Shown here piece after piece: positions 1-53,502 of a stretch of DNA of 53,502 nucleotides. Position 1 is the first letter of the stretch. Every line of letters begins with the position of its first letter. The notes beneath the pieces are model-generated. The model was not told the origin of the DNA. It did not search any database and saw nothing but the letters and a program-made list of their open reading frames with translations. The translations under genes were made by a program, and so were the position numbers. The stretch is taken from NCBI GenBank assembly GCA_018613055.1, contig JAGGQZ010000001.1:264235-317736 (forward strand), in the 5' to 3' direction. Origin of the DNA: Chryseobacterium sp. ISL-80 (lineage in GTDB: Bacteria; Bacillota; Bacilli; Bacillales; Cytobacillaceae).

Positions 1-203
1 AGAGATACCCTTATGAAGGGGGAAGAGCAAGCATAAGGGTACCATTCGCGTCGAGAGATACCCTTATGAAGGGAGAAGTGTGCGGATAAGGGCACCATTC
101 CCAACGAGAGCCTTATGAAGGGGAAAGTGTGCGCAAAAGGGCACCATTCCCCACGAGAGATACCCTTATGAAGCCAAAGAATACGCAAAAGGCCACGAAT
201 CCG
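1..203. repeat. Tandem ~53-bp palindromic repeat array, left window edge (4 copies)
   Basis: Four copies begin at 1 (first base cut off by the window), 53, 106 and 155. Unit length is 53 bp; the third unit is 49 bp because 4 bp (ATAC) are missing near its start. Each unit carries a left arm TACCCTTATG, a purine-rich segment, a right arm CATAAGGGTA and a spacer ending in CGAGAGA. Arms pair inside a unit (6-15 with 32-41) and between units (32-41 with 59-68), both perfect over 10 bp. The fourth copy decays after about 203. The array may extend beyond the window. No coding function is evident. Confidence 0.85.
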
Positions 204-432
204 ACCGAAAAGCATCTTCACGGAGAGCCAACCAGGTTCAGAATGGGAGTTACCAAAATTCCATCTTTAATTAAATCAGCTATAAAAACAGAATCTTCAT
301 CATCAATAACATTGCTTTTTTTAACTGAAGGTCATATGTGGGCTTCCTCCTGAATATAGTAGCAGTGGAACAGACTAACCTGGATGTCCACGCTGGGCAT
401 CCGGTACGGGACAAAATAAGGAGGAGCCAGGA
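204..432 (+). other. Non-coding stretch and spoVS leader with a stable hairpin
   Basis: No convincing gene lies here. An open frame crossing the end of the repeat array has no ribosome binding site and is built partly from repeat sequence. At 380-404 there is a 10-bp stem (CTGGATGTCC pairing with GGGCATCCGG through two G-U pairs, loop ACGCT) just before the spoVS ribosome binding site. It has no T-run, so it is a leader structure rather than a classical terminator. No sigma-H promoter could be defended. Confidence 0.4.
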
Positions 433-693
433 ATGGAGATATTAAAAGTTTCAGCAAAATCTAATCCTAATTCTGTAGCTGGTGCGCTTGCTGGAGTACT
501 GCGCGAAAGAGGGGGCGCAGAAATTCAGGCAATTGGGGCGGGTGCATTAAATCAGGCCGTTAAGGCAGTAGCGATCGCAAGAGGGTTCGTAGCACCCAGC
601 GGCGTTGATTTAATTTGCATCCCGGCATTTACTGATATCCTGATTGATGGCGAAGAGCGGACAGCCATTAAATTGATTGTTGAACCCCGATAA
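433..693 (+). CDS. spoVS: Stage V sporulation protein S
   Basis: This small basic protein of 86 residues matches the very conserved SpoVS family in length and sequence. It begins MEILKVSAKSNPNSVAGALA and has the Alba-like core with GGAEIQAIGAGALNQAVKA. In B. subtilis SpoVS is made early in sporulation, affects septation and coat assembly, and is under sigma-H. The start is fixed by an AAGGAGGAG site 7-8 bases before the ATG. A terminator follows, so it is monocistronic, as in relatives. The upstream neighbour (ymdB in B. subtilis) is outside the window and is replaced at the edge by a repeat array. Identification is close to certain. Confidence 0.97.
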   Translation: MEILKVSAKSNPNSVAGALAGVLRERGGAEIQAIGAGALNQAVKAVAIARGFVAPSGVDLICIPAFTDILIDGEERTAIKLIVEPR

Positions 694-732
694 TGTAAAA
701 ACCAAACATATAAGACATTGTTGATATACTCG

Positions 733-769
733 CCTGTTTGCATGTGCAAGCAGGTTTCTTTTATTTTCT
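733..769 (+). terminator. Rho-independent terminator after spoVS
   Basis: CCTGTTTGC and GCAAGCAGG form a stem with a short loop at 733-754. The tract TTTCTTTTATTTT follows. Confidence 0.75.
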
Positions 770-797
770 TGTATAATAGGCACAAGGGGGAGTTCTT

Positions 798-1733
798 TTG
801 AAAATCTATGATGGTCATTGTGATGTTCTCTATAAACTATTAATGGACCCGACACTTGATTATGTAAATGCATCGGAATTACAGGTAAATTTGGAAAAGT
901 TAAAAGCTTCGGGAACGAAAGTCCAGTTGTTCGCCATATATGTACCCGAATCTGTTCATCCTGATTTAAAGTTTGAGGCAGCGCTTAGGATGGTGGACTT
1001 GTTTTACGAAAAGGTTCTATCGCCGAATCCTCAAATGAAGCTGGTGACAAACAGGGCAGAGATTAGGGGTCTTGCTGAACATGAGATAGGTGCCGTTCTT
1101 ACCCTTGAAGGCTGTGATGCCATTGGCCAGGATATGTTAAAATTGCGCACTCTTATAAGGCTTGGAGTACGTTCAGTAGGATTGACGTGGAACTTTGGAA
1201 ATTATTGCGCCGATGGGGCTTTAGAGGAACGGGGTGCAGGGCTGACAAAATTTGGCCGGCAGGTTGTCCAGCTGTTGAATGAAACGGAAACAGCCTGTGA
1301 TGTCTCCCATCTATCTGAGAGGGCATTCTGGGATGTGCTGGAAGTATCAGACCGTGTGTTTGCTTCTCACTCAAACAGCTATACGAAATGCCAGCATCCG
1401 CGGAACTTGAGGGATGATCAAATCAAAGCGCTGATCGACCTGGATTCTGTCATGGGTCTCACCTTTGTGCCGGAATTTTTATCAGGTAAAAAGGACTCAG
1501 CATCGATCGATAATATAATCCGCCATCTGGAACATATCTGTACTCTCGGAGGAGAAAATCATGTCGGCTTCGGTTCCGATTTTGACGGTATTGAATTTAC
1601 GGTGAAGAATCTATCGGGAAATGATCAATATGAGAACCTTTGGAACGAATTGCAAAAATATTATTCTGATATACAAGTCAGAAAGTTCCTTTTTGACAAT
1701 ATGGCTTCCAAACTTCCATTGCAAAACGGCTGA
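798..1733 (+). CDS. Membrane dipeptidase family protein (peptidase M19)
   Basis: This 311-residue protein belongs to the renal dipeptidase family, zinc enzymes that cleave dipeptides, often with a D-residue. The metal-site motifs are in order: DGHCD near residue 5, the bridging glutamate in LTLEGCDAIG near 104, DVSHLSE near 169, FASHSNS near 188, and GFGSDFDG near 256. No signal peptide or membrane segment is seen, so it is probably cytoplasmic. The start is TTG, 6 bases after AAGGGGGAG; no in-frame ATG lies closer. It stands alone between spoVS and korA, the position a dipeptidase gene holds in many Bacillus genomes. The substrate cannot be told from sequence. Confidence 0.9.
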   Translation: MKIYDGHCDVLYKLLMDPTLDYVNASELQVNLEKLKASGTKVQLFAIYVPESVHPDLKFEAALRMVDLFYEKVLSPNPQMKLVTNRAEIRGLAEHEIGAVLTLEGCDAIGQDMLKLRTLIRLGVRSVGLTWNFGNYCADGALEERGAGLTKFGRQVVQLLNETETACDVSHLSERAFWDVLEVSDRVFASHSNSYTKCQHPRNLRDDQIKALIDLDSVMGLTFVPEFLSGKKDSASIDNIIRHLEHICTLGGENHVGFGSDFDGIEFTVKNLSGNDQYENLWNELQKYYSDIQVRKFLFDNMASKLPLQNG

Positions 1734-1880
1734 AATCAATAGATACAACAGGATTCACTCCGTGGAAAAAAGGGTCAGATAGCAGGAAACGTAAAATATT
1801 TTAACAAATAAAAAAATATTCATATTTTCGTCAATAATTATTCTGAAAGGGTTGCTTTTTTTTTCACATAGGTCTAGAAT

Positions 1881-1894
1881 TGTAAGCGTTTAGT
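1881..1894 (+). promoter_or_regulatory. cre-like site upstream of korAB
   Basis: TGTAAGCGTTTAGT matches 12 of 14 positions of the CcpA operator consensus TGWAANCGNTNWCA; the two misses are at its 3' end. It lies about 140 bp before korA, in the otherwise featureless 297-bp gap 1734-2030. A TTGACA hexamer at 1913-1918 lacks a convincing partner -10 box. The site may be chance. Confidence 0.3.
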
Positions 1895-2030
1895 ACCATC
1901 CATTTACTAGATTTGACAGGGGTTTTTTAAGAGATATCCATTAAATTCTAGTGAATTACTTGGAAAAGTGCTACACTTAATAACGAAGCGTTTTTACATA
2001 TTTTTTTACGTATCTAAAGGGGTGTAAGAG

Positions 2031-3764
2031 ATGATCAATCAACTTTCATGGAAAGTTGGCGGACAGCAGGGAGAAGGAATTGAATCTACCGGGGAAATTT
2101 TCTCTATTGCATTGAACCGTCTAGGCTACTACTTGTATGGCTACCGTCACTTTTCATCACGTATCAAGGGCGGACACACAAATAACAAGATTCGGGTAAG
2201 CACTACAGAGGTTCGATCTATTTCTGACGATTTAGATATTCTTGTAGCTTTCGATCAGGAAACGATCGATGTTAACTACAAGGAACTGCATGAGAAAGGC
2301 GTCATTTTAGCTGATGCGAAGTTTGACCCTAAAAAGCCAGAAGATACTCAAGCTGCATTGTATGCGGTTCCATTTACGGAAATGGCTACAGAACTTGGAA
2401 CATCTCTTATGAAGAACATGGTCGCGATTGGTGCGACAAGTGCAATCCTTGACCTGGATATCCAGGTTTTCGAGGAAGTCGTCCAGGAAATCTTCGGACG
2501 CAAAGGACAACAGGTAGTCGATAAAAACATGGAAGCCATTAAAGCTGGCTACGAATATACGAAGGAAAAACTGGCTGGCGCAGAAACCATGCAGCTTGAG
2601 AAGGCTGATGGACAGAAACGCCTGTTCATGATCGGGAATGACGCGATCGCAATGGGAGCAGTTGCAGGAGGCTGCCGTTTCATGGCTGCATATCCGATCA
2701 CACCGGCTTCAGAAATCATGGAATACCTGATCAAGAAGCTGCCTGCTCTTGGCGGTACGGTCATCCAGACAGAAGATGAAATCGCTGCTGCTACAATGGC
2801 AATCGGTGCCAACTATGGCGGTGTCCGCGCGATTACCGCATCTGCTGGTCCTGGCCTTTCACTGAAAATGGAAGCAATCGGCCTTGCCGGAATCACTGAA
2901 ACTCCGATCGTTATCGTTGATACACAGCGTGGCGGTCCATCAACAGGTCTTCCTACGAAACAGGAACAATCAGACCTTATGGCAATGATCTATGGAACAC
3001 ACGGCGAAATCCCTAAGATTGTCATGGCTCCAAGTACGGTCCAGGAAGCATTCTATGATGCAGCTGAAGCATTCAACCTTGCTGAAGAGTATCAGTGCCC
3101 TGTTATCGTCTTGACCGACCTTCAGCTTTCACTTGGAAAGCAAACAGTCGAGCCGCTTAACTTTGATAAAGTGGAGATCCGCCGAGGCAAGCTGGCGACA
3201 GAAGAACTTCCTGAAATTGAGAACAAAGGGTACTTCAAGCGTTATGAAGTAACTGAAGATGGTGTTTCACCTCGTGTCATTCCAGGCATGAAAAACGGAA
3301 TCCACCACGTTACAGGTGTTGAGCATGACGAAACAGGTAAGCCTTCAGAATCTGCAGCGAACCGCATTGCCCAAATGGATAAGCGTTTCCGCAAAATCAG
3401 CAATCTGAAGTTCGATACGCCAATCCATAAAAATGCTCCGCATGAAGAAGCTGATCTCTTAATCGTAGGTTTCAACTCTACTAGAGGTGCAATCGAAGAG
3501 GCAATGGGAAGACTGGAAAAGGATGGTTTGAAAGTTAACCATGCTCATGTACGTTTGATCCACCCATTCCCGGCTGAGGAAATGATGCAGCTTGTAAATT
3601 CTGCTAAGAAAGTGGCAGTTATTGAAAACAATGCGACTGGACAACTTGCGAACATCATGAAGATGAATGTCGGAGGACATGAGAAGATCCACAAGATCCT
3701 CAAGTACGACGGAAATCCATTCTTGCCGCAGGAAGTCCACACAAAATGCAAGGAGTTGTTCTAG
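2031..3764 (+). CDS. korA: 2-oxoacid:ferredoxin oxidoreductase, fused gamma-alpha subunit
   Basis: The 577-residue protein fuses the gamma domain (residues 1-190, starting WKVGGQQGEGIESTGEIF) to the alpha pyrimidine-binding domain (from about 200, GNDAIAMGAVAGGCRFMAAY and ITPASEIMEYL) and a C-terminal transketolase-like domain. With KorB it oxidatively decarboxylates a 2-oxoacid, probably 2-oxoglutarate, to the acyl-CoA while reducing ferredoxin. This two-subunit, cytoplasmic form is typical of Bacillus, usually just upstream of miaB, as here. The start follows AAAGGGGTGTAAGAG. The stop codon is one base before the korB start, so the pair is co-translated. The substrate (2-oxoglutarate, pyruvate or a branched-chain 2-oxoacid) is inferred from neighbours in relatives, not from residues. 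Confidence 0.93.
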   Translation: MINQLSWKVGGQQGEGIESTGEIFSIALNRLGYYLYGYRHFSSRIKGGHTNNKIRVSTTEVRSISDDLDILVAFDQETIDVNYKELHEKGVILADAKFDPKKPEDTQAALYAVPFTEMATELGTSLMKNMVAIGATSAILDLDIQVFEEVVQEIFGRKGQQVVDKNMEAIKAGYEYTKEKLAGAETMQLEKADGQKRLFMIGNDAIAMGAVAGGCRFMAAYPITPASEIMEYLIKKLPALGGTVIQTEDEIAAATMAIGANYGGVRAITASAGPGLSLKMEAIGLAGITETPIVIVDTQRGGPSTGLPTKQEQSDLMAMIYGTHGEIPKIVMAPSTVQEAFYDAAEAFNLAEEYQCPVIVLTDLQLSLGKQTVEPLNFDKVEIRRGKLATEELPEIENKGYFKRYEVTEDGVSPRVIPGMKNGIHHVTGVEHDETGKPSESAANRIAQMDKRFRKISNLKFDTPIHKNAPHEEADLLIVGFNSTRGAIEEAMGRLEKDGLKVNHAHVRLIHPFPAEEMMQLVNSAKKVAVIENNATGQLANIMKMNVGGHEKIHKILKYDGNPFLPQEVHTKCKELF

Positions 3765-3765
3765 G

Positions 3766-4632
3766 ATGGCGACTTTTAAAGAATTTCGCAATAATGTAAA
3801 ACCAAACTGGTGCCCAGGCTGCGGCGACTTCTCTGTGCAGGCTGCCATGCAGCGCGCTGCTGCTAACGTTGGCCTTGAGCCCGAAGACCTGGCTGTCATT
3901 TCAGGTATTGGCTGTTCTGGCCGTATCTCTGGATATATCAATTCTTATGGTTTCCACGGAATTCATGGCCGTTCACTTCCAATCGCACAAGGTGTGAAAA
4001 TGGCGAACCGTGATTTAACGGTTATCGCTTCAGGTGGTGACGGGGACGGTTTCGCGATCGGAATGGGACATACTGTCCATGCGATCCGCCGTAACATCAA
4101 TATCACTTACATTGTCATGGATAACCAGATTTATGGTCTGACAAAGGGACAAACTTCTCCGCGTTCGGCTGCTGGATTCAAGACAAAATCAACTCCAGCA
4201 GGTTCAATCGAGCAGGCTATTTCCCCTATGGAACTGGCTTTGACAGCTGGCGCTACTTTCGTGGCACAAAGCTTCTCGACTGACCTTAAGGACTTGACTG
4301 CGCTTATCGAAGCTGGAATAAAGCATGAAGGTTTCTCATTAATCAACGTATTCAGCCCTTGTGTAACTTACAACAAGGTAAACACATACGACTGGTTCAA
4401 GGAAAACTTGACAAAGCTAAGCGACATTGAAGGCTATGATCCGTCAAATCGTGAAGCGGCGATGCAGACCTTGATGGAACATAAAGGATTGGTTACAGGC
4501 CTAATCTATCAAAATACAGAGCAAAAATCTTATCAGGATCTGGTTAGCGGTTATTCCGAAACTCCGCTTTCAAAAGCAGACCTTAAGCTTGACCAGGCTC
4601 ATTTTGATAAGCTGGTTGCTGAATTCATGTAA
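3766..4632 (+). CDS. korB: 2-oxoacid:ferredoxin oxidoreductase, beta subunit
   Basis: This 288-residue beta subunit carries thiamine diphosphate and the proximal [4Fe-4S] cluster. Cluster cysteines are C16 and C19 (NWCPGCGDF), C50 (SGIGCSGR) and one in FSPCVTYN near residue 200. The cofactor motif is GDGDGFAIG followed by MDNQIYGLT. The ATG at 3766 is chosen because MATFKEFRNNVKPNWCPGCG is the family's usual N-terminus and an AAGGAG site sits before it. A longer in-frame extension into korA is a non-conserved overlap. It forms an operon with korA and is closed by a terminator. Confidence 0.95.
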   Translation: MATFKEFRNNVKPNWCPGCGDFSVQAAMQRAAANVGLEPEDLAVISGIGCSGRISGYINSYGFHGIHGRSLPIAQGVKMANRDLTVIASGGDGDGFAIGMGHTVHAIRRNINITYIVMDNQIYGLTKGQTSPRSAAGFKTKSTPAGSIEQAISPMELALTAGATFVAQSFSTDLKDLTALIEAGIKHEGFSLINVFSPCVTYNKVNTYDWFKENLTKLSDIEGYDPSNREAAMQTLMEHKGLVTGLIYQNTEQKSYQDLVSGYSETPLSKADLKLDQAHFDKLVAEFM

Positions 4633-4653
4633 TAAATCTGCACGATTGAAATA

Positions 4654-4687
4654 AACCCCAATCATCAATGGATTGGGGTTTTATTTT
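4654..4687 (+). terminator. Terminator after korAB
   Basis: AACCCCAATC pairs with GATTGGGGTT around a short loop at 4654-4680. TTTTATTTTT follows. Confidence 0.9.
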
Positions 4688-4707
4688 TCTAGGGGGTATA
4701 AAGCTGA

Positions 4708-4733
4708 GTAGTGATTAGTATCACTACTATAAT
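4708..4733 (+). promoter_or_regulatory. Perfect inverted repeat abutting a -10 hexamer (operator-like)
   Basis: GTAGTGAT-TAGT-ATCACTAC (4708-4727) is a perfect 8-bp inverted repeat, directly followed by TATAAT (4728-4733). The repeat fills the place of the promoter spacer, as many repressor operators do, but no good -35 is visible. A 45-codon frame starting at 4750 behind a weak AAGG site is the only nearby candidate target; otherwise this would be a distal miaB promoter. Nothing else coding is seen in 4688-4967. Confidence 0.35.
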
Positions 4734-4811
4734 GTAAGTTATAAGGTAATATGATTGAGTCGGCTTTTTTTACCGTGCATGCTGTATTTCCATTGCATGC
4801 TATTGTTTTCA

Positions 4812-4839
4812 TTGATTCAAGAGTTTATACTATTATAAT
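4812..4839 (+). promoter_or_regulatory. Sigma-A-type promoter for miaB
   Basis: TTGATT (4812-4817) and TATAAT (4834-4839) are separated by 16 bp, about 130 bp before the miaB start. Confidence 0.5.
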
Positions 4840-4967
4840 GTGTATATTTAATAATTTCAGGGTAAACTATCGCCCTTTTTGCAAGTAGAATGCAGTTTAG
4901 TATACTTCTCTGCAAAATACAGGGATTTTAAGCTGCCTGCACGCTTTCTAATGAAAGGAGATCTGTC

Positions 4968-6512
4968 ATGAACGAAAATCAACGCTTGGAAGGACAGCAA
5001 GTACAAACTGAAAATTCTTCGGACAAAAAATCCAGCAAGGATTATAGCAAGTACTTTGAAACAGTATATACTGCTCCTTCTTTAAAGGATGCCAAAAAGC
5101 GCGGAAAAGAAGAGGTTAAGTACCATAAGGACTTCGACATTCCTGAAGAGTTCCTAGGAATGGGTGAAGGCCGAAAATTCTACATCCGCACGTATGGATG
5201 CCAAATGAATGAACACGACACTGAAGTCATGGCAGGTATTTTCCTTGGTTTAGGCTATGAGCCGACTGACAGTGTCGAGGATGCAAATGTCATCCTGCTG
5301 AATACCTGTGCGATCCGGGAAAACGCCGAAAACAAGGTGTTCGGTGAACTTGGTCATTTGAAACATCTAAAACGTGAAAAGCCTGATCTGCTTTTGGGTG
5401 TATGCGGCTGCATGTCACAGGAAGAATCTGTCGTCAACAAAATCCTGAAAACCTATAACCAGGTTGATATGATTTTTGGGACGCATAATATCCATCGCTT
5501 GCCGAATATTCTCCAGGAAGCATACATGTCCAAAGAGATGGTCGTTGAAGTTTGGTCAAAGGAAGGCGACGTTATTGAAAACCTTCCTAAAGTACGCAGA
5601 GGGAACATCAAAGCATGGGTTAACATTATGTATGGCTGCGATAAATTCTGCACATACTGCATCGTTCCTTATACACGAGGCAAAGAGCGAAGCCGCCGTC
5701 CGGAAGATATCATCCAGGAAGTCCGTCAGCTTGCGGCACATGGCTATCAGGAAATTACCCTGCTGGGCCAGAACGTAAACGCTTATGGTAAAGATTTTAC
5801 AGACTTCGAGTATGGTCTAGGTGACTTGATGGATGAAATGCGCAAGATCGATATCCCACGTGTCCGTTTTACAACCAGCCATCCTCGTGATTTTGACGAT
5901 CATCTGATTGAAGTCCTGGCAAAAGGCGGAAACCTGATGGACCATATCCATCTTCCAGTGCAATCAGGTTCTACCGATGTATTGAAGATCATGGCCCGGA
6001 AGTATACGCGTGAACAATATCTTGAACTTGTACGCAAGATTAAGGCAGCCATTCCGAATGTCACTTTAACAACAGATATCATCGTCGGATATCCGAATGA
6101 AACGGATGAACAATTCGAGGAGACATTGTCACTAGTCCGTGAGGTTGGTTACGAATCAGCGTATACCTTCATCTACTCTCCAAGAGAGGGAACCCCAGCA
6201 GCTAAAATGCAGGATAATGTTCCTATGGAAGTGAAGAAGGAACGTCTTCAGCGTCTGAATGCACTTGTGAATGAACAGTCTGCCCAGTCGATGAAGAAGT
6301 ATCAGGATCAGATTGTCGAGGTACTGGTCGAAGGTGAAAGCAAAAACAATCCTGATGTACTTGCGGGATATACAAGCAAGATGAAGCTCGTCAATTTTGT
6401 CGGTCCTAAGTCGGCAATCGGCAAAATCGTCAAGGTAAAGATCACAAATGCAAAAACATGGTCTTTAAACGGGGAAATGGTAGAAGAAAACGAACCAGTT
6501 GAGGTGAAGTAA
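4968..6512 (+). CDS. miaB: tRNA-2-methylthio-N6-isopentenyladenosine(37) synthase MiaB
   Basis: MiaB is a cytoplasmic radical-SAM enzyme that adds a methylthio group to i6A37 of tRNAs reading UNN codons. The 514 residues show a Bacillus-type N-terminal extension, the UPF0004 domain with three auxiliary-cluster cysteines ([20 protein letters not shown]), the radical-SAM CDKFCTYC motif, and a C-terminal TRAM domain. RBS GAAAGGAGA precedes the ATG. It acts after MiaA, encoded near 28.6 kb in this window. It is followed one base later by ricA, the conserved pairing in Bacillus. Confidence 0.98.
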
Positions 6513-6513
6513 G

Positions 6514-6951
6514 TTGGCAAAATACAATAAAGATGACATTATCGAGCGCTCAAGAGAAATCGCACGAATGATTGCTGAAACAGAAGAAGTGGACTTTTTT
6601 AAGCGTGCAGAGGCACAAATTCATGAGAATGAAAAAGTAAGAACACTTATTTCTTCTATAAAAGGTCTTCAAAAGCAAGCTGTAAACTTCCAGCATTACG
6701 GAAAAACAGAAGCTTTTAAAAAGACCGAAGAAAAAATCGCTTCCTTAGAAGCTCAGCTTGATGCAATTCCGGTTGTACAGGAATTCAAGCAATCCCAAAT
6801 CGATGTAAATGACCTGCTGCAGATGGTCGCAACGACAATTTCCAATACTGTTACAGATGAAATCGTCGTATCGACCGGAGGAGATATCCTCCGCGGCGAA
6901 ACTGGCGCTTCACTCCAGAACGGAGCAAGCTGCCACACCCACGAACATTAA
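6514..6951 (+). CDS. ricA: RicAFT complex subunit RicA (YmcA)
   Basis: RicA (YmcA) is a 145-residue, mostly helical protein that forms the Fe-S-containing Y-complex with RicF (YlbF) and RicT (YaaT). In B. subtilis the complex directs RNase Y cleavage of many mRNAs and is needed for biofilm formation, competence and sporulation. The C-terminal tail NGASCHTHEH supplies a cysteine, in line with cluster binding. The start is TTG at 6514, one base after the miaB stop, with GAGGTGAAG as ribosome site inside the end of miaB. Translational coupling with miaB is likely. A terminator follows. Confidence 0.95.
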   Translation: MAKYNKDDIIERSREIARMIAETEEVDFFKRAEAQIHENEKVRTLISSIKGLQKQAVNFQHYGKTEAFKKTEEKIASLEAQLDAIPVVQEFKQSQIDVNDLLQMVATTISNTVTDEIVVSTGGDILRGETGASLQNGASCHTHEH

Positions 6952-6971
6952 ATCACTAGTTTACAACCAGG

Positions 6972-7000
6972 CACCTGTTTATAGCAGGTGTCTTTTTTAT
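6972..7000 (+). terminator. Terminator after ricA
   Basis: CACCTG-loop-CAGGTG stem (6972-6990) followed by TCTTTTTTAT. Confidence 0.85.
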
Positions 7001-7190
7001 GGAAAAAGGGCTTTCCTTCCGCAATTGCAAAACATTATTTCACCTTCCACCTCAGGTTTCTCAACGTAAACAGTCTCCAGTTACTGATCAAATCAATTAC
7101 CCATCATCTTTCATCAATCGGGAACATTCATCGCCTGTGGGCATACAATGAACTATGCCTAAGTTTTTAACAGCGGTTCTAAAATTAATC

Positions 7191-7220
7191 GCACACTAGT
7201 CTAATATCACGCATAGGATG
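7191..7220 (+). promoter_or_regulatory. Possible sporulation (sigma-K-like) promoter of cotE
   Basis: CAC near 7192 and CATAGGATG at 7212 are spaced about 17 bp, loosely fitting the sigma-K pattern (AC, then CATANNNTA). cotE in B. subtilis has mother-cell promoters, which is why this was sought. The rest of the gap 7001-7190 shows nothing I can name. Confidence 0.25.
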
Positions 7221-7251
7221 AATTGAAAAAGATTGAGGAGGTTTCGCTCGC

Positions 7252-7794
7252 ATGGGAGATTACAGAGAGATTATTACGAAAGCCGTCGTAGCGAAAGGAC
7301 GTAAATTTACACAGTCCAATCATACGATCAACCCAGCGCACCATCCAAGCAGCATTCTTGGCGCTTGGGTCATAAACCATAAGTACAAGGCAAAAAAAGT
7401 AGGGAAAGTGGTTGAGGTAAACGGGTCTTACGAAGCCAACATCTGGTACTCCTACGATGATAATACAAAAACAGAAGTAGTCACGGAGAAAGTAACTTAC
7501 TGCGACGTCATCAAGCTTAAGTACCGTGATCCAGATTGCATGGATGACCATGATGTGCTCGTTGAAGTCCTTCAGCAGCCTAACTGCATCGAAGCCGTCA
7601 TTTCGCCAAATGGCAACAAAATCATCGTTCACGTCGAGAGGGAATTCCTTGTCGAAGTCATCGGTGAAACAAAGGTTTGTGTTGTCACTCATCCAGGCGG
7701 ATGTGACTGCGACGATGACGAGTGGGGTCACGGAGTCGATGATGATGAATTTGAAGACTTGAACCCAGACTTCCTTCTTGGAGAGGAAGAATAA
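7252..7794 (+). CDS. cotE: Outer spore coat morphogenetic protein CotE
   Basis: The 180-residue protein matches CotE, which organises the outer spore coat in the mother cell. It starts [20 protein letters not shown] and ends in the typical very acidic tail ([26 protein letters not shown]). In B. subtilis CotE multimerises, is anchored through SpoIVA, and recruits outer coat proteins. A strong GAGGAGG site lies 10 bases before the ATG. Its position after miaB-ricA is the conserved Bacillus order. It is monocistronic, closed by a terminator, and converges on the polyferredoxin gene. Confidence 0.98.
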
Positions 7795-7799
7795 CATCG

Positions 7800-7832
7800 A
7801 ACTAGGAAGCTTGTACTTCCTAGTTTTTTTTT
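7800..7832 (+). terminator. Terminator after cotE
   Basis: AACTAGGAAG pairs with CTTCCTAGTT over a 6-base loop (7800-7825), then T8. Confidence 0.92.
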
Positions 7833-7912
7833 ACGCAAAAAAGACTATAAATCAGGCGGCGGACACCCTGTAAGTAACCAGGGATGGATGCCGCCTCTTT
7901 TCGATCATGTGT

Positions 7913-8824
7913 TTATAGAAAGAAATTCGGTTTTTCAACGGAGCTGCAAATTGGGCATAATTCTCTTGCACTCCAGGAATGAAAGGGGGTGTGGCATTTT
8001 TGACAGTTGGTTTTGACAACCGGTCGGCTTTCTTCCTCACTCTTATGGACTTTATAGAAGATTTGCACCGAATTTTCTTTGCAAATATCACTGCAAAGAC
8101 GGCAGCCGCTGCAGTTATGGTCTGTAAGTTTCAATGAATCATCAACAAGGCGGAATACTTCAGAAGGACAAATCGCGAAACATGCCTCGCATAATGTACA
8201 ATCTTCTTGATTCAATTTTACCTGATAAAATGACCACCCTTTAAATAGGTTCGAAGTTTTGAAGCTGTTTTCATTGAACCGCCACTTAATTGGAGTCATA
8301 GAAGAAAGAACGGTCTTTTTGCTGTCTGAAGTAAGCTTGGCAAAAAAGGCACGTCTTGATATCCTCGGCTGATCTTCTCTATCCAATTCAACTTTATTTA
8401 CAATGGATAGGGGCTCAAATTCTATTTTTGCAAGAATGTCATTTGCCTGCTTGACATTCTCCATTAGCTCCTCGCTCACTAATGGTTCATAGACACGCCG
8501 TATTCCTTTCTTATGATAATAAAGAAGTTCCGCGACAGTTGGTAAAGCAGAGCCATCCCCCAGCAAAATGTGATTTTGAATGATTCTCCTGGGTGGTGAT
8601 TGCCCTTTGATTGCTTGTACTGGGCAAACCGTGATACAGACACCACAGGTCGTGCATGATTGTTTGCTAATATTTAATTCCCCATTTTCCACACTTATGG
8701 CTTCTGTGGGGCATTCGTCCATGCAGGCTGAACAGGAACTCATGTGACTGATCTTTCTTGTACAGGAGGAGGAAATCTCCAATTCATAACTCAAGCTTTC
8801 AATCCAATTGCCAACCAGCGACAT
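7913..8824 (-). CDS. Polyferredoxin with two ferredoxin modules and a C-terminal zinc-ribbon-like tail
   Basis: This 303-residue, cysteine-rich cytoplasmic protein probably carries electrons or helps assemble the adjacent molybdoenzyme. Module 1 (residues 20-70) has an atypical cluster (C31, C34, C38, with C21 as possible fourth ligand) and a canonical one (C57, C60, C63, C67). Module 2 (from about 205) has CTLCEACFAICP and CSGCRLCSDIC. Between them sits SRRAFFAKL, an internal twin-arginine-like stretch resembling the N-terminus of NapF-type ferredoxins, so it may be a ferredoxin-NapF fusion. The tail has CQKC and CPIC, a probable metal knuckle. The start is supported by GAGGTGACC. It is transcribed away from the chaperone-molybdoenzyme operon, which suggests a linked function. 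Confidence 0.85.
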   Translation of the reverse strand: MSLVGNWIESLSYELEISSSCTRKISHMSSCSACMDECPTEAISVENGELNISKQSCTTCGVCITVCPVQAIKGQSPPRRIIQNHILLGDGSALPTVAELLYYHKKGIRRVYEPLVSEELMENVKQANDILAKIEFEPLSIVNKVELDREDQPRISRRAFFAKLTSDSKKTVLSSMTPIKWRFNENSFKTSNLFKGWSFYQVKLNQEDCTLCEACFAICPSEVFRLVDDSLKLTDHNCSGCRLCSDICKENSVQIFYKVHKSEEESRPVVKTNCQKCHTPFHSWSARELCPICSSVEKPNFFL

Positions 8825-9026
8825 TGAAGGTCACCTCAACATTCATTTTTACTACACTACCATTTTACGATTAAATTCTTTTAAAAAAGGTGTGTTCGTC
8901 AGAAATTCAAATAGATGTAAAGGAATGGTCACAAACCCTCTAGCACGAAAAACGAAAAAAGTAGAACAGAGGTGATCTAGCACAGTGAGTTGTAAGAATT
9001 CCAGTGAAAATCCTCCAGTCATGTTA

Positions 9027-9068
9027 GGTGAAATCCTTCACATATAAAAAGCCTATTCTCCATAGAAT
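9027..9068 (+). promoter_or_regulatory. FNR-type box and -10 box of the molybdoenzyme operon
   Basis: GGTGA-N6-TCACA (9027-9042) matches 9 of 10 fixed bases of the FNR consensus TGTGA-N6-TCACA. The hexamer TAGAAT at 9063-9068 places a start site near 9076. The box centre (9034.5) is then about 41 bases upstream, the class II FNR activation distance. This predicts anaerobic induction. The remaining 308-bp divergent gap (8825-9132) shows no other clear element, and I found no convincing promoter for the leftward gene. Confidence 0.6.
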
Positions 9069-9132
9069 GTTCATTGTTTCACAAACTTGGTTGCCATATA
9101 GTGAAGATGTAATCGAAAGGTGGTGTAACCAG

Positions 9133-9750
9133 ATGATGGAGTCAATCGAAAAGAGAGCCGAAACTGCAATGGTTTTTACGATTATTGCAGACTTATATAA
9201 GCCGCCTGCTTTGGAGACATGGAAAGAGATCGAGCAAAACCATTTACTGAAAAAGCTTGAGTTAATGGCCAGGGATTTATATGGTTTTGAATTTCCATTA
9301 GAGGGGATCTTGCCTGATAATTTTGAGCATTTTTGCGAAATACATAGAAAGGCGATCGGGTCTGCAGAAGAGAAAGCCGTTCTCCCGATAGAGTCGCTAT
9401 ATAAACCATGGACACAGGATGAAACTTGTACTCTTCCATTTGCTCGGGAAAAAGGCTACCTGCAAGGTGATCCCGCCATGCACATTAGGTTCATTTTAAA
9501 TGAACTGCAAATGGAAATTCCGATTCAGTACAAGGGCATTCCCGATCATTTGTCTATTCTGCTTGAGCTGGCAGCATATTTCATCGAGCATGCTCCTGAA
9601 AAATTCAGTAGTGAGTTCATTGAGGATCACCTGGACTGGCTGGGCGAATTTGAAATACAACTAATAGAAAAATCGAGCCCTCCTTTCTATGGAGCAATTA
9701 CTGGTTTTTTAATAAAAGTAATTGATGCGCAGCAAAAAATGAGTTTTTAA
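9133..9750 (+). CDS. TorD/DmsD-family molybdoenzyme chaperone
   Basis: TorD-like proteins are cytoplasmic helical chaperones. They bind the twin-arginine signal of a molybdoenzyme and hold it until the cofactor is inserted. The 205-residue product has the right length and the family's mid-region pattern (ESLYKPW, then GYLQGDPAMHIRFIL, where relatives have a conserved D-x-x-x-x-E/R helix). The start at 9133 is chosen over an in-frame ATG at 9028. AAAGGTGG precedes it at the right distance, and the upstream ATG overlaps the FNR-like box and lies before the inferred transcription start. It leads the operon of its likely client. Confidence 0.8.
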   Translation: MMESIEKRAETAMVFTIIADLYKPPALETWKEIEQNHLLKKLELMARDLYGFEFPLEGILPDNFEHFCEIHRKAIGSAEEKAVLPIESLYKPWTQDETCTLPFAREKGYLQGDPAMHIRFILNELQMEIPIQYKGIPDHLSILLELAAYFIEHAPEKFSSEFIEDHLDWLGEFEIQLIEKSSPPFYGAITGFLIKVIDAQQKMSF

Positions 9751-9775
9751 AAAGGTAAGCAACATAAAGGTGGTG

Positions 9776-9904
9776 ATGCTTTCGGTGGAAGCAATGAGAC
9801 GATTGCAAGGAGGAAAGGCTGGTTTAAATCTGTTAAAGATTTACGAAGCTGCCTGCCTGGCTGAAGGCGGAAATGGGTCAAGAGAAAAAGGAGGGCAAGT
9901 ATAA
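9776..9904 (+). CDS. Small ORF (42 aa) between the chaperone and the molybdoenzyme
   Basis: A 42-codon frame starts at 9776 (or GTG 9773) behind AAAGGTGG, and its TAA overlaps the ATG of the catalytic subunit (TAATG). That arrangement is typical of translational coupling. The product begins MLSVEAMRRLQGGKAGLNLL and has no membrane segment. I do not recognise it. It could be a true microprotein of the operon, or a leader that feeds ribosomes into the next gene. The shared RBS quality and exact overlap favour translation. No homologue is claimed. Confidence 0.45.
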   Translation: MLSVEAMRRLQGGKAGLNLLKIYEAACLAEGGNGSREKGGQV

Positions 9905-12099
9905 TGCTAAAAACAAAACTATCAAGGCGCCGATTCATTAAAGCTTCTGCCGCGACAGCTGCCCTGGCATCGGCGGGGACTGTGGGTTTTAATGAATGGT
10001 CCAAAGAATATGTAAAAGCTAGTGCTAACGCGGAAATTAAAGAAATTCCCAGTACATGCAATGCATGCTCAAGCAAATGCGGAATGGTTGGCCACGTTAA
10101 AAATGGGCGTTTATGGAAGCTTACTGGGCATCCAGATCATCCGTATTCCAAAGGCAAACTTTGTGCCAGAGGACATGGATATGCGACAGTTGTTTATTCA
10201 AAAGACAGGCTGACCCAGCCATTGAAACGGATTGGAAAAAATAAATTCAAGCCTATTACCTGGGAGCAGGCCTATAAAGAAATTGCTGAAAAATTGACTA
10301 AGATCATCAACGAACATGGTCCGCAGGCAGTGGCGCTTACAGAAGACCCAAGAGCTTCTGGAAAATTCTATTCTCCACGCTTCATTAATGCGCTTGGCTC
10401 GGCCAATTATTATACACATCATGTCGTTTGTTCAAATTCAAGAGATGCCGGTTTTCTTCATACAGTCGGAGTAACTGCAACGAGTGCTGACATAAGCAAT
10501 GCAAAATACATCATGTTCATTGGCAGGAGCTACGGCGATGGAATTCGTCCGAGTTCGGTCCAGTCTTTGGCAGCTGCCAGGGACAATGGTGCAAAGATTG
10601 TCATCGTGGATCCGCGATTGAATAACACAGGCAATCTCGCCACTGAATGGCTGGCCATTCGTCCAGGTACAGACCTTGCGCTAGTGCTGGCAATGTCACA
10701 TGTTTTAATAAAGGAAAACCTTCATGATTTGGAATTCATTAAAAAGTATACAGTTGGTTTTGAAGCATACGCCAATGAATTGGTAAAATACACTCCACAA
10801 TGGGCAGAGGGGATTACAGGTATTCCTGCGGACGATATCTCCCGAATTGCAATCGATATGGGGAAAGCAAAACCCAAGGCTCTTATTGAACAATCTTGGA
10901 GAGGCGCATTTGGCTGCAACTATGAAAATAGCACAGAAACGGGCCGTGCCGTCGCCATGTTCAATGCTCTGCTGGGTAATTTTCAGCAAAAAGGCGGAAG
11001 TATCTTTGGAGCTAAACCCCATATGGGTAAATTGGATGAAGCGAAATATCCAAACCCGAAAGAACCAGTGTTGCCAAAGGCAGGCAAAAAGGAATTCCCT
11101 CTTGCCTACCAGGGTAGCGGCGTGGCAACAATCGTCGCGAAGGAGGCACTTGAAGGAAAAATGAAGGCGGCTATTTACTATCATTCTAATGCTGCCCTTG
11201 GCTATGGAAACCCTAAAGTGATGAAAGAAGCATTCTCAAAAATGGATCTGGTAGTAGCAATCGATGTCCAAATGTCTGAAACGGCTCAATTGTCCCACTA
11301 TGTTCTTCCGGAAGTCACCTATATCGAACGTGACGAGGTCATTGAAGAGTTATCCGGGAAAGTACCGGGAATCGCTTTAAGACAGCAAATGGTTGATAAA
11401 GTCCATCCAGAGACAAAGCCAATCCATGAGATTTACACAGAGTTAGCGAAAGCGTGCGGTGTTGGCCAATATTTCAATTTCACTCTGGATGAATTGAACG
11501 AAGCTATGCTCGCACCGACTGGTATCACGTATAAGCAGCTGAGAGAAAAAGGAACCATCATGTTCCCTGCCGAGGAACTTACGATGGGCGAAATGCCGAA
11601 ATTAAAAACGCCATCTGGAAAAATTGAATTCTACAGTGAAACGTATAAAGCAGCCGGATTTAAGCCTATTGTCGAATGGATCGAGCCAAAAGTTAGTCCT
11701 GCAGATGATTCTTTCCGGTTGATCACAGGCAAACAGGCGATCCACAGCCACACCCAAACTGCGAATATACCAATTTTGATGCAGATAACAAAGGATTATG
11801 ATTTAGAAAGAATCTGGATCAACCCTGTTCGTGCCAAAGCGTTGGGAATAAAGGATGGGGATCTGGTAGAAGTGAAATCCAGTGAAGCTACCAGCAAAAT
11901 CCGCGTTAAAGTAACGGAAAGGATCCATCCCGAGGCAATTTTTGTTCCAAGCCACTATGGGATCACATCCAAGGATTTAAAAACCGGATACGGTGTGGGC
12001 TTTGGCTATATGGAGCATGTACCGTTCGATTTTGAAAAATGGAGCGGAGCAGGAAATATTCACGAAGTAATCGTGAAGGTAAGGAAGGTGAATGGCTGA
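9904..12099 (+). CDS. Molybdopterin oxidoreductase, polysulfide/thiosulfate reductase-like catalytic subunit
   Basis: The 731-residue protein has a twin-arginine signal (SRRRFIKASAATAALASAG), so it is exported folded across the membrane. Next comes a [4Fe-4S] site (C52, C55, C59, C87), then bis-MGD domains and a C-terminal dinucleotide-binding domain (from about 605). C176 in HHVVCSNSRDAG is placed as the molybdenum ligand; a cysteine here is the pattern of PsrA/PhsA and related reductases. With the next two genes it makes a PsrABC-type complex passing electrons from menaquinol to an inorganic sulfur compound. Tetrathionate, arsenate or selenium oxyanions cannot be excluded. RBS AAAAGGAGGG is strong. 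Confidence 0.9.
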   Translation: MLKTKLSRRRFIKASAATAALASAGTVGFNEWSKEYVKASANAEIKEIPSTCNACSSKCGMVGHVKNGRLWKLTGHPDHPYSKGKLCARGHGYATVVYSKDRLTQPLKRIGKNKFKPITWEQAYKEIAEKLTKIINEHGPQAVALTEDPRASGKFYSPRFINALGSANYYTHHVVCSNSRDAGFLHTVGVTATSADISNAKYIMFIGRSYGDGIRPSSVQSLAAARDNGAKIVIVDPRLNNTGNLATEWLAIRPGTDLALVLAMSHVLIKENLHDLEFIKKYTVGFEAYANELVKYTPQWAEGITGIPADDISRIAIDMGKAKPKALIEQSWRGAFGCNYENSTETGRAVAMFNALLGNFQQKGGSIFGAKPHMGKLDEAKYPNPKEPVLPKAGKKEFPLAYQGSGVATIVAKEALEGKMKAAIYYHSNAALGYGNPKVMKEAFSKMDLVVAIDVQMSETAQLSHYVLPEVTYIERDEVIEELSGKVPGIALRQQMVDKVHPETKPIHEIYTELAKACGVGQYFNFTLDELNEAMLAPTGITYKQLREKGTIMFPAEELTMGEMPKLKTPSGKIEFYSETYKAAGFKPIVEWIEPKVSPADDSFRLITGKQAIHSHTQTANIPILMQITKDYDLERIWINPVRAKALGIKDGDLVEVKSSEATSKIRVKVTERIHPEAIFVPSHYGITSKDLKTGYGVGFGYMEHVPFDFEKWSGAGNIHEVIVKVRKVNG

Positions 12100-12635
12100 T
12101 GGCACGCTATGGAATGTTGATCGACACAAGAAAATGCGTCGGCTGTTATGCATGCCGGGTAAGCTGCCAGATGCAGAATGAGCTTCCGGTAGAAGAGTCT
12201 TTTATTAAATTTTATGAAAAAGAAACGGGTGTTTTCCCGAACGTCAAGAATGAAATCATCCCCGTGCAATGTCAGCATTGCGAGGATGCACCATGTGTAA
12301 GTGTCTGCCCGACAAAGGCTACCTACATGACTGATGAAGGCATTGTACTCATAGACTCTGAAAAATGTATAGGCTGCAAGTATTGTATGGTTGCATGCCA
12401 TTACGGAGCAAGAACACAGAATCACGAGACAGGAGTAGTGGAAAAATGCCGTTTCTGTTCCGAACTCGTGGCGGAAGGAAAACAGCCGGCTTGCGTTACG
12501 ACATGCATCAGCAATGCCCGGATTTTCGGTGACCTTGATGACCCGAACAGTGAAGTATCAAAGGCGATTGTAAAATTGAATGCCCAGCCTTTGAGGCCGG
12601 ATTTAGGGAAGGCAAAAATATACTACGTGAGGTGA
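12099..12635 (+). CDS. Four-cluster ferredoxin subunit (PsrB/DmsB-like)
   Basis: The 178-residue iron-sulfur subunit transfers electrons between the membrane anchor and the molybdenum subunit. Four cysteine groups are visible: CVGCYACRVSCQ, CQHCEDAPCVSVCP, CIGCKYCMVACHYG and CRFCSEL/CVTTC, fitting four [4Fe-4S] clusters. The ATG at 12099 overlaps the previous stop (TGATG), and MARYGMLIDTRKCVGC is the usual family start, so a longer upstream frame is dropped. AAGGAAGGTG serves as RBS. It probably travels with the catalytic subunit through the TAT system, having no signal of its own. Confidence 0.93.
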   Translation: MARYGMLIDTRKCVGCYACRVSCQMQNELPVEESFIKFYEKETGVFPNVKNEIIPVQCQHCEDAPCVSVCPTKATYMTDEGIVLIDSEKCIGCKYCMVACHYGARTQNHETGVVEKCRFCSELVAEGKQPACVTTCISNARIFGDLDDPNSEVSKAIVKLNAQPLRPDLGKAKIYYVR

Positions 12636-12641
12636 TTATAA

Positions 12642-13538
12642 ATGGTTTGGGGAACAATTATCGCAGCTTATTTATTCCTGGCCGGGCTGAGTGCCGGAGC
12701 GTTCTTAACCTCTTCCTATGCAGCAAGGAAATATCCTGATGCTGTTGCCGTCCGTTTTGCTGGCAGGCTGATCAGTCCAATCCTGATGGGAATAGGTCTA
12801 TTGCTTCTCATCGTCGATGCTGAGGCAGGATTGAAAGATCCGTTGCGCTTCATCTATTTGTTCACGAATTTCAAGTCAGTCATGACGATCGGGACTTATT
12901 TCATCAGCTTCTTCATGATGGCTGCAGCCTATATGGCCGTGATGGAATTGTTGAAAAAAGATACTAACAAAATAATCGAATATATCGGCATGATTTTTGC
13001 TGTAGCAACAGCGATTTACACCGGCTTCCTGATTGGTGTCATTGGTGCGGTACCACTTTGGAACACAGCCATTTTGCCAATCCTGTTTGTTGTATCTGCT
13101 TTCTCAACAGGGATTGCCGGCACAATGTTAACGGCATCGCTCATGGATAAAAAAGTCATCCATCATGTGATGTCCATCAAAAAAATCCACTTATCGCTGC
13201 TGATTGCGGAAGTATTCCTGATTTTCACGATGTTCTTAATCACATCTTCAACCAATGAATCGGCTGCCCAATCGGTATCCATGCTGTTGACAGGCGCATA
13301 CAGCGCAATCTTCTGGATTGGATTGATTGTGATAGGGCTGATTGTGCCAATCATCATCGAAGGGCTGGAGTTGTTTAACTTCAGAAAGCTGAATAGCAGC
13401 CGCGCAGGACTTGAGGTTGCAGTAGGGGGTACAAATGGAATTGCCACAACCCTAATAACCGAAAGCGCCGTCCTTGCCGGAGGTTTCATCCTTCGTTATC
13501 TGTTGCTCGCAGCAGCAGTCCCGGTAATCTTTTTATAA
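12642..13538 (+). CDS. NrfD/PsrC-family quinol-oxidising membrane anchor
   Basis: This 298-residue integral membrane protein has about eight hydrophobic helices and the NrfD/PsrC pattern (start MVWGTIIAAYLFLAGLSAG). It would anchor the complex and oxidise menaquinol. It starts 6 bases after the ferredoxin subunit stop, with AGGTGA as RBS. It is the last gene of the operon; a perfect 12-bp stem terminator follows. No haem-ligand pattern is seen, as expected for haem-free NrfD proteins. Confidence 0.9.
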   Translation: MVWGTIIAAYLFLAGLSAGAFLTSSYAARKYPDAVAVRFAGRLISPILMGIGLLLLIVDAEAGLKDPLRFIYLFTNFKSVMTIGTYFISFFMMAAAYMAVMELLKKDTNKIIEYIGMIFAVATAIYTGFLIGVIGAVPLWNTAILPILFVVSAFSTGIAGTMLTASLMDKKVIHHVMSIKKIHLSLLIAEVFLIFTMFLITSSTNESAAQSVSMLLTGAYSAIFWIGLIVIGLIVPIIIEGLELFNFRKLNSSRAGLEVAVGGTNGIATTLITESAVLAGGFILRYLLLAAAVPVIFL

Positions 13539-13553
13539 GAAGAATACGAATCA

Positions 13554-13590
13554 GCGTGAAGTCTTGGTAGAAGACTTCACGCATTTTTTA
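13554..13590 (+). terminator. Strong terminator after the molybdoenzyme operon
   Basis: GCGTGAAGTCTT pairs perfectly with AAGACTTCACGC over a GGTAG loop, then T6. Confidence 0.95.
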
Positions 13591-13591
13591 T

Positions 13592-13812
13592 TTGGCTTTG
13601 TTACCTTGGTATCAGCAGGGGGGAATGAATGAAGTAGGTATAAGTTCGGACAAAACTTAAGCAACAGCAGGCGGAAATGTTCGAAGTGGGATCGTGTTCG
13701 TACAAAACTTTGGCATCAATAGCGGGAAATGTCTGAAGTAGTGTCATGTTCAGACAAAGCTCTAGCGTCGCTACCCGGAAATATCTGACGTATAGTCGTG
13801 CTCCCAAAAATG
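13592..13812. repeat. Decayed 52-bp tandem repeat array (4-5 copies)
   Basis: Copies begin at 13644 (GTTCGGACAAAACTT), 13696 (GTTCGTACAAAACTT) and 13748 (GTTCAGACAAAGC), exactly 52 bp apart. A half-recognisable copy lies before at 13592 and a remnant after at 13800. Each left arm TTCGGACA-type is matched by a right arm TGTTCGAA, TGTCTGAA or TATCTGAC followed by GTAG/GTGG. Both the phase and the core match the array at the right end of the window. No coding function. Confidence 0.75.
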
Positions 13813-13882
13813 CCGGCTGCAGAAGAAGGATCCCAAAAAAAAAACCAATAATTAAGCTGAACCCGCATCCCGGTTCAGTTTG

Positions 13883-13912
13883 TTGACATTAACAGGTATT
13901 TCCAGCGATAAT
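13883..13912 (+). promoter_or_regulatory. Sigma-A promoter of the NUDIX gene
   Basis: TTGACA (13883-13888), 18-bp spacer, GATAAT (13907-13912), about 40 bp before the start codon. A CTGAACC/GGTTCAG stem sits just upstream at 13857-13878. Confidence 0.6.
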
Positions 13913-13950
13913 ATCTTAAAATGCACCTCAAAAACTAAGAGGATACGAAT

Positions 13951-14415
13951 ATGATAATCTTTGGTAAAAAGGAAGCAGACATCAGGTACAAATGGAGACC
14001 AGGTGTTTATGGATTGATTTTAAACGATAGGAATCAAATCGCCTTGATCCGGACAGATGATGGGAAGTATTTCCTTCCGGGTGGCGGCCTGGAAGATGGA
14101 GAAACACATGAGGAATGTCTCGTTAGGGAAGGTATTGAAGAAACCGCCAACATTCTTACAGTCGGTGAATGGATTGGCAAAGCGAAGCAATATTTTTATT
14201 CGAAAAATGATCAACAATATTATTTGTCTGAAGGAGATTTCTATTTAGCTCAAATTGCCGGACAAGCTGATGGGCCTGCTGAACCAGACCATCACCTGGA
14301 ATGGGCCGAATTGGACACAGCCATTGAAATACTGTTTCACGAGCACCAGCGCTGGGCTGTTCGAAAAGTCCTGTCGCTGGGTAGAGTCACAACCAGCTGT
14401 CAGTTTGATAAATAA
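13951..14415 (+). CDS. NUDIX hydrolase
   Basis: The 154-residue protein contains the Nudix box GGGLEDGETHEECLVREGIE followed by ETA, close to the GX5EX7REUXEEXGU consensus with threonine in place of the final glycine. Such enzymes hydrolyse nucleoside diphosphate derivatives with magnesium at the box glutamates; the substrate is unknown here. The start is ATG 13951 with AGAGGATACG upstream. It is read from a clear TTGACA promoter. Cytoplasmic, no other domain. Confidence 0.88.
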   Translation: MIIFGKKEADIRYKWRPGVYGLILNDRNQIALIRTDDGKYFLPGGGLEDGETHEECLVREGIEETANILTVGEWIGKAKQYFYSKNDQQYYLSEGDFYLAQIAGQADGPAEPDHHLEWAELDTAIEILFHEHQRWAVRKVLSLGRVTTSCQFDK

Positions 14416-14596
14416 GGTGATAGAAGATAAATCTATGCTATTTGGGTTAATCAAATGCCCCAAATTACCTCTTTTCTTTCACACCTGCTTAATGGTAATG
14501 TTAGCTTAATCACCTTTACCTTACATAAAAATAGTTTGATGGATGCATTTAGTGGGAAAATATTTCGTAGAACAGCAAAGAATAATGAGGGTGATT

Positions 14597-14740
14597 ATGG
14601 ATATCAACTATGAATTTCAGATCTTCCACCAAGAATTAAAAAAGCTGAAGAGAGATTTTCAGCGTTGTGAAGATGTGACAATAAAGAAATCAATTGCCAA
14701 TGACATTGAACTTTTGGAAAATGCGCTTAAAGCGATCTGA
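14597..14740 (+). CDS. Small hypothetical protein, probably coiled coil
   Basis: The 47-residue product starts MDINYEFQIFHQELKKLKRD and is rich in charged heptad-like residues, suggesting a short coiled coil. The start is chosen at 14597 because GAGGGTGATT lies directly before it; in-frame codons further up (14543, 14585) lack such a site. The next gene begins 23 bp later behind its own RBS, so the two are probably cotranscribed. I do not recognise it. In 14416-14596 I see no other gene. Confidence 0.5.
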   Translation: MDINYEFQIFHQELKKLKRDFQRCEDVTIKKSIANDIELLENALKAI

Positions 14741-14763
14741 AAAAATGAAGCAGGAGATTTACT

Positions 14764-15090
14764 ATGAGTAGACAAATAACTGATCCAGAATTCCTTTCTT
14801 TCTGTGAAACTGCCACACCGATCGAAGTAGTTGAGAAAATTACTGACCATACCATCCGCGGGCTTGAGAAGATTGCGCTTCGTTCGATTTCGACGCGGAA
14901 CAAGCTTCCGGCTAATGTTGCGAACCTTTTGGTGGCCTATTTTTACAGCCACTATGGGAATCAGGTATATAATCGGAATGATCTGGCACGGCTTTATGAC
15001 TACTGGGCCTCAAGGGACGTCAGGACAATGGCGAAGGGTACAGAAATGGTCCAGGAGGATATCGAGGAAGTCCTTAAATCATTGAAATAG
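14764..15090 (+). CDS. Hypothetical protein with weak resemblance to the DnaD/DnaB_2 C-terminal domain
   Basis: The 108-residue protein has the segment NLLVAYFYSHYGNQVYNRND then LYDYWASRDVRTMAKGTEM. This recalls the YxxxxW-type helices of the DnaD/DnaB C-terminal domain of Firmicute replication initiation proteins, where the motif lies near the DNA contact. It lacks the N-terminal winged helix of DnaD, so it would be a free-standing domain. RBS GCAGGAG is well placed. A strong terminator follows. The resemblance is by eye only; a replication role is not claimed. Confidence 0.6.
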   Translation: MSRQITDPEFLSFCETATPIEVVEKITDHTIRGLEKIALRSISTRNKLPANVANLLVAYFYSHYGNQVYNRNDLARLYDYWASRDVRTMAKGTEMVQEDIEEVLKSLK

Positions 15091-15103
15091 TCCATTTTTT
15101 ATG

Positions 15104-15133
15104 AACAGGCTGAAATCAGCCTGTTTTTTTTTA
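15104..15133 (+). terminator. Terminator
   Basis: AACAGGCTG-AAAT-CAGCCTGTT stem (15104-15125), followed by an unbroken T-run. Confidence 0.93.
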
Positions 15134-15192
15134 GAGGAGAATTTGCATTTATCCCGAAATCCTATAAAAAAGATGGAAAGCAGGGTGGTATT

Positions 15193-15690
15193 TTGCTCCA
15201 AGAATCTCTGATAAAAATAGCTAATGTGAATGAGGGTCAAAAGGTGGTCCAGTTATTAAAGCGAATTGCACAGTGGATGAAGGACAATGGGATCAATCAG
15301 TGGAGATACCTTCTTAGTGGCGGGGATGATGAAGAAATCCTGCATGCCATAAAAAAGAAGGAAACTTATATCGTTTTGCATGAGGATGAAGTGATTGCAA
15401 CCTTTACTATTTCGGAAGGCCAGAGTGAATGGGATCAACATATCTTTGGTGATGATGTCGCTAGGGATTCACTTTATTTGCATAGATTGGCCATTTCACC
15501 GGAATGGATTGGAAAAGGTGTTGGAAGCGAACTATTGTCCTGGATTTATCAAAACATATCCACAGACAAATCCTTCCTCAAATTAGATTGCGTTGCGGAT
15601 AACAGGAAATTGAACCAGTTCTATATAGACAACGGCTTTGAATATATGGGCGAAACTGATCATCATAGTAAATACCAAAAAAAATTATAG
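15193..15690 (+). CDS. GNAT family N-acetyltransferase
   Basis: The 165-residue protein has the GNAT fold signature: a beta-4 strand ending LYLHRLAISPEWIGKGVGSE, with the acetyl-CoA pyrophosphate loop read as WIGKGVGSELL. It ends with the usual LDCVADNRKLNQFYIDNGF strand-helix. It would transfer an acetyl group from acetyl-CoA to an unknown amine. The start is TTG 15193 behind AGGGTGG; no good ATG exists. It stands alone. The AAATGGGTC/GACTC region after it is only a weak terminator candidate. Confidence 0.85.
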   Translation: MLQESLIKIANVNEGQKVVQLLKRIAQWMKDNGINQWRYLLSGGDDEEILHAIKKKETYIVLHEDEVIATFTISEGQSEWDQHIFGDDVARDSLYLHRLAISPEWIGKGVGSELLSWIYQNISTDKSFLKLDCVADNRKLNQFYIDNGFEYMGETDHHSKYQKKL

Positions 15691-15834
15691 CACTGAATCA
15701 GAGGACTCTAAATGGGTCTTTTTTTAGTGCATTCGTGCGAAGATGTCACTCAATGTTAATAAACAAAACACTTTACCCACAAAAACTGAGGTTACAATGG
15801 AGTTGTAAAGAGACCGCAGTTGTGAGGGATTGCT

Positions 15835-16878
15835 ATGTTGATGCAAACAGAATACTTGGCAGACATTGTGAATTATCTGCCTGAGGGTATGATTGTCATG
15901 GATACAGTTCGGACGATTCATTACCTCAATGAAAAGGCGCTCGAGATGACAGGATGGAAACTCGGAGAGAAGGTGCCTTACTGTACCTATTGCCAGGAAC
16001 GTGAAGTGAATGAGCATGAGAACCGCTGTATTCTTACAGCGGATGAGCCAATTCCATCTTTTAACTCCCATTTGGCTGTATATGAAGGCCTTGAAGAGTT
16101 TGAAATGTCCTTGAAAAAACTGAACATTGCTGAAGAAACCTATTTTGTCTTGCGGATCCGCCAGCCTGTGCAAAATGAAAACAGCGAACGCGCCAGGTTC
16201 CATGAGCTGCTTGTCCGGGAGACGCTGCTTGCCCAGGAGGCAGAACGTAAGAGGATTGCCAGGGAATTGCATGACCATATAGGCCAAAGTGTTTATAGTA
16301 TATTCCTTGGCCTGGAGGTCATAAAACAGGGAATCAGCGATGAGAAATATCAGCATCATCTTTTCAATATGATGAATGTCATGGAAAAAACGCTCGAAAA
16401 TATCAAACAGCTGACCAAAAGCCTCCGGCCAGAAATTGTCTACGATATCGGTCTCGAAAAATCACTTCGCCAGGCAGTAAAGGACTGGCGGAAATTATAT
16501 CAGATTGAGATTTTCCTTGAATTGGAACTGGATAAAGAACAGGAGCCTGACCCGGAAAAAGAGCTCCATCTATTCAGAGTCATACAGGAAAGTGTCGCAA
16601 ATGCGGTTCGCCACGGTCAAGCAACCTATGTTTCCATTCATTTAAAAACCTATTACCAATATGTCTTCTTCAATTTATTCGATAACGGAAGCGGATTTTT
16701 AACAGAAGGCTGTAAAAAGAAAGGGCTTGGCTTAAAGCATATGTATGAGCGCTGCAAAATGCTGGATGGAGATATTAAATGGCTTAGCAAAGAGGGTGGA
16801 CCTACAAGAGTGGAAGGGTTTGTATCCTTGATCAAAGCGGAGGGAGAGAGGGAAAGTGAATTTAATGATCATCGATGA
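15835..16878 (+). CDS. Cytoplasmic PAS sensor histidine kinase (NarL-system type) with a CxxC-x11-C cluster
   Basis: The 347-residue kinase has no membrane segment. Residues 1-115 form a PAS-like domain with C50, C53 and C65. This spacing resembles the oxygen-sensitive [4Fe-4S] PAS of NreB, except that the position of NreB's fourth ligand (C-x2-C) is T68. Next comes a HisKA_3 dimerisation helix with phosphoacceptor ARELHDHIGQS (about residue 145) and a HATPase domain (NAVRHG, DNGSGF, GLGLKHM). It overlaps the response-regulator gene by 23 bp, so the two are coupled. RBS GTGAGGG. Signal: oxygen or redox is inferred only from the cysteines; the downstream exporter suggests a stress or drug cue instead. 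Confidence 0.88.
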   Translation: MLMQTEYLADIVNYLPEGMIVMDTVRTIHYLNEKALEMTGWKLGEKVPYCTYCQEREVNEHENRCILTADEPIPSFNSHLAVYEGLEEFEMSLKKLNIAEETYFVLRIRQPVQNENSERARFHELLVRETLLAQEAERKRIARELHDHIGQSVYSIFLGLEVIKQGISDEKYQHHLFNMMNVMEKTLENIKQLTKSLRPEIVYDIGLEKSLRQAVKDWRKLYQIEIFLELELDKEQEPDPEKELHLFRVIQESVANAVRHGQATYVSIHLKTYYQYVFFNLFDNGSGFLTEGCKKKGLGLKHMYERCKMLDGDIKWLSKEGGPTRVEGFVSLIKAEGERESEFNDHR

Positions 16879-17482
16879 CCATGAGATTGTCAGGGATGGA
16901 TTGAGCATGCTTCTCCAACAATCATTTTGCATTGATGGAAGGATCTGTGCCTGTGATGGTTATGAGGCTGTAAAAGCTGCAGAAAATTTTCCCGCAGACC
17001 TCGTACTGCTAGACCTTTCGATGCCTGGCGGATTGGATGGTATGTCAACTCTGGTAAGATTAAGAAAATTGCTGCCGGCGGCCAAGATTGTCATCTTCTC
17101 GATGCACGATGATATCGGCTACCAGAAGAAAGCGTATGAGGCAGGAGCTGACGGCTTTTTAATCAAACAGTTGAAACGGGATGATCTCATCCAGTCCCTT
17201 GATCAGATTTTGGCAAACCAGAAGGTATTCGATACGCATGTTTGGGAAGAAGGTTCAGTAGAAGATCATTTTAATCTGGTCGACCTCCCGATAACCAAAC
17301 GCGAAAAAGAAGTTTTCGTCCTGACTGTTAAAGGATATTCACAAAAAGATATTGCAGAAAGGCTTGACATTTCAGTGAAAACCGTAGAAAACCACCGGCA
17401 GAAAATCGGTGAGAAGCTCGGTACCCACAAGCGTTATGAATGGGTAGAAACCGCCAGGAAATACAATGTATTCTACTCTTAA
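16856..17482 (+). CDS. NarL/LuxR-family response regulator
   Basis: The 208-residue regulator has a receiver domain (acidic pair in IIDDHEIVRDG, phosphoacceptor aspartate in LVLLDLSMPGG, switch serine in IFSMHDD, lysine in FLIKQL). The LuxR-type helix-turn-helix follows (ITKREKEVF, KGYSQKDIAERLDISVKTVE). The GTG start at 16856 lies inside the kinase gene behind GGGAGAGAGGG. It is the cognate partner of that kinase. By analogy with LnrK (YfiK) it probably activates the ABC exporter operon starting 150 bp downstream; no operator could be assigned by eye. Confidence 0.92.
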   Translation: MNLMIIDDHEIVRDGLSMLLQQSFCIDGRICACDGYEAVKAAENFPADLVLLDLSMPGGLDGMSTLVRLRKLLPAAKIVIFSMHDDIGYQKKAYEAGADGFLIKQLKRDDLIQSLDQILANQKVFDTHVWEEGSVEDHFNLVDLPITKREKEVFVLTVKGYSQKDIAERLDISVKTVENHRQKIGEKLGTHKRYEWVETARKYNVFYS

Positions 17483-17483
17483 C

Positions 17484-17513
17484 AACAGGGCGTATAACTG
17501 TCCTGTTTTTTAT
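17484..17513 (+). terminator. Terminator-like hairpin between regulator and exporter genes
   Basis: AACAGG and CCTGTT form a short stem with a 12-base loop, then TTTTTATTT. The exporter genes therefore probably have their own promoter in 17514-17630. Confidence 0.6.
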
Positions 17514-17633
17514 TTATTCTCAAATACCTTAGAGATTTTTTTTGGAATGAATATATTTTTACTGGTAATTATTTCATGTCGGGATTTTTTTTGCGATAAT
17601 GGAAGAATAATAGTCCGAAAGCAGGTGTTTTTG

Positions 17634-18575
17634 TTGCAAGTACTTCAAGTTAATCAGGTAACCAAGAGATTCAAAGATTTTGAGGCTGTAAAAAATGTCT
17701 CTTTTTCTGTTAATAAGGGAGAATCATTTGGTCTGCTTGGCCCTAATGGCGCCGGTAAGACAACGACAATCCAAATGGTATCCGGACTGTTTCCTCCAAG
17801 TTCAGGAAGCATCGAGATTGCTGGGATTGATATGATCAGGCAGCCCAAAAGAGGACAGGGACTCTTAGGGATCGTTCCGCAGGAAATTGCTCTTTATCAG
17901 ACAATGAGTGCAAGGGAAAACCTTGCTTTCTGGGGGAGGATGTACGGTTTAAGGGGACATAACCTGCAAAAGAGGATCAACGATGTGCTGGAAATCATCG
18001 GACTGGCTGATCGGGCAAAGGAAAAGGTTGCGACTTTTTCTGGAGGAATGAAGCGGAGAGTCAATATTGGAGCTGCCATTTTACATAATCCTGAATTATT
18101 GATCATGGATGAGCCTACTGTAGGGATCGATCCCCAATCCCGGAGCCACATTCTTGAAACAGTAAAAAAGCTTAATCAAGCAGGGATGACTGTCATTTAT
18201 ACAAGTCATTATATGGAGGAAGTCGAGTACCTTTGTGAAAAGATTGGCATTATGGACAATGGAGAATTCATCACTTCAGGAACCATTTCTGAATTAAGGG
18301 AGACAATCGGTGATCGGTCTCGGATTGTGATGAATTTTTCGGAAGCGCACGAACCAGGGAACATAAAGAAGGCCCTGAGTCCGTTAGTGCCTGAAGAGGA
18401 TTTGGCTATCCAAGATGGTGAACTTGCCATCTTCCATAATGAACCGCAAAAGGTCTTGAGTGAATTGATTCAGACAGTAACTGGAGCTGGATTCGATATC
18501 ACATCTGTTGAAATCGTTGAACCGAATCTTGAAAGTGTCTTCCTCCATTTGACTGGACGAAGCTTAAGGGACTGA
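17634..18575 (+). CDS. ABC-2 type exporter, ATP-binding protein (LnrL/YfiL-like)
   Basis: The 313-residue ATPase has Walker A GPNGAGKTTT, the signature FSGGMKRRVNIG, Walker B LLIMDEPTVGID, the H-loop YTSHYMEEV, and a C-terminal extension of about 80 residues typical of drug/lantibiotic ABC-2 exporters. The start is taken as TTG 17634, 6 bases after AGGTG, giving the usual N-terminus MQVLQVNQVTKRF; GTG 17625 or TTG 17631 are alternatives. It forms an operon with two permeases. Gene order kinase-regulator-ATPase-permease-permease equals lnrJKLMN of B. subtilis, which exports linearmycin-type polyenes. Substrate here unknown. Confidence 0.92.
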   Translation: MQVLQVNQVTKRFKDFEAVKNVSFSVNKGESFGLLGPNGAGKTTTIQMVSGLFPPSSGSIEIAGIDMIRQPKRGQGLLGIVPQEIALYQTMSARENLAFWGRMYGLRGHNLQKRINDVLEIIGLADRAKEKVATFSGGMKRRVNIGAAILHNPELLIMDEPTVGIDPQSRSHILETVKKLNQAGMTVIYTSHYMEEVEYLCEKIGIMDNGEFITSGTISELRETIGDRSRIVMNFSEAHEPGNIKKALSPLVPEEDLAIQDGELAIFHNEPQKVLSELIQTVTGAGFDITSVEIVEPNLESVFLHLTGRSLRD

Positions 18576-18588
18576 GGGGGGGATTATC

Positions 18589-19779
18589 ATGGGATTTTGG
18601 TGGCTGGCATTGAAGGATGCGCTCCTGATTGGAAGAGATAAAAAAGCGTTGCTGACACTTATTTTCATGCCGATTTTATTAATTGGTATTCTTGGTGCAG
18701 CCTTCGGCAATATGATGGGAAAAGATGATGAAGCTCCCATTAAAAAATTCAAGATTGGAATTGTCAATCTTGATGAAGGTGCTCTTGGCAAGGTATTAGA
18801 GGAAGAAGTCTTTATGGAAGGACTGCCAGATCTTATTTCTGCTGAGGAAATGGGCGAAGACGAACTAAAAGATCAATTAAAACAGCAGGCCATCTCCGTG
18901 GGTGTCATTCTTCCACGAAATTTTTCGGATTATATTATTTTAGGTGAACAATCAAAAGTTCGAATCATCTCCATTCCATCTGCTTCGATTCAGTCATCGA
19001 TCGTTGAAAGCGTGGTGCTGCAATTTGCGCAGGGTGCTGCCGTAAATGTGGCAGCGATAAAGGTTGCGGGTCCGCCAGACCCTGGTAAGTCTGTTTCTGC
19101 ATTTGCCACGTCTGCCATTCCAGCCTTTGACCTTGTCGAAGAGGTAGCAGTGAAGCAGGAACAGAAGCCTGTAGGGTCGTTCCAGTATTATGCAGCAGGA
19201 ATGGGAGTGATGTTCCTGCTTATGACTGTTATTACGGGTGTAAGCACAATGATTGAAGAAAAGGAACAAGATGTTTTTAATCGTCTGCTAATCACCAAGT
19301 TGACCAATACTGATTACCTTTTAGGCAAATTCGTCGGTTTACTGTTCCTGTCCTCAATCCAATTTTTCATCATCATCATCGGAACAAGATACCTGTACGG
19401 CGTTGATTGGGGAAATTCAATGTTGGCTGTCATGGTAGTTGGCCTGTCTTTCGTTTTTAGCGTATGCGGTCTTGGAGTCCTTCTGGGCACGCTTGTGAAA
19501 ACAGAGAAAACGTTCAATGCGGCTGGTATGCTTGGCACGCAGATCATGGCGGCTGTTGGGGGAAGCATGGTCCCGTTATATGTTTTTCCGGAGTGGATGA
19601 ACTCAGTCGTGAAAATCCTTCCTAATGCCCTTGCACTCCAGACGTTCCTTGATCTGATGACCGGAGCAGACTTGTGGCAAGTATTGGTGGAAGCGGGTAT
19701 TTTAATCGCCATAGGGATTGGTTCGCTTGTACTTGCGTTTGCATCCCTTTCTGTAAAAAGGAGGGCTTCACATGCTTAA
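18589..19779 (+). CDS. ABC-2 type exporter permease (LnrM-like)
   Basis: The 396-residue protein has one N-terminal membrane helix, a large extracytoplasmic domain (about 45-200) and a bundle of five C-terminal helices with the ABC-2 signature region MIEEKEQDVFNRLLITKLTN. It would pair with the next permease to form the exporter channel. RBS GAGGGGGG precedes the ATG. It overlaps the next gene by 8 bases, showing translational coupling. Confidence 0.9.
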   Translation: MGFWWLALKDALLIGRDKKALLTLIFMPILLIGILGAAFGNMMGKDDEAPIKKFKIGIVNLDEGALGKVLEEEVFMEGLPDLISAEEMGEDELKDQLKQQAISVGVILPRNFSDYIILGEQSKVRIISIPSASIQSSIVESVVLQFAQGAAVNVAAIKVAGPPDPGKSVSAFATSAIPAFDLVEEVAVKQEQKPVGSFQYYAAGMGVMFLLMTVITGVSTMIEEKEQDVFNRLLITKLTNTDYLLGKFVGLLFLSSIQFFIIIIGTRYLYGVDWGNSMLAVMVVGLSFVFSVCGLGVLLGTLVKTEKTFNAAGMLGTQIMAAVGGSMVPLYVFPEWMNSVVKILPNALALQTFLDLMTGADLWQVLVEAGILIAIGIGSLVLAFASLSVKRRASHA

Positions 19780-20905
19780 AGTATTCTCCATTGCGGTTTT
19801 ACATCTGAAAACAATGTTCAAAACACCTTCTGCCATCATTTTGATGTTTGTCATACCAATAATGTTCAGCTTGATTTTTGGCGGAATTGGCTCAGGTGGA
19901 TCCTCTGAAAATAATAAGCCAGTAGTCATGGTCGTAGAATCAAAAGAAGATTCAGATGGCTCCATCATGAAGCTCTTATCCTCTAACAGCCAGTACAAAT
20001 GGCAGCGGGCTAGTGAAAAAGCAGCAAGAGATTCGGTCGAAAACCAGAAAGCAATCGCAGCAGTGGTCATGGCTGAATCAATGATAGGAAATTATGAACA
20101 GGAAAAACCGCTTTTTCAAATGATTGTCCAAAGAAAAACCCAAGAGTATCTTTCTTTGAACAATTATGTCAAAGGAGTCGGAAGGACAGTTGGACAGTCA
20201 TTAGAAGTCAACGCGGCACAAGGCAATGAAAAAGCTTTTGATATGATCGGCGAAGTGGCAGCAAAGGAACCGATCGGAGTGAACAGGCAAATAGCCAAAA
20301 AAGAACAATCAGAATCAGAATCTGTGGGCATGCTGGCGATTGGCTTTACGATCATGTTCATGATGTTTGGCATTTCAGGAGCTGCATCGGCCATCCTTGA
20401 TGAAAGAATCGGCGGGACCTGGCAGCGGCTGCTCACTTCTCCTGCTTCCAAAGCCCAGGTGATGGCAGGATATTTAATTTCTTATTTCTTGATGGGAGCT
20501 ATTCAATTATCCGTCCTGATGGCGGTGATGAACCTGATTTATGGTTCATCATGGGGAAATCTCGTTTATTTCGCTCCTTTTGCGGCACTGGTAATCATAA
20601 CGATTGTTGGCTTTGGCCTAATGATGGCTGGCATCGTGAAAACAAGACAACAGTCTGGGGCACTAAGTGCGGTGCTGATTGTCAGTACGTGTATGCTTGG
20701 CGGAGTCTATTGGCCGATCGAAATCGTACCAGAGTTCATGCAGCAGATTGCTAAAGCAGTGCCTCAGAGCTGGATGATTACAGGATTTCGGGAAATTGTC
20801 AGTGGAAGCCTTTATACCCCTGCAATCGTCAACTCTACACTAGTACTGCTCGCTTTCAGTACGATTTTTTTTACTATAGGCTTAAGGAAAATGAAATTTA
20901 GTTGA
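19772..20905 (+). CDS. ABC-2 type exporter permease (LnrN-like)
   Basis: The 377-residue permease has the same architecture as its upstream partner: a first helix, an outer domain from about 40 to 185, and a C-terminal membrane domain with the coupling helix ERIGGTWQRLLTSP. RBS AAAGGAGGG lies in the end of the previous gene. It is the last gene of the exporter operon and is followed by a terminator. The two permeases are clearly paralogous in layout but not near-identical, suggesting a heterodimer. Confidence 0.9.
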   Translation: MLKVFSIAVLHLKTMFKTPSAIILMFVIPIMFSLIFGGIGSGGSSENNKPVVMVVESKEDSDGSIMKLLSSNSQYKWQRASEKAARDSVENQKAIAAVVMAESMIGNYEQEKPLFQMIVQRKTQEYLSLNNYVKGVGRTVGQSLEVNAAQGNEKAFDMIGEVAAKEPIGVNRQIAKKEQSESESVGMLAIGFTIMFMMFGISGAASAILDERIGGTWQRLLTSPASKAQVMAGYLISYFLMGAIQLSVLMAVMNLIYGSSWGNLVYFAPFAALVIITIVGFGLMMAGIVKTRQQSGALSAVLIVSTCMLGGVYWPIEIVPEFMQQIAKAVPQSWMITGFREIVSGSLYTPAIVNSTLVLLAFSTIFFTIGLRKMKFS

Positions 20906-20907
20906 AG

Positions 20908-20942
20908 ATTGCCAGTCCATTTATGGGCTGGTAATTCTTTTT
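20908..20942 (+). terminator. Terminator after the exporter operon
   Basis: ATTGCCAG and CTGGTAAT with inner CC/GG form a stem (20908-20935), then TCTTTTT. In the gap before mutS a second stem CTTTCCT/AGGAAAG (21017-21042) has no T-run. Confidence 0.85.
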
Positions 20943-21164
20943 AAGTGGATTCTATCGAAAATTATATTTTGTCGAGTTATAATAGATATTTAGAGTAAGA
21001 GTCGAATCAGCGAGCCCTTTCCTTTGCCCGAAAACAGGAAAGAGCCGTGAAACGTTAAAAGAAGAGGTGCTGCACTGCCCTCAAATCAGAAATGTACATG
21101 ACACGGTAAAAGTGGAAAACCACTATAAATTAACAATAACGCAAAGTGAATTTTGGAGGATAAT

Positions 21165-23816
21165 ATGGCTGCATATACCCCTATGATCAAGCAATACCTG
21201 CAAGTGAAGGCAGATTACCAGGATGCCTTTTTATTTTTCCGTCTCGGAGATTTTTATGAAATGTTCTTTGAGGATGCGCTGAAGGCATCCCAGGAGCTTG
21301 AAATCACACTTACCAGCAGAGAGGGCGGCGGTGAGGAACGGATCCCGATGTGCGGAGTTCCCTACCATTCTGCTCCTAACTATATCGAACAGTTGATAAA
21401 CAGAGGCTATAAAGTGGCCATCTGTGAACAAACGGAAGACCCGAAGACAGCCAAAGGCGTTGTAAAGCGTGAAGTGGTCCAGTTGATTACACCCGGAACA
21501 GTGATGGAAGGGCGAGGGCTTCTGGAAAAAGAGAATAACTTCATTGCCACTGTATCTGTATTTTCTAATAATCAGTACGGTTTTGCCTGCAGTGACCTTT
21601 CAACAGGAGAAAGCAGGGCTACATTGATTAAAGGGAGTATTGATGAGCTGGTCAACGAATTATCGATGTCAGGAGCAAAGGAAGTAGTCATTGAAAGCAC
21701 ACTTTCGCCGGAGATCCAGAAAAAGCTCAAGGAACGCTCCATTCTGGCCCTTTCAATAGAGGATAACAGCGAAGTAAATGAGAGTTTTTCAGATTTGTTC
21801 GCGGAACTGGATAATGAGGAACTGATCACCACTGCTTCAAGATTGTTTAATTATCTGTACCGAACGCAAAAGCGAAGCCTTGACCATTTGCAAAAAGTTT
21901 CGGTTTACCATGTCCAGCAATATATGAAGATTGATTATTTTTCCAAGCGGAATTTAGAGCTGACTGAAACAATCCGCTCCACAGCGAAAAAAGGGACGCT
22001 TTTGTGGCTGCTGGATGAGACGATGACAGCAATGGGCGGAAGGATGCTGAAGCAATGGATCAACAGGCCGCTGATTGACAAGTCTGAAATCGGCCGCCGG
22101 CAGGAGCTGGTCCAATTATTCGTAGGCCAGTTTTTCGAACGACAGGAATTACGGGAAAAATTAAAGGATGTATATGACCTGGAACGTCTGGCAGGCCGCG
22201 TTGCTTTTGGCAATTTGAATCCAAGAGACTTGATGCAGCTGAAGAGATCATTGCTGCAGGTGCCTGTGCTCAAAGATCTACTGGAGAATCTCTCCCATGA
22301 TGAAGCAGCCAGGATGGCAGAGAGGCTCGATCCTTGTGAGGAAGCTGCCGATTTACTTGAACAGGCAATTGTGGAAAATCCTCCTATCTCTGTAAAAGAG
22401 GGCAATATCATTCGTGACGGATATGACCAGCAGCTGGACCAATATCGTGATGCCAGCCGCAATGGGAAGACATGGATTGCGATGCTTGAGCGCGAGGAGC
22501 GGGAAAAGACTGGTATCAAATCGCTAAAGGTTGGCTATAACCGGGTGTTTGGCTACTATATTGAAGTGACCAGAGCTAATTTGCATTTGCTGCAGGAAGG
22601 ACAGTATGAAAGAAAGCAGACTCTTTCCAATGCAGAGCGTTTCATCACTCCTGAGCTGAAGGAAAAGGAAGAACTGATCCTTGCTGCCGAGGAAAAAAGC
22701 GTCGAGCTTGAGTACCAGCTATTTACCGGCATCCGCGAGACAATCAAAGAATATATTCCGAGATTGCAGGGCCTTGCAAAGGCGCTCAGTGAACTGGATG
22801 TCCTGCTAGGCTTCGCAGAGCTTAGTGAACAAAGACATTATGCCAGACCGGTATTCTCGGCTGACGGTAGAATACACTTGAAGGATGGACGCCATCCCGT
22901 GGTCGAAAAGGTGATGGACGCTCAGGAATATGTACCGAATGACTGCTATATGGACAATGAACGCGAAGTCCTGTTGATTACAGGTCCGAATATGTCTGGT
23001 AAAAGTACTTATATGCGCCAGGTTGCATTGACCGCCATCATGGCTCAAATTGGCTGTTTCGTTCCTGCTGAAGAGGCTGAGCTGCCAATTTTCGACCAGG
23101 TGTTCACCAGAATCGGGGCGGCTGACGATCTTGTTTCAGGTCAAAGTACATTCATGGTTGAAATGCTCGAGGCGAGGAACGCGATTATCAATGCCTCCGG
23201 CGACAGCCTGATCCTATTCGATGAGATCGGACGGGGGACCTCGACTTATGATGGTATGGCTCTCGCCCAGGCAATGATTGAATACATCCATGACAAAATT
23301 GGCGCGAAAACATTGTTCTCTACCCATTATCATGAATTGACCACCCTGGAAAAGGAATTGCATAAATTGAAAAATGTCCATGTCAGCGCAGTGGAACAAA
23401 ACGGCAAGGTCGTCTTCCTTCATAAAATCAGGGAAGGCGCTGCGGATAAAAGTTATGGTATCCACGTTGCTCAGCTAGCTGAGTTGCCGCCGGAACTAAT
23501 TGAACGTGCTGCGGAAATCCTGCAGTTCCTTGAGCAGACGGATAACCAGATTTCCGGTGATATGGACTTTAAGAAGAGCCTGGATACCATTAGGGCATCT
23601 GCGGAAGAAGATCTGAGTGTGCTTCAGGCAAGGGAAACAGCAGCTGCGGCACAACTGTCATTTTTCGATGAAGATCCCGGACAACAAAAAACCAATAAGA
23701 CAAGCAAGAAAGAAAAGCAAGTCCTCGATCAATTGAGTGGACTTGAAATTCTCGATATGACACCATTACAGGCGATGAATACGCTCTATGAATTGCAAAA
23801 AAAGCTTCGTAAGTAA
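21165..23816 (+). CDS. mutS: DNA mismatch repair protein MutS
   Basis: MutS recognises base mismatches and small loops in DNA and recruits MutL. The 883-residue protein has the mismatch-reading motif near the N-terminus ([17 protein letters not shown], with the Phe-x-Glu of GDFYEMF), connector, core and clamp domains, and the ATPase with Walker [10 protein letters not shown], Walker [13 protein letters not shown] and the STHYHELT loop. It is slightly longer than usual because of a lysine-rich linker near the C-terminus. ATG 21165 is chosen because GGAGGA lies 5 bases before it and [12 protein letters not shown] matches relatives. mutL follows, so mismatch repair is one operon. Confidence 0.98.
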
Positions 23817-23887
23817 TGAACAATAAATGATTTTAAAAACCGAACGATCAGGTTACTCCTGATTTCATGATTGCTGGAGGTGAAGAA

Positions 23888-25816
23888 ATGGGAAAGATCA
23901 TGCAGCTCGATGATGCACTATCGAATAAAATCGCTGCCGGTGAAGTAGTTGAACGTCCCGCTTCCGTTGTAAAAGAGTTGCTCGAGAACGCAATCGACGC
24001 CAACAGTACTGTAATTGAAATCGATTTGGAAGAAGCAGGACTTGCGAGGATCCGTATAACAGATAATGGCGATGGCATCGATGAAGAGGATGTTCTTATC
24101 GCCTTTCAAAGACATGCTACCAGTAAAATCAAGAATGAAAACGACTTGTTCCGGATCAGGACGCTTGGGTTCAGGGGAGAGGCATTGCCAAGTATCGCCT
24201 CTGTTTCAAGGCTTGAAATGAAGACATCGACCGGATTGGAAGGCAATAAAGTGTTGATTGAAGGCGGCAAAGTACAATCGATAGAGAAAGCAGACAGCCG
24301 AAAAGGAACGGATATCAGTATCTCTGACCTGTTTTTCAACACACCTGCACGCCTTAAATATATGAAGACCATCCATACTGAGCTCGGCAATATCACAGAT
24401 GTCGTGAATCGCCTGGCACTCGCGAATCCGAATATTTCATTCAGGCTTGTCCATAATGGACGCCAGCTATTGAAGACGACCGGGAATGGAGACGTCCGGC
24501 AGGTACTCGCTGCTATTTATGGCATCAATATGGTCAAATCCATGATCCCCATTTCCGGGGAATCATTGGATTATAAGATAAGCGGCTATATTTCGATGCC
24601 TGAGATTACCAGGGCTTCAAGAAACTATATATCGACGATGATCAATGGACGTTTTATCAAGAACTATGCGCTGGTGAAGGCAATCCAGGAAGGGTATCAT
24701 ACCCTGCTCCCGATTGGCCGCTATCCGGTTGTCCTGCTGAACATCGAAATGGACCCGCTGCTCATTGACGTGAACGTCCATCCTTCAAAAATGGAAGTAC
24801 GATTGAGCAAGGAACAGGAACTTAATCATCTAGTGTCCAGTGTCATCAAGGATGCATTCAAGACGAAAGAGCTGATTCCAGCAGGGTTTGTTGCACAGAA
24901 AAAGGAAAAGCCCCAATCGGAACAAACCTTTATGGAACTTGACCACATGGACCATCCTGCTAACCGGCCGGCTAATGGGCAAACTCCTGTGGCCAGCAAA
25001 CCTTTCGTCGAGGAAAAAGCAGCCGAACTGAGCGAGCGCTACCAAGCAGCAGGACAGCAGGAATTTCCTAAAACCGAGCTGCCAAACTGGCAAAAAGCCT
25101 TCGCAGCCCAGGAGCCGTTCATGGACACGAAGTTTAATTCCCAGGAAGAACATCAAGATGTTCAAATCACAAACGTGGTTGAAAATGAGGACTCTATGGA
25201 AGAGGAAGAATCTCCATTACAGGTATCTGCACCCCGGGTTCCTCCTTTATATCCAATCGGACAGATGCACGGAACTTATATACTTGCCCAGAATGACCGC
25301 GGCTTATATATCATTGACCAGCATGCTGCCCAGGAACGGATCAAATATGAATATTTCAGGGACAAAGTTGGCCAGGTGGCGACTGAGCTGCAGGAAATGC
25401 TTGTGCCAATCACCCTTGAATATTCTGCCGATGAATGCATCAAGATCAGCGAATATCAGCATGAGCTTGAGAAGGTCGGTGTATTCCTGGAGCCATTTGG
25501 CTACAACAGTTTCATCGTCCGCTCGCACCCTCAGTGGCTTCCTCGCGGCGAGGAAAAAGAGCTGATTGAAGACATGATTGAACAGCTTTTGCTGATGAAA
25601 AAGGTGGATATTAAAAAGCTGAGGGAAGAAGCAGCGATCATGATGAGCTGCAAAGCATCGATCAAAGCGAATCATCACTTGCGGATGGACGAAATTCAGG
25701 CTTTGCTGGATGAACTCCGCCGCTCGTCTGATCCATTCACATGCCCGCATGGCAGACCCATCATCGTCCATTATTCAACCTATGAAATGGAGAAAATGTT
25801 CAAAAGAGTGATGTAA
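23888..25816 (+). CDS. mutL: DNA mismatch repair protein MutL
   Basis: MutL links mismatch recognition to strand cutting. The 642-residue protein has the GHKL ATPase domain ([40 protein letters not shown]), a long acidic and glutamine-rich linker (350-450), and the C-terminal dimerisation/endonuclease domain with [12 protein letters not shown], the metal motif of the endonuclease form found in bacteria without MutH. It also has [12 protein letters not shown] and CPHGRP. ATG 23888 is chosen because GGAGGTGAA precedes it; an in-frame ATG 21 bp upstream lacks a site. Confidence 0.98.
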
Positions 25817-25823
25817 GATGTGA

Positions 25824-25857
25824 AACAGTGTTTCCTAAAAGGAGACACTGTTTTTTA
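25824..25857 (+). terminator. Terminator after mutL
   Basis: AACAGTGT-TTCC and GGAGACACTGTT pair around TAAAA, then T-run. Confidence 0.93.
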
Positions 25858-25918
25858 CATCTCAGGGATAGAAGATTTTTCACCTTTAGGATAAAAATGC
25901 TTTAAGAAACGCATGTAA

Positions 25919-25936
25919 TAGTGTAAATTTACACTA
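25919..25936. promoter_or_regulatory. Perfect 18-bp palindrome upstream of a membrane-protein gene
   Basis: TAGTGTAAATTTACACTA is fully self-complementary without a loop, about 70 bp before the next start codon. Its size and symmetry fit a dimeric repressor operator (TetR, MarR or Fur-like families). No -35/-10 pair around it is convincing and no regulator gene is adjacent. Confidence 0.5.
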
Positions 25937-26007
25937 ATAGAAATATATTTCGAAATTATCATCCAACCCAGTTGATTTTTATATGATAAAAGAAAGGGGG
26001 AGATTCA

Positions 26008-26454
26008 TTGGTGGTGTTTTCGTTATTAATTACAATCATGCCGATCGTGGTACTGGTTTTTATTGTAGCTTTTGCAGTGAAAAATAAGGAGCAGGGGGGA
26101 GAAAAAGTGGTTAGACATTTATACACTTATCTAGTTTTATTTGCCACATTAATGATGGTCATAGGCGGAGGGGTGTCAATTTTCATGGCAGCAGCAGATC
26201 TTGCTAGCCCGACAGGCTATTATCAAAGTTTTACAGAATATAAGCAAATGACGATAGCTGGTAAAATAGAAGGTTCGAAAACGGAAATAAGCGAAGAAGA
26301 AATGCGGAGTAATTATGAAGTTTATGTAAAAGAGGAACAAAAGCGGGAAAAAAACAGGGCAGTCAATCAAATTATCAAGAGTCTTGGTTTTATTGTCATT
26401 CCGCTTCCGGTTTTCCTTTATTTCAACAGGCTTAGGAAGCAGCAATCAGAGTGA
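26008..26454 (+). CDS. Hypothetical membrane protein (three membrane helices)
   Basis: The 148-residue product has a hydrophobic N-terminal helix (about 3-25), a second (about 42-64), a charged glutamate/lysine-rich loop (75-125), and a third near the C-terminus (LGFIVIPLPVFLYF). I do not recognise a family. The start is TTG 26008, directly followed by GTG, 8 bases after AAAGGGGGAG; either could be used. It lies downstream of a perfect palindrome and ends before a terminator, so it is a single-gene unit. Confidence 0.65.
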   Translation: MVVFSLLITIMPIVVLVFIVAFAVKNKEQGGEKVVRHLYTYLVLFATLMMVIGGGVSIFMAAADLASPTGYYQSFTEYKQMTIAGKIEGSKTEISEEEMRSNYEVYVKEEQKREKNRAVNQIIKSLGFIVIPLPVFLYFNRLRKQQSE

Positions 26455-26462
26455 ACTTCCAG

Positions 26463-26492
26463 AAGGCACTGCATTTGGTGCCTTTTTTATTT
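26463..26492 (+). terminator. Terminator
   Basis: AAGGCAC and GTGCCTT stem around TGCATTTG, then T6. Confidence 0.88.
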
Positions 26493-26555
26493 TGTTAGAG
26501 GAATAAACCGCATTATAACGAATTTAGAAATCGAAAGTAGAAAGGTGGCGATCAT

Positions 26556-27074
26556 ATGTTAAAACGGCCAGATCTAGAAGAGTTTCCAGTATATATGAGG
26601 AGTTATGTTCAATTGATTCCAGAAGGAGACATAATCCAGATCCTCAACGGACAACTTGCATCAACGCACAAATTATTTTCCGTGGTTACAGAAGAGCAAG
26701 CTGATTACAGGTATGCGGAAGGAAAATGGACTTTATCAGAAGTATTGGGACATTTAACTGATACTGAAAGGATCATGAGCTACAGAATCCTACGTATTGC
26801 CCGTGGAGACAAGAGTCCATTGATGGGATTCGACGAAAATGAATATGTACAAGAAGCATCTTTTTACGAAAGAGCGATAGCTGAACTTCTGGAAGACTAT
26901 CAAAATGTTAGAAGATCAACGATCAGTTTGTTAAAAGGGCTGCCGCAAAAATCTTTACTGAATAAGGGCAATGCCAATGGATTTGAGGTATCGGTGGAAA
27001 CAATCGCTTATATGATTGCAGGGCATGAACTCCATCATCTAAAAATCATTCAACAAAAGTATTTAAGATATTAA
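26556..27074 (+). CDS. DinB-fold family protein (putative metal-dependent enzyme)
   Basis: The 172-residue four-helix protein has the DinB/YfiT metal pattern: a first histidine in KWTLSEVLGHLTDTER (about residue 71) and two more in MIAGHELHHLKII (about 155-159). Related proteins are thiol-S-transferases that use bacillithiol, or have no known role. RBS AAAGGTGGCG. Monocistronic. The stretch 27075-27255 has no supported gene; a short frame near 27168 ending in IAGQYK lacks an RBS. Confidence 0.85.
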   Translation: MLKRPDLEEFPVYMRSYVQLIPEGDIIQILNGQLASTHKLFSVVTEEQADYRYAEGKWTLSEVLGHLTDTERIMSYRILRIARGDKSPLMGFDENEYVQEASFYERAIAELLEDYQNVRRSTISLLKGLPQKSLLNKGNANGFEVSVETIAYMIAGHELHHLKIIQQKYLRY

Positions 27075-27255
27075 ATCATCCAAGTTTATAGAGATACTAT
27101 GGCTTCAAAAAGAAATCCTGGAGTTGCAAAGTTTTGAGCAGGACGTACAAAGAGACATATAGACTATATGAAAAAAGATTTCCGGTATGCTGAGGATCAA
27201 AGAAAAAAATTAATTGCGGGTCAATACAAATAACTCCCTTTTATAGATTGAATAT

Positions 27256-27288
27256 AAAAAGATCGCTAACTAAATAGCGATCTTTTTC
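27256..27288. terminator. Bidirectional terminator between the DinB-fold gene and mreBH
   Basis: AAAAAGATCGCTA pairs with TAGCGATCTTTTT over ACTAAA, giving A- and T-runs on both sides. It serves the two converging genes. Confidence 0.93.
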
Positions 27289-27303
27289 TCTGAAAGCTGA
27301 AAT

Positions 27304-28311
27304 TTATCTTACAGCGGGCTGAAGTTTATGGATATACTGCAAGGCCTTGCCTGTGCCGATTGCTACAGATTCCAACGGGTTTGGAGCGATATGGACTGGT
27401 ACCACCATTTCGCTTCCGAGCCAATCCTGCATACCGTTAAGCAGGGCACCGCCGCCAGATAAGATCACGCCGCGGTCAACAATATCTCCGCTCAATTCAG
27501 CAGGGCAATCTTCCAAAGTCGCGCGGATCGCTTCCATGATATGAAGAAGAGATTCCTTGATAGCGTCTCTGATTTCATATGAATTAAGAGTAACAGTCTT
27601 TGGAAGTCCTGTTACGAGATCACGTCCGCGAATGTCCATTTCCAATTTTTCATGGTCTACAAGCGCGTAACCAATTTCCATCTTGATTTTCTCAGCTGTT
27701 CTTTCCCCAATCAGCACGTTGTATTCCTTGCGAACATATTGAATGATATCCTCGTCCAGTCTGTCACCGGCGATCCGGATGGAGTGGCAGGCTACGACGC
27801 CTCCATAAGAGATAATCGCTACTTCAGTCGTACCTCCGCCAATATCAACGACAACATTTGCCACTGGTTCATCAACAGGAAGTCCAGCCCCAATCGCTGC
27901 GGCTACCGGCTCCTCAATCAAATGGACCTTTTTTGCGCCAGCATTTCTGACAGCATCCTGAATGGCACGACGCTCAACGCTTGTTGAACCAGAAGGTGTG
28001 CAGACGACTACATCAGGCTTGCGAAGTGAAAATCCGCCTTTTTTGGCGGCTTTCTTCATTATTTGCTTCAGCATTTCGGTCGTCACGTCAAAATCCGCAA
28101 TCACACCGTCTTTCAATGGACGGATGGCAACGATTTTGCCAGGTGTCTTCCCGATCATTTCCTTCGCTTCCTTGCCGACCGCAAGGACATTTTTCGTTTC
28201 AGTATCAATCGCCACAACTGAAGGCTCGTTCAAGGCGACTCCTTTATTTTTACTATATACTAGAGTATTTGCAGTACCTAAATCAATTCCGATTTCTGTA
28301 GTTGATAACAT
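27304..28311 (-). CDS. mreBH: Rod-shape-determining protein MreBH
   Basis: This is a 335-residue actin-like protein, the exact length of B. subtilis MreBH, which guides lateral wall synthesis and the autolysin LytE. Actin-fold motifs: phosphate 1 [12 protein letters not shown], phosphate 2 [14 protein letters not shown], adenosine loop [12 protein letters not shown]. The N-terminal [15 protein letters not shown] and the solo position favour MreBH over MreB and Mbl. RBS GGGTGAAC. In B. subtilis mreBH depends on sigma-I; an ACCCCC-type hexamer on the coding strand (28379-28384) is a weak candidate -35, with no clear -10. Two ATGATRGTTTAATA direct repeats lie between it and the gene. Confidence 0.93.
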
Positions 28312-28587
28312 GTTTGTTCACCCAGTTCCCTAAAAATTATTAAACCATCATAAACTTCTATTAAACTATCATGGTTTTGGGGGTGAAAGGGCTTTTGTTA
28401 CCGAATCGTTATCTAAATGTAAAGGTTAAGGAAAATTTTATCAAGAAATGATATATGGGAATAATACTTGTAAAATAGGGGTATAATGCATAGATGTTCA
28501 ACTGCTTTCTACTTAATGGTAAAATAAATGTAAGATGTCGGAGTTTAACGACCTGACACCCTCAATGAAAAGGCAGTGTGAAATTTT

Positions 28588-29541
28588 TTGGAAGAAAAAC
28601 AGAAACTGATTGTATTAATTGGGCCAACTGCTGTTGGCAAAACAAAGTTAAGTATCGAACTAGCGAAAAAGTACAATGGTGAAATCATCAGTGGGGACTC
28701 CATGCAGATTTATAAAGGGATGGATATCGGCACTGCTAAAATCAGTCCGGAAGAGATGGAAGGAATCCGCCATCATTTAATTGACGTCAAAGACCCGGAT
28801 GAAAGTTTCTCAACTGCGGAGTTTCAGGACATGGTCCGCGAGAAAATACATGAAATCAGCGGACGCGGGAAGATGCCGATGATTGTTGGCGGTACCGGTT
28901 TATATATTCAATCCGCTATTTATGATTACCATTTCACCGAGACACCTTCCGACCCGGATTTTCGCCACAGGTTAGAAAAAGAAGCCGAAGAAAAAGGCCC
29001 TGAAGCTCTACATGGAAAGCTGGAAATTGTGGACCCGGAAAGCGCATCCAGAGTTCATCCCAATAATATCCGCCGTGTGATCAGGGCGCTCGAAATCAAC
29101 CACTGTACCGGAAAAACTGCGGGTGAGCTGCAGGCCAACCAGTCACCGGAATTGATGTATAATAATGCGATCATTGGCCTGACAATGGAGAGAGAATTGC
29201 TTTACAACCGGATTAACCGCCGTGTCGACCTTATGATGGAGCAAGGGCTTCTAGATGAGGTCAAGTATTTTTATGACAAAGGTTTGAAAGAATGCCAATC
29301 GATCCAGGCGATTGGCTACAAAGAGCTTTACGAATACTTTGACGGGAAGGTTACCCTGAGTGAAGCGATTGAAAATTTAAAACAAAATTCCCGCCGCTAT
29401 GCAAAAAGGCAGCTAACCTGGTTTCGAAACAAGATGAATGTGGAATGGTTTGATATGTCAGAGTCTAATGACGCTGAAAAAAAATTCGCTGAAATTTCCA
29501 AGTTCATTGAAGGAAAGCTCAAGATAAAAGCGAATACATAA
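28588..29541 (+). CDS. miaA: tRNA dimethylallyltransferase MiaA
   Basis: MiaA transfers a dimethylallyl group to A37 of tRNAs, making the substrate for MiaB. The 317-residue protein has the P-loop GPTAVGKTKLSIELA, the DSMQIYKGMDIGTAK tRNA/DMAPP site, VGGTGLYIQS and RRYAKRQLTWFRN. The start is TTG 28588; the ribosome site is poor, and a GTG 12 bp upstream is followed at once by a stop. hfq follows by 30 bp, the conserved miaA-hfq pair. No confident promoter was found in 28385-28587, though TATAAT occurs at about 28491. Confidence 0.96.
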   Translation: MEEKQKLIVLIGPTAVGKTKLSIELAKKYNGEIISGDSMQIYKGMDIGTAKISPEEMEGIRHHLIDVKDPDESFSTAEFQDMVREKIHEISGRGKMPMIVGGTGLYIQSAIYDYHFTETPSDPDFRHRLEKEAEEKGPEALHGKLEIVDPESASRVHPNNIRRVIRALEINHCTGKTAGELQANQSPELMYNNAIIGLTMERELLYNRINRRVDLMMEQGLLDEVKYFYDKGLKECQSIQAIGYKELYEYFDGKVTLSEAIENLKQNSRRYAKRQLTWFRNKMNVEWFDMSESNDAEKKFAEISKFIEGKLKIKANT

Positions 29542-29571
29542 TAATAGAGATAAAAGAGGAGGATCCCGCCC

Positions 29572-29802
29572 ATGAAACAAGTGAACATTCAGGACCAGTA
29601 TTTAAACCAGCTACGCAAGGACAACATCAATGTGACCGTATTTTTATTGAACGGATTTCAGCTGAGAGGTCAAATAAAAGGATTTGACAACTTTACTGTC
29701 TTATTCGAGTCAGAAGGGAAACAGCAGCTTGTGTATAAGCATGCCATTTCAACCTTTGCGCCGCAAAAAAATGTCCAGATTGATTTCGAAGCTCAGGCTT
29801 AA
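29572..29802 (+). CDS. hfq: RNA chaperone Hfq
   Basis: The 76-residue Sm-fold protein has Sm1 ([20 protein letters not shown]) and Sm2 ([14 protein letters not shown], with YKHAIST as the RNA-binding motif). It forms a hexameric ring that binds small RNAs; in Bacillus its role is milder than in E. coli. RBS GAGGAGGATCC is excellent. The short C-terminus is normal for Firmicutes. A terminator follows. Confidence 0.98.
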
Positions 29803-29821
29803 TTCCATAATGAACGAAGAA

Positions 29822-29848
29822 AACCCGCTGATTGCGGGTTTTTTTGTG
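29822..29848 (+). terminator. Terminator after miaA-hfq
   Basis: AACCCGC-TGATT-GCGGGTT stem, then T-run. In the 260 bp from here to spoVK I see no gene and no promoter I would defend. Confidence 0.95.
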
Positions 29849-30109
29849 CGGGCTTAGCGAGTGAGTCAATAAGAAGATTAAATGTTTATTTTAAAATGAA
29901 TTCCATCGTCCTTGAATACATATAAATATAGAAGTTTTATTTCTTGGGAAACCGCATAATACGACAAATTTAAAAGTCCTGCTGGAATTTTGTCGCCGAC
30001 ACTTTCCCAAAAAATCAATAACTATGAATATATAATGTAAGAATGATAGGTGAATATCACATATACAGCGTTGATGCGTATATTGTTTCCAGAATGAGAG
30101 GTGATATCT

Positions 30110-31069
30110 TTGGACCAACCGCAACGCAAGAAAAACAACGGTCAAATCAGCATTGTATTGAACGCTCAGAAAAGGAAGGCGTTGACAAAAGAATTGCCTG
30201 AGCCGCAGCTGGTTCCAAAGTCCATCCCGCAGGAGCATACAGCTTTAAAGGAAATAGAGGAAGAGCTCGGCGCCCTGGTTGGCATGGAAGAAATGAAAAG
30301 GATGATCAAAGAAATCTATGCTTGGATCTATGTGAACAAAAAGCGGGAAGAGATGGGACTAAAAGCCGGAAAACAGGCTCTCCATATGATGTTCAAGGGA
30401 AATCCTGGAACCGGCAAGACGACGGTGGCCAGGATAATCGGTAAGCTTTTCCTCAAGATGAATGTCCTTTCAAAAGGGCACTTGATCGAGGCGGAGAGAG
30501 CGGACCTTGTTGGGGAATACATTGGACACACGGCGCAAAAAACGCGGGATCTGATAAAGAAAGCGATGGGTGGAATCCTGTTCATTGACGAGGCCTATTC
30601 ACTAGGCCGTGGAGGAGAGAAAGACTTCGGCAAGGAAGCGATTGATACATTGGTAAAGCATATGGAGGATAAGCAGCATGAATTCATCTTAATCCTGGCA
30701 GGCTATTCACGGGAAATGGATTTTTTCCTGACCCTGAATCCCGGCCTTCATTCAAGATTTCCGCTAGTTATAGACTTTCCCGACTACTCCATCGACCAGC
30801 TGATGGAGATCGGCCAGCGAATGCTGAAGGAAAGAGAATATAGCTTGAGCCATGAGGCCGAACGGAAACTGAGGGAACATCTGATAACAGTGAAATCAAC
30901 CCTTGGAGCTGCAGCTTTCTCGAATGGACGATATGTCAGGAACGTCATCGAAAAATCCATCAGGGCCCAGGCGATGCGTTTACTTATGCAAAATCAATAT
31001 GACCGCCATGAACTGATGACCTTAAGGAGCAATGATCTCGTTTTTTCTGATGATCAGAAGGGGAAATAA
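30110..31069 (+). CDS. spoVK: Stage V sporulation protein K (AAA+ ATPase)
   Basis: SpoVK is a CbbX-type AAA+ ATPase needed for spore maturation. The 319-residue protein shows an N-terminal linker, then GMEEMKRMIKEIYAW, Walker A GNPGTGKTT, Walker B GGILFIDEAYSL, the pore/sensor region LAGYSREMDFF and the arginine finger in GLHSRFPLVIDF. The start is taken as TTG 30110, 5 bases after AGAGGTGAT; GTG 30101 lies inside that site. It sits between hfq and hflX as in B. subtilis, here separated by accessory genes. Confidence 0.96.
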   Translation: MDQPQRKKNNGQISIVLNAQKRKALTKELPEPQLVPKSIPQEHTALKEIEEELGALVGMEEMKRMIKEIYAWIYVNKKREEMGLKAGKQALHMMFKGNPGTGKTTVARIIGKLFLKMNVLSKGHLIEAERADLVGEYIGHTAQKTRDLIKKAMGGILFIDEAYSLGRGGEKDFGKEAIDTLVKHMEDKQHEFILILAGYSREMDFFLTLNPGLHSRFPLVIDFPDYSIDQLMEIGQRMLKEREYSLSHEAERKLREHLITVKSTLGAAAFSNGRYVRNVIEKSIRAQAMRLLMQNQYDRHELMTLRSNDLVFSDDQKGK

Positions 31070-31099
31070 TGTCAGCAGTCTTGTTGACATTATTTTTTA
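31068..31099 (+). terminator. Terminator after spoVK
   Basis: AATGTCA and TGACATT stem overlapping the stop codon, then ATTTTTTATT. Confidence 0.75.
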
Positions 31100-31102
31100 T
31101 TC

Positions 31103-31129
31103 TTGATAATATACCCATATGGGTATACT
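31103..31129 (+). promoter_or_regulatory. CsoR/CstR-like operator in the glutaredoxin promoter
   Basis: TATACCCATATGGGTATA (31110-31127) is a perfect 18-bp palindrome of the ATACCC-N4-GGGTAT type bound by CsoR-family repressors, including persulfide-sensing CstR. It fills the spacer between TTGATA (31103-31108) and TATACT (31124-31129). The 15-bp spacing is short. No CsoR-family gene is in the window. Confidence 0.6.
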
Positions 31130-31152
31130 GAATTTAACGGGGGTATTTTAAA

Positions 31153-31383
31153 ATGAACGAAATTACTGTCTACACTACTAACACATGTCCTTATTGCACA
31201 ATGCTGAAGAATTTCCTTGATGATAAAGGGATTTCGTACAAAGAAGTGAATGTCCAGCAAGATCCGATCGCAGCGCAAAGGTTGGTAAATGCAACTGGAC
31301 AAATGGGAGTGCCACAGTCCAATGTCAACGGAAACTGGGTACTGGGATTTGATCCAAATTCAATCATGTCACTCCTGAAATAA
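31153..31383 (+). CDS. Glutaredoxin-like protein (CPYC)
   Basis: The 76-residue thioredoxin-fold protein has the dithiol site TCPYC (C13, C16), the cis-proline motif GVPQSNVNG (relatives usually have TVP) and WVLGFDPN. It would reduce or exchange disulfides or persulfides with a low-molecular thiol, probably bacillithiol. RBS ACGGGGG. It is monocistronic and placed under a CsoR/CstR-like operator, which suggests induction by reactive sulfur or copper. Confidence 0.88.
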   Translation: MNEITVYTTNTCPYCTMLKNFLDDKGISYKEVNVQQDPIAAQRLVNATGQMGVPQSNVNGNWVLGFDPNSIMSLLK

Positions 31384-31391
31384 AAAAAGTA

Positions 31392-31427
31392 AAAGGGATT
31401 CCAATGATCTGGAATCCCTTTTTTTAA
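31392..31427 (+). terminator. Terminator after the glutaredoxin gene
   Basis: AAAGGGATTCC pairs with GGAATCCCTTT over an 8-base loop, then T-run. Confidence 0.95.
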
Positions 31428-31587
31428 TCCTCAAATATGCTGATCGATTTACAGATGAATTGGATAAACTAAAAATCGATAGGTTTAATAAGTGTTAAAT
31501 TGGGTAAATACAATGGGGTTTCCCTAACTGATTTAGAATAAAATTGGTCCTAAGCCAATTATACAGAGATAAAGGAGTTAAAAACTG

Positions 31588-32607
31588 ATGGGGTATGAGT
31601 ATAAGTATGAAATCAAAGGTATTGATTTTGGATGGGATATAGAATCAGGTAGATTCATTTTTGAAGGTGATGATGCAGTCCTTTTCTGGATCTCTTCCGC
31701 TATGAAAACCTTTTTCGATACAATTGAAGAAATTTCAGGTGAGGAAGCTTCCAATCTTGTGTTCGAATCCACAGGATTCCGCCAGGGTCTTGTGGTTGGC
31801 CAATATTTTGAAAAGATGAAAGAAGTCAGTGTGGCAGAAGCGGCAGAGATGATTACCAATACATATGCTTCAGCAGGCTGGGGCCTCACAATCATCAAAG
31901 ACCTGGATTTTGAGACAAGAACATTTACCGCTTTTATGAAGGACAGCTGGGAACATAAAGTCAATGTCGCCCAGGGAAAGAAAAAGGGAGGCAGCTTCCT
32001 GCCCGCACATTATGCAGGTGTGTTTTCCGGTTTATTTGGAACGAATATCTGGTATGAAATCAAACAGCATCAACTTGAAGGGCATGAATATAGTATAATT
32101 GAATATTTTCCGTCTGATGTGACCATTGCTGATAATATCCATCAACTGGCCCGCAATAAAGAATCTGAACAAATCAAGAAGCTTGAAACCCTGGTCGAGG
32201 AGAAAACAGCTGAATTAAAAGATTTGGTCCATCAGCTCTCTTCCCCGATCATCCCTGTCCTCGAAGGAATCGTTGTTGTCCCGTTGATTGGGAAATATGA
32301 TGAAGAAAGGGCAGACCAGCTGATTGTGAAGACATTGAATCATCTTCCGTCCTATAAAGCAAGTTATCTTGTCCTTGATTTAACAGGATTGGATCAGGAA
32401 ATCGGACCGCATGCCGTCAGTCTCATTGAGAAAATCGGATCAGCTGCCAGGCTCATCGGTACAAAGACAATTCTCGTCGGCATTTCGTCCGCGCTGGGAA
32501 TCGAAATTACACAGTCCAACATCAATCTCGCAAAATTCGATTGCTTCCAGACCCTGCAGCATGGAATTCACTATGCTATTGGACAGATGGGACGCAAAAT
32601 CATATAG
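31588..32607 (+). CDS. V4R-like sensor domain fused to a STAS domain (RsbR-like)
   Basis: The 339-residue cytoplasmic protein has an N-terminal domain (1-190) resembling the V4R small-molecule-binding fold, with ESTGFRQGLVVGQYFEKM. A short coiled coil follows (ESEQIKKLETLVEEKTAELK), then a STAS domain (220-339: PVLEGIVVVPLIGKYDEERA, VLDLTGLDQ, LVGISSALGIEI, FQTLQHGI). This is the plan of stressosome RsbR paralogues. The threonine phosphorylated in B. subtilis RsbRA (DTMVA) is replaced by a GPHAV segment, so standard RsbT control may be absent. RBS AAAGGAG. No partner genes are nearby. Confidence 0.8.
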   Translation: MGYEYKYEIKGIDFGWDIESGRFIFEGDDAVLFWISSAMKTFFDTIEEISGEEASNLVFESTGFRQGLVVGQYFEKMKEVSVAEAAEMITNTYASAGWGLTIIKDLDFETRTFTAFMKDSWEHKVNVAQGKKKGGSFLPAHYAGVFSGLFGTNIWYEIKQHQLEGHEYSIIEYFPSDVTIADNIHQLARNKESEQIKKLETLVEEKTAELKDLVHQLSSPIIPVLEGIVVVPLIGKYDEERADQLIVKTLNHLPSYKASYLVLDLTGLDQEIGPHAVSLIEKIGSAARLIGTKTILVGISSALGIEITQSNINLAKFDCFQTLQHGIHYAIGQMGRKII

Positions 32608-32626
32608 TTGTTGGAACAGGAAATTA

Positions 32627-32660
32627 AAAAGCAGAGCCGTTATTTCGGCTCTGCTTCTTT
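32627..32660. terminator. Bidirectional terminator between converging genes
   Basis: AAAAGCAGAGCC pairs with GGCTCTGCTT around GTTATTTC, with T-rich and A-rich flanks. It overlaps the end of the leftward gene. Confidence 0.92.
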
Positions 32661-33265
32661 TAGTTGACCCCCAGTTTCCGGACGGGCAAATGCCACTTAT
32701 ATGTGTAGGAAAGGACGCGAAGGGCAGTGATGACAACAAATAGGCCATAAAGTTCGACTGCTTTATCCGCCATGCCCAGTCCAATGACAAGGCCGGCAAG
32801 TACGGCCCATACCGCGTAGATTTCAGCTTTCAGAACCAGCGGTTTTCTGCCTGCCAGGAGATCGCGGAGCATTCCACCGCCGCTTCCGGTCAATACAGCT
32901 GCTACAATTACTGCACTCAATGGGTGGCCCATATTGGAGGCATAGATCGCTCCCTGGATCGCGAAGGCCGCAAGCCCTATCGCATCGAAGAAATTGCCCC
33001 ATCGCTGCCAGTGTTTTAAAAGATTGCGGGGAAACAGGAATACAATGGTGATTGAAAGCAACGCCAAATTAAAGAATATTCCCTGATCCCAAATCGCCGA
33101 AACCGGAACCCCGATGAGGAGATTGCGGATTGCTCCGCCTCCAAATGCTGTCACGATCCCTAATATATAAACTCCGAAGATGTCGTATTCCTCTTCCATC
33201 GCAATGATAGCTCCGCTGATTGCGAATGCTACTGTTCCGATCATGCTAAGAACTTCCCATGTCAT
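32660..33265 (-). CDS. TRIC cation channel family protein (UPF0126)
   Basis: The 201-residue membrane protein has two repeats of three hydrophobic helices plus a seventh, with the paired motifs VTAFGGGAIRNLLIG and LTGSGGGMLRDLLAG. This pattern defines the UPF0126/TRIC family of trimeric cation channels. ATG at 33265 is chosen (MTWEVLSMIGTVAFAISGA) because AGAGGAG lies before it on this strand; an upstream in-frame start adds a non-hydrophobic 38-residue stretch absent from relatives. Its ion and role are unknown. It reads against the V4R-STAS gene. Confidence 0.9.
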   Translation of the reverse strand: MTWEVLSMIGTVAFAISGAIIAMEEEYDIFGVYILGIVTAFGGGAIRNLLIGVPVSAIWDQGIFFNLALLSITIVFLFPRNLLKHWQRWGNFFDAIGLAAFAIQGAIYASNMGHPLSAVIVAAVLTGSGGGMLRDLLAGRKPLVLKAEIYAVWAVLAGLVIGLGMADKAVELYGLFVVITALRVLSYTYKWHLPVRKLGVN

Positions 33266-33444
33266 CCTGTTTTTCTCCTCTTGTTCAAATGGTGTCTTAA
33301 TACTAAAATATGAAAATGCAAACATATTGATTTTATCATGTCTGTTCCAATTTACAATGTATTTCTCCGCTGTTTTCAAAATTTTTATTTGATGATTTAT
33401 TTTGGTATGATGTCTTTAGCTATATAAGGAGAGAAGGGTGCTAT

Positions 33445-34704
33445 GTGGAACAGGATAATGTATTCGAAAAAGTCATTCTTGTAGGCTGCCAGACGACGGA
33501 GGAAGATGATCTTCGTTTTCAATACTCCATGGAGGAGCTTGAATCGCTTACCGAAACCGCGAAGGGAAATGTCCTGATGCAGGTTGTCCAAAAGCGTCCC
33601 AAGATCCATCCTGCTACATACATAGGAAAAGGCAAGGTAGAAGAACTACAGGCGCTCGTAGACGAACTCGAGCCAGACCTGATCATATTCAATGATGAGC
33701 TTTCGCCCAGCCAGAACCGGAACTTGTCAGCTGGCTTGAATGCCAGGATCATCGACCGGACGCAGCTGATTCTCGACATATTCGCGCAAAGGGCGAGGTC
33801 GAAGGAAGGGAAGCTCCAGGTTGAGCTTGCCCAGCTACAGTACCTGCTCCCGCGCCTTGGCGGACAGGGTATTGAAATGTCACGGCTCGGTGCCGGTATC
33901 GGTACTAGAGGGCCTGGTGAAACCAAACTGGAATCTGACCGCCGCCATATCCGCAGACGGATTGATGATATCAAAAGTCAGCTGTCAGTCATCGTCCAGC
34001 ATCGGGACCGTTACAGGGAAAGAAGGAAAAAGAACAAAGCATTCCAGATTGCACTTGTCGGCTACACGAACGCCGGGAAATCAACATTGTTCAATCGATT
34101 GACTGAAGCTGATTCATTCGAGGAAAACCAACTATTTGCAACGCTGGATCCAATGACAAGGAAGGCGATTTTGCCAAGCGGTTTTACAGCGCTGCTGACA
34201 GACACGGTCGGATTTATCCAGGACTTGCCGACAACCCTGATTGCCGCGTTCCGTTCCACTCTTGAGGAGGTCCGTGAAGCGGATTTGCTCCTTCATGTTG
34301 TCGACATGTCGAATGAGGATTATTTTTCCCATGAACAGACTGTCAACAAACTGCTGGAGGATCTGGAAGTCCATCAGATTCCCCAGATTACCGTGTACAA
34401 TAAACGGGATATCGCCCATCAGGATTTCGTGCCAAACGCCCAGAACGAGACGGCATTTATAAGTGCGTTCAGTGAGGAAGACCGAAGAAACTTGCTTCTG
34501 AAGATTGAACAGACAATCATAGGCATGATGGAGCCTTTCCATGTACTGGTACCATCTGATGAGGGGAAACTGCTGGCTCAGCTGAAAAATGAGACCATTC
34601 TCCGTGAACTTGCTTTTGACGAAGAAAAACAAGGATATGTTTGCAGAGGCTTCTCTTTGACTGACCATCAAATAACCGGTCAGCTAAAGCGATTTTCACT
34701 TTAA
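33445..34704 (+). CDS. hflX: GTPase HflX
   Basis: HflX is a ribosome-associated GTPase that splits stalled or hibernating ribosomes. The 419-residue protein has the N-terminal HflX domain with the glycine-rich linker [20 protein letters not shown] and GPGETKLE, a coiled helix, then G1 [10 protein letters not shown]3 [10 protein letters not shown] and G4 NKRD. GTG 33445 is used with GGAGAGAAGGG before it. It is followed 26 bp later by ynbB, the conserved Bacillus order spoVK-hflX(ynbA)-ynbB-glnR-glnA. Confidence 0.97.
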
Positions 34705-34730
34705 AATGAGTTATGAGATAGGAGAGCAAC

Positions 34731-36002
34731 ATGTTTACACAATTGAAGAACGGGCAATTGCTGCAGCCGCTGGTTAGTGAGGTAGAGCAGCAAATTGCCG
34801 GTGTGCACAAGAAAATAGAAGAACAAATCGACACCAATCAATTCAGGGTGCTGCAAAGCTTTCAGAAACATCGAGTAAGTGATTCACATTTCATTCCGAC
34901 AACTGGATACGGCTATGATGATGCAGGGCGCGAAACACTCGAAAAGATTTATGCAGAGGTGTTGGGTGCTGAAGCGGGACTTGTCCGCCCGCAAATCATA
35001 TCAGGAACCCACGCAATCTCTATTGCGTTGTTTGGGATCCTGCGTCCTGGAGACGAGCTTTTGTACATCACTGGAAAGCCTTATGATACCCTAGAAGAAA
35101 TTGTAGGTATACGCGGAACAGGAAATGGTTCGTTAAAAGAATTCGGTATCTCCTATAATACGGTCAACCTTACCGAAAAAGGAGAGGTAGACTGGGATGC
35201 GATAAAAAAGGCAATCAAGCCTGAAACGAAAATGATTGGCATTCAGCGCTCGAAAGGTTATGCAACGAGGCCCTCGTTCACTGTTGAACAAATTGGCGAA
35301 ATGATCAGGTTTGTGAAGGAAATCAAATCGGATGTCATCGTTTTCGTTGATAATTGCTATGGGGAATTCGTGGAAGAGCTGGAGCCCTGCCATGTCGGAG
35401 CTGACTTGATGGCAGGTTCATTAATCAAGAATCCTGGAGGTGGAATTGCCAAGACTGGAGGATACATCGTTGGCAAAACACAATACGTAGAGTCCTGCTC
35501 CTACCGGATGACTTCTCCGGGAATCGGTGCTGAAGCAGGAGCTTCCCTGTATTCTTTACAGGAAATGTACCAGGGTTTTTTCATGGCACCCCATATTGTC
35601 GCCCAGGCACTGAAGGGAGCAGTTTTCACGGCAGCGATGCTTGACCGCTTAGGAATGAATTCTTCCCCGAAATGGGACACGGAGCGTACAGATTTGATTC
35701 AGTCTGTCCAATTCGATGACCGCGACAAAATGGTTGCCTTTTGCCAGGCTATTCAGTATGCATCCCCAATCAATTCATATGTAACTGCCCATCCGGCCTA
35801 CATGCCTGGTTATGAAGATGATGTCATTATGGCTGCTGGTACATTCATCCAGGGCGCAAGCATTGAACTGACTGCGGATGGACCAATCAGGCCGCCGTAT
35901 GTAGCGTATGTACAGGGGGGCTTGACTTATTCCCATGTGAAGATGGCTGTTCTCATCGCGGTCGATTCTTTAATTGAAAAAGGTTTAATCTCATTAAAAT
36001 AG
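34731..36002 (+). CDS. ynbB: PLP-dependent methionine gamma-lyase family protein YnbB
   Basis: The 423-residue fold-type I PLP enzyme belongs to the aluminium-resistance/methionine gamma-lyase-like family, encoded before glnRA in most Bacilli. The PLP lysine is in GSLIKNPGGGIAKTGGY (about residue 230) and the cofactor aspartate in VFVDNCYGEFVEE. RBS ATAGGAGAG. The reaction is unproven; a gamma-elimination on a sulfur amino acid is the family guess. It is cotranscribed with hflX and closed by a terminator. Confidence 0.92.
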   Translation: MFTQLKNGQLLQPLVSEVEQQIAGVHKKIEEQIDTNQFRVLQSFQKHRVSDSHFIPTTGYGYDDAGRETLEKIYAEVLGAEAGLVRPQIISGTHAISIALFGILRPGDELLYITGKPYDTLEEIVGIRGTGNGSLKEFGISYNTVNLTEKGEVDWDAIKKAIKPETKMIGIQRSKGYATRPSFTVEQIGEMIRFVKEIKSDVIVFVDNCYGEFVEELEPCHVGADLMAGSLIKNPGGGIAKTGGYIVGKTQYVESCSYRMTSPGIGAEAGASLYSLQEMYQGFFMAPHIVAQALKGAVFTAAMLDRLGMNSSPKWDTERTDLIQSVQFDDRDKMVAFCQAIQYASPINSYVTAHPAYMPGYEDDVIMAAGTFIQGASIELTADGPIRPPYVAYVQGGLTYSHVKMAVLIAVDSLIEKGLISLK

Positions 36003-36010
36003 GTAAATAT

Positions 36011-36051
36011 ACAACAGGACGCTTGCTAAATTGGTCCTGTTGTTTTTTTAT
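36011..36051 (+). terminator. Terminator after hflX-ynbB
   Basis: ACAACAGGAC pairs with GTCCTGTTGT over a 13-base loop, then T7. Confidence 0.93.
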
Positions 36052-36060
36052 GATTTTTCA

Positions 36061-36111
36061 TGTCAGATAATCTAACATATGTTTGACAACATACCTTACA
36101 TTGAATATAAT
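36061..36111 (+). promoter_or_regulatory. glnRA promoter with two GlnR/TnrA operators
   Basis: TGTCAGATAATCTAACA (36061-36077) is a full match to the GlnR/TnrA box TGTNAN7TNACA. A second, TGACAACATACCTTACA (36084-36100), has one mismatch and overlaps the -35. The promoter is TTGACA (36083-36088), 17 bp, TATAAT (36106-36111). This is the B. subtilis arrangement for feedback control by GlnR. Confidence 0.92.
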
Positions 36112-36146
36112 GAGATTATCTTAAGAGGGAAGGAGGAGAAATCATA

Positions 36147-36551
36147 ATGGGCGGAAGTGAAATTCGCCGGAATATGCCGCTTTTCAGCATCGGGATTGTC
36201 ATGCAGTTGACAGATTTGACTGCCAGGCAAATCCGTTACTATGAAGAGCATGAATTGATTTCTCCGGCTAGAACCGAAGGAAACAAACGCCTCTTTTCCT
36301 TGAACGATATAGACAAACTCTTAGAAATCAAAGATTTGATTGACCAGGGTGTCAACATGGCAGGCATCAAGAAGATATTTAATGTAAAACAAGAGGCAGA
36401 CATGAGTGCTGCTGAAAAGAAACAAGCAGAAAAAACGAGACGGGATCTTTCCGATGCAGATTTAAGAAAATTGCTTCGCAAAGAACTGCTCCAGGCAGGT
36501 CGCTTCAACCGCTCAACAGACCGAGGCGACATGTCAAGATTCTTTCACTAA
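36147..36551 (+). CDS. glnR: Transcriptional repressor GlnR (MerR family)
   Basis: GlnR represses glnRA and other nitrogen genes when nitrogen is in excess, through a complex with feedback-inhibited glutamine synthetase. The 134-residue protein has the MerR winged helix ([39 protein letters not shown]), a dimer helix, and the C-terminal autoinhibitory tail ([20 protein letters not shown]) that senses glutamine synthetase. RBS AGGGAAGGAGGAG. It is the first gene of the glnRA operon and is autoregulated. Confidence 0.98.
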
Positions 36552-36592
36552 TGCACTATTGATAAAGTTTAAATTTTAGGAGGAAATCCAGT

Positions 36593-37933
36593 ATGGCTAA
36601 GACGTATTCAAGAGAAGATATTATCCGTTTATCAAAAGAAGAAAATGTAAAATTCATTCGTTTGCAGTTCACCGACATTTTAGGAACAATCAAGAACGTT
36701 GAAATTCCAATCAGCCAGCTTGAAAAAGCACTTGATAATAAAATGATGTTTGACGGATCTTCAATTGAAGGTTTCGTTCGAATCGAAGAGTCTGATATGT
36801 ATCTGATTCCTGATCTGGACACATGGGTTATTTTCCCTTGGACAGCAGAAAAGGGTAAAGTTGCCCGCTTGATCTGTGATATCAAAAATTCCGATGGCAC
36901 ACCATTCGCTGGTGACCCTCGCGGAAACCTAAAGCGAATCTTGAAAGAAATGGAAGAGCTGGGCTTCACCAACTTCAACCTTGGACCAGAACCGGAATTC
37001 TTCCTGTTCAAGCTTGATGCAAATGGCGAGCCAACACTTGAATTGAATGATAATGGCGGATACTTTGACCTTGCACCGACTGACCTTGGTGAAAACTGCC
37101 GCCGCGATATCGTGCTCGAGCTAGAGGAAATGGGCTTTGAAATCGAAGCATCACACCATGAGGTTGCTCCTGGACAGCATGAAATCGACTTTAAATATGC
37201 AGATGCACTAACTGCTTGTGACCAAATCCAAACTTTCAAGCTTGTTGTAAAAACAATCGCACGTAAACATGGATTGCATGCGACATTCATGCCAAAACCA
37301 TTGTTCGGGGTGAACGGATCAGGAATGCACTGCAATATGTCATTGTTCAACAACGGCGAAAACTCATTCTATGATCCATCCGATGAAAAACTTGAACTAA
37401 GCGAAACGGCTTACCAGTTCATCGCAGGTACATTGAAGCACGCATCTGGCTTCACAGCTGTAACTAACCCGACAGTAAACTCATATAAGCGCCTTGTTCC
37501 TGGCTATGAAGCACCTTGCTATGTAGCTTGGTCTGCTAAGAACCGCTCACCATTGATCCGTATTCCGGCATCACGCGGTCTGAGTACACGTGTCGAGGTC
37601 CGCAGTGTTGACCCGGCTGCTAACCCGTATCTTGCTATGGCAGTATTGCTGGCTGCAGGACTTGATGGAATCAAGAAAAAGATGGCTCCTCCTGCATCAG
37701 TTGACCGCAACATCTACGTGATGAACAAAGAAGAGCGTGTAGAAGAAGGGATCGACGATCTGCCGCCAACACTTGCAGCTGCACTTGACCAGCTGAAGAA
37801 GGATGAAGTAATCAGCGCTGCACTTGGCGAACACATCCTTGAACATTTCATTGAAGCGAAAGAAATCGAATGGGATATGTTCCGCACCCAGGTTCACCCT
37901 TGGGAACGCGAGCAGTATATGAGCATGTATTAA
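36593..37933 (+). CDS. glnA: Glutamine synthetase, type I
   Basis: GlnA makes glutamine from glutamate, ammonia and ATP as a cytoplasmic dodecamer. The 446-residue length fits the GSI-alpha form of Gram-positives, which lacks the adenylylation site. Motifs: [11 protein letters not shown], the ATP-site [24 protein letters not shown] (Asp-50-type and Glu flap residues present), and the terminal [16 protein letters not shown], which contributes to feedback inhibition. RBS AGGAGG. The last 45 bp are repeated, decayed, at 41044-41088. Confidence 0.98.
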
Positions 37934-37942
37934 AAGAATTAG

Positions 37943-37978
37943 CCCTTGATACCAATGGTATTGAGGGTTTTTCTTTTT
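37943..37978 (+). terminator. Terminator after glnRA
   Basis: CCCTTGATACC and GGTATTGAGGG pair (one G-U) over AAT, then TTTTTCTTTTT. Confidence 0.93.
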
Positions 37979-38304
37979 AGGGAGAATTCCTATTGGAGGA
38001 TAAAATGGCCCAAATTTGCCACAGAATTAAAAAAGATCTTTCGTCCACTTTCATACTTTTCAATTGCTTCCTGCTTCCTCTTCTTCGATACATGAGCGTA
38101 TACATCTTAGGTTATTAGTTCACTTCCTTCGCCGGTTATTCCTGCAGTTTCTTCATGCTATGCCTGTCTCCAGACATGGAGATAACGTCGGCTTTGAAGT
38201 TTTTATTGATATTAAATAGAATAATCTAGGGGAATAAAGTAAGTTTGAAAAGGGACGAAAATATTATGTCCTTAATGCCTTAATTAAAGAAGTGAGCTAA
38301 AGGA
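37979..38304. other. Gene-poor stretch at the left edge of the post-glnA island
   Basis: No supported gene. A 38-codon frame at 38005 on the plus strand has a GGAGGATAA site but an unconvincing product (starts MAQICHRIKKDL). On the minus strand short fragments such as KADVISMSGDRH read like pieces of a decayed gene, with stops between them. I could not assign them. Confidence 0.4.
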
Positions 38305-38332
38305 GAAAAAAAACCAGGCTAATAAAGCCTGG
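38305..38332 (-). terminator. Terminator of the leftward island gene
   Basis: CCAGGCT and AGCCTGG stem (38314-38332) followed, on the minus strand, by T9 (A-run 38305-38313). Confidence 0.9.
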
Positions 38333-38338
38333 TAGAAA

Positions 38339-39244
38339 TCATTTAATGCTCTTTTTTACAATCCAACCCTTAACTAAGTAATGCCTGGAAGCATTGAATT
38401 GCCAAATCCATGTATCACTGTGCACAATATCAAAATTTTTTAGCATATCTTCTGTAATTCTTCCTGCTATTACGAGTCCGGAGTTCTCGAATTCTTGCTG
38501 ATTCGTTGGAGTTAGCATATCTTTTGGTTCTTTAATGAGGGTACCTATTTTACTGCTTTCATATGATTCACCTACTGACCATACGTATTGCTCCGATGTA
38601 ATCAATGCAAGCGAATCAGTATTTTCATCTAGCAAATTATAAATTTGCATTACATGGTTTTCGGTTGCCTTATTAGCAAATTCTGTACATTGCTTCATAA
38701 GCTTTTTTGTCAATATCCCTCTAGAACGTGTCTCTGTGATAAGAAGGAGAGGTGTGGCGAGTTGGGATGATACTGTAGATGATATAACAAATTGGAATTT
38801 CTCTTGCAAAGGACTTTTTGGAAGAATAGCATCATCTTTTAATAACTTTTCTAATATTGAATTTGCTTTATATTGGTCGTTATCTTTAATTATAGCTAGG
38901 ATATATTGTTTCGTATAACTTCTATCCGCATTGGTAAGGTCTTTAACAACATTTTTTACTTTTAATTGTGTTTCCATAGGCAGTGATTTTTTTGTTTCTT
39001 GTAATGAATCTTTATCAATATCTAAAAGAATAGTTGATTGAAACCTGTCAGTAATCTTTGTAAGTGGTAAATCTTGTCCTGTACCGATACCTAGAATAAT
39101 AGCATTTCTTTGGTCAGGTAATAAAGATAAAGATTTATCGCAAAGAAAATCTAACTGTTTTTTATGGTCTTTCCAATAAAGAGAGGTTTCTTTTGCATCG
39201 TTGTTAATTGAGTTATAAAAACTACTAATTATTTCCTTGCTCAA
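38339..39244 (-). CDS. Hypothetical protein with a class I methyltransferase-like N-terminal half
   Basis: This 301-residue, AT-rich gene is unlike its neighbours in base use. Residues 45-80 look like a SAM-binding Rossmann start: AIILGIGTGQDLPLTKIT (motif I), then ILLDIDKDSLQE with an acid at the end of strand 2. FQFVISSTVSSQLATP may be motif IV. The C-terminal third matches nothing I know. The start is TTG 39244 behind AGGTG. It has its own terminator, so it is a stand-alone unit. It sits in the island bounded by the glnA 3' repeat. A methyltransferase role is inferred from the fold motif only. Confidence 0.65.
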   Translation of the reverse strand: MSKEIISSFYNSINNDAKETSLYWKDHKKQLDFLCDKSLSLLPDQRNAIILGIGTGQDLPLTKITDRFQSTILLDIDKDSLQETKKSLPMETQLKVKNVVKDLTNADRSYTKQYILAIIKDNDQYKANSILEKLLKDDAILPKSPLQEKFQFVISSTVSSQLATPLLLITETRSRGILTKKLMKQCTEFANKATENHVMQIYNLLDENTDSLALITSEQYVWSVGESYESSKIGTLIKEPKDMLTPTNQQEFENSGLVIAGRITEDMLKNFDIVHSDTWIWQFNASRHYLVKGWIVKKSIK

Positions 39245-39484
39245 TGATTCGCACCTACTTTTATATTCTTAGATTGTATAATACTACAACTTATTATAGA
39301 AATCACTAGGGGACTAAGGTTTCGAATTAAATTCTACTATTGAATAGTATGTACGACTTATCAATATCAAACTTATAATCAAGAATATAAATAGGATGAG
39401 CTAAGGTGGGTCAATTTGTATGGACCTTGTAGTATCTTTTGATGAAAATTGGATACTAATTACATGATTAAAACATTCGGTTAC

Positions 39485-39522
39485 GGAGCAGACAGCAAGC
39501 AATGTAAAACTGCTCCATCTTT
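39485..39522 (+). terminator. Terminator-like hairpin in the decayed island region
   Basis: GGAGCAG and CTGCTCC pair over an 18-base loop and are followed by ATCTTTTT. The gene it once served is not recognisable in 39245-39484. Confidence 0.5.
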
Positions 39523-39645
39523 TTAGAAAACTATTTATGCAGGCACTTACAATAAAAGTAATTTGATGATAAATACTATCGGTTGACCCACTGTTAATCG
39601 GGTAAACAGGACAGCGTGAAGGAAATTTGAGGAGGACAAATAATT

Positions 39646-39840
39646 ATGACGAACCGAATGATTCTTATAGGAAAATTAACCAAGGATCCAGAATAAAGTT
39701 TGCGTCATAGTCGAGTTGTGTTCACTACCTTCACGGTAAAACCATTCTCCCTAATTACTGTTCAAGTAGTAAGTGGGAGAACTGCCATCGTTTGTGATTA
39801 CCTCTGTGAAGTGTTTGAAAAAAGTAAAAGGGAGCTGAAG
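39646..39840 (+). pseudogene. Broken single-stranded DNA-binding protein gene (ssb)
   Basis: Behind a good GAGGAGG site an ATG opens MTNRMILIGKLTKDPE and stops at once. This is the N-terminus of a Bacillus-type SSB (relatives read MxNRVxLVGRLTKDPELR). Further downstream, in shifted frames, FTTFTVKPFS and IVCDYLCEVFE resemble the later OB-fold strands of SSB. Stops and frameshifts prevent a product. SSB genes are frequent on plasmids, phages and integrative elements, so this is a likely trace of a past mobile element. Confidence 0.65.
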
Positions 39841-39860
39841 AATAATGCTGAATTTTCTAG

Positions 39861-40025
39861 TTTCTAATATTAAATATCACTTATGCAGAGGGCCAATTGG
39901 AGAGCGTCGAGGTACACTTCTATGTACAAGATGAAAAGAGAAACCTGTTCGATGTGAATAGCTATATTCCGTTTACTGCTGAAGAATACGCTGGCAATGA
40001 TTTAGGTACATCCTTAACCGGATAA
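39861..40025 (+). pseudogene. Open C-terminal fragment without a start codon
   Basis: A 54-codon frame between two stops reads as protein-like sequence (ESVEVHFYVQDEKRNLFD, then VNSYIPFTAEEY) but has no ATG, GTG or TTG at its head. An ATG at 39845 with a fair RBS is in another frame and ends early. It is probably the end of a small gene cut by decay. Family not recognised. Confidence 0.45.
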
Positions 40026-40160
40026 GAAAGGGAGAGTATTTCAAATAGATTACTTCAAACAGATGCCGTAAAGGACTTTTTATTTAGTTTATAGAATATG
40101 TATTCTCCCAGCTTTTCTAATGATATTATGGTAAAAAAAGTGAATAAAGGTGGAGGAAAG

Positions 40161-40865
40161 ATGTTGTACACTGAATTTATTAACAGAATTGTAAAGTCGC
40201 CTGCACAAAGAAAAGAATTAGAGGAAGACATGGGTAAACTGGAAGTCCACGCTTTAAATCTTTTGAAAGATATGGATGTGTGCCGTTTTATAATTAAAAA
40301 CTGGTTCGGTAAATTTGATCATTTTTTAATTGGACCTTTATTTGATGTAGATTCAGTAATTGATACAGTTAATTATTATTTAGAGGACAAGAAAGTTGAA
40401 CCTGATCCTAATTTTAAAGGGAAAGGCGCACTTGCATTTGTAAAAAGTATGGAATTAACAATAAATAAAGATGAGGGAGCAATAAAATTAAGTGATGAAT
40501 TTAGAAGCTGGGATAAAGAAGTTAAAGAATTTTTGATTTACACATATGTTAAAGCTTTTTGTGACTTTAAAACATCAGAATCAATGTTAATAATTGAACC
40601 AAAAGAAACAATTGAACAACCTAAAACCTTTGAAGAGAAAGCAATAGAGACTTTAGGATTGGCTGTTTTAGGGAATGTAACTGGAGTACCAGGTATTGGC
40701 TTAATGAAAAAAGTAGATAATTGGTCAGAAAAAATCAGACAGAAAAAGATATATAATGAACGCATGTCAGATGTTGATATAAACTTTTTTGATGAGATTC
40801 TTAAACAAGAAAAATTCCAACGATTAAAAAGTTTAATGATAAAGAGAGTTCAAGAAAATCTATAG
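40161..40865 (+). CDS. Hypothetical protein, AT-rich island gene
   Basis: The 234-residue product begins MLYTEFINRIVKSPAQRKEL and is rich in lysine, isoleucine and asparagine. It has a small hydrophobic glycine-rich stretch (TLGLAVLGNVTGVPGIGLMK, about 175-195), possibly a membrane-touching helix or loop, and a basic C-terminus. I recognise no domain. The start at 40161 is chosen because GGTGGAGGAAAG lies before it; an upstream in-frame start at 40098 has none. It is intact while the DNA around it is decayed, and it has its own terminator, which argues that it is kept by selection. Confidence 0.65.
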   Translation: MLYTEFINRIVKSPAQRKELEEDMGKLEVHALNLLKDMDVCRFIIKNWFGKFDHFLIGPLFDVDSVIDTVNYYLEDKKVEPDPNFKGKGALAFVKSMELTINKDEGAIKLSDEFRSWDKEVKEFLIYTYVKAFCDFKTSESMLIIEPKETIEQPKTFEEKAIETLGLAVLGNVTGVPGIGLMKKVDNWSEKIRQKKIYNERMSDVDINFFDEILKQEKFQRLKSLMIKRVQENL

Positions 40866-40871
40866 TAAACA

Positions 40872-40899
40872 AAAGGAGCTAACTTAGCTCCTTTTTATC
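40872..40899 (+). terminator. Terminator of the island gene
   Basis: AAAGGAGCT and AGCTCCTTT stem over a 5-base loop, then TTAT. Confidence 0.88.
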
Positions 40900-41043
40900 T
40901 GGTTAATCTAGGTAATCTGAGCACTGTCCTACAACTGCCCCAGTAAATGAGAGAAAAGAAGGCGACAGGTGCAATTATTTCTTTTCGTAAATCGTCATTC
41001 CATACATTTAGGATTCGTTTTGAAACCAACTATAGCAGTAGAA

Positions 41044-41088
41044 TCCGTACACAGGTTCATCTTTGGGAACACGAGCAGTATATGAGCA
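41044..41088 (+). repeat. Decayed direct repeat of the glnA 3' end
   Basis: 40 of 45 bases equal 37881-37925, the last codons of glnA, in the same orientation. The frame still reads RTQVHLWEHEQYMSN, against [15 protein letters not shown] in GlnA. Similarity stops sharply at both ends. The copies bracket the 3.1-kb AT-rich island, as an attachment-site duplication would. No integrase remains. The rest of 40900-41292 holds no gene; a terminator-like AAATGAT/ATCATTT stem lies at 41174-41202. Confidence 0.7.
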
Positions 41089-41292
41089 ACAATTCCTGTG
41101 ATAGCAGATTCAGATTAAATAGAAGTATTTGCATGTAAATCCAAATGATCGTCAAATGCCATAAGCTAACAATAAATGATCACTAGCTTTTATCATTTTT
41201 TTCACATTAATCACTAAATCCCCGCAAATCACTCCTTTTTCAACCAGTTGGATAAAATCACTCGCCAAAAATTAAAATTTTCAGAAAAATAA

Positions 41293-41373
41293 TTGACTTT
41301 TTCCTATTTACACGTTATCTTTGTTTTAAAATATATAACACATTTATTGCGTTACGGTAATATAACGTTATAT
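41293..41373 (+). promoter_or_regulatory. paaK promoter region with a palindromic operator candidate
   Basis: TTGACT (41293-41298), 16 bp, TTATCT (41315-41320) is a possible promoter. Downstream, ATATAACGTTATAT (41360-41373) is a perfect palindrome preceded by GCGTTACGGTA. The TATAACG core recurs twice before paaX, making it a candidate PaaX operator. Confidence 0.45.
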
Positions 41374-41407
41374 AAATAAAATTTTATGTAATACAGGGGG
41401 CGGAATC

Positions 41408-42739
41408 TTGATCTTACATGAAATCGAAACGAAAAGCCGTGAGTTTATCGAAGAAATTCAGTTGCAAAGGCTTAAGTCAGTAGTCGAAAAAGTAGCTCAG
41501 AGAGTACCCTTTTACCAGAAGAAATTTGAAAAAGCCAATTTTTCTCCTGAAATGTTGAACAGTCTGCAAGATTTGGAAGCGCTTCCTTTCACCGATAAGC
41601 AAGATCTGCGTGACCATTATCCATTCGGATTATTCGCTGTTTCCCAGAGTGAACTGGTAAGGGTTCACGCCTCTTCTGGAACAAGCGGAAAGCCGACAGT
41701 TGTAGGCTATACCCAAAATGATATTGACATGTGGGGAGAAATTGTCGCAAGGGCAATCGCTCTGGCAGGCGGTGAACCAGGGAAGTTCCTCCATAACGCC
41801 TATGGATACGGCCTTTTTACCGGGGGCCTCGGGCTACATTATGGAAGTGAAAAGCTGGGAATGGTGACTGTGCCCGTATCTGGAGGCAATACCCAGAGAC
41901 AAATCATGCTGATTGAAGATTTTAAACCGGAAGTCATATGCGGAACTCCTTCATACATTCTAAACATTGCTGAGACGATGGAAGAAATGGGCAAGGATCC
42001 ACGCAATACTTCGCTGAAATATGGAATCTTTGGTGCTGAGCCCTGGTCGGAAGAAATGAGGAAAACACTGGAAGAGAAGTTGGGAATCAAAGCATGTGAT
42101 ATTTATGGGCTTAGTGAAGTAATCGGGCCGGGTGTTGCAAATGAGTGCCATGAAGCACAGGCAGGACTCCATGTCGCAGAAGATCATTTTTATGTAGAAG
42201 TCATAGACCCGCAAACATTAAAACCTGTACCTGATGGGGAAGAAGGGGAACTGGTCTTCACAAGCCTGACAAAGGAAGCATTTCCAGTGATCCGTTACCG
42301 TACAGGAGATATCGCGTCGGTGACAAGGGAAAAATGCAGCTGTGGCAGGACAACAGTAAGAATGTCGCGCGTCAAGGGCAGAATCGACGACATGCTCATC
42401 ATCAATGGTGTCAATGTCTTCCCTTCACAAATAGAACACTGCATGCTGACAGTCCCGGAACTTGCTCCTCATTACCAGATTCAAATTTTACAGAAGCGGA
42501 CGTTAAAGGTTCTGGAACTGCATGTTGAGATGAATGAGGAATACTTCTCCCTGATTGGTGAGGATCCGATTTCCGATATGGTTTATCAGCTCGAGCAAAG
42601 GATTCAATCGCTGCTTAAAAGCCAGTGCCTGATTTCGATGGAGGTGCGTGTCCATCGTCCAAAAACAATCCCTCGTTCTGAAGGGAAAGCAGTCCGGATC
42701 ATCGATAAAACAAAGGAACCAATTGGAACGGAATCATAA
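41408..42739 (+). CDS. paaK: Phenylacetate-CoA ligase PaaK
   Basis: PaaK activates phenylacetate with ATP and CoA, the first step of aerobic phenylacetate breakdown. The 443-residue AMP-forming ligase has the P-loop SSGTSGKPTVVGYT, the region YGLSEVIGPGVANEC, RTGDIASV and the C-terminal RIDDMLIINGVNVFPSQIE. TTG 41408 is the start behind AGGGGGCGG. It heads a run of twelve same-strand genes; paaA follows by 14 bp. Confidence 0.97.
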   Translation: MILHEIETKSREFIEEIQLQRLKSVVEKVAQRVPFYQKKFEKANFSPEMLNSLQDLEALPFTDKQDLRDHYPFGLFAVSQSELVRVHASSGTSGKPTVVGYTQNDIDMWGEIVARAIALAGGEPGKFLHNAYGYGLFTGGLGLHYGSEKLGMVTVPVSGGNTQRQIMLIEDFKPEVICGTPSYILNIAETMEEMGKDPRNTSLKYGIFGAEPWSEEMRKTLEEKLGIKACDIYGLSEVIGPGVANECHEAQAGLHVAEDHFYVEVIDPQTLKPVPDGEEGELVFTSLTKEAFPVIRYRTGDIASVTREKCSCGRTTVRMSRVKGRIDDMLIINGVNVFPSQIEHCMLTVPELAPHYQIQILQKRTLKVLELHVEMNEEYFSLIGEDPISDMVYQLEQRIQSLLKSQCLISMEVRVHRPKTIPRSEGKAVRIIDKTKEPIGTES

Positions 42740-42753
42740 GGAGGTAAAACAGC

Positions 42754-43713
42754 ATGGAAAATACACTTTCCTTCGACCAGTTGACGGAAGAAGAGAAATA
42801 TCAGCATTTTATGAAGCGGATCGAAGCTGGAGAAAAAATCGAGGCGGATGACTGGATGCCGCAGGACTATCGAATGACGCTGATCAAGCTGATTTCAATG
42901 CATGGCATCAGTGAAATTATGGGGGCGCTGCCGGAAAAGGAATGGGTGCCCAAAGCTCCTTCGTTAAAAAGAAAGCTTGGAATCATGGCAAAGGTCCAGG
43001 ATGAAATGGGACACGGCCAGCTGCTGTTAAGGGTGGCGGAAGATTTGATGAAGCCTCTTGGAAAATCGAGAGAGAATATCATCGAAGACTTGCTTTCCGG
43101 TGATTTAAAATTTCACAATGTCTTTCATATGGAAGCGAAGACCTGGGGAGATGCCGGTTTGATCGGATGGCTTGTTGACGGAGCGGCGATCATCACACAG
43201 ACGAATATGCTTGATGCTTCTTATGGCCCATATGCTAGAGCATTGAAACGCATATGTGCTGAGGAAGTTTTCCACGCCCAGCATGGAGAGGCGATCATCA
43301 TGGCCCTTGCTGAAGGAACAGAAGAGCAAAAAGCGATGATCCAGGATTCGATTGACCGCTGGTGGGAAGCGCTGTTAATGTTCTTTGGACCCGGGGATGC
43401 AACGACAACTGGAACTTCAAAACAGGATACGACAATCAAATACAGGATCAGGACCAAAACAAACGAAGACCTGCGCCAGGATTTTTTCACAAAATATATC
43501 CCGAGGGTCCTTTCGCTTGGCCTGAAGCTGCCTGATGAAACCATGCATTTTGACCAGGAGTCGGGCATGTGGCAATACAAGCAGCCGGATTGGAGCAAGT
43601 TCAAGCAAATCATCAAGAACAACGGGCCAAAATCAAAAGAACGTCTCAGATTAAGGGAGATTTCCTACAGCAACAATAAATGGGTAATCGACGCGTTAAG
43701 CGCTCAAGCATAA
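42754..43713 (+). CDS. paaA: 1,2-phenylacetyl-CoA epoxidase, catalytic subunit PaaA
   Basis: PaaA is the diiron subunit that epoxidises the ring of phenylacetyl-CoA. The 319-residue helical protein has the ferritin-like metal motifs KVQDEMGHGQLL and CAEEVFHAQHGEA, plus a CoA-side basic tail. RBS AAGGAGG. It acts with PaaB and PaaC in the multicomponent epoxidase and needs electrons from a reductase, normally PaaE, which is not encoded nearby. Confidence 0.97.
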   Translation: MENTLSFDQLTEEEKYQHFMKRIEAGEKIEADDWMPQDYRMTLIKLISMHGISEIMGALPEKEWVPKAPSLKRKLGIMAKVQDEMGHGQLLLRVAEDLMKPLGKSRENIIEDLLSGDLKFHNVFHMEAKTWGDAGLIGWLVDGAAIITQTNMLDASYGPYARALKRICAEEVFHAQHGEAIIMALAEGTEEQKAMIQDSIDRWWEALLMFFGPGDATTTGTSKQDTTIKYRIRTKTNEDLRQDFFTKYIPRVLSLGLKLPDETMHFDQESGMWQYKQPDWSKFKQIIKNNGPKSKERLRLREISYSNNKWVIDALSAQA

Positions 43714-43768
43714 AACAAATGGGGCAGATGCATCTGCCCTCTGACTTCAAGGGAAAGGGGATGAATTC

Positions 43769-44113
43769 ATGTCTGGGAAAGGATTTTACCAGGAGTTTGA
43801 AGTATTCAGCAAGCGGACGGATACATCGCCGATGCAATATCAGTTCTCATTGCTCGCTCCGAACCATGAGCTAGCGCTGGTGATGGCACAGGAAAACTTT
43901 ATGCGCCGAGAACCGGTTGCCGATATTTGGGTGGTAAAACGGGATGATGTAAGGAAGATGTCGCTAGAGGAACGGCAAACATTGCAAAGGCTTGATAATA
44001 AAGACTACCGCAATACAAAAGGCTATGGCTATTTGAAAAAGAAATGGCGTCATTACGAGCAGGAGATGCTTGATGAAAAAGAAATACTGTCTTGGGGAGG
44101 GAAGGGGACATGA
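43769..44113 (+). CDS. paaB: 1,2-phenylacetyl-CoA epoxidase subunit PaaB
   Basis: The 114-residue subunit belongs to the PaaB family, which bridges PaaAC heterodimers. FYQEFEVFSKRTDTSPMQYQ and ALVMAQENFMRREPVADIWV are its typical segments. RBS GGGAAAGGGG. Its stop codon overlaps the paaC start (ATGA), so the two are coupled. Confidence 0.95.
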   Translation: MSGKGFYQEFEVFSKRTDTSPMQYQFSLLAPNHELALVMAQENFMRREPVADIWVVKRDDVRKMSLEERQTLQRLDNKDYRNTKGYGYLKKKWRHYEQEMLDEKEILSWGGKGT

Positions 44114-44928
44114 GATATGAACTTGAAGATGTTCAAAAAGATAATGCTTACTGTGGCGCTGTTCATGAGCTCCTGTTCCAGCTGGCCGATGACGATTTCA
44201 TCCTTGCCTATCGTGGCTCGGAGTGGCTGGGCCTCGCCCCCCACATCGAGGAAGATGTCGCGTTTTCATCCATCAGCCAGGATACGATGGGGCACGCCGC
44301 GATGTTCTACCAGCTTCTAAGTGATTTGGGAGCAGGTGACCCTGACAGGCTTGCCCATGCGAGACCGGCAGCTGAACGAAAGAATGCGGTCTTGCTGGAA
44401 AAGGTGAATGGTCCTGGAACCTATTTGACAGAGCCACACTATGACTGGGCATTCGCGGTCGTCAGGAACTTTTTTTACGCACAGGCCAAGAAAGTGAAGA
44501 TTGAATCATTGAAGAACTCTTCGTACCAGCCACTGGCCGAGGCAGCTGTCAAGATCAATATGGAGCTATACTATCATTTATTGCACTGGAAGACCTGGTT
44601 TTCGCAGCTTGTCAGTGCAGGAGGCGAAGCAAGGTCAAGGATGGAAGCTGCAATGGAAAAGGTGTTTGAAGAGCTTGATGGCTTGTTTTCGTTCGGAGCA
44701 AAAGGTGAAGAGTTTTCGAAACATAGCTTGATAGATTCTGAGGCAGCACTGAAGACCAGATGGGTCCAAGTGTTGACACCATTGTTTGAGTCATTGAACC
44801 TTGGTATGCCGGAGAAATTCGGGATGAAGAGCGGAAATGGGCGGAATGGCGAACATACAGCAGATTTGCAGACAGCTCTTGATACATTGGGTGAGGTTTA
44901 TAACTTTGATCCGGCAGCAAGCTGGTGA
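44110..44928 (+). CDS. paaC: 1,2-phenylacetyl-CoA epoxidase, structural subunit PaaC
   Basis: PaaC is the ferritin-like partner of PaaA in the epoxidase. The 272-residue protein has LAYRGSEWLGLAPHIEEDVA, ISQDTMGHAAMFYQLL and the W-T-P/T region near VLTPLFESLNLG. ATG 44110 is used, overlapping the paaB stop; GGGAAGGGG lies before it. A longer frame from TTG 44092 is not needed. Close spacing to paaD (6 bp) shows the operon continues. Confidence 0.95.
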   Translation: MRYELEDVQKDNAYCGAVHELLFQLADDDFILAYRGSEWLGLAPHIEEDVAFSSISQDTMGHAAMFYQLLSDLGAGDPDRLAHARPAAERKNAVLLEKVNGPGTYLTEPHYDWAFAVVRNFFYAQAKKVKIESLKNSSYQPLAEAAVKINMELYYHLLHWKTWFSQLVSAGGEARSRMEAAMEKVFEELDGLFSFGAKGEEFSKHSLIDSEAALKTRWVQVLTPLFESLNLGMPEKFGMKSGNGRNGEHTADLQTALDTLGEVYNFDPAASW

Positions 44929-44934
44929 TGACGG

Positions 44935-45417
44935 ATGCTGAGAGATAAAGTTTACGAGGCACTGCAAACTGTTAAGGATCCTGAAATCGATAGTGTTTCG
45001 ATTATCGAGCTTGGTATGGTAGAAGAGCTCCAAGTCCTGCCGGATGCCATTCTGATCAAGCTTTTGCCGACATTCATGGGGTGCCCGGCGCTTGATATCA
45101 TCAAAAACAATGTTGTCAAAGCAGTTTCGGCGATCGACGGAGTCGATAAGGTAGAAGTGGAATTCATTTTCCATCCGCCATGGACCTCTGATCGGGTTAG
45201 CGAAGCTGGCAGGGAAAAGCTTAAGGAATTCGGCATCGCCCCGCCGCCGAGGCATATTGCGGACACTGGCGAGTGGCAGGCGGACTGCCCATATTGCGGT
45301 TCGACTTATACAACCATGGATAACCTCTTTGGACCGACAGCATGCCGCAGTATACTCTACTGCAAGTCTTGCAAAAATCCATTTGAGGCAATGAAACCGG
45401 TATCAACATTGATGTGA
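44935..45417 (+). CDS. paaD: Phenylacetate degradation protein PaaD (Fe-S/metal assembly type)
   Basis: The 160-residue protein has an N-terminal MIP18/DUF59 domain (VKDPEIDSVSIIELGMVEEL, MGCPALDI) and a C-terminal zinc-ribbon-like site (CPYCGST, CRS and YCKSCKNPFEA). PaaD is thought to help mature the epoxidase system's metal centres. The start follows GGTGATGACGG. It is the last of the paaABCD block; a 99-bp gap with no clear terminator precedes the EthD-like gene. Confidence 0.94.
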   Translation: MLRDKVYEALQTVKDPEIDSVSIIELGMVEELQVLPDAILIKLLPTFMGCPALDIIKNNVVKAVSAIDGVDKVEVEFIFHPPWTSDRVSEAGREKLKEFGIAPPPRHIADTGEWQADCPYCGSTYTTMDNLFGPTACRSILYCKSCKNPFEAMKPVSTLM

Positions 45418-45516
45418 CCTAAAATGTCAGATCAATTGATTAATAGCTTCAAGAATCTGCGCATATATTCACTTTGGTGTTAAAACATTTATTTTTTCAA
45501 AAGGGAGAGATTATTA

Positions 45517-45825
45517 ATGGTAAAACTAATCGCAATCTACAAGCATCCACAGGACAAAGAGGCATTTGATAAGCATTATTTTGAAACGCATGCACCGCTG
45601 ACTGCCAAAATCCCGGGCCTTCGCAAAATGGACGTAACCCGCATCGTCGGCAGCCCAATGGGTGGGGAAGGCAAATATTATCTAATGTGCGAAATGTACT
45701 ATGACGATCATGAAGCGTTGAAGGCTGGCATGAAATCAGCAGAAGGAAAGGCGTCCGGAAAGGATGTCATGAGCTTTGCAGGTGATCTGGTCACGATGAT
45801 GATCGGTGAAGAAGTGAATGAATAA
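45517..45825 (+). CDS. EthD-domain protein
   Basis: The 102-residue ferredoxin-like-fold protein has the EthD pattern (KHPQDKEAFDKHYFETHAPL, IPGLRKMDVTR). Such proteins occur in many Gram-positive paa clusters and in ether/alkane oxidation gene sets, where the role is uncertain; a part in handling an unstable oxidised intermediate is a guess. RBS AAAGGGAGAG is strong. It overlaps paaF by 8 bases, so the two are co-translated. Confidence 0.9.
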   Translation: MVKLIAIYKHPQDKEAFDKHYFETHAPLTAKIPGLRKMDVTRIVGSPMGGEGKYYLMCEMYYDDHEALKAGMKSAEGKASGKDVMSFAGDLVTMMIGEEVNE

Positions 45826-46597
45826 AAACTATGAACTGATTGAAACGTCTGTCAAAGGGGAAGTTGGCCTGATTGAGCTTAACCGCCCCAACGTTCTTAA
45901 TGCCCTGAACAGGCAAATGGTTTCAGAGGTTCTTTCCGCGATGGAAGCTTACGACAATGATCCAAAAATAAAAGTCATTGTCCTCGCAGGAAAAGGAAGG
46001 GCGTTTGCAGCTGGTGCAGATATCGACGAAATGATGGATGCCGATGCCATCAGCATGGAAACATTGAATCAGTTCACGGACTGGGATCGATTAGCCTGGA
46101 TCAAGAAGCCAGTCATCGGGGCTGTCCACGGATTTGCGCTTGGCGGGGCATTCGAACTGGCGCTCTGCTGCGATATGCTGTTTGCTGCAGGGAATGCAGA
46201 ATTCGGATTCCCGGAAGTGAACCTGGGTGTCATGCCCGGAGCCGGGGGAACACAGCGTCTGACCAAGCTTGTCGGCAAAACGAAAGCAATGGAATGGATC
46301 CTCAGCGGCAAGCGGATTAGTGCAAAAGAAGCTTTGCATTACGGAATCATCAATTCAACCTTTGCCGAGGAAGTATTGATGGAGGAAACGCTAAAATTCG
46401 CGCAGACCATTGCAAAGCAGGCACCTATCGCCGTCAGGCTGATCAAGGAATCAGTCTTAAAGGCAGTGGATTATTCTCTTTACGAAGGCATGCAATATGA
46501 GCGCAAAAATTTCTATATGCTTTTTGCCACTGAAGACCAGAAGGAAGGCATGAGGGCTTTTAAAGAAAAGCGGAAGCCGGAATTCAAGGGAAGATAA
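45818..46597 (+). CDS. paaF: Enoyl-CoA hydratase (PaaF-type)
   Basis: This 259-residue crotonase-family enzyme probably hydrates 2,3-dehydroadipyl-CoA late in the pathway. The oxyanion-hole segments are GRAFAAGADIDEM and HGFALGGAFELALC, and both catalytic glutamates of true hydratases are present (FELALCC and FPEVNLGVMPGAGG). The start overlaps the EthD-like gene. Assignment to PaaF rather than to another hydratase step rests on position. Confidence 0.85.
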   Translation: MNKNYELIETSVKGEVGLIELNRPNVLNALNRQMVSEVLSAMEAYDNDPKIKVIVLAGKGRAFAAGADIDEMMDADAISMETLNQFTDWDRLAWIKKPVIGAVHGFALGGAFELALCCDMLFAAGNAEFGFPEVNLGVMPGAGGTQRLTKLVGKTKAMEWILSGKRISAKEALHYGIINSTFAEEVLMEETLKFAQTIAKQAPIAVRLIKESVLKAVDYSLYEGMQYERKNFYMLFATEDQKEGMRAFKEKRKPEFKGR

Positions 46598-46611
46598 GGG
46601 GGTACATAGCT

Positions 46612-47385
46612 GTGTTTGAAACCGTTTTGTATGAAGTGCGGAACAAGGTAGCCTACATCACCCTGAACCGACCTGATAAATTGAATGCCTTCACCAAGCA
46701 GCTGAATAAGGAAATCCAGACAGCAATCAAGACTGCCTCCCGCGATAAAGAGGTAAGGGCACTGGTCATTACGGGTGCAGGCCGGGCATTTTGCTCCGGG
46801 GAGGACCTGGCAGGTGTATCCGATGAAATGGATCATGGAGAAGTGCTTCGCAAACGCTATAATCCAATGCTGATGGAACTTGACCGTTGTGAAAAACCGG
46901 TGATTGCAGCAGTCAATGGTGTCGCAGCAGGTGCTGGAATGAGCCTTGCGCTCGCCTGTGATTTCCGCATTGCTTCAGAAAAAACTAGTTTTGTAGAGGC
47001 ATTTATCCATGTCGGCCTCGTGCCTGATGCAGGCAACCTTTATTACCTGCCGCGTCTGATAGGTCATGCAAAAGCAATGGAACTGGCTGTTTTTGGTGAG
47101 AAGGTTCCTGCTGAAAAGGCAAAGGAACTAGGTCTGGTAACTGAAGTTTATCCATTGGATAACTGGAATGAAAATGTTGCCGCTTTTGCAGAAAGACTCG
47201 CCAAAATGCCAACGAAGGCAATTGGTCTGATCAAAAGGAATCTGAAAGCCAGCTGGCATTCAAGCTTTGAAGAATATCTTGAAAGAGATGCCCAGAGCCA
47301 GCGGATTGCAGGACAGACAGCTGACCATAAGGAAGGCGTACAGGCGTTCATGGAAAAAAGAAAACCCGTTTTCAAAGGTGAATAA
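46612..47385 (+). CDS. paaG: 2-(1,2-epoxy-1,2-dihydrophenyl)acetyl-CoA isomerase (PaaG-type)
   Basis: PaaG turns the ring epoxide into oxepin-CoA. The 257-residue crotonase-family protein has the isomerase pattern: GRAFCSGEDLAGV and GVAAGAGMSLALACDF. Aspartate in VGLVPDAGNLYYLPR replaces the second glutamate of hydratases, the change expected for PaaG. GTG 46612 is the start, behind AAGGGGGTA. It is 14 bp after paaF and belongs to the same operon. Confidence 0.9.
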   Translation: MFETVLYEVRNKVAYITLNRPDKLNAFTKQLNKEIQTAIKTASRDKEVRALVITGAGRAFCSGEDLAGVSDEMDHGEVLRKRYNPMLMELDRCEKPVIAAVNGVAAGAGMSLALACDFRIASEKTSFVEAFIHVGLVPDAGNLYYLPRLIGHAKAMELAVFGEKVPAEKAKELGLVTEVYPLDNWNENVAAFAERLAKMPTKAIGLIKRNLKASWHSSFEEYLERDAQSQRIAGQTADHKEGVQAFMEKRKPVFKGE

Positions 47386-47416
47386 ACCATCAATCTACTA
47401 AAAGGAGATGTTACGC

Positions 47417-48934
47417 GTGACAACAGTAAAAGAACAAAAATTCGAACCAATGGCGGTAAAACGCGAGACATATCAGCTGATTATCAATGGGGGTCGCCAG
47501 GACAGCGCGAATGGAGAAACATATAAAGTATATAATCCTGCTACTGGTGAAGAAATCGCAACCGTTGCCAAAGCTTCCAAAGAAGATGCAGAGCTTGCCG
47601 TCCAGGCAGCAAGAAATGCATTCGATTTCGGAAAATGGCGCCATTTTCCTGTCAACAAGCGTTCACGGACACTTAATAAAATTGCATCAATCATGCGCTC
47701 CCGTTTTAATGAATTAGTAGAATTGGAGATTCTTGATACTGGTAAATCTCTTGCTGCCGCACAGGGACAGGTAATGCAGGCTATTGAAGACTTCGAGTTT
47801 TACGCAGGTGCGATCGTCAGCCACCGCGGCGCTGTCAACAGCATGCCTGGTGCATTCCAGAATATTACGGAAAAAGAACCGGTTGGTGTTTGTGCCCAGA
47901 TCATTCCTTGGAATTATCCATTGATGATGGCGGCATGGAAGGTTGCTCCGGCTATTGCTGTCGGCTGCTCGGTAATTATTAAGCCAGCTTCCCTGACACC
48001 TTTGACAGCAATCGTTCTTGGTGAAATCTGCATCGAAGCTGGTGTTCCAGAAGGTGTAGTGAACGTCATTCCAGGTTCTGGCTCTGTCGTCGGAAACTAT
48101 CTCGTCGAACACGATAAAGTTGACAAGGTTGCATTCACAGGCTCAACGCCAATCGGGAAGGATATCATGGCAAGAGCTTCCCAGACTCTTAAGCGCGTAA
48201 CACTTGAGCTTGGCGGAAAATCACCAAGCATTGTTTTCAATGATGCTGATATTGATGCTGCAGTAGACGGTTCACTGTTCGGAATCTTCTATAATACTGG
48301 CCAATCATGTGAAGCCCGTTCACGTTTATATGTCCATGAAGACGTATACGATGAATTCATCGAGAAATTCGTCGCTAAAACAAAGCAGCTAAAGCTTGGC
48401 AATCCTTTCGATAAAGAAACACATGTCGGAGCTGTGATCAGTGAAGACCAGCTGAATGTAATCGATGGGTATGTGAAATCAGCTGTTGAAGATGGTGCAG
48501 AAGTTTTGACTGGAGGAAAGGCTGCCAATCTGGAAGGCTATGAAAATGGCTACTGGTATGAGCCTACCATCATTGCAGAAACAAACCACAGCATGAAAGC
48601 TGTTAAAGAAGAAATCTTCGGACCGGTTGTAGTCGTCATGAAGTTCAAGGACGAAAAAGAAGCAGTCAAACTGGCCAATGATAGTGAATATGGTCTTGGT
48701 TCTGCAATCTGGACGAAGGATTACGGCAGAGCGACTAGGGTTTCCAAACAGATCCAGGCTGGAATCGTGATGGTCAACTGTCCATTCTCGGCATTCCCTG
48801 GCACACCGTTCGGAGGCTACAAGCAATCTGGTTTCGGACGCGAACTTTGCATTGAAACACTTGATTTATATACAGAAACAAAGAGTATCGTCTCTTACTA
48901 CGGCAGCCGCCCGCTAAACCCGTTCAACGTATAA
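47417..48934 (+). CDS. NAD(P)+-dependent aldehyde dehydrogenase of the paa cluster
   Basis: The 505-residue enzyme has the ALDH landmarks: PWNYPLMMAAWKVAPA, FTGSTPIGKDI, catalytic glutamate in LELGGKSP, catalytic cysteine in NTGQSCEARSRL, and EEIFGPVV. GTG 47417 is taken as start because AAAGGAG sits 9 bases before it; ATG 47408 lies inside that site. No hydratase domain is fused, unlike PaaZ. It may oxidise the open-chain semialdehyde after ring cleavage, as PacL does in Azoarcus, or phenylacetaldehyde upstream of PaaK. The first is favoured by the lack of paaZ. Confidence 0.9.
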   Translation: MTTVKEQKFEPMAVKRETYQLIINGGRQDSANGETYKVYNPATGEEIATVAKASKEDAELAVQAARNAFDFGKWRHFPVNKRSRTLNKIASIMRSRFNELVELEILDTGKSLAAAQGQVMQAIEDFEFYAGAIVSHRGAVNSMPGAFQNITEKEPVGVCAQIIPWNYPLMMAAWKVAPAIAVGCSVIIKPASLTPLTAIVLGEICIEAGVPEGVVNVIPGSGSVVGNYLVEHDKVDKVAFTGSTPIGKDIMARASQTLKRVTLELGGKSPSIVFNDADIDAAVDGSLFGIFYNTGQSCEARSRLYVHEDVYDEFIEKFVAKTKQLKLGNPFDKETHVGAVISEDQLNVIDGYVKSAVEDGAEVLTGGKAANLEGYENGYWYEPTIIAETNHSMKAVKEEIFGPVVVVMKFKDEKEAVKLANDSEYGLGSAIWTKDYGRATRVSKQIQAGIVMVNCPFSAFPGTPFGGYKQSGFGRELCIETLDLYTETKSIVSYYGSRPLNPFNV

Positions 48935-48940
48935 AAAATG

Positions 48941-48986
48941 AGGCGAGCACTCCTCGAACCGGGTGCTCGCCTTTCAGTTTTTTATA
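48941..48986 (+). terminator. Terminator-like hairpin inside the paa cluster
   Basis: AGGCGAGCAC pairs with GTGCTCGCCT over a 12-base loop, then TTCAGTTTTTTAT. It would split the cluster into two units or lower expression of the distal genes. Confidence 0.85.
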
Positions 48987-49001
48987 AAAAGGAGGATATC
49001 C

Positions 49002-49865
49002 ATGAAAAAACTAGTCATAATCGGTTCAGGTGTAATGGGCAGAGGCATTGCCTACGTCAGCTGCCTGGGCGGATTCGATACCGTACTTATAGATGTTGAT
49101 GAAAAACAACTTTACAAGGCGGAACAGGAAATCAACAGCATTTTTGAAAAAGGGATTTCCCGCGGTAAAGTTAGCGCAGACGATGCAGAATCTGCAAAAT
49201 CCAGATTATCGTATTCCAACTTTCTCGCTGAGAACGTGAAGGATGCAGATCTAATAATTGAAGCTGTCCCGGAAAAAATCGATATCAAAAAGACGATTTT
49301 TGAAGTGATTGACCAGCACGCACCGGCAAACTGCCTGTTTGCATCCAATACATCGACAATGAGCCCTACGGAAATTGCCTCTTTTACAAAGCGTCCTGAA
49401 AAGGTCATCGCCATGCATTTCTTCAACCCGGTCCATAAAATGCCGCTCGTTGAAATCATCCGCGGTCTGGAAACGAGTGATGAAACGGCACAAGCAATCC
49501 AGCAGGCCGCTATCCAAATGGGCAAGGAAACGGTTATTGTCAATGAATTCCCCGGTTTCGTGACCAGCCGGATCAGTGCGCTTGTCGGGAACGAAGCATT
49601 TTATATGCTGCAGGAAGGATTGGGCACTCCTGAGGATATCGATAAGGCGATCAAGCTGGGACTGAATTATCCAATGGGACCATTTGAACTGGGGGATCTT
49701 GTAGGTCTGGATACACGCCTGAATAATTTAAAATACCTTCATGAGAAACTCGGGGAAAAATACCGTCCGGCACCATTGCTTGAGCAATATGTAAAAGCCG
49801 GCCGCCTCGGCAGGAAAACTGGGCGCGGTGTGTATGATTACCGAGAATCAGTGACGACGAAATAG
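49002..49865 (+). CDS. paaH: 3-hydroxyacyl-CoA dehydrogenase PaaH
   Basis: PaaH oxidises 3-hydroxyadipyl-CoA to 3-oxoadipyl-CoA with NAD+. The 287-residue protein has the Rossmann start VIIGSGVMGRGIAYV, the catalytic serine/histidine/glutamate region (FASNTSTMSPTEIAS, MHFFNPVHKMPLVEII) and PGFVTSRI. ATG 49002 follows AAAGGAGGATATCC; an upstream in-frame start falls in the hairpin. paaJ follows by 12 bp. Confidence 0.95.
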   Translation: MKKLVIIGSGVMGRGIAYVSCLGGFDTVLIDVDEKQLYKAEQEINSIFEKGISRGKVSADDAESAKSRLSYSNFLAENVKDADLIIEAVPEKIDIKKTIFEVIDQHAPANCLFASNTSTMSPTEIASFTKRPEKVIAMHFFNPVHKMPLVEIIRGLETSDETAQAIQQAAIQMGKETVIVNEFPGFVTSRISALVGNEAFYMLQEGLGTPEDIDKAIKLGLNYPMGPFELGDLVGLDTRLNNLKYLHEKLGEKYRPAPLLEQYVKAGRLGRKTGRGVYDYRESVTTK

Positions 49866-49877
49866 AGGAGGATGAGA

Positions 49878-51086
49878 ATGAGAGAAGTTGTGATTGTAGA
49901 TGCCGTCAGGACACCGATTGGTAGATACAACGGAAGCCTCCGTTATATCCGTCCGGATGATTTAGGTGCAATTGTCATTAAGGCATTGGTCGAGCGCAAT
50001 CCAGACGTGCCTGCCGCTGGAATTGAAGAAGTTGTACTGGGCAATGCCAACCAGGCTGGTGAGGATAACCGGAACGTTGCGAGGATGTCAGGTCTATTGG
50101 CCGGTCTGCCTGTGGAGGTTGCCGGAACAACGATCAACCGTTTATGCGGTTCCGGACTGGATGCAGTCAACTATGCGGCAAGGGCGATCCTTGCTGGGGA
50201 AGGCGATATCTTCATTGCCGGGGGAACGGAAAGCATGACAAGGGCCCCGTTTGTGATGGCAAAGCCTGAAAAAGAGTTTCCGCGCGGCAATATGGAGATG
50301 TTTGATACCACCATTGGCTGGCGTTTCGTCAACAGCAAGCTAAAGGAGATGTACGGAACGGACAGCATGCCGGAGACTGCGGAAAATGTTGCAAAAAAAT
50401 ATAGCATCACACGGGAAGCCCAGGACGAATTTGCAGCAGAAAGCCAGCTTCGCGCCCAAAAGGCAATGGAAGCAGGGAAGTTTGAAAATGAAATTGTCCC
50501 TGTTGTGTATGAAGATAAAAAAGGCAATAAAACAGTAATTGACACAGATGAACATCCGCGGCCAGGGACGACAATCGAGAAATTGTCAAAGCTAAAGCCA
50601 TTGTTCAAGGATGGTACTGTAACAGCCGGGAATGCTTCCGGTGTGAATGACGGTGCGTCTGCACTGCTGCTTATGAGCCACGAAAAGGCAGAAGAGCTGG
50701 GGCTGAAGCCGCTGGCCAAATATGTTGTGTCAGCAACTGCAGGCCTTGAACCGTCCATCATGGGGATGGGACCGGTTTACGCAGTCCAGAAAGCATTGAA
50801 GCGAGCGAAATTGTCTGTTGATGAAATTGATCTGATCGAACTGAACGAAGCATTCGCTGCCCAATCCCTCGGCTGCATCCAGGAGCTGGGACTTGACCAG
50901 TCTAAGGTCAACGTCAATGGCGGGGCAATCGCATTTGGCCATCCGCTAGGGGCAAGCGGTGCACGAATTTTGACGACCCTGTTATATGAAATGAAAAAAC
51001 GGGATTCCAGGTACGGACTAGCGACGATGTGTGTCGGCGTTGGCCAGGGAATCGCGACAATTATCGAGAATATAGGAGAGAAATAA
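49878..51086 (+). CDS. paaJ: 3-oxoadipyl-CoA/3-oxo-5,6-dehydrosuberyl-CoA thiolase PaaJ
   Basis: PaaJ cleaves the two beta-oxoacyl-CoA intermediates, releasing acetyl-CoA. The 402-residue thiolase has the nucleophile C90 in [12 protein letters not shown], the histidine in [17 protein letters not shown], and the second cysteine in [11 protein letters not shown] 49878 is chosen because GAGGAGG lies 6 bases before it; ATG 49872 is inside the site. Its stop is immediately followed by the next ATG. Confidence 0.95.
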
Positions 51087-51863
51087 ATGAACAACATCAA
51101 ATTCCAAAAAGAACAGCATATCGCATATGTCACGATTGACCGTCCGGAATCATTGAATTGCTTCAATTATGAAACACTGGTGGAGCTTGGCGACCTGGTA
51201 GACAGACTGCATACAGATTCGGATGTAAGAGTGGTCATTTTTACAGGCGCTGGGGAGAAAGCATTTAGTGCCGGGGCAGATTTAAAGGAGAGAAAGCATC
51301 TGACCGAGGCGGAAGTGCGCCGTAACGTGAAAAAAATCCGTGATGTGTTCAGCGCGGTTGCCGAGCTGCCGCAGCCGACCATTGCTGCTGTTAACGGATT
51401 CGCTTTTGGCGGAGGATTTGAATTGATGCTGGCCTGTGATTTTAAAATTTCAGCAGATAGCGCCTTAATGGGAATGACAGAGGTGAGCTGGGGGATCATT
51501 CCAGGCGCAGGCGGTACACAGCGTCTGTCAAGGCTGATTGGAGAGATGAAGGCGAAGGAATTGATTTTAACAGCCAGGAAAATCTCCGCTGAGAACGCTT
51601 ATGAGCTGGGGATTCTTACCGCTGTAACTTCTAAAGAGGAAGTCATGACTGCCTGCAAGGAGCTGGCGGAGGAAATCCTCCAGAATGCACCGATTGCGGT
51701 GAGGCAGGCGAAGTATGCGATCCAGCATGGAAGCAGCACGGACCTGCAAACTGGTCTCGCCATCGAATCGAAAGCATACGAGGTAACAATTCCAACAAAA
51801 GACCGTGTTGAAGCATTGAACGCATTCAGTGAAAAACGCAAACCTGTTTTCACTGCGCAATAA
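51087..51863 (+). CDS. Enoyl-CoA hydratase family protein, third copy in the cluster
   Basis: This 258-residue crotonase-family protein starts directly after the paaJ stop (TAAATG). It has the hydratase glutamates ([28 protein letters not shown]) and [13 protein letters not shown]. Three crotonase genes in one paa cluster exceed the usual two. This one could be the 2,3-dehydroadipyl-CoA hydratase, leaving another for ring opening of oxepin-CoA, the step PaaZ's missing hydratase domain would do. Position only; not provable here. Confidence 0.85.
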
Positions 51864-51864
51864 T

Positions 51865-51894
51865 CCATAGGGAGAAATCCCTATGGTTTTTTCG
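51865..51894 (+). terminator. Terminator after the paaH-paaJ-hydratase unit
   Basis: CCATAGGG-AGAAAT-CCCTATGG stem, then T6. Confidence 0.95.
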
Positions 51895-51912
51895 CATTTA
51901 AGCACATTATTT

Positions 51913-51962
51913 TTGCAAAATAATGATTATACTGTAAAATGTTTTATAACGGTTTTATAACG
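51913..51962 (+). promoter_or_regulatory. paaX promoter with two direct TTTTATAACG repeats
   Basis: TTGCAA (51913-51918), 16 bp, TAAAAT (51935-51940). Just downstream TTTTATAACG occurs at 51942-51951 and 51953-51962, 11 bp apart, so on one face of the helix and over the start site. This fits autorepression by PaaX. Confidence 0.5.
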
Positions 51963-51993
51963 AATATCAAAAACGAATGAGGATGACAGAGGA

Positions 51994-52869
51994 TTGAATA
52001 CACGATCAATGATTTTCACCCTTTACGGTGACTATATTACCCACTATGGCAGCAAGATTTGGATTGGCAGTCTGATCAGGCTGCTGAATGAATTTGGACA
52101 TAATGACCAGTCGGTGAGGGCTGCAATTTCACGCATGAATAAGCAGGGATGGGTGCAGGCTGAGAAAATCGGGAACAAAAGCTATTACTCGCTGACACCC
52201 CGCGGCCAGAAAAGGATTGCCGAAGCAGGTAAGCGTATTTTCAAATTGAAGCCAGAAGAATGGGATGGCAAATGGAGAATCCTCATGTATACGATTCCCG
52301 AGGAAATCCGCAACGTCCGTGACGAGCTGCGCAAGGAACTGATCTGGAGCGGCTTCGGTTCGATGTCGAACAGCTTCTGGATCTCGGCCAATAATCTTGA
52401 AAGACAGGTCAAGGATTTGATTGAGAAATACGAAATTGAACAATATGTCGATTTCTTCGTTGCCGAATATAAAGGCCCGCATGAAAACCAGCGCCTGGTG
52501 GAAAAAAGCTGGGACCTTGTTGAAATAAACGCAAAGTACCAACAATTTATCAGTGAATACAGCCAAAAATACATCATCGATAAAAACAAGATTCAAAAAG
52601 GCAGCATGACCGACGCTGAATGCTTCGTTGAACGGACGAAGCTAGTCCATGAATACAGGAAATTCCTCTTCTTCGACCCGGGCCTTCCTGAAGAACTCCT
52701 GCCGGAAAAATGGCTCGGAAGCCATGCAGCAGCTTTGTTCAGTGAATACTACAAGGAACTAGCCGAACCAGCATCCCGCTTCTTTGAATCCGTTTTTAAA
52801 GACGGCAATGAAATCAAGCATAAAGACGTTGACTATAATGTCATGGACCACCCGTATATATTAGAGTAG
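51994..52869 (+). CDS. paaX: Phenylacetate-responsive repressor PaaX
   Basis: PaaX represses paa genes until phenylacetyl-CoA binds. The 291-residue protein has the PaaX winged helix (FTLYGDYITHYGSKIWIGSL, VRAAISRMNKQGWVQAEKIG, KSYYSLTPRGQ), then the central domain (WRILMYTIPEE, RKELIWSGFGSMSNSFWIS), and the C-terminal part FLFFDPGLPEELLPEKWLG. TTG 51994 is the start behind ACAGAGGA. It has its own promoter and terminator and lies last in the cluster. Confidence 0.95.
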   Translation: MNTRSMIFTLYGDYITHYGSKIWIGSLIRLLNEFGHNDQSVRAAISRMNKQGWVQAEKIGNKSYYSLTPRGQKRIAEAGKRIFKLKPEEWDGKWRILMYTIPEEIRNVRDELRKELIWSGFGSMSNSFWISANNLERQVKDLIEKYEIEQYVDFFVAEYKGPHENQRLVEKSWDLVEINAKYQQFISEYSQKYIIDKNKIQKGSMTDAECFVERTKLVHEYRKFLFFDPGLPEELLPEKWLGSHAAALFSEYYKELAEPASRFFESVFKDGNEIKHKDVDYNVMDHPYILE

Positions 52870-52873
52870 CATC

Positions 52874-52910
52874 AAGCCATCCTCGACCATCCTGGATGGC
52901 TTTCTTTTAT
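52874..52910 (+). terminator. Terminator after paaX
   Basis: AAGCCATCC and GGATGGCTT stem over an 11-base loop, then TCTTTTAT. Confidence 0.92.
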
Positions 52911-52936
52911 CTGAGGAAAATAAAAAGCAGCCCCGA

Positions 52937-53502
52937 GTTCGGACAGGTTTAGTGGGAGAAGGAGAAAAGCTGTCCGAGGTAGCCCCGGGTTCGGACAGGT
53001 TTAGAGGGAGAACGAGAAAAGCTGTCTGAAGTAGCCCCGAGTTCGGACAGGTTTAGAGGAAGAAGGAGAAAAGCTGTCTGAAGTAGCCCTGAGTTCGGAC
53101 AGCTTTTGGAAGGAAAAGCGAAAAGTTGTCCGAAGTACTCCCAAGTTCGGACAGGTTTAGAGGAAGAAGGAGAAAAGCTGTCCGAAGTAGCCCCAAGTTC
53201 GGACAGGTTTAGAGGAAGAAGGCGAAAAGTTGTCCGAAGTAGCCCCGAGTTCGGACAGGTTTAGGGGAAGAAGGCGAAAAGTTGTCCGAAGTAGACCTGA
53301 GTTCGGACAGCTTTTGGAAGGAAAAGCGAAAAGTTGTCCGAAGTACTCCCAAGTTCGGACAGGTTTAGGGGAAGAAGGAGAAAAGCTGTCCGAAGTAGCC
53401 CCAAGTTCGGACAGGTTTAGAGGAAGAAGGAGAAAAGTTGTCCGAAGTAGCCCCAAGTTCGGACAGGTTTAGAGGAAGCAGGATTAAGCCCATATAATTG
53501 TG
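52937..53502. repeat. 52-bp hairpin tandem repeat array (11 copies, no indels)
   Basis: Copies of GTTCGGACAG start at 52937 and every 52 bp after, to 53457, without one insertion or deletion. Each unit has a left arm TTCGGACAG, a purine-rich middle (GGAAGAAGGAGAAAAG in most) and a right arm CTGTCCGAA, then GTAGCCCC. The arms can pair within a unit (loop about 25) or across units (loop about 11). Units 4 and 8 (53093, 53301) are identical and differ from the rest, pointing to a 208-bp duplication. The last copy decays after about 23 bp. Long open frames through it are repeat artefacts. Confidence 0.92.

Follow-up and report, generated by a model that had tools for sequence, protein, structure and literature searches.

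The window analysed here, a stretch of 53,502 nucleotides, ends in an array of 52-bp repeats whose relatives elsewhere follow the replication fork: in six complete genomes of related bacteria, 125 of 131 array loci among the matches listed lie in the orientation of fork movement. The window array belongs to the constant-size '52 nt' satellites of Bacillus (Subirana & Messeguer 2021, PMC8161180) and is ordinary for its class; the part worth following is the fork orientation. This property looks new, being absent both from the main text of that paper, where 'leading', 'orientation' and 'palindrom' have zero occurrences, and from the literature listings. We suggest that the 52-bp satellites, which lie between genes, are most likely phased sites in the DNA whose direction is tied to the fork.

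The array occupies positions 52938 to 53483 of the plus strand and consists of ten complete units plus one truncated unit, with the unit being TTCGGACAG-N23-CTGTCCGAA-N11. A first-pass annotation, made from the letters of the window, had reported eleven invariant left arms at a 52-bp step without an indel, and a direct count bears this out: the TTCGGACAG arms (n=11) are identical and run from 52938 to 53458 in steps of exactly 52 bp. Right arms number ten; unit 11 is without one, broken off near the contig end, which is also the end of the window (G000:C11:317736). Allowing up to one mismatch, GTTCGGACA is matched 23 times in the window against 8.3 expected, and 23 matches were reached in 0 of 100 shuffles. 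The units carry an imperfect dyad, TT..GACAG-x-TTT ... AAA-x-CTGTC..AA, and the plus strand of the array is the purine-rich sense, which in the complete relatives is the fork-leading sense.

Part of the window array is a duplicated 208-bp block: unit 4 (53094 to 53145, plus strand), with its CTTTTGG interior, is the same as unit 8 (53302 to 53353) in all 52 bases, and the fit to a 208-bp period is 93%. The arm changes in the array are therefore not independent, and we infer that they go back to about three independent events. Eight of the ten units have one G-U pair on the plus strand, and two have none. Unit 1 had been set apart as the only exception to this pattern, but its CTGTCCGAG has an A-to-G change facing T, which makes a G-U pair on the plus strand too. 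That all arm changes in the window array are of the G-U kind is, at about three events, weak evidence of anything.

The 52-nt satellites were described as non-coding tandem repeats of constant 52 nt length and variable sequence, found in about 30% of the Bacillus species studied, with several families per genome and no sequence conservation between species reported (PMC8161180); B. selenatarsenatis, a Mesobacillus, is listed there with 82 tandem repeats. The arrays studied here have these features. The length is constant over at least four repeats, with 11 units in the window and 1161 of 1194 spacings in 110 arrays being exact multiples of 52 (only units with a neighbour at 51-53 or 103-105 bp were kept), and the freedom from indels that had been claimed thus holds for the window array and nearly so elsewhere. 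Several families with different interiors occur in one genome, and short signals are shared within a genome, namely the GACA..TGTC core and the arms, GACA/TGTC being also an anchor of our search. Family 71_52_7 of B. alkalitelluris (PMC8161180, Table 1) is similar to the window unit in its arms, its linker and its AAAGC end. A dyad is frequent among these satellites without being universal: 22 of the 27 consensuses listed in that table, units of other species, were scored, and 11 of them outdid at least 57 of 60 shuffles. What the present analysis adds to the published satellites is the covariation of the arms and the fork polarity.

The genome of the window (4.75 Mb, Mesobacillus-like) holds dozens more arrays. 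It has 179 exact TTCGGACA-N20-34-TGTCCGAA sites and at least 101 similarity matches to the window array, as well as at least 67 matches to a subtype with arms TTTTGACAG..CTGTCAAAA, partly in the same places as the at least 101, and at least 70 matches to a second family, built of 53-bp units whose arms are CCCTTATG..CATAAGGG. A 52-bp period was returned by TRF in 40 of 42 regions around window-array matches and in 15 of 16 around matches to the TTTTGACAG subtype; in the second-family regions the period was 53 bp in 15 of 15. The window itself contains a decayed three-unit array of the same 52-bp family, with a 52-bp step and a different interior (13644 to 13800, plus strand), and a partial array of the second family with units of ~53 bp (1 to 173, plus strand). 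Array matches are found at the ends of contigs C1, C7, C10, C12, C13, C15, C19, C30 and C31 of the same assembly (G000), in addition to the window end; arrays thus probably break the assembly and are under-counted.

The exact pattern was searched in 61 genomes including the window's own, and was found in 19 of the 21 genomes of the genus and in 7 of the 40 outside it, one of which has 83 copies. The other two genomes of the genus gave no match, either to the exact pattern or by array similarity. Within the family, the array was matched at E 1e-6 in 42 of 193 genomes and 7 of 25 genera, with up to three candidates scored per genome, while blastn found no array match in plasmid and phage collections. 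Two other 52-bp arrays with different arms, L284 (G011:2030130) and L296 (G019:642277), lie near second-family arrays; their arms are, in listed order, GGACATTTT.. and CTATCGGACA..TGTCCGATAG.

Upstream of the window array lies a gene for a PaaX family regulator (51994 to 52869, plus strand), in which PF07848, PF20803 and PF08223 score over cut-off; the gene is 97% identical to its counterpart in Bacillus sp. ISL-41 and 96% to that in Mesobacillus subterraneus, with M. selenatarsenatis within 96-97%. Records labelled Pseudomonas, Sporosarcina and Paenibacillus (L104, L106 and L111) carry an upstream gene at 85% identity to the query, as close as Cytobacillus, and this sequence identity suggests that the three may be mislabelled. 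A terminator-like hairpin (52887 to 52899, plus strand) stands between the gene and the array; it is weak alone, with one found against 1.1 expected in shuffles, and by eye one like it can be seen ahead of the arrays in L094 and L095. The stretch that follows the PaaX-type gene was also read in 13 relatives: L093-L096, four in all, have arrays or remnants there with different interiors, and in the other nine no array was seen by eye in up to 1400 bases read.

Consensuses were drawn for 114 arrays, 61 from complete genomes and 53 from the window's own genome, after arrays with fewer than three recognised units had been dropped. The arm covariation check proposed in the first-pass annotation was run on these, and three variable arm pairs covary. 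In 0-based numbering, pair 2-38 is Watson-Crick in 79 of 114 consensuses against 48.7 when shuffled, pair 3-37 in 73 against 39.7 and pair 8-32 in 95 against 76.3, each with 0 of 500 shuffles, which ignore the relatedness of the arrays. Pair 1-39 does not go beyond the shuffles (84 against 79.9, 39 of 500 shuffles), nor do pairs 9-31 and 12-28, and 13-27 pairs less often than when shuffled, all across the 114 consensuses; the five remaining arm pairs barely vary. Arm sets that do not pair also occur, with CA..AA in 8 and AA..AA in 7 of the 114. The inner pair 9-31 is usually a G-G mismatch, in 43 of the 61 complete-genome arrays, and C-C in three; the count is given for the complete genomes alone because the sense of the own-genome arrays was set by purine content, which makes a G-G count over all 114 partly circular. 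Variation per column, in filled rows, is 0.080 in the outer arms, 0.134 in the interior and 0.182 in the linker. The window array had been taken to be constrained as a phased, dyad-bearing structure; the near-fixed 52-bp period, the covarying arms and their lower variation all support this part of the claim, while the argument from RNA pairing, treated below, turned out to be weak.

For the fork orientation, we placed the origin in the six complete relatives by dnaA and the terminus by one dif-like site each, matched to a dif pattern at 2-3 mismatches. Polarity was scored by the strand of the best array match, array loci were grouped by eye from the match listings, and the lengths of G016 and G018 were rounded. 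Among the matches listed, every locus follows the fork in G015 (26 of 26), G009 (28 of 28) and G016 (12 of 12), as do 23 of 24 in G019, 16 of 17 in G018 and 20 of 24 in G011, with the qualification that array loci are not independent across related genomes. Six of the 131 loci among the matches listed oppose the fork, and three of these lie within 104 kb of dif. As a baseline we took the genes of the retrieved stretches, which a simple script predicted at ~74% coding coverage and which were counted once per locus; 455 of the 609 are leading and 154 lagging. The second family follows the fork at 35 of 40 loci among the matches listed, some of these loci matching on both strands, and its polarity barely exceeds the gene baseline (p 0.04).

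The polarity can be traced to the purine content of the strands. The skew was studied in 61 arrays with at least three recognised units, drawn from all the loci among the matches listed in G009 and G015, 9 of the 24 loci of G019 and 3 loci of G011 picked as apparent exceptions. The orientation call gave 56 of the 61 as observed, against 55.9 expected when the interiors and linkers were shuffled; since composition alone reproduces the calls, the polarity is a strand skew and no proof of an ordered motif, and we rejected the latter reading on this control. Read in the fork-leading sense, purine skew is 0.33 in the interiors and 0.25 in the linkers, against 0.06 in near intergenic DNA; of the 61 arrays, 56 have a positive skew in the interior, and in 55 the interior exceeds the flanks. 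If the flanks represent the mutational background, their skew is far too small to explain that of the arrays.

The skew depends little on the neighbouring genes, and follows the fork, not flanking transcription. Its mean is 0.36 both for the 34 arrays that lie between two leading genes and for the 5 that lie between two lagging ones, 0.38 for the 11 between convergent genes and 0.22 for the 8 between divergent genes, and all five arrays between two lagging genes score in the leading orientation, L228 marginally. The eight arrays between divergent genes, out of 61, also answer the question raised in the first-pass annotation of whether copies always sit downstream of genes; they do not. The second family shows a weaker skew, with a mean of 0.11 and positive values in 17 of 20 arrays, and 0 of these 20 lie between two lagging genes. 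The more stable hairpin lies on the fork-leading sense in 51 of the 61 arrays, with three ties.

KOPS, SRS and AIMS are likewise skewed along the chromosome towards dif, and in the arrays the orientation along ori-to-dif, at 125 of 131 loci among the matches listed, is one for which composition skew suffices. For SRS, up to 85% are reported to lie on the leading strand (PMC5357621), and motifs of the KOPS/SRS kind are recognised by an FtsK/SpoIIIE translocase. The arrays differ from all three in being made of 52-bp dyads, while KOPS, SRS and AIMS are scattered 7-8-mers. The 37 kb of array units contain the SRS octamer a single time, and the Chi word AGCGG 29 times in the leading sense and 7 times in the other. 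There is also a likeness to CRISPR, in that a 27-bp palindromic element alternates with 25-bp segments, but a CRISPR assignment was rejected: the 'spacers' are not unique but similar within an array, where interiors are repeated, and a single genome has dozens of arrays.

We consider it improbable that the array is transcribed into plus-strand RNA hairpins, as a small RNA, a sponge or an mRNA tail. This idea came from the first-pass annotation, which had seen arm changes that keep pairing on the plus strand only and had named a lack of strand bias as evidence to the contrary. Changes were counted at paired arm positions in the 102 of 114 arrays with at least five units, and 134 keep a wobble while 126 make A-C; within arrays the plus-strand-only pattern is thus absent, as is the one-sided G-U bias expected of an RNA element, and the lack of strand bias is largely what is seen. 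C-to-T changes number 99 and G-to-A changes 90 at these positions, and the ratio of the two rates is 1.10 in paired arms, compared with 0.99 at other positions; because units were located by the GACA/TGTC anchor, this count understates the rate of variation in the arms. Pooled wobble to A-C ratios (1.06 in arms, 0.78 elsewhere) were rejected as a sign of strand bias and read as base composition, the class-wise ratios being close. Of the varying cells at consensus pairs, 62 still form a Watson-Crick pair, 204 form G-T and 343 some other mispair.

At the level of the array consensuses (n=114), on the purine-rich sense, there are 44 G-T against 27 A-C arm pairs, which favours the RNA idea, though related arrays share this excess and 27 of the 44 G-T are a single pair, 1-39, mostly common to one subtype. 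Single units fold on both strands, and better on the plus strand (units 5 and 4, z -2.4 and -4.1, against -2.0 each on the minus strand), and in B. coagulans 52-nt repeats are reported to be transcribed, on the basis of RNA-seq (PMC8625621). Against transcription, there is no sigma-70-like site inside the window array and a terminator-like hairpin precedes it, no Rfam match was found in the window at gathering score, and the orientation is kept in the five arrays whose neighbours are both read oppositely.

The main rival to a DNA-level role is neutral survivorship that depends on orientation, in which the repeats arise and turn over by replication slippage and survive best when the purine-rich strand serves as the lagging-strand template; polarity would then be a matter of stability, not of function. 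We regard this as possible, if somewhat doubtful. The turnover at the PaaX-type locus, with arrays or remnants in 4 of 13 relatives and none by eye in 9, is in line with it, as are the block duplication in the window array and the fact that composition explains the orientation call; however, a near-fixed 52-bp step and covarying arms are not expected of a decaying repeat, and the stabler hairpin on the fork-leading sense (51 of 61) falls on the lagging-strand template, where hairpins would favour deletion.

The polarity could instead be set at insertion, if array DNA spread as single strands into lagging-strand gaps; Y1 transposases are such fork-oriented single-strand inserters. We see only a slight chance of this, for while the common fork orientation across the chromosome and the turnover at one locus would fit, no Y1 transposase match was found in G006 (110 copies) or G015 (154 copies), and no enzyme was identified. 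The same search largely contradicts mobile repeats of the REPIN/RAYT type, which we think very unlikely. REPINs and BIMEs share with the 52-bp arrays inverted conserved arms, a variable interior and an intergenic, clustered location, and the GTAG in many linkers recalls the REP tetranucleotide; but the arrays have a near-fixed tandem period, those of the TTTTGACAG type (L069, L086) are without GTAG, and the Y1/RAYT transposase partner, for which Y1_Tnp found nothing in the two high-copy genomes, is represented in the window's genome by a single partial match (profile positions 28-121 of 121).

We tentatively favor reading the array as a fork-oriented, helically phased set of dyad sites that acts at the DNA level, its function being predicted from sequence features. 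Each unit would be a pair of half-sites for a DNA-binding protein, and the 52-bp step, at about five helical turns, would bring all sites onto one face of the helix. The strand asymmetry might then let an array be read one way only along each chromosome arm, as is the case for KOPS and SRS motifs, possibly in the service of nucleoid organisation or segregation. Judging from the block duplication, arrays probably grow and homogenise by slippage or unequal exchange. A bolder and rather unlikely extension is that the phased dyad sites form a chromosome-wide, direction-marked address system, in which a predicted protein would read fork direction on both replichores and arms and interiors could change freely provided that the period, the pairing and the strand asymmetry are kept.

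In the literature the 52-nt satellites stand as a puzzle for which two roles have been proposed, sites for nucleoid proteins or small RNAs (PMC8161180). An orientation set by replication and not by the adjacent genes, together with arm covariation and no clear RNA-strand signal, favors a role at the DNA level for these satellites.
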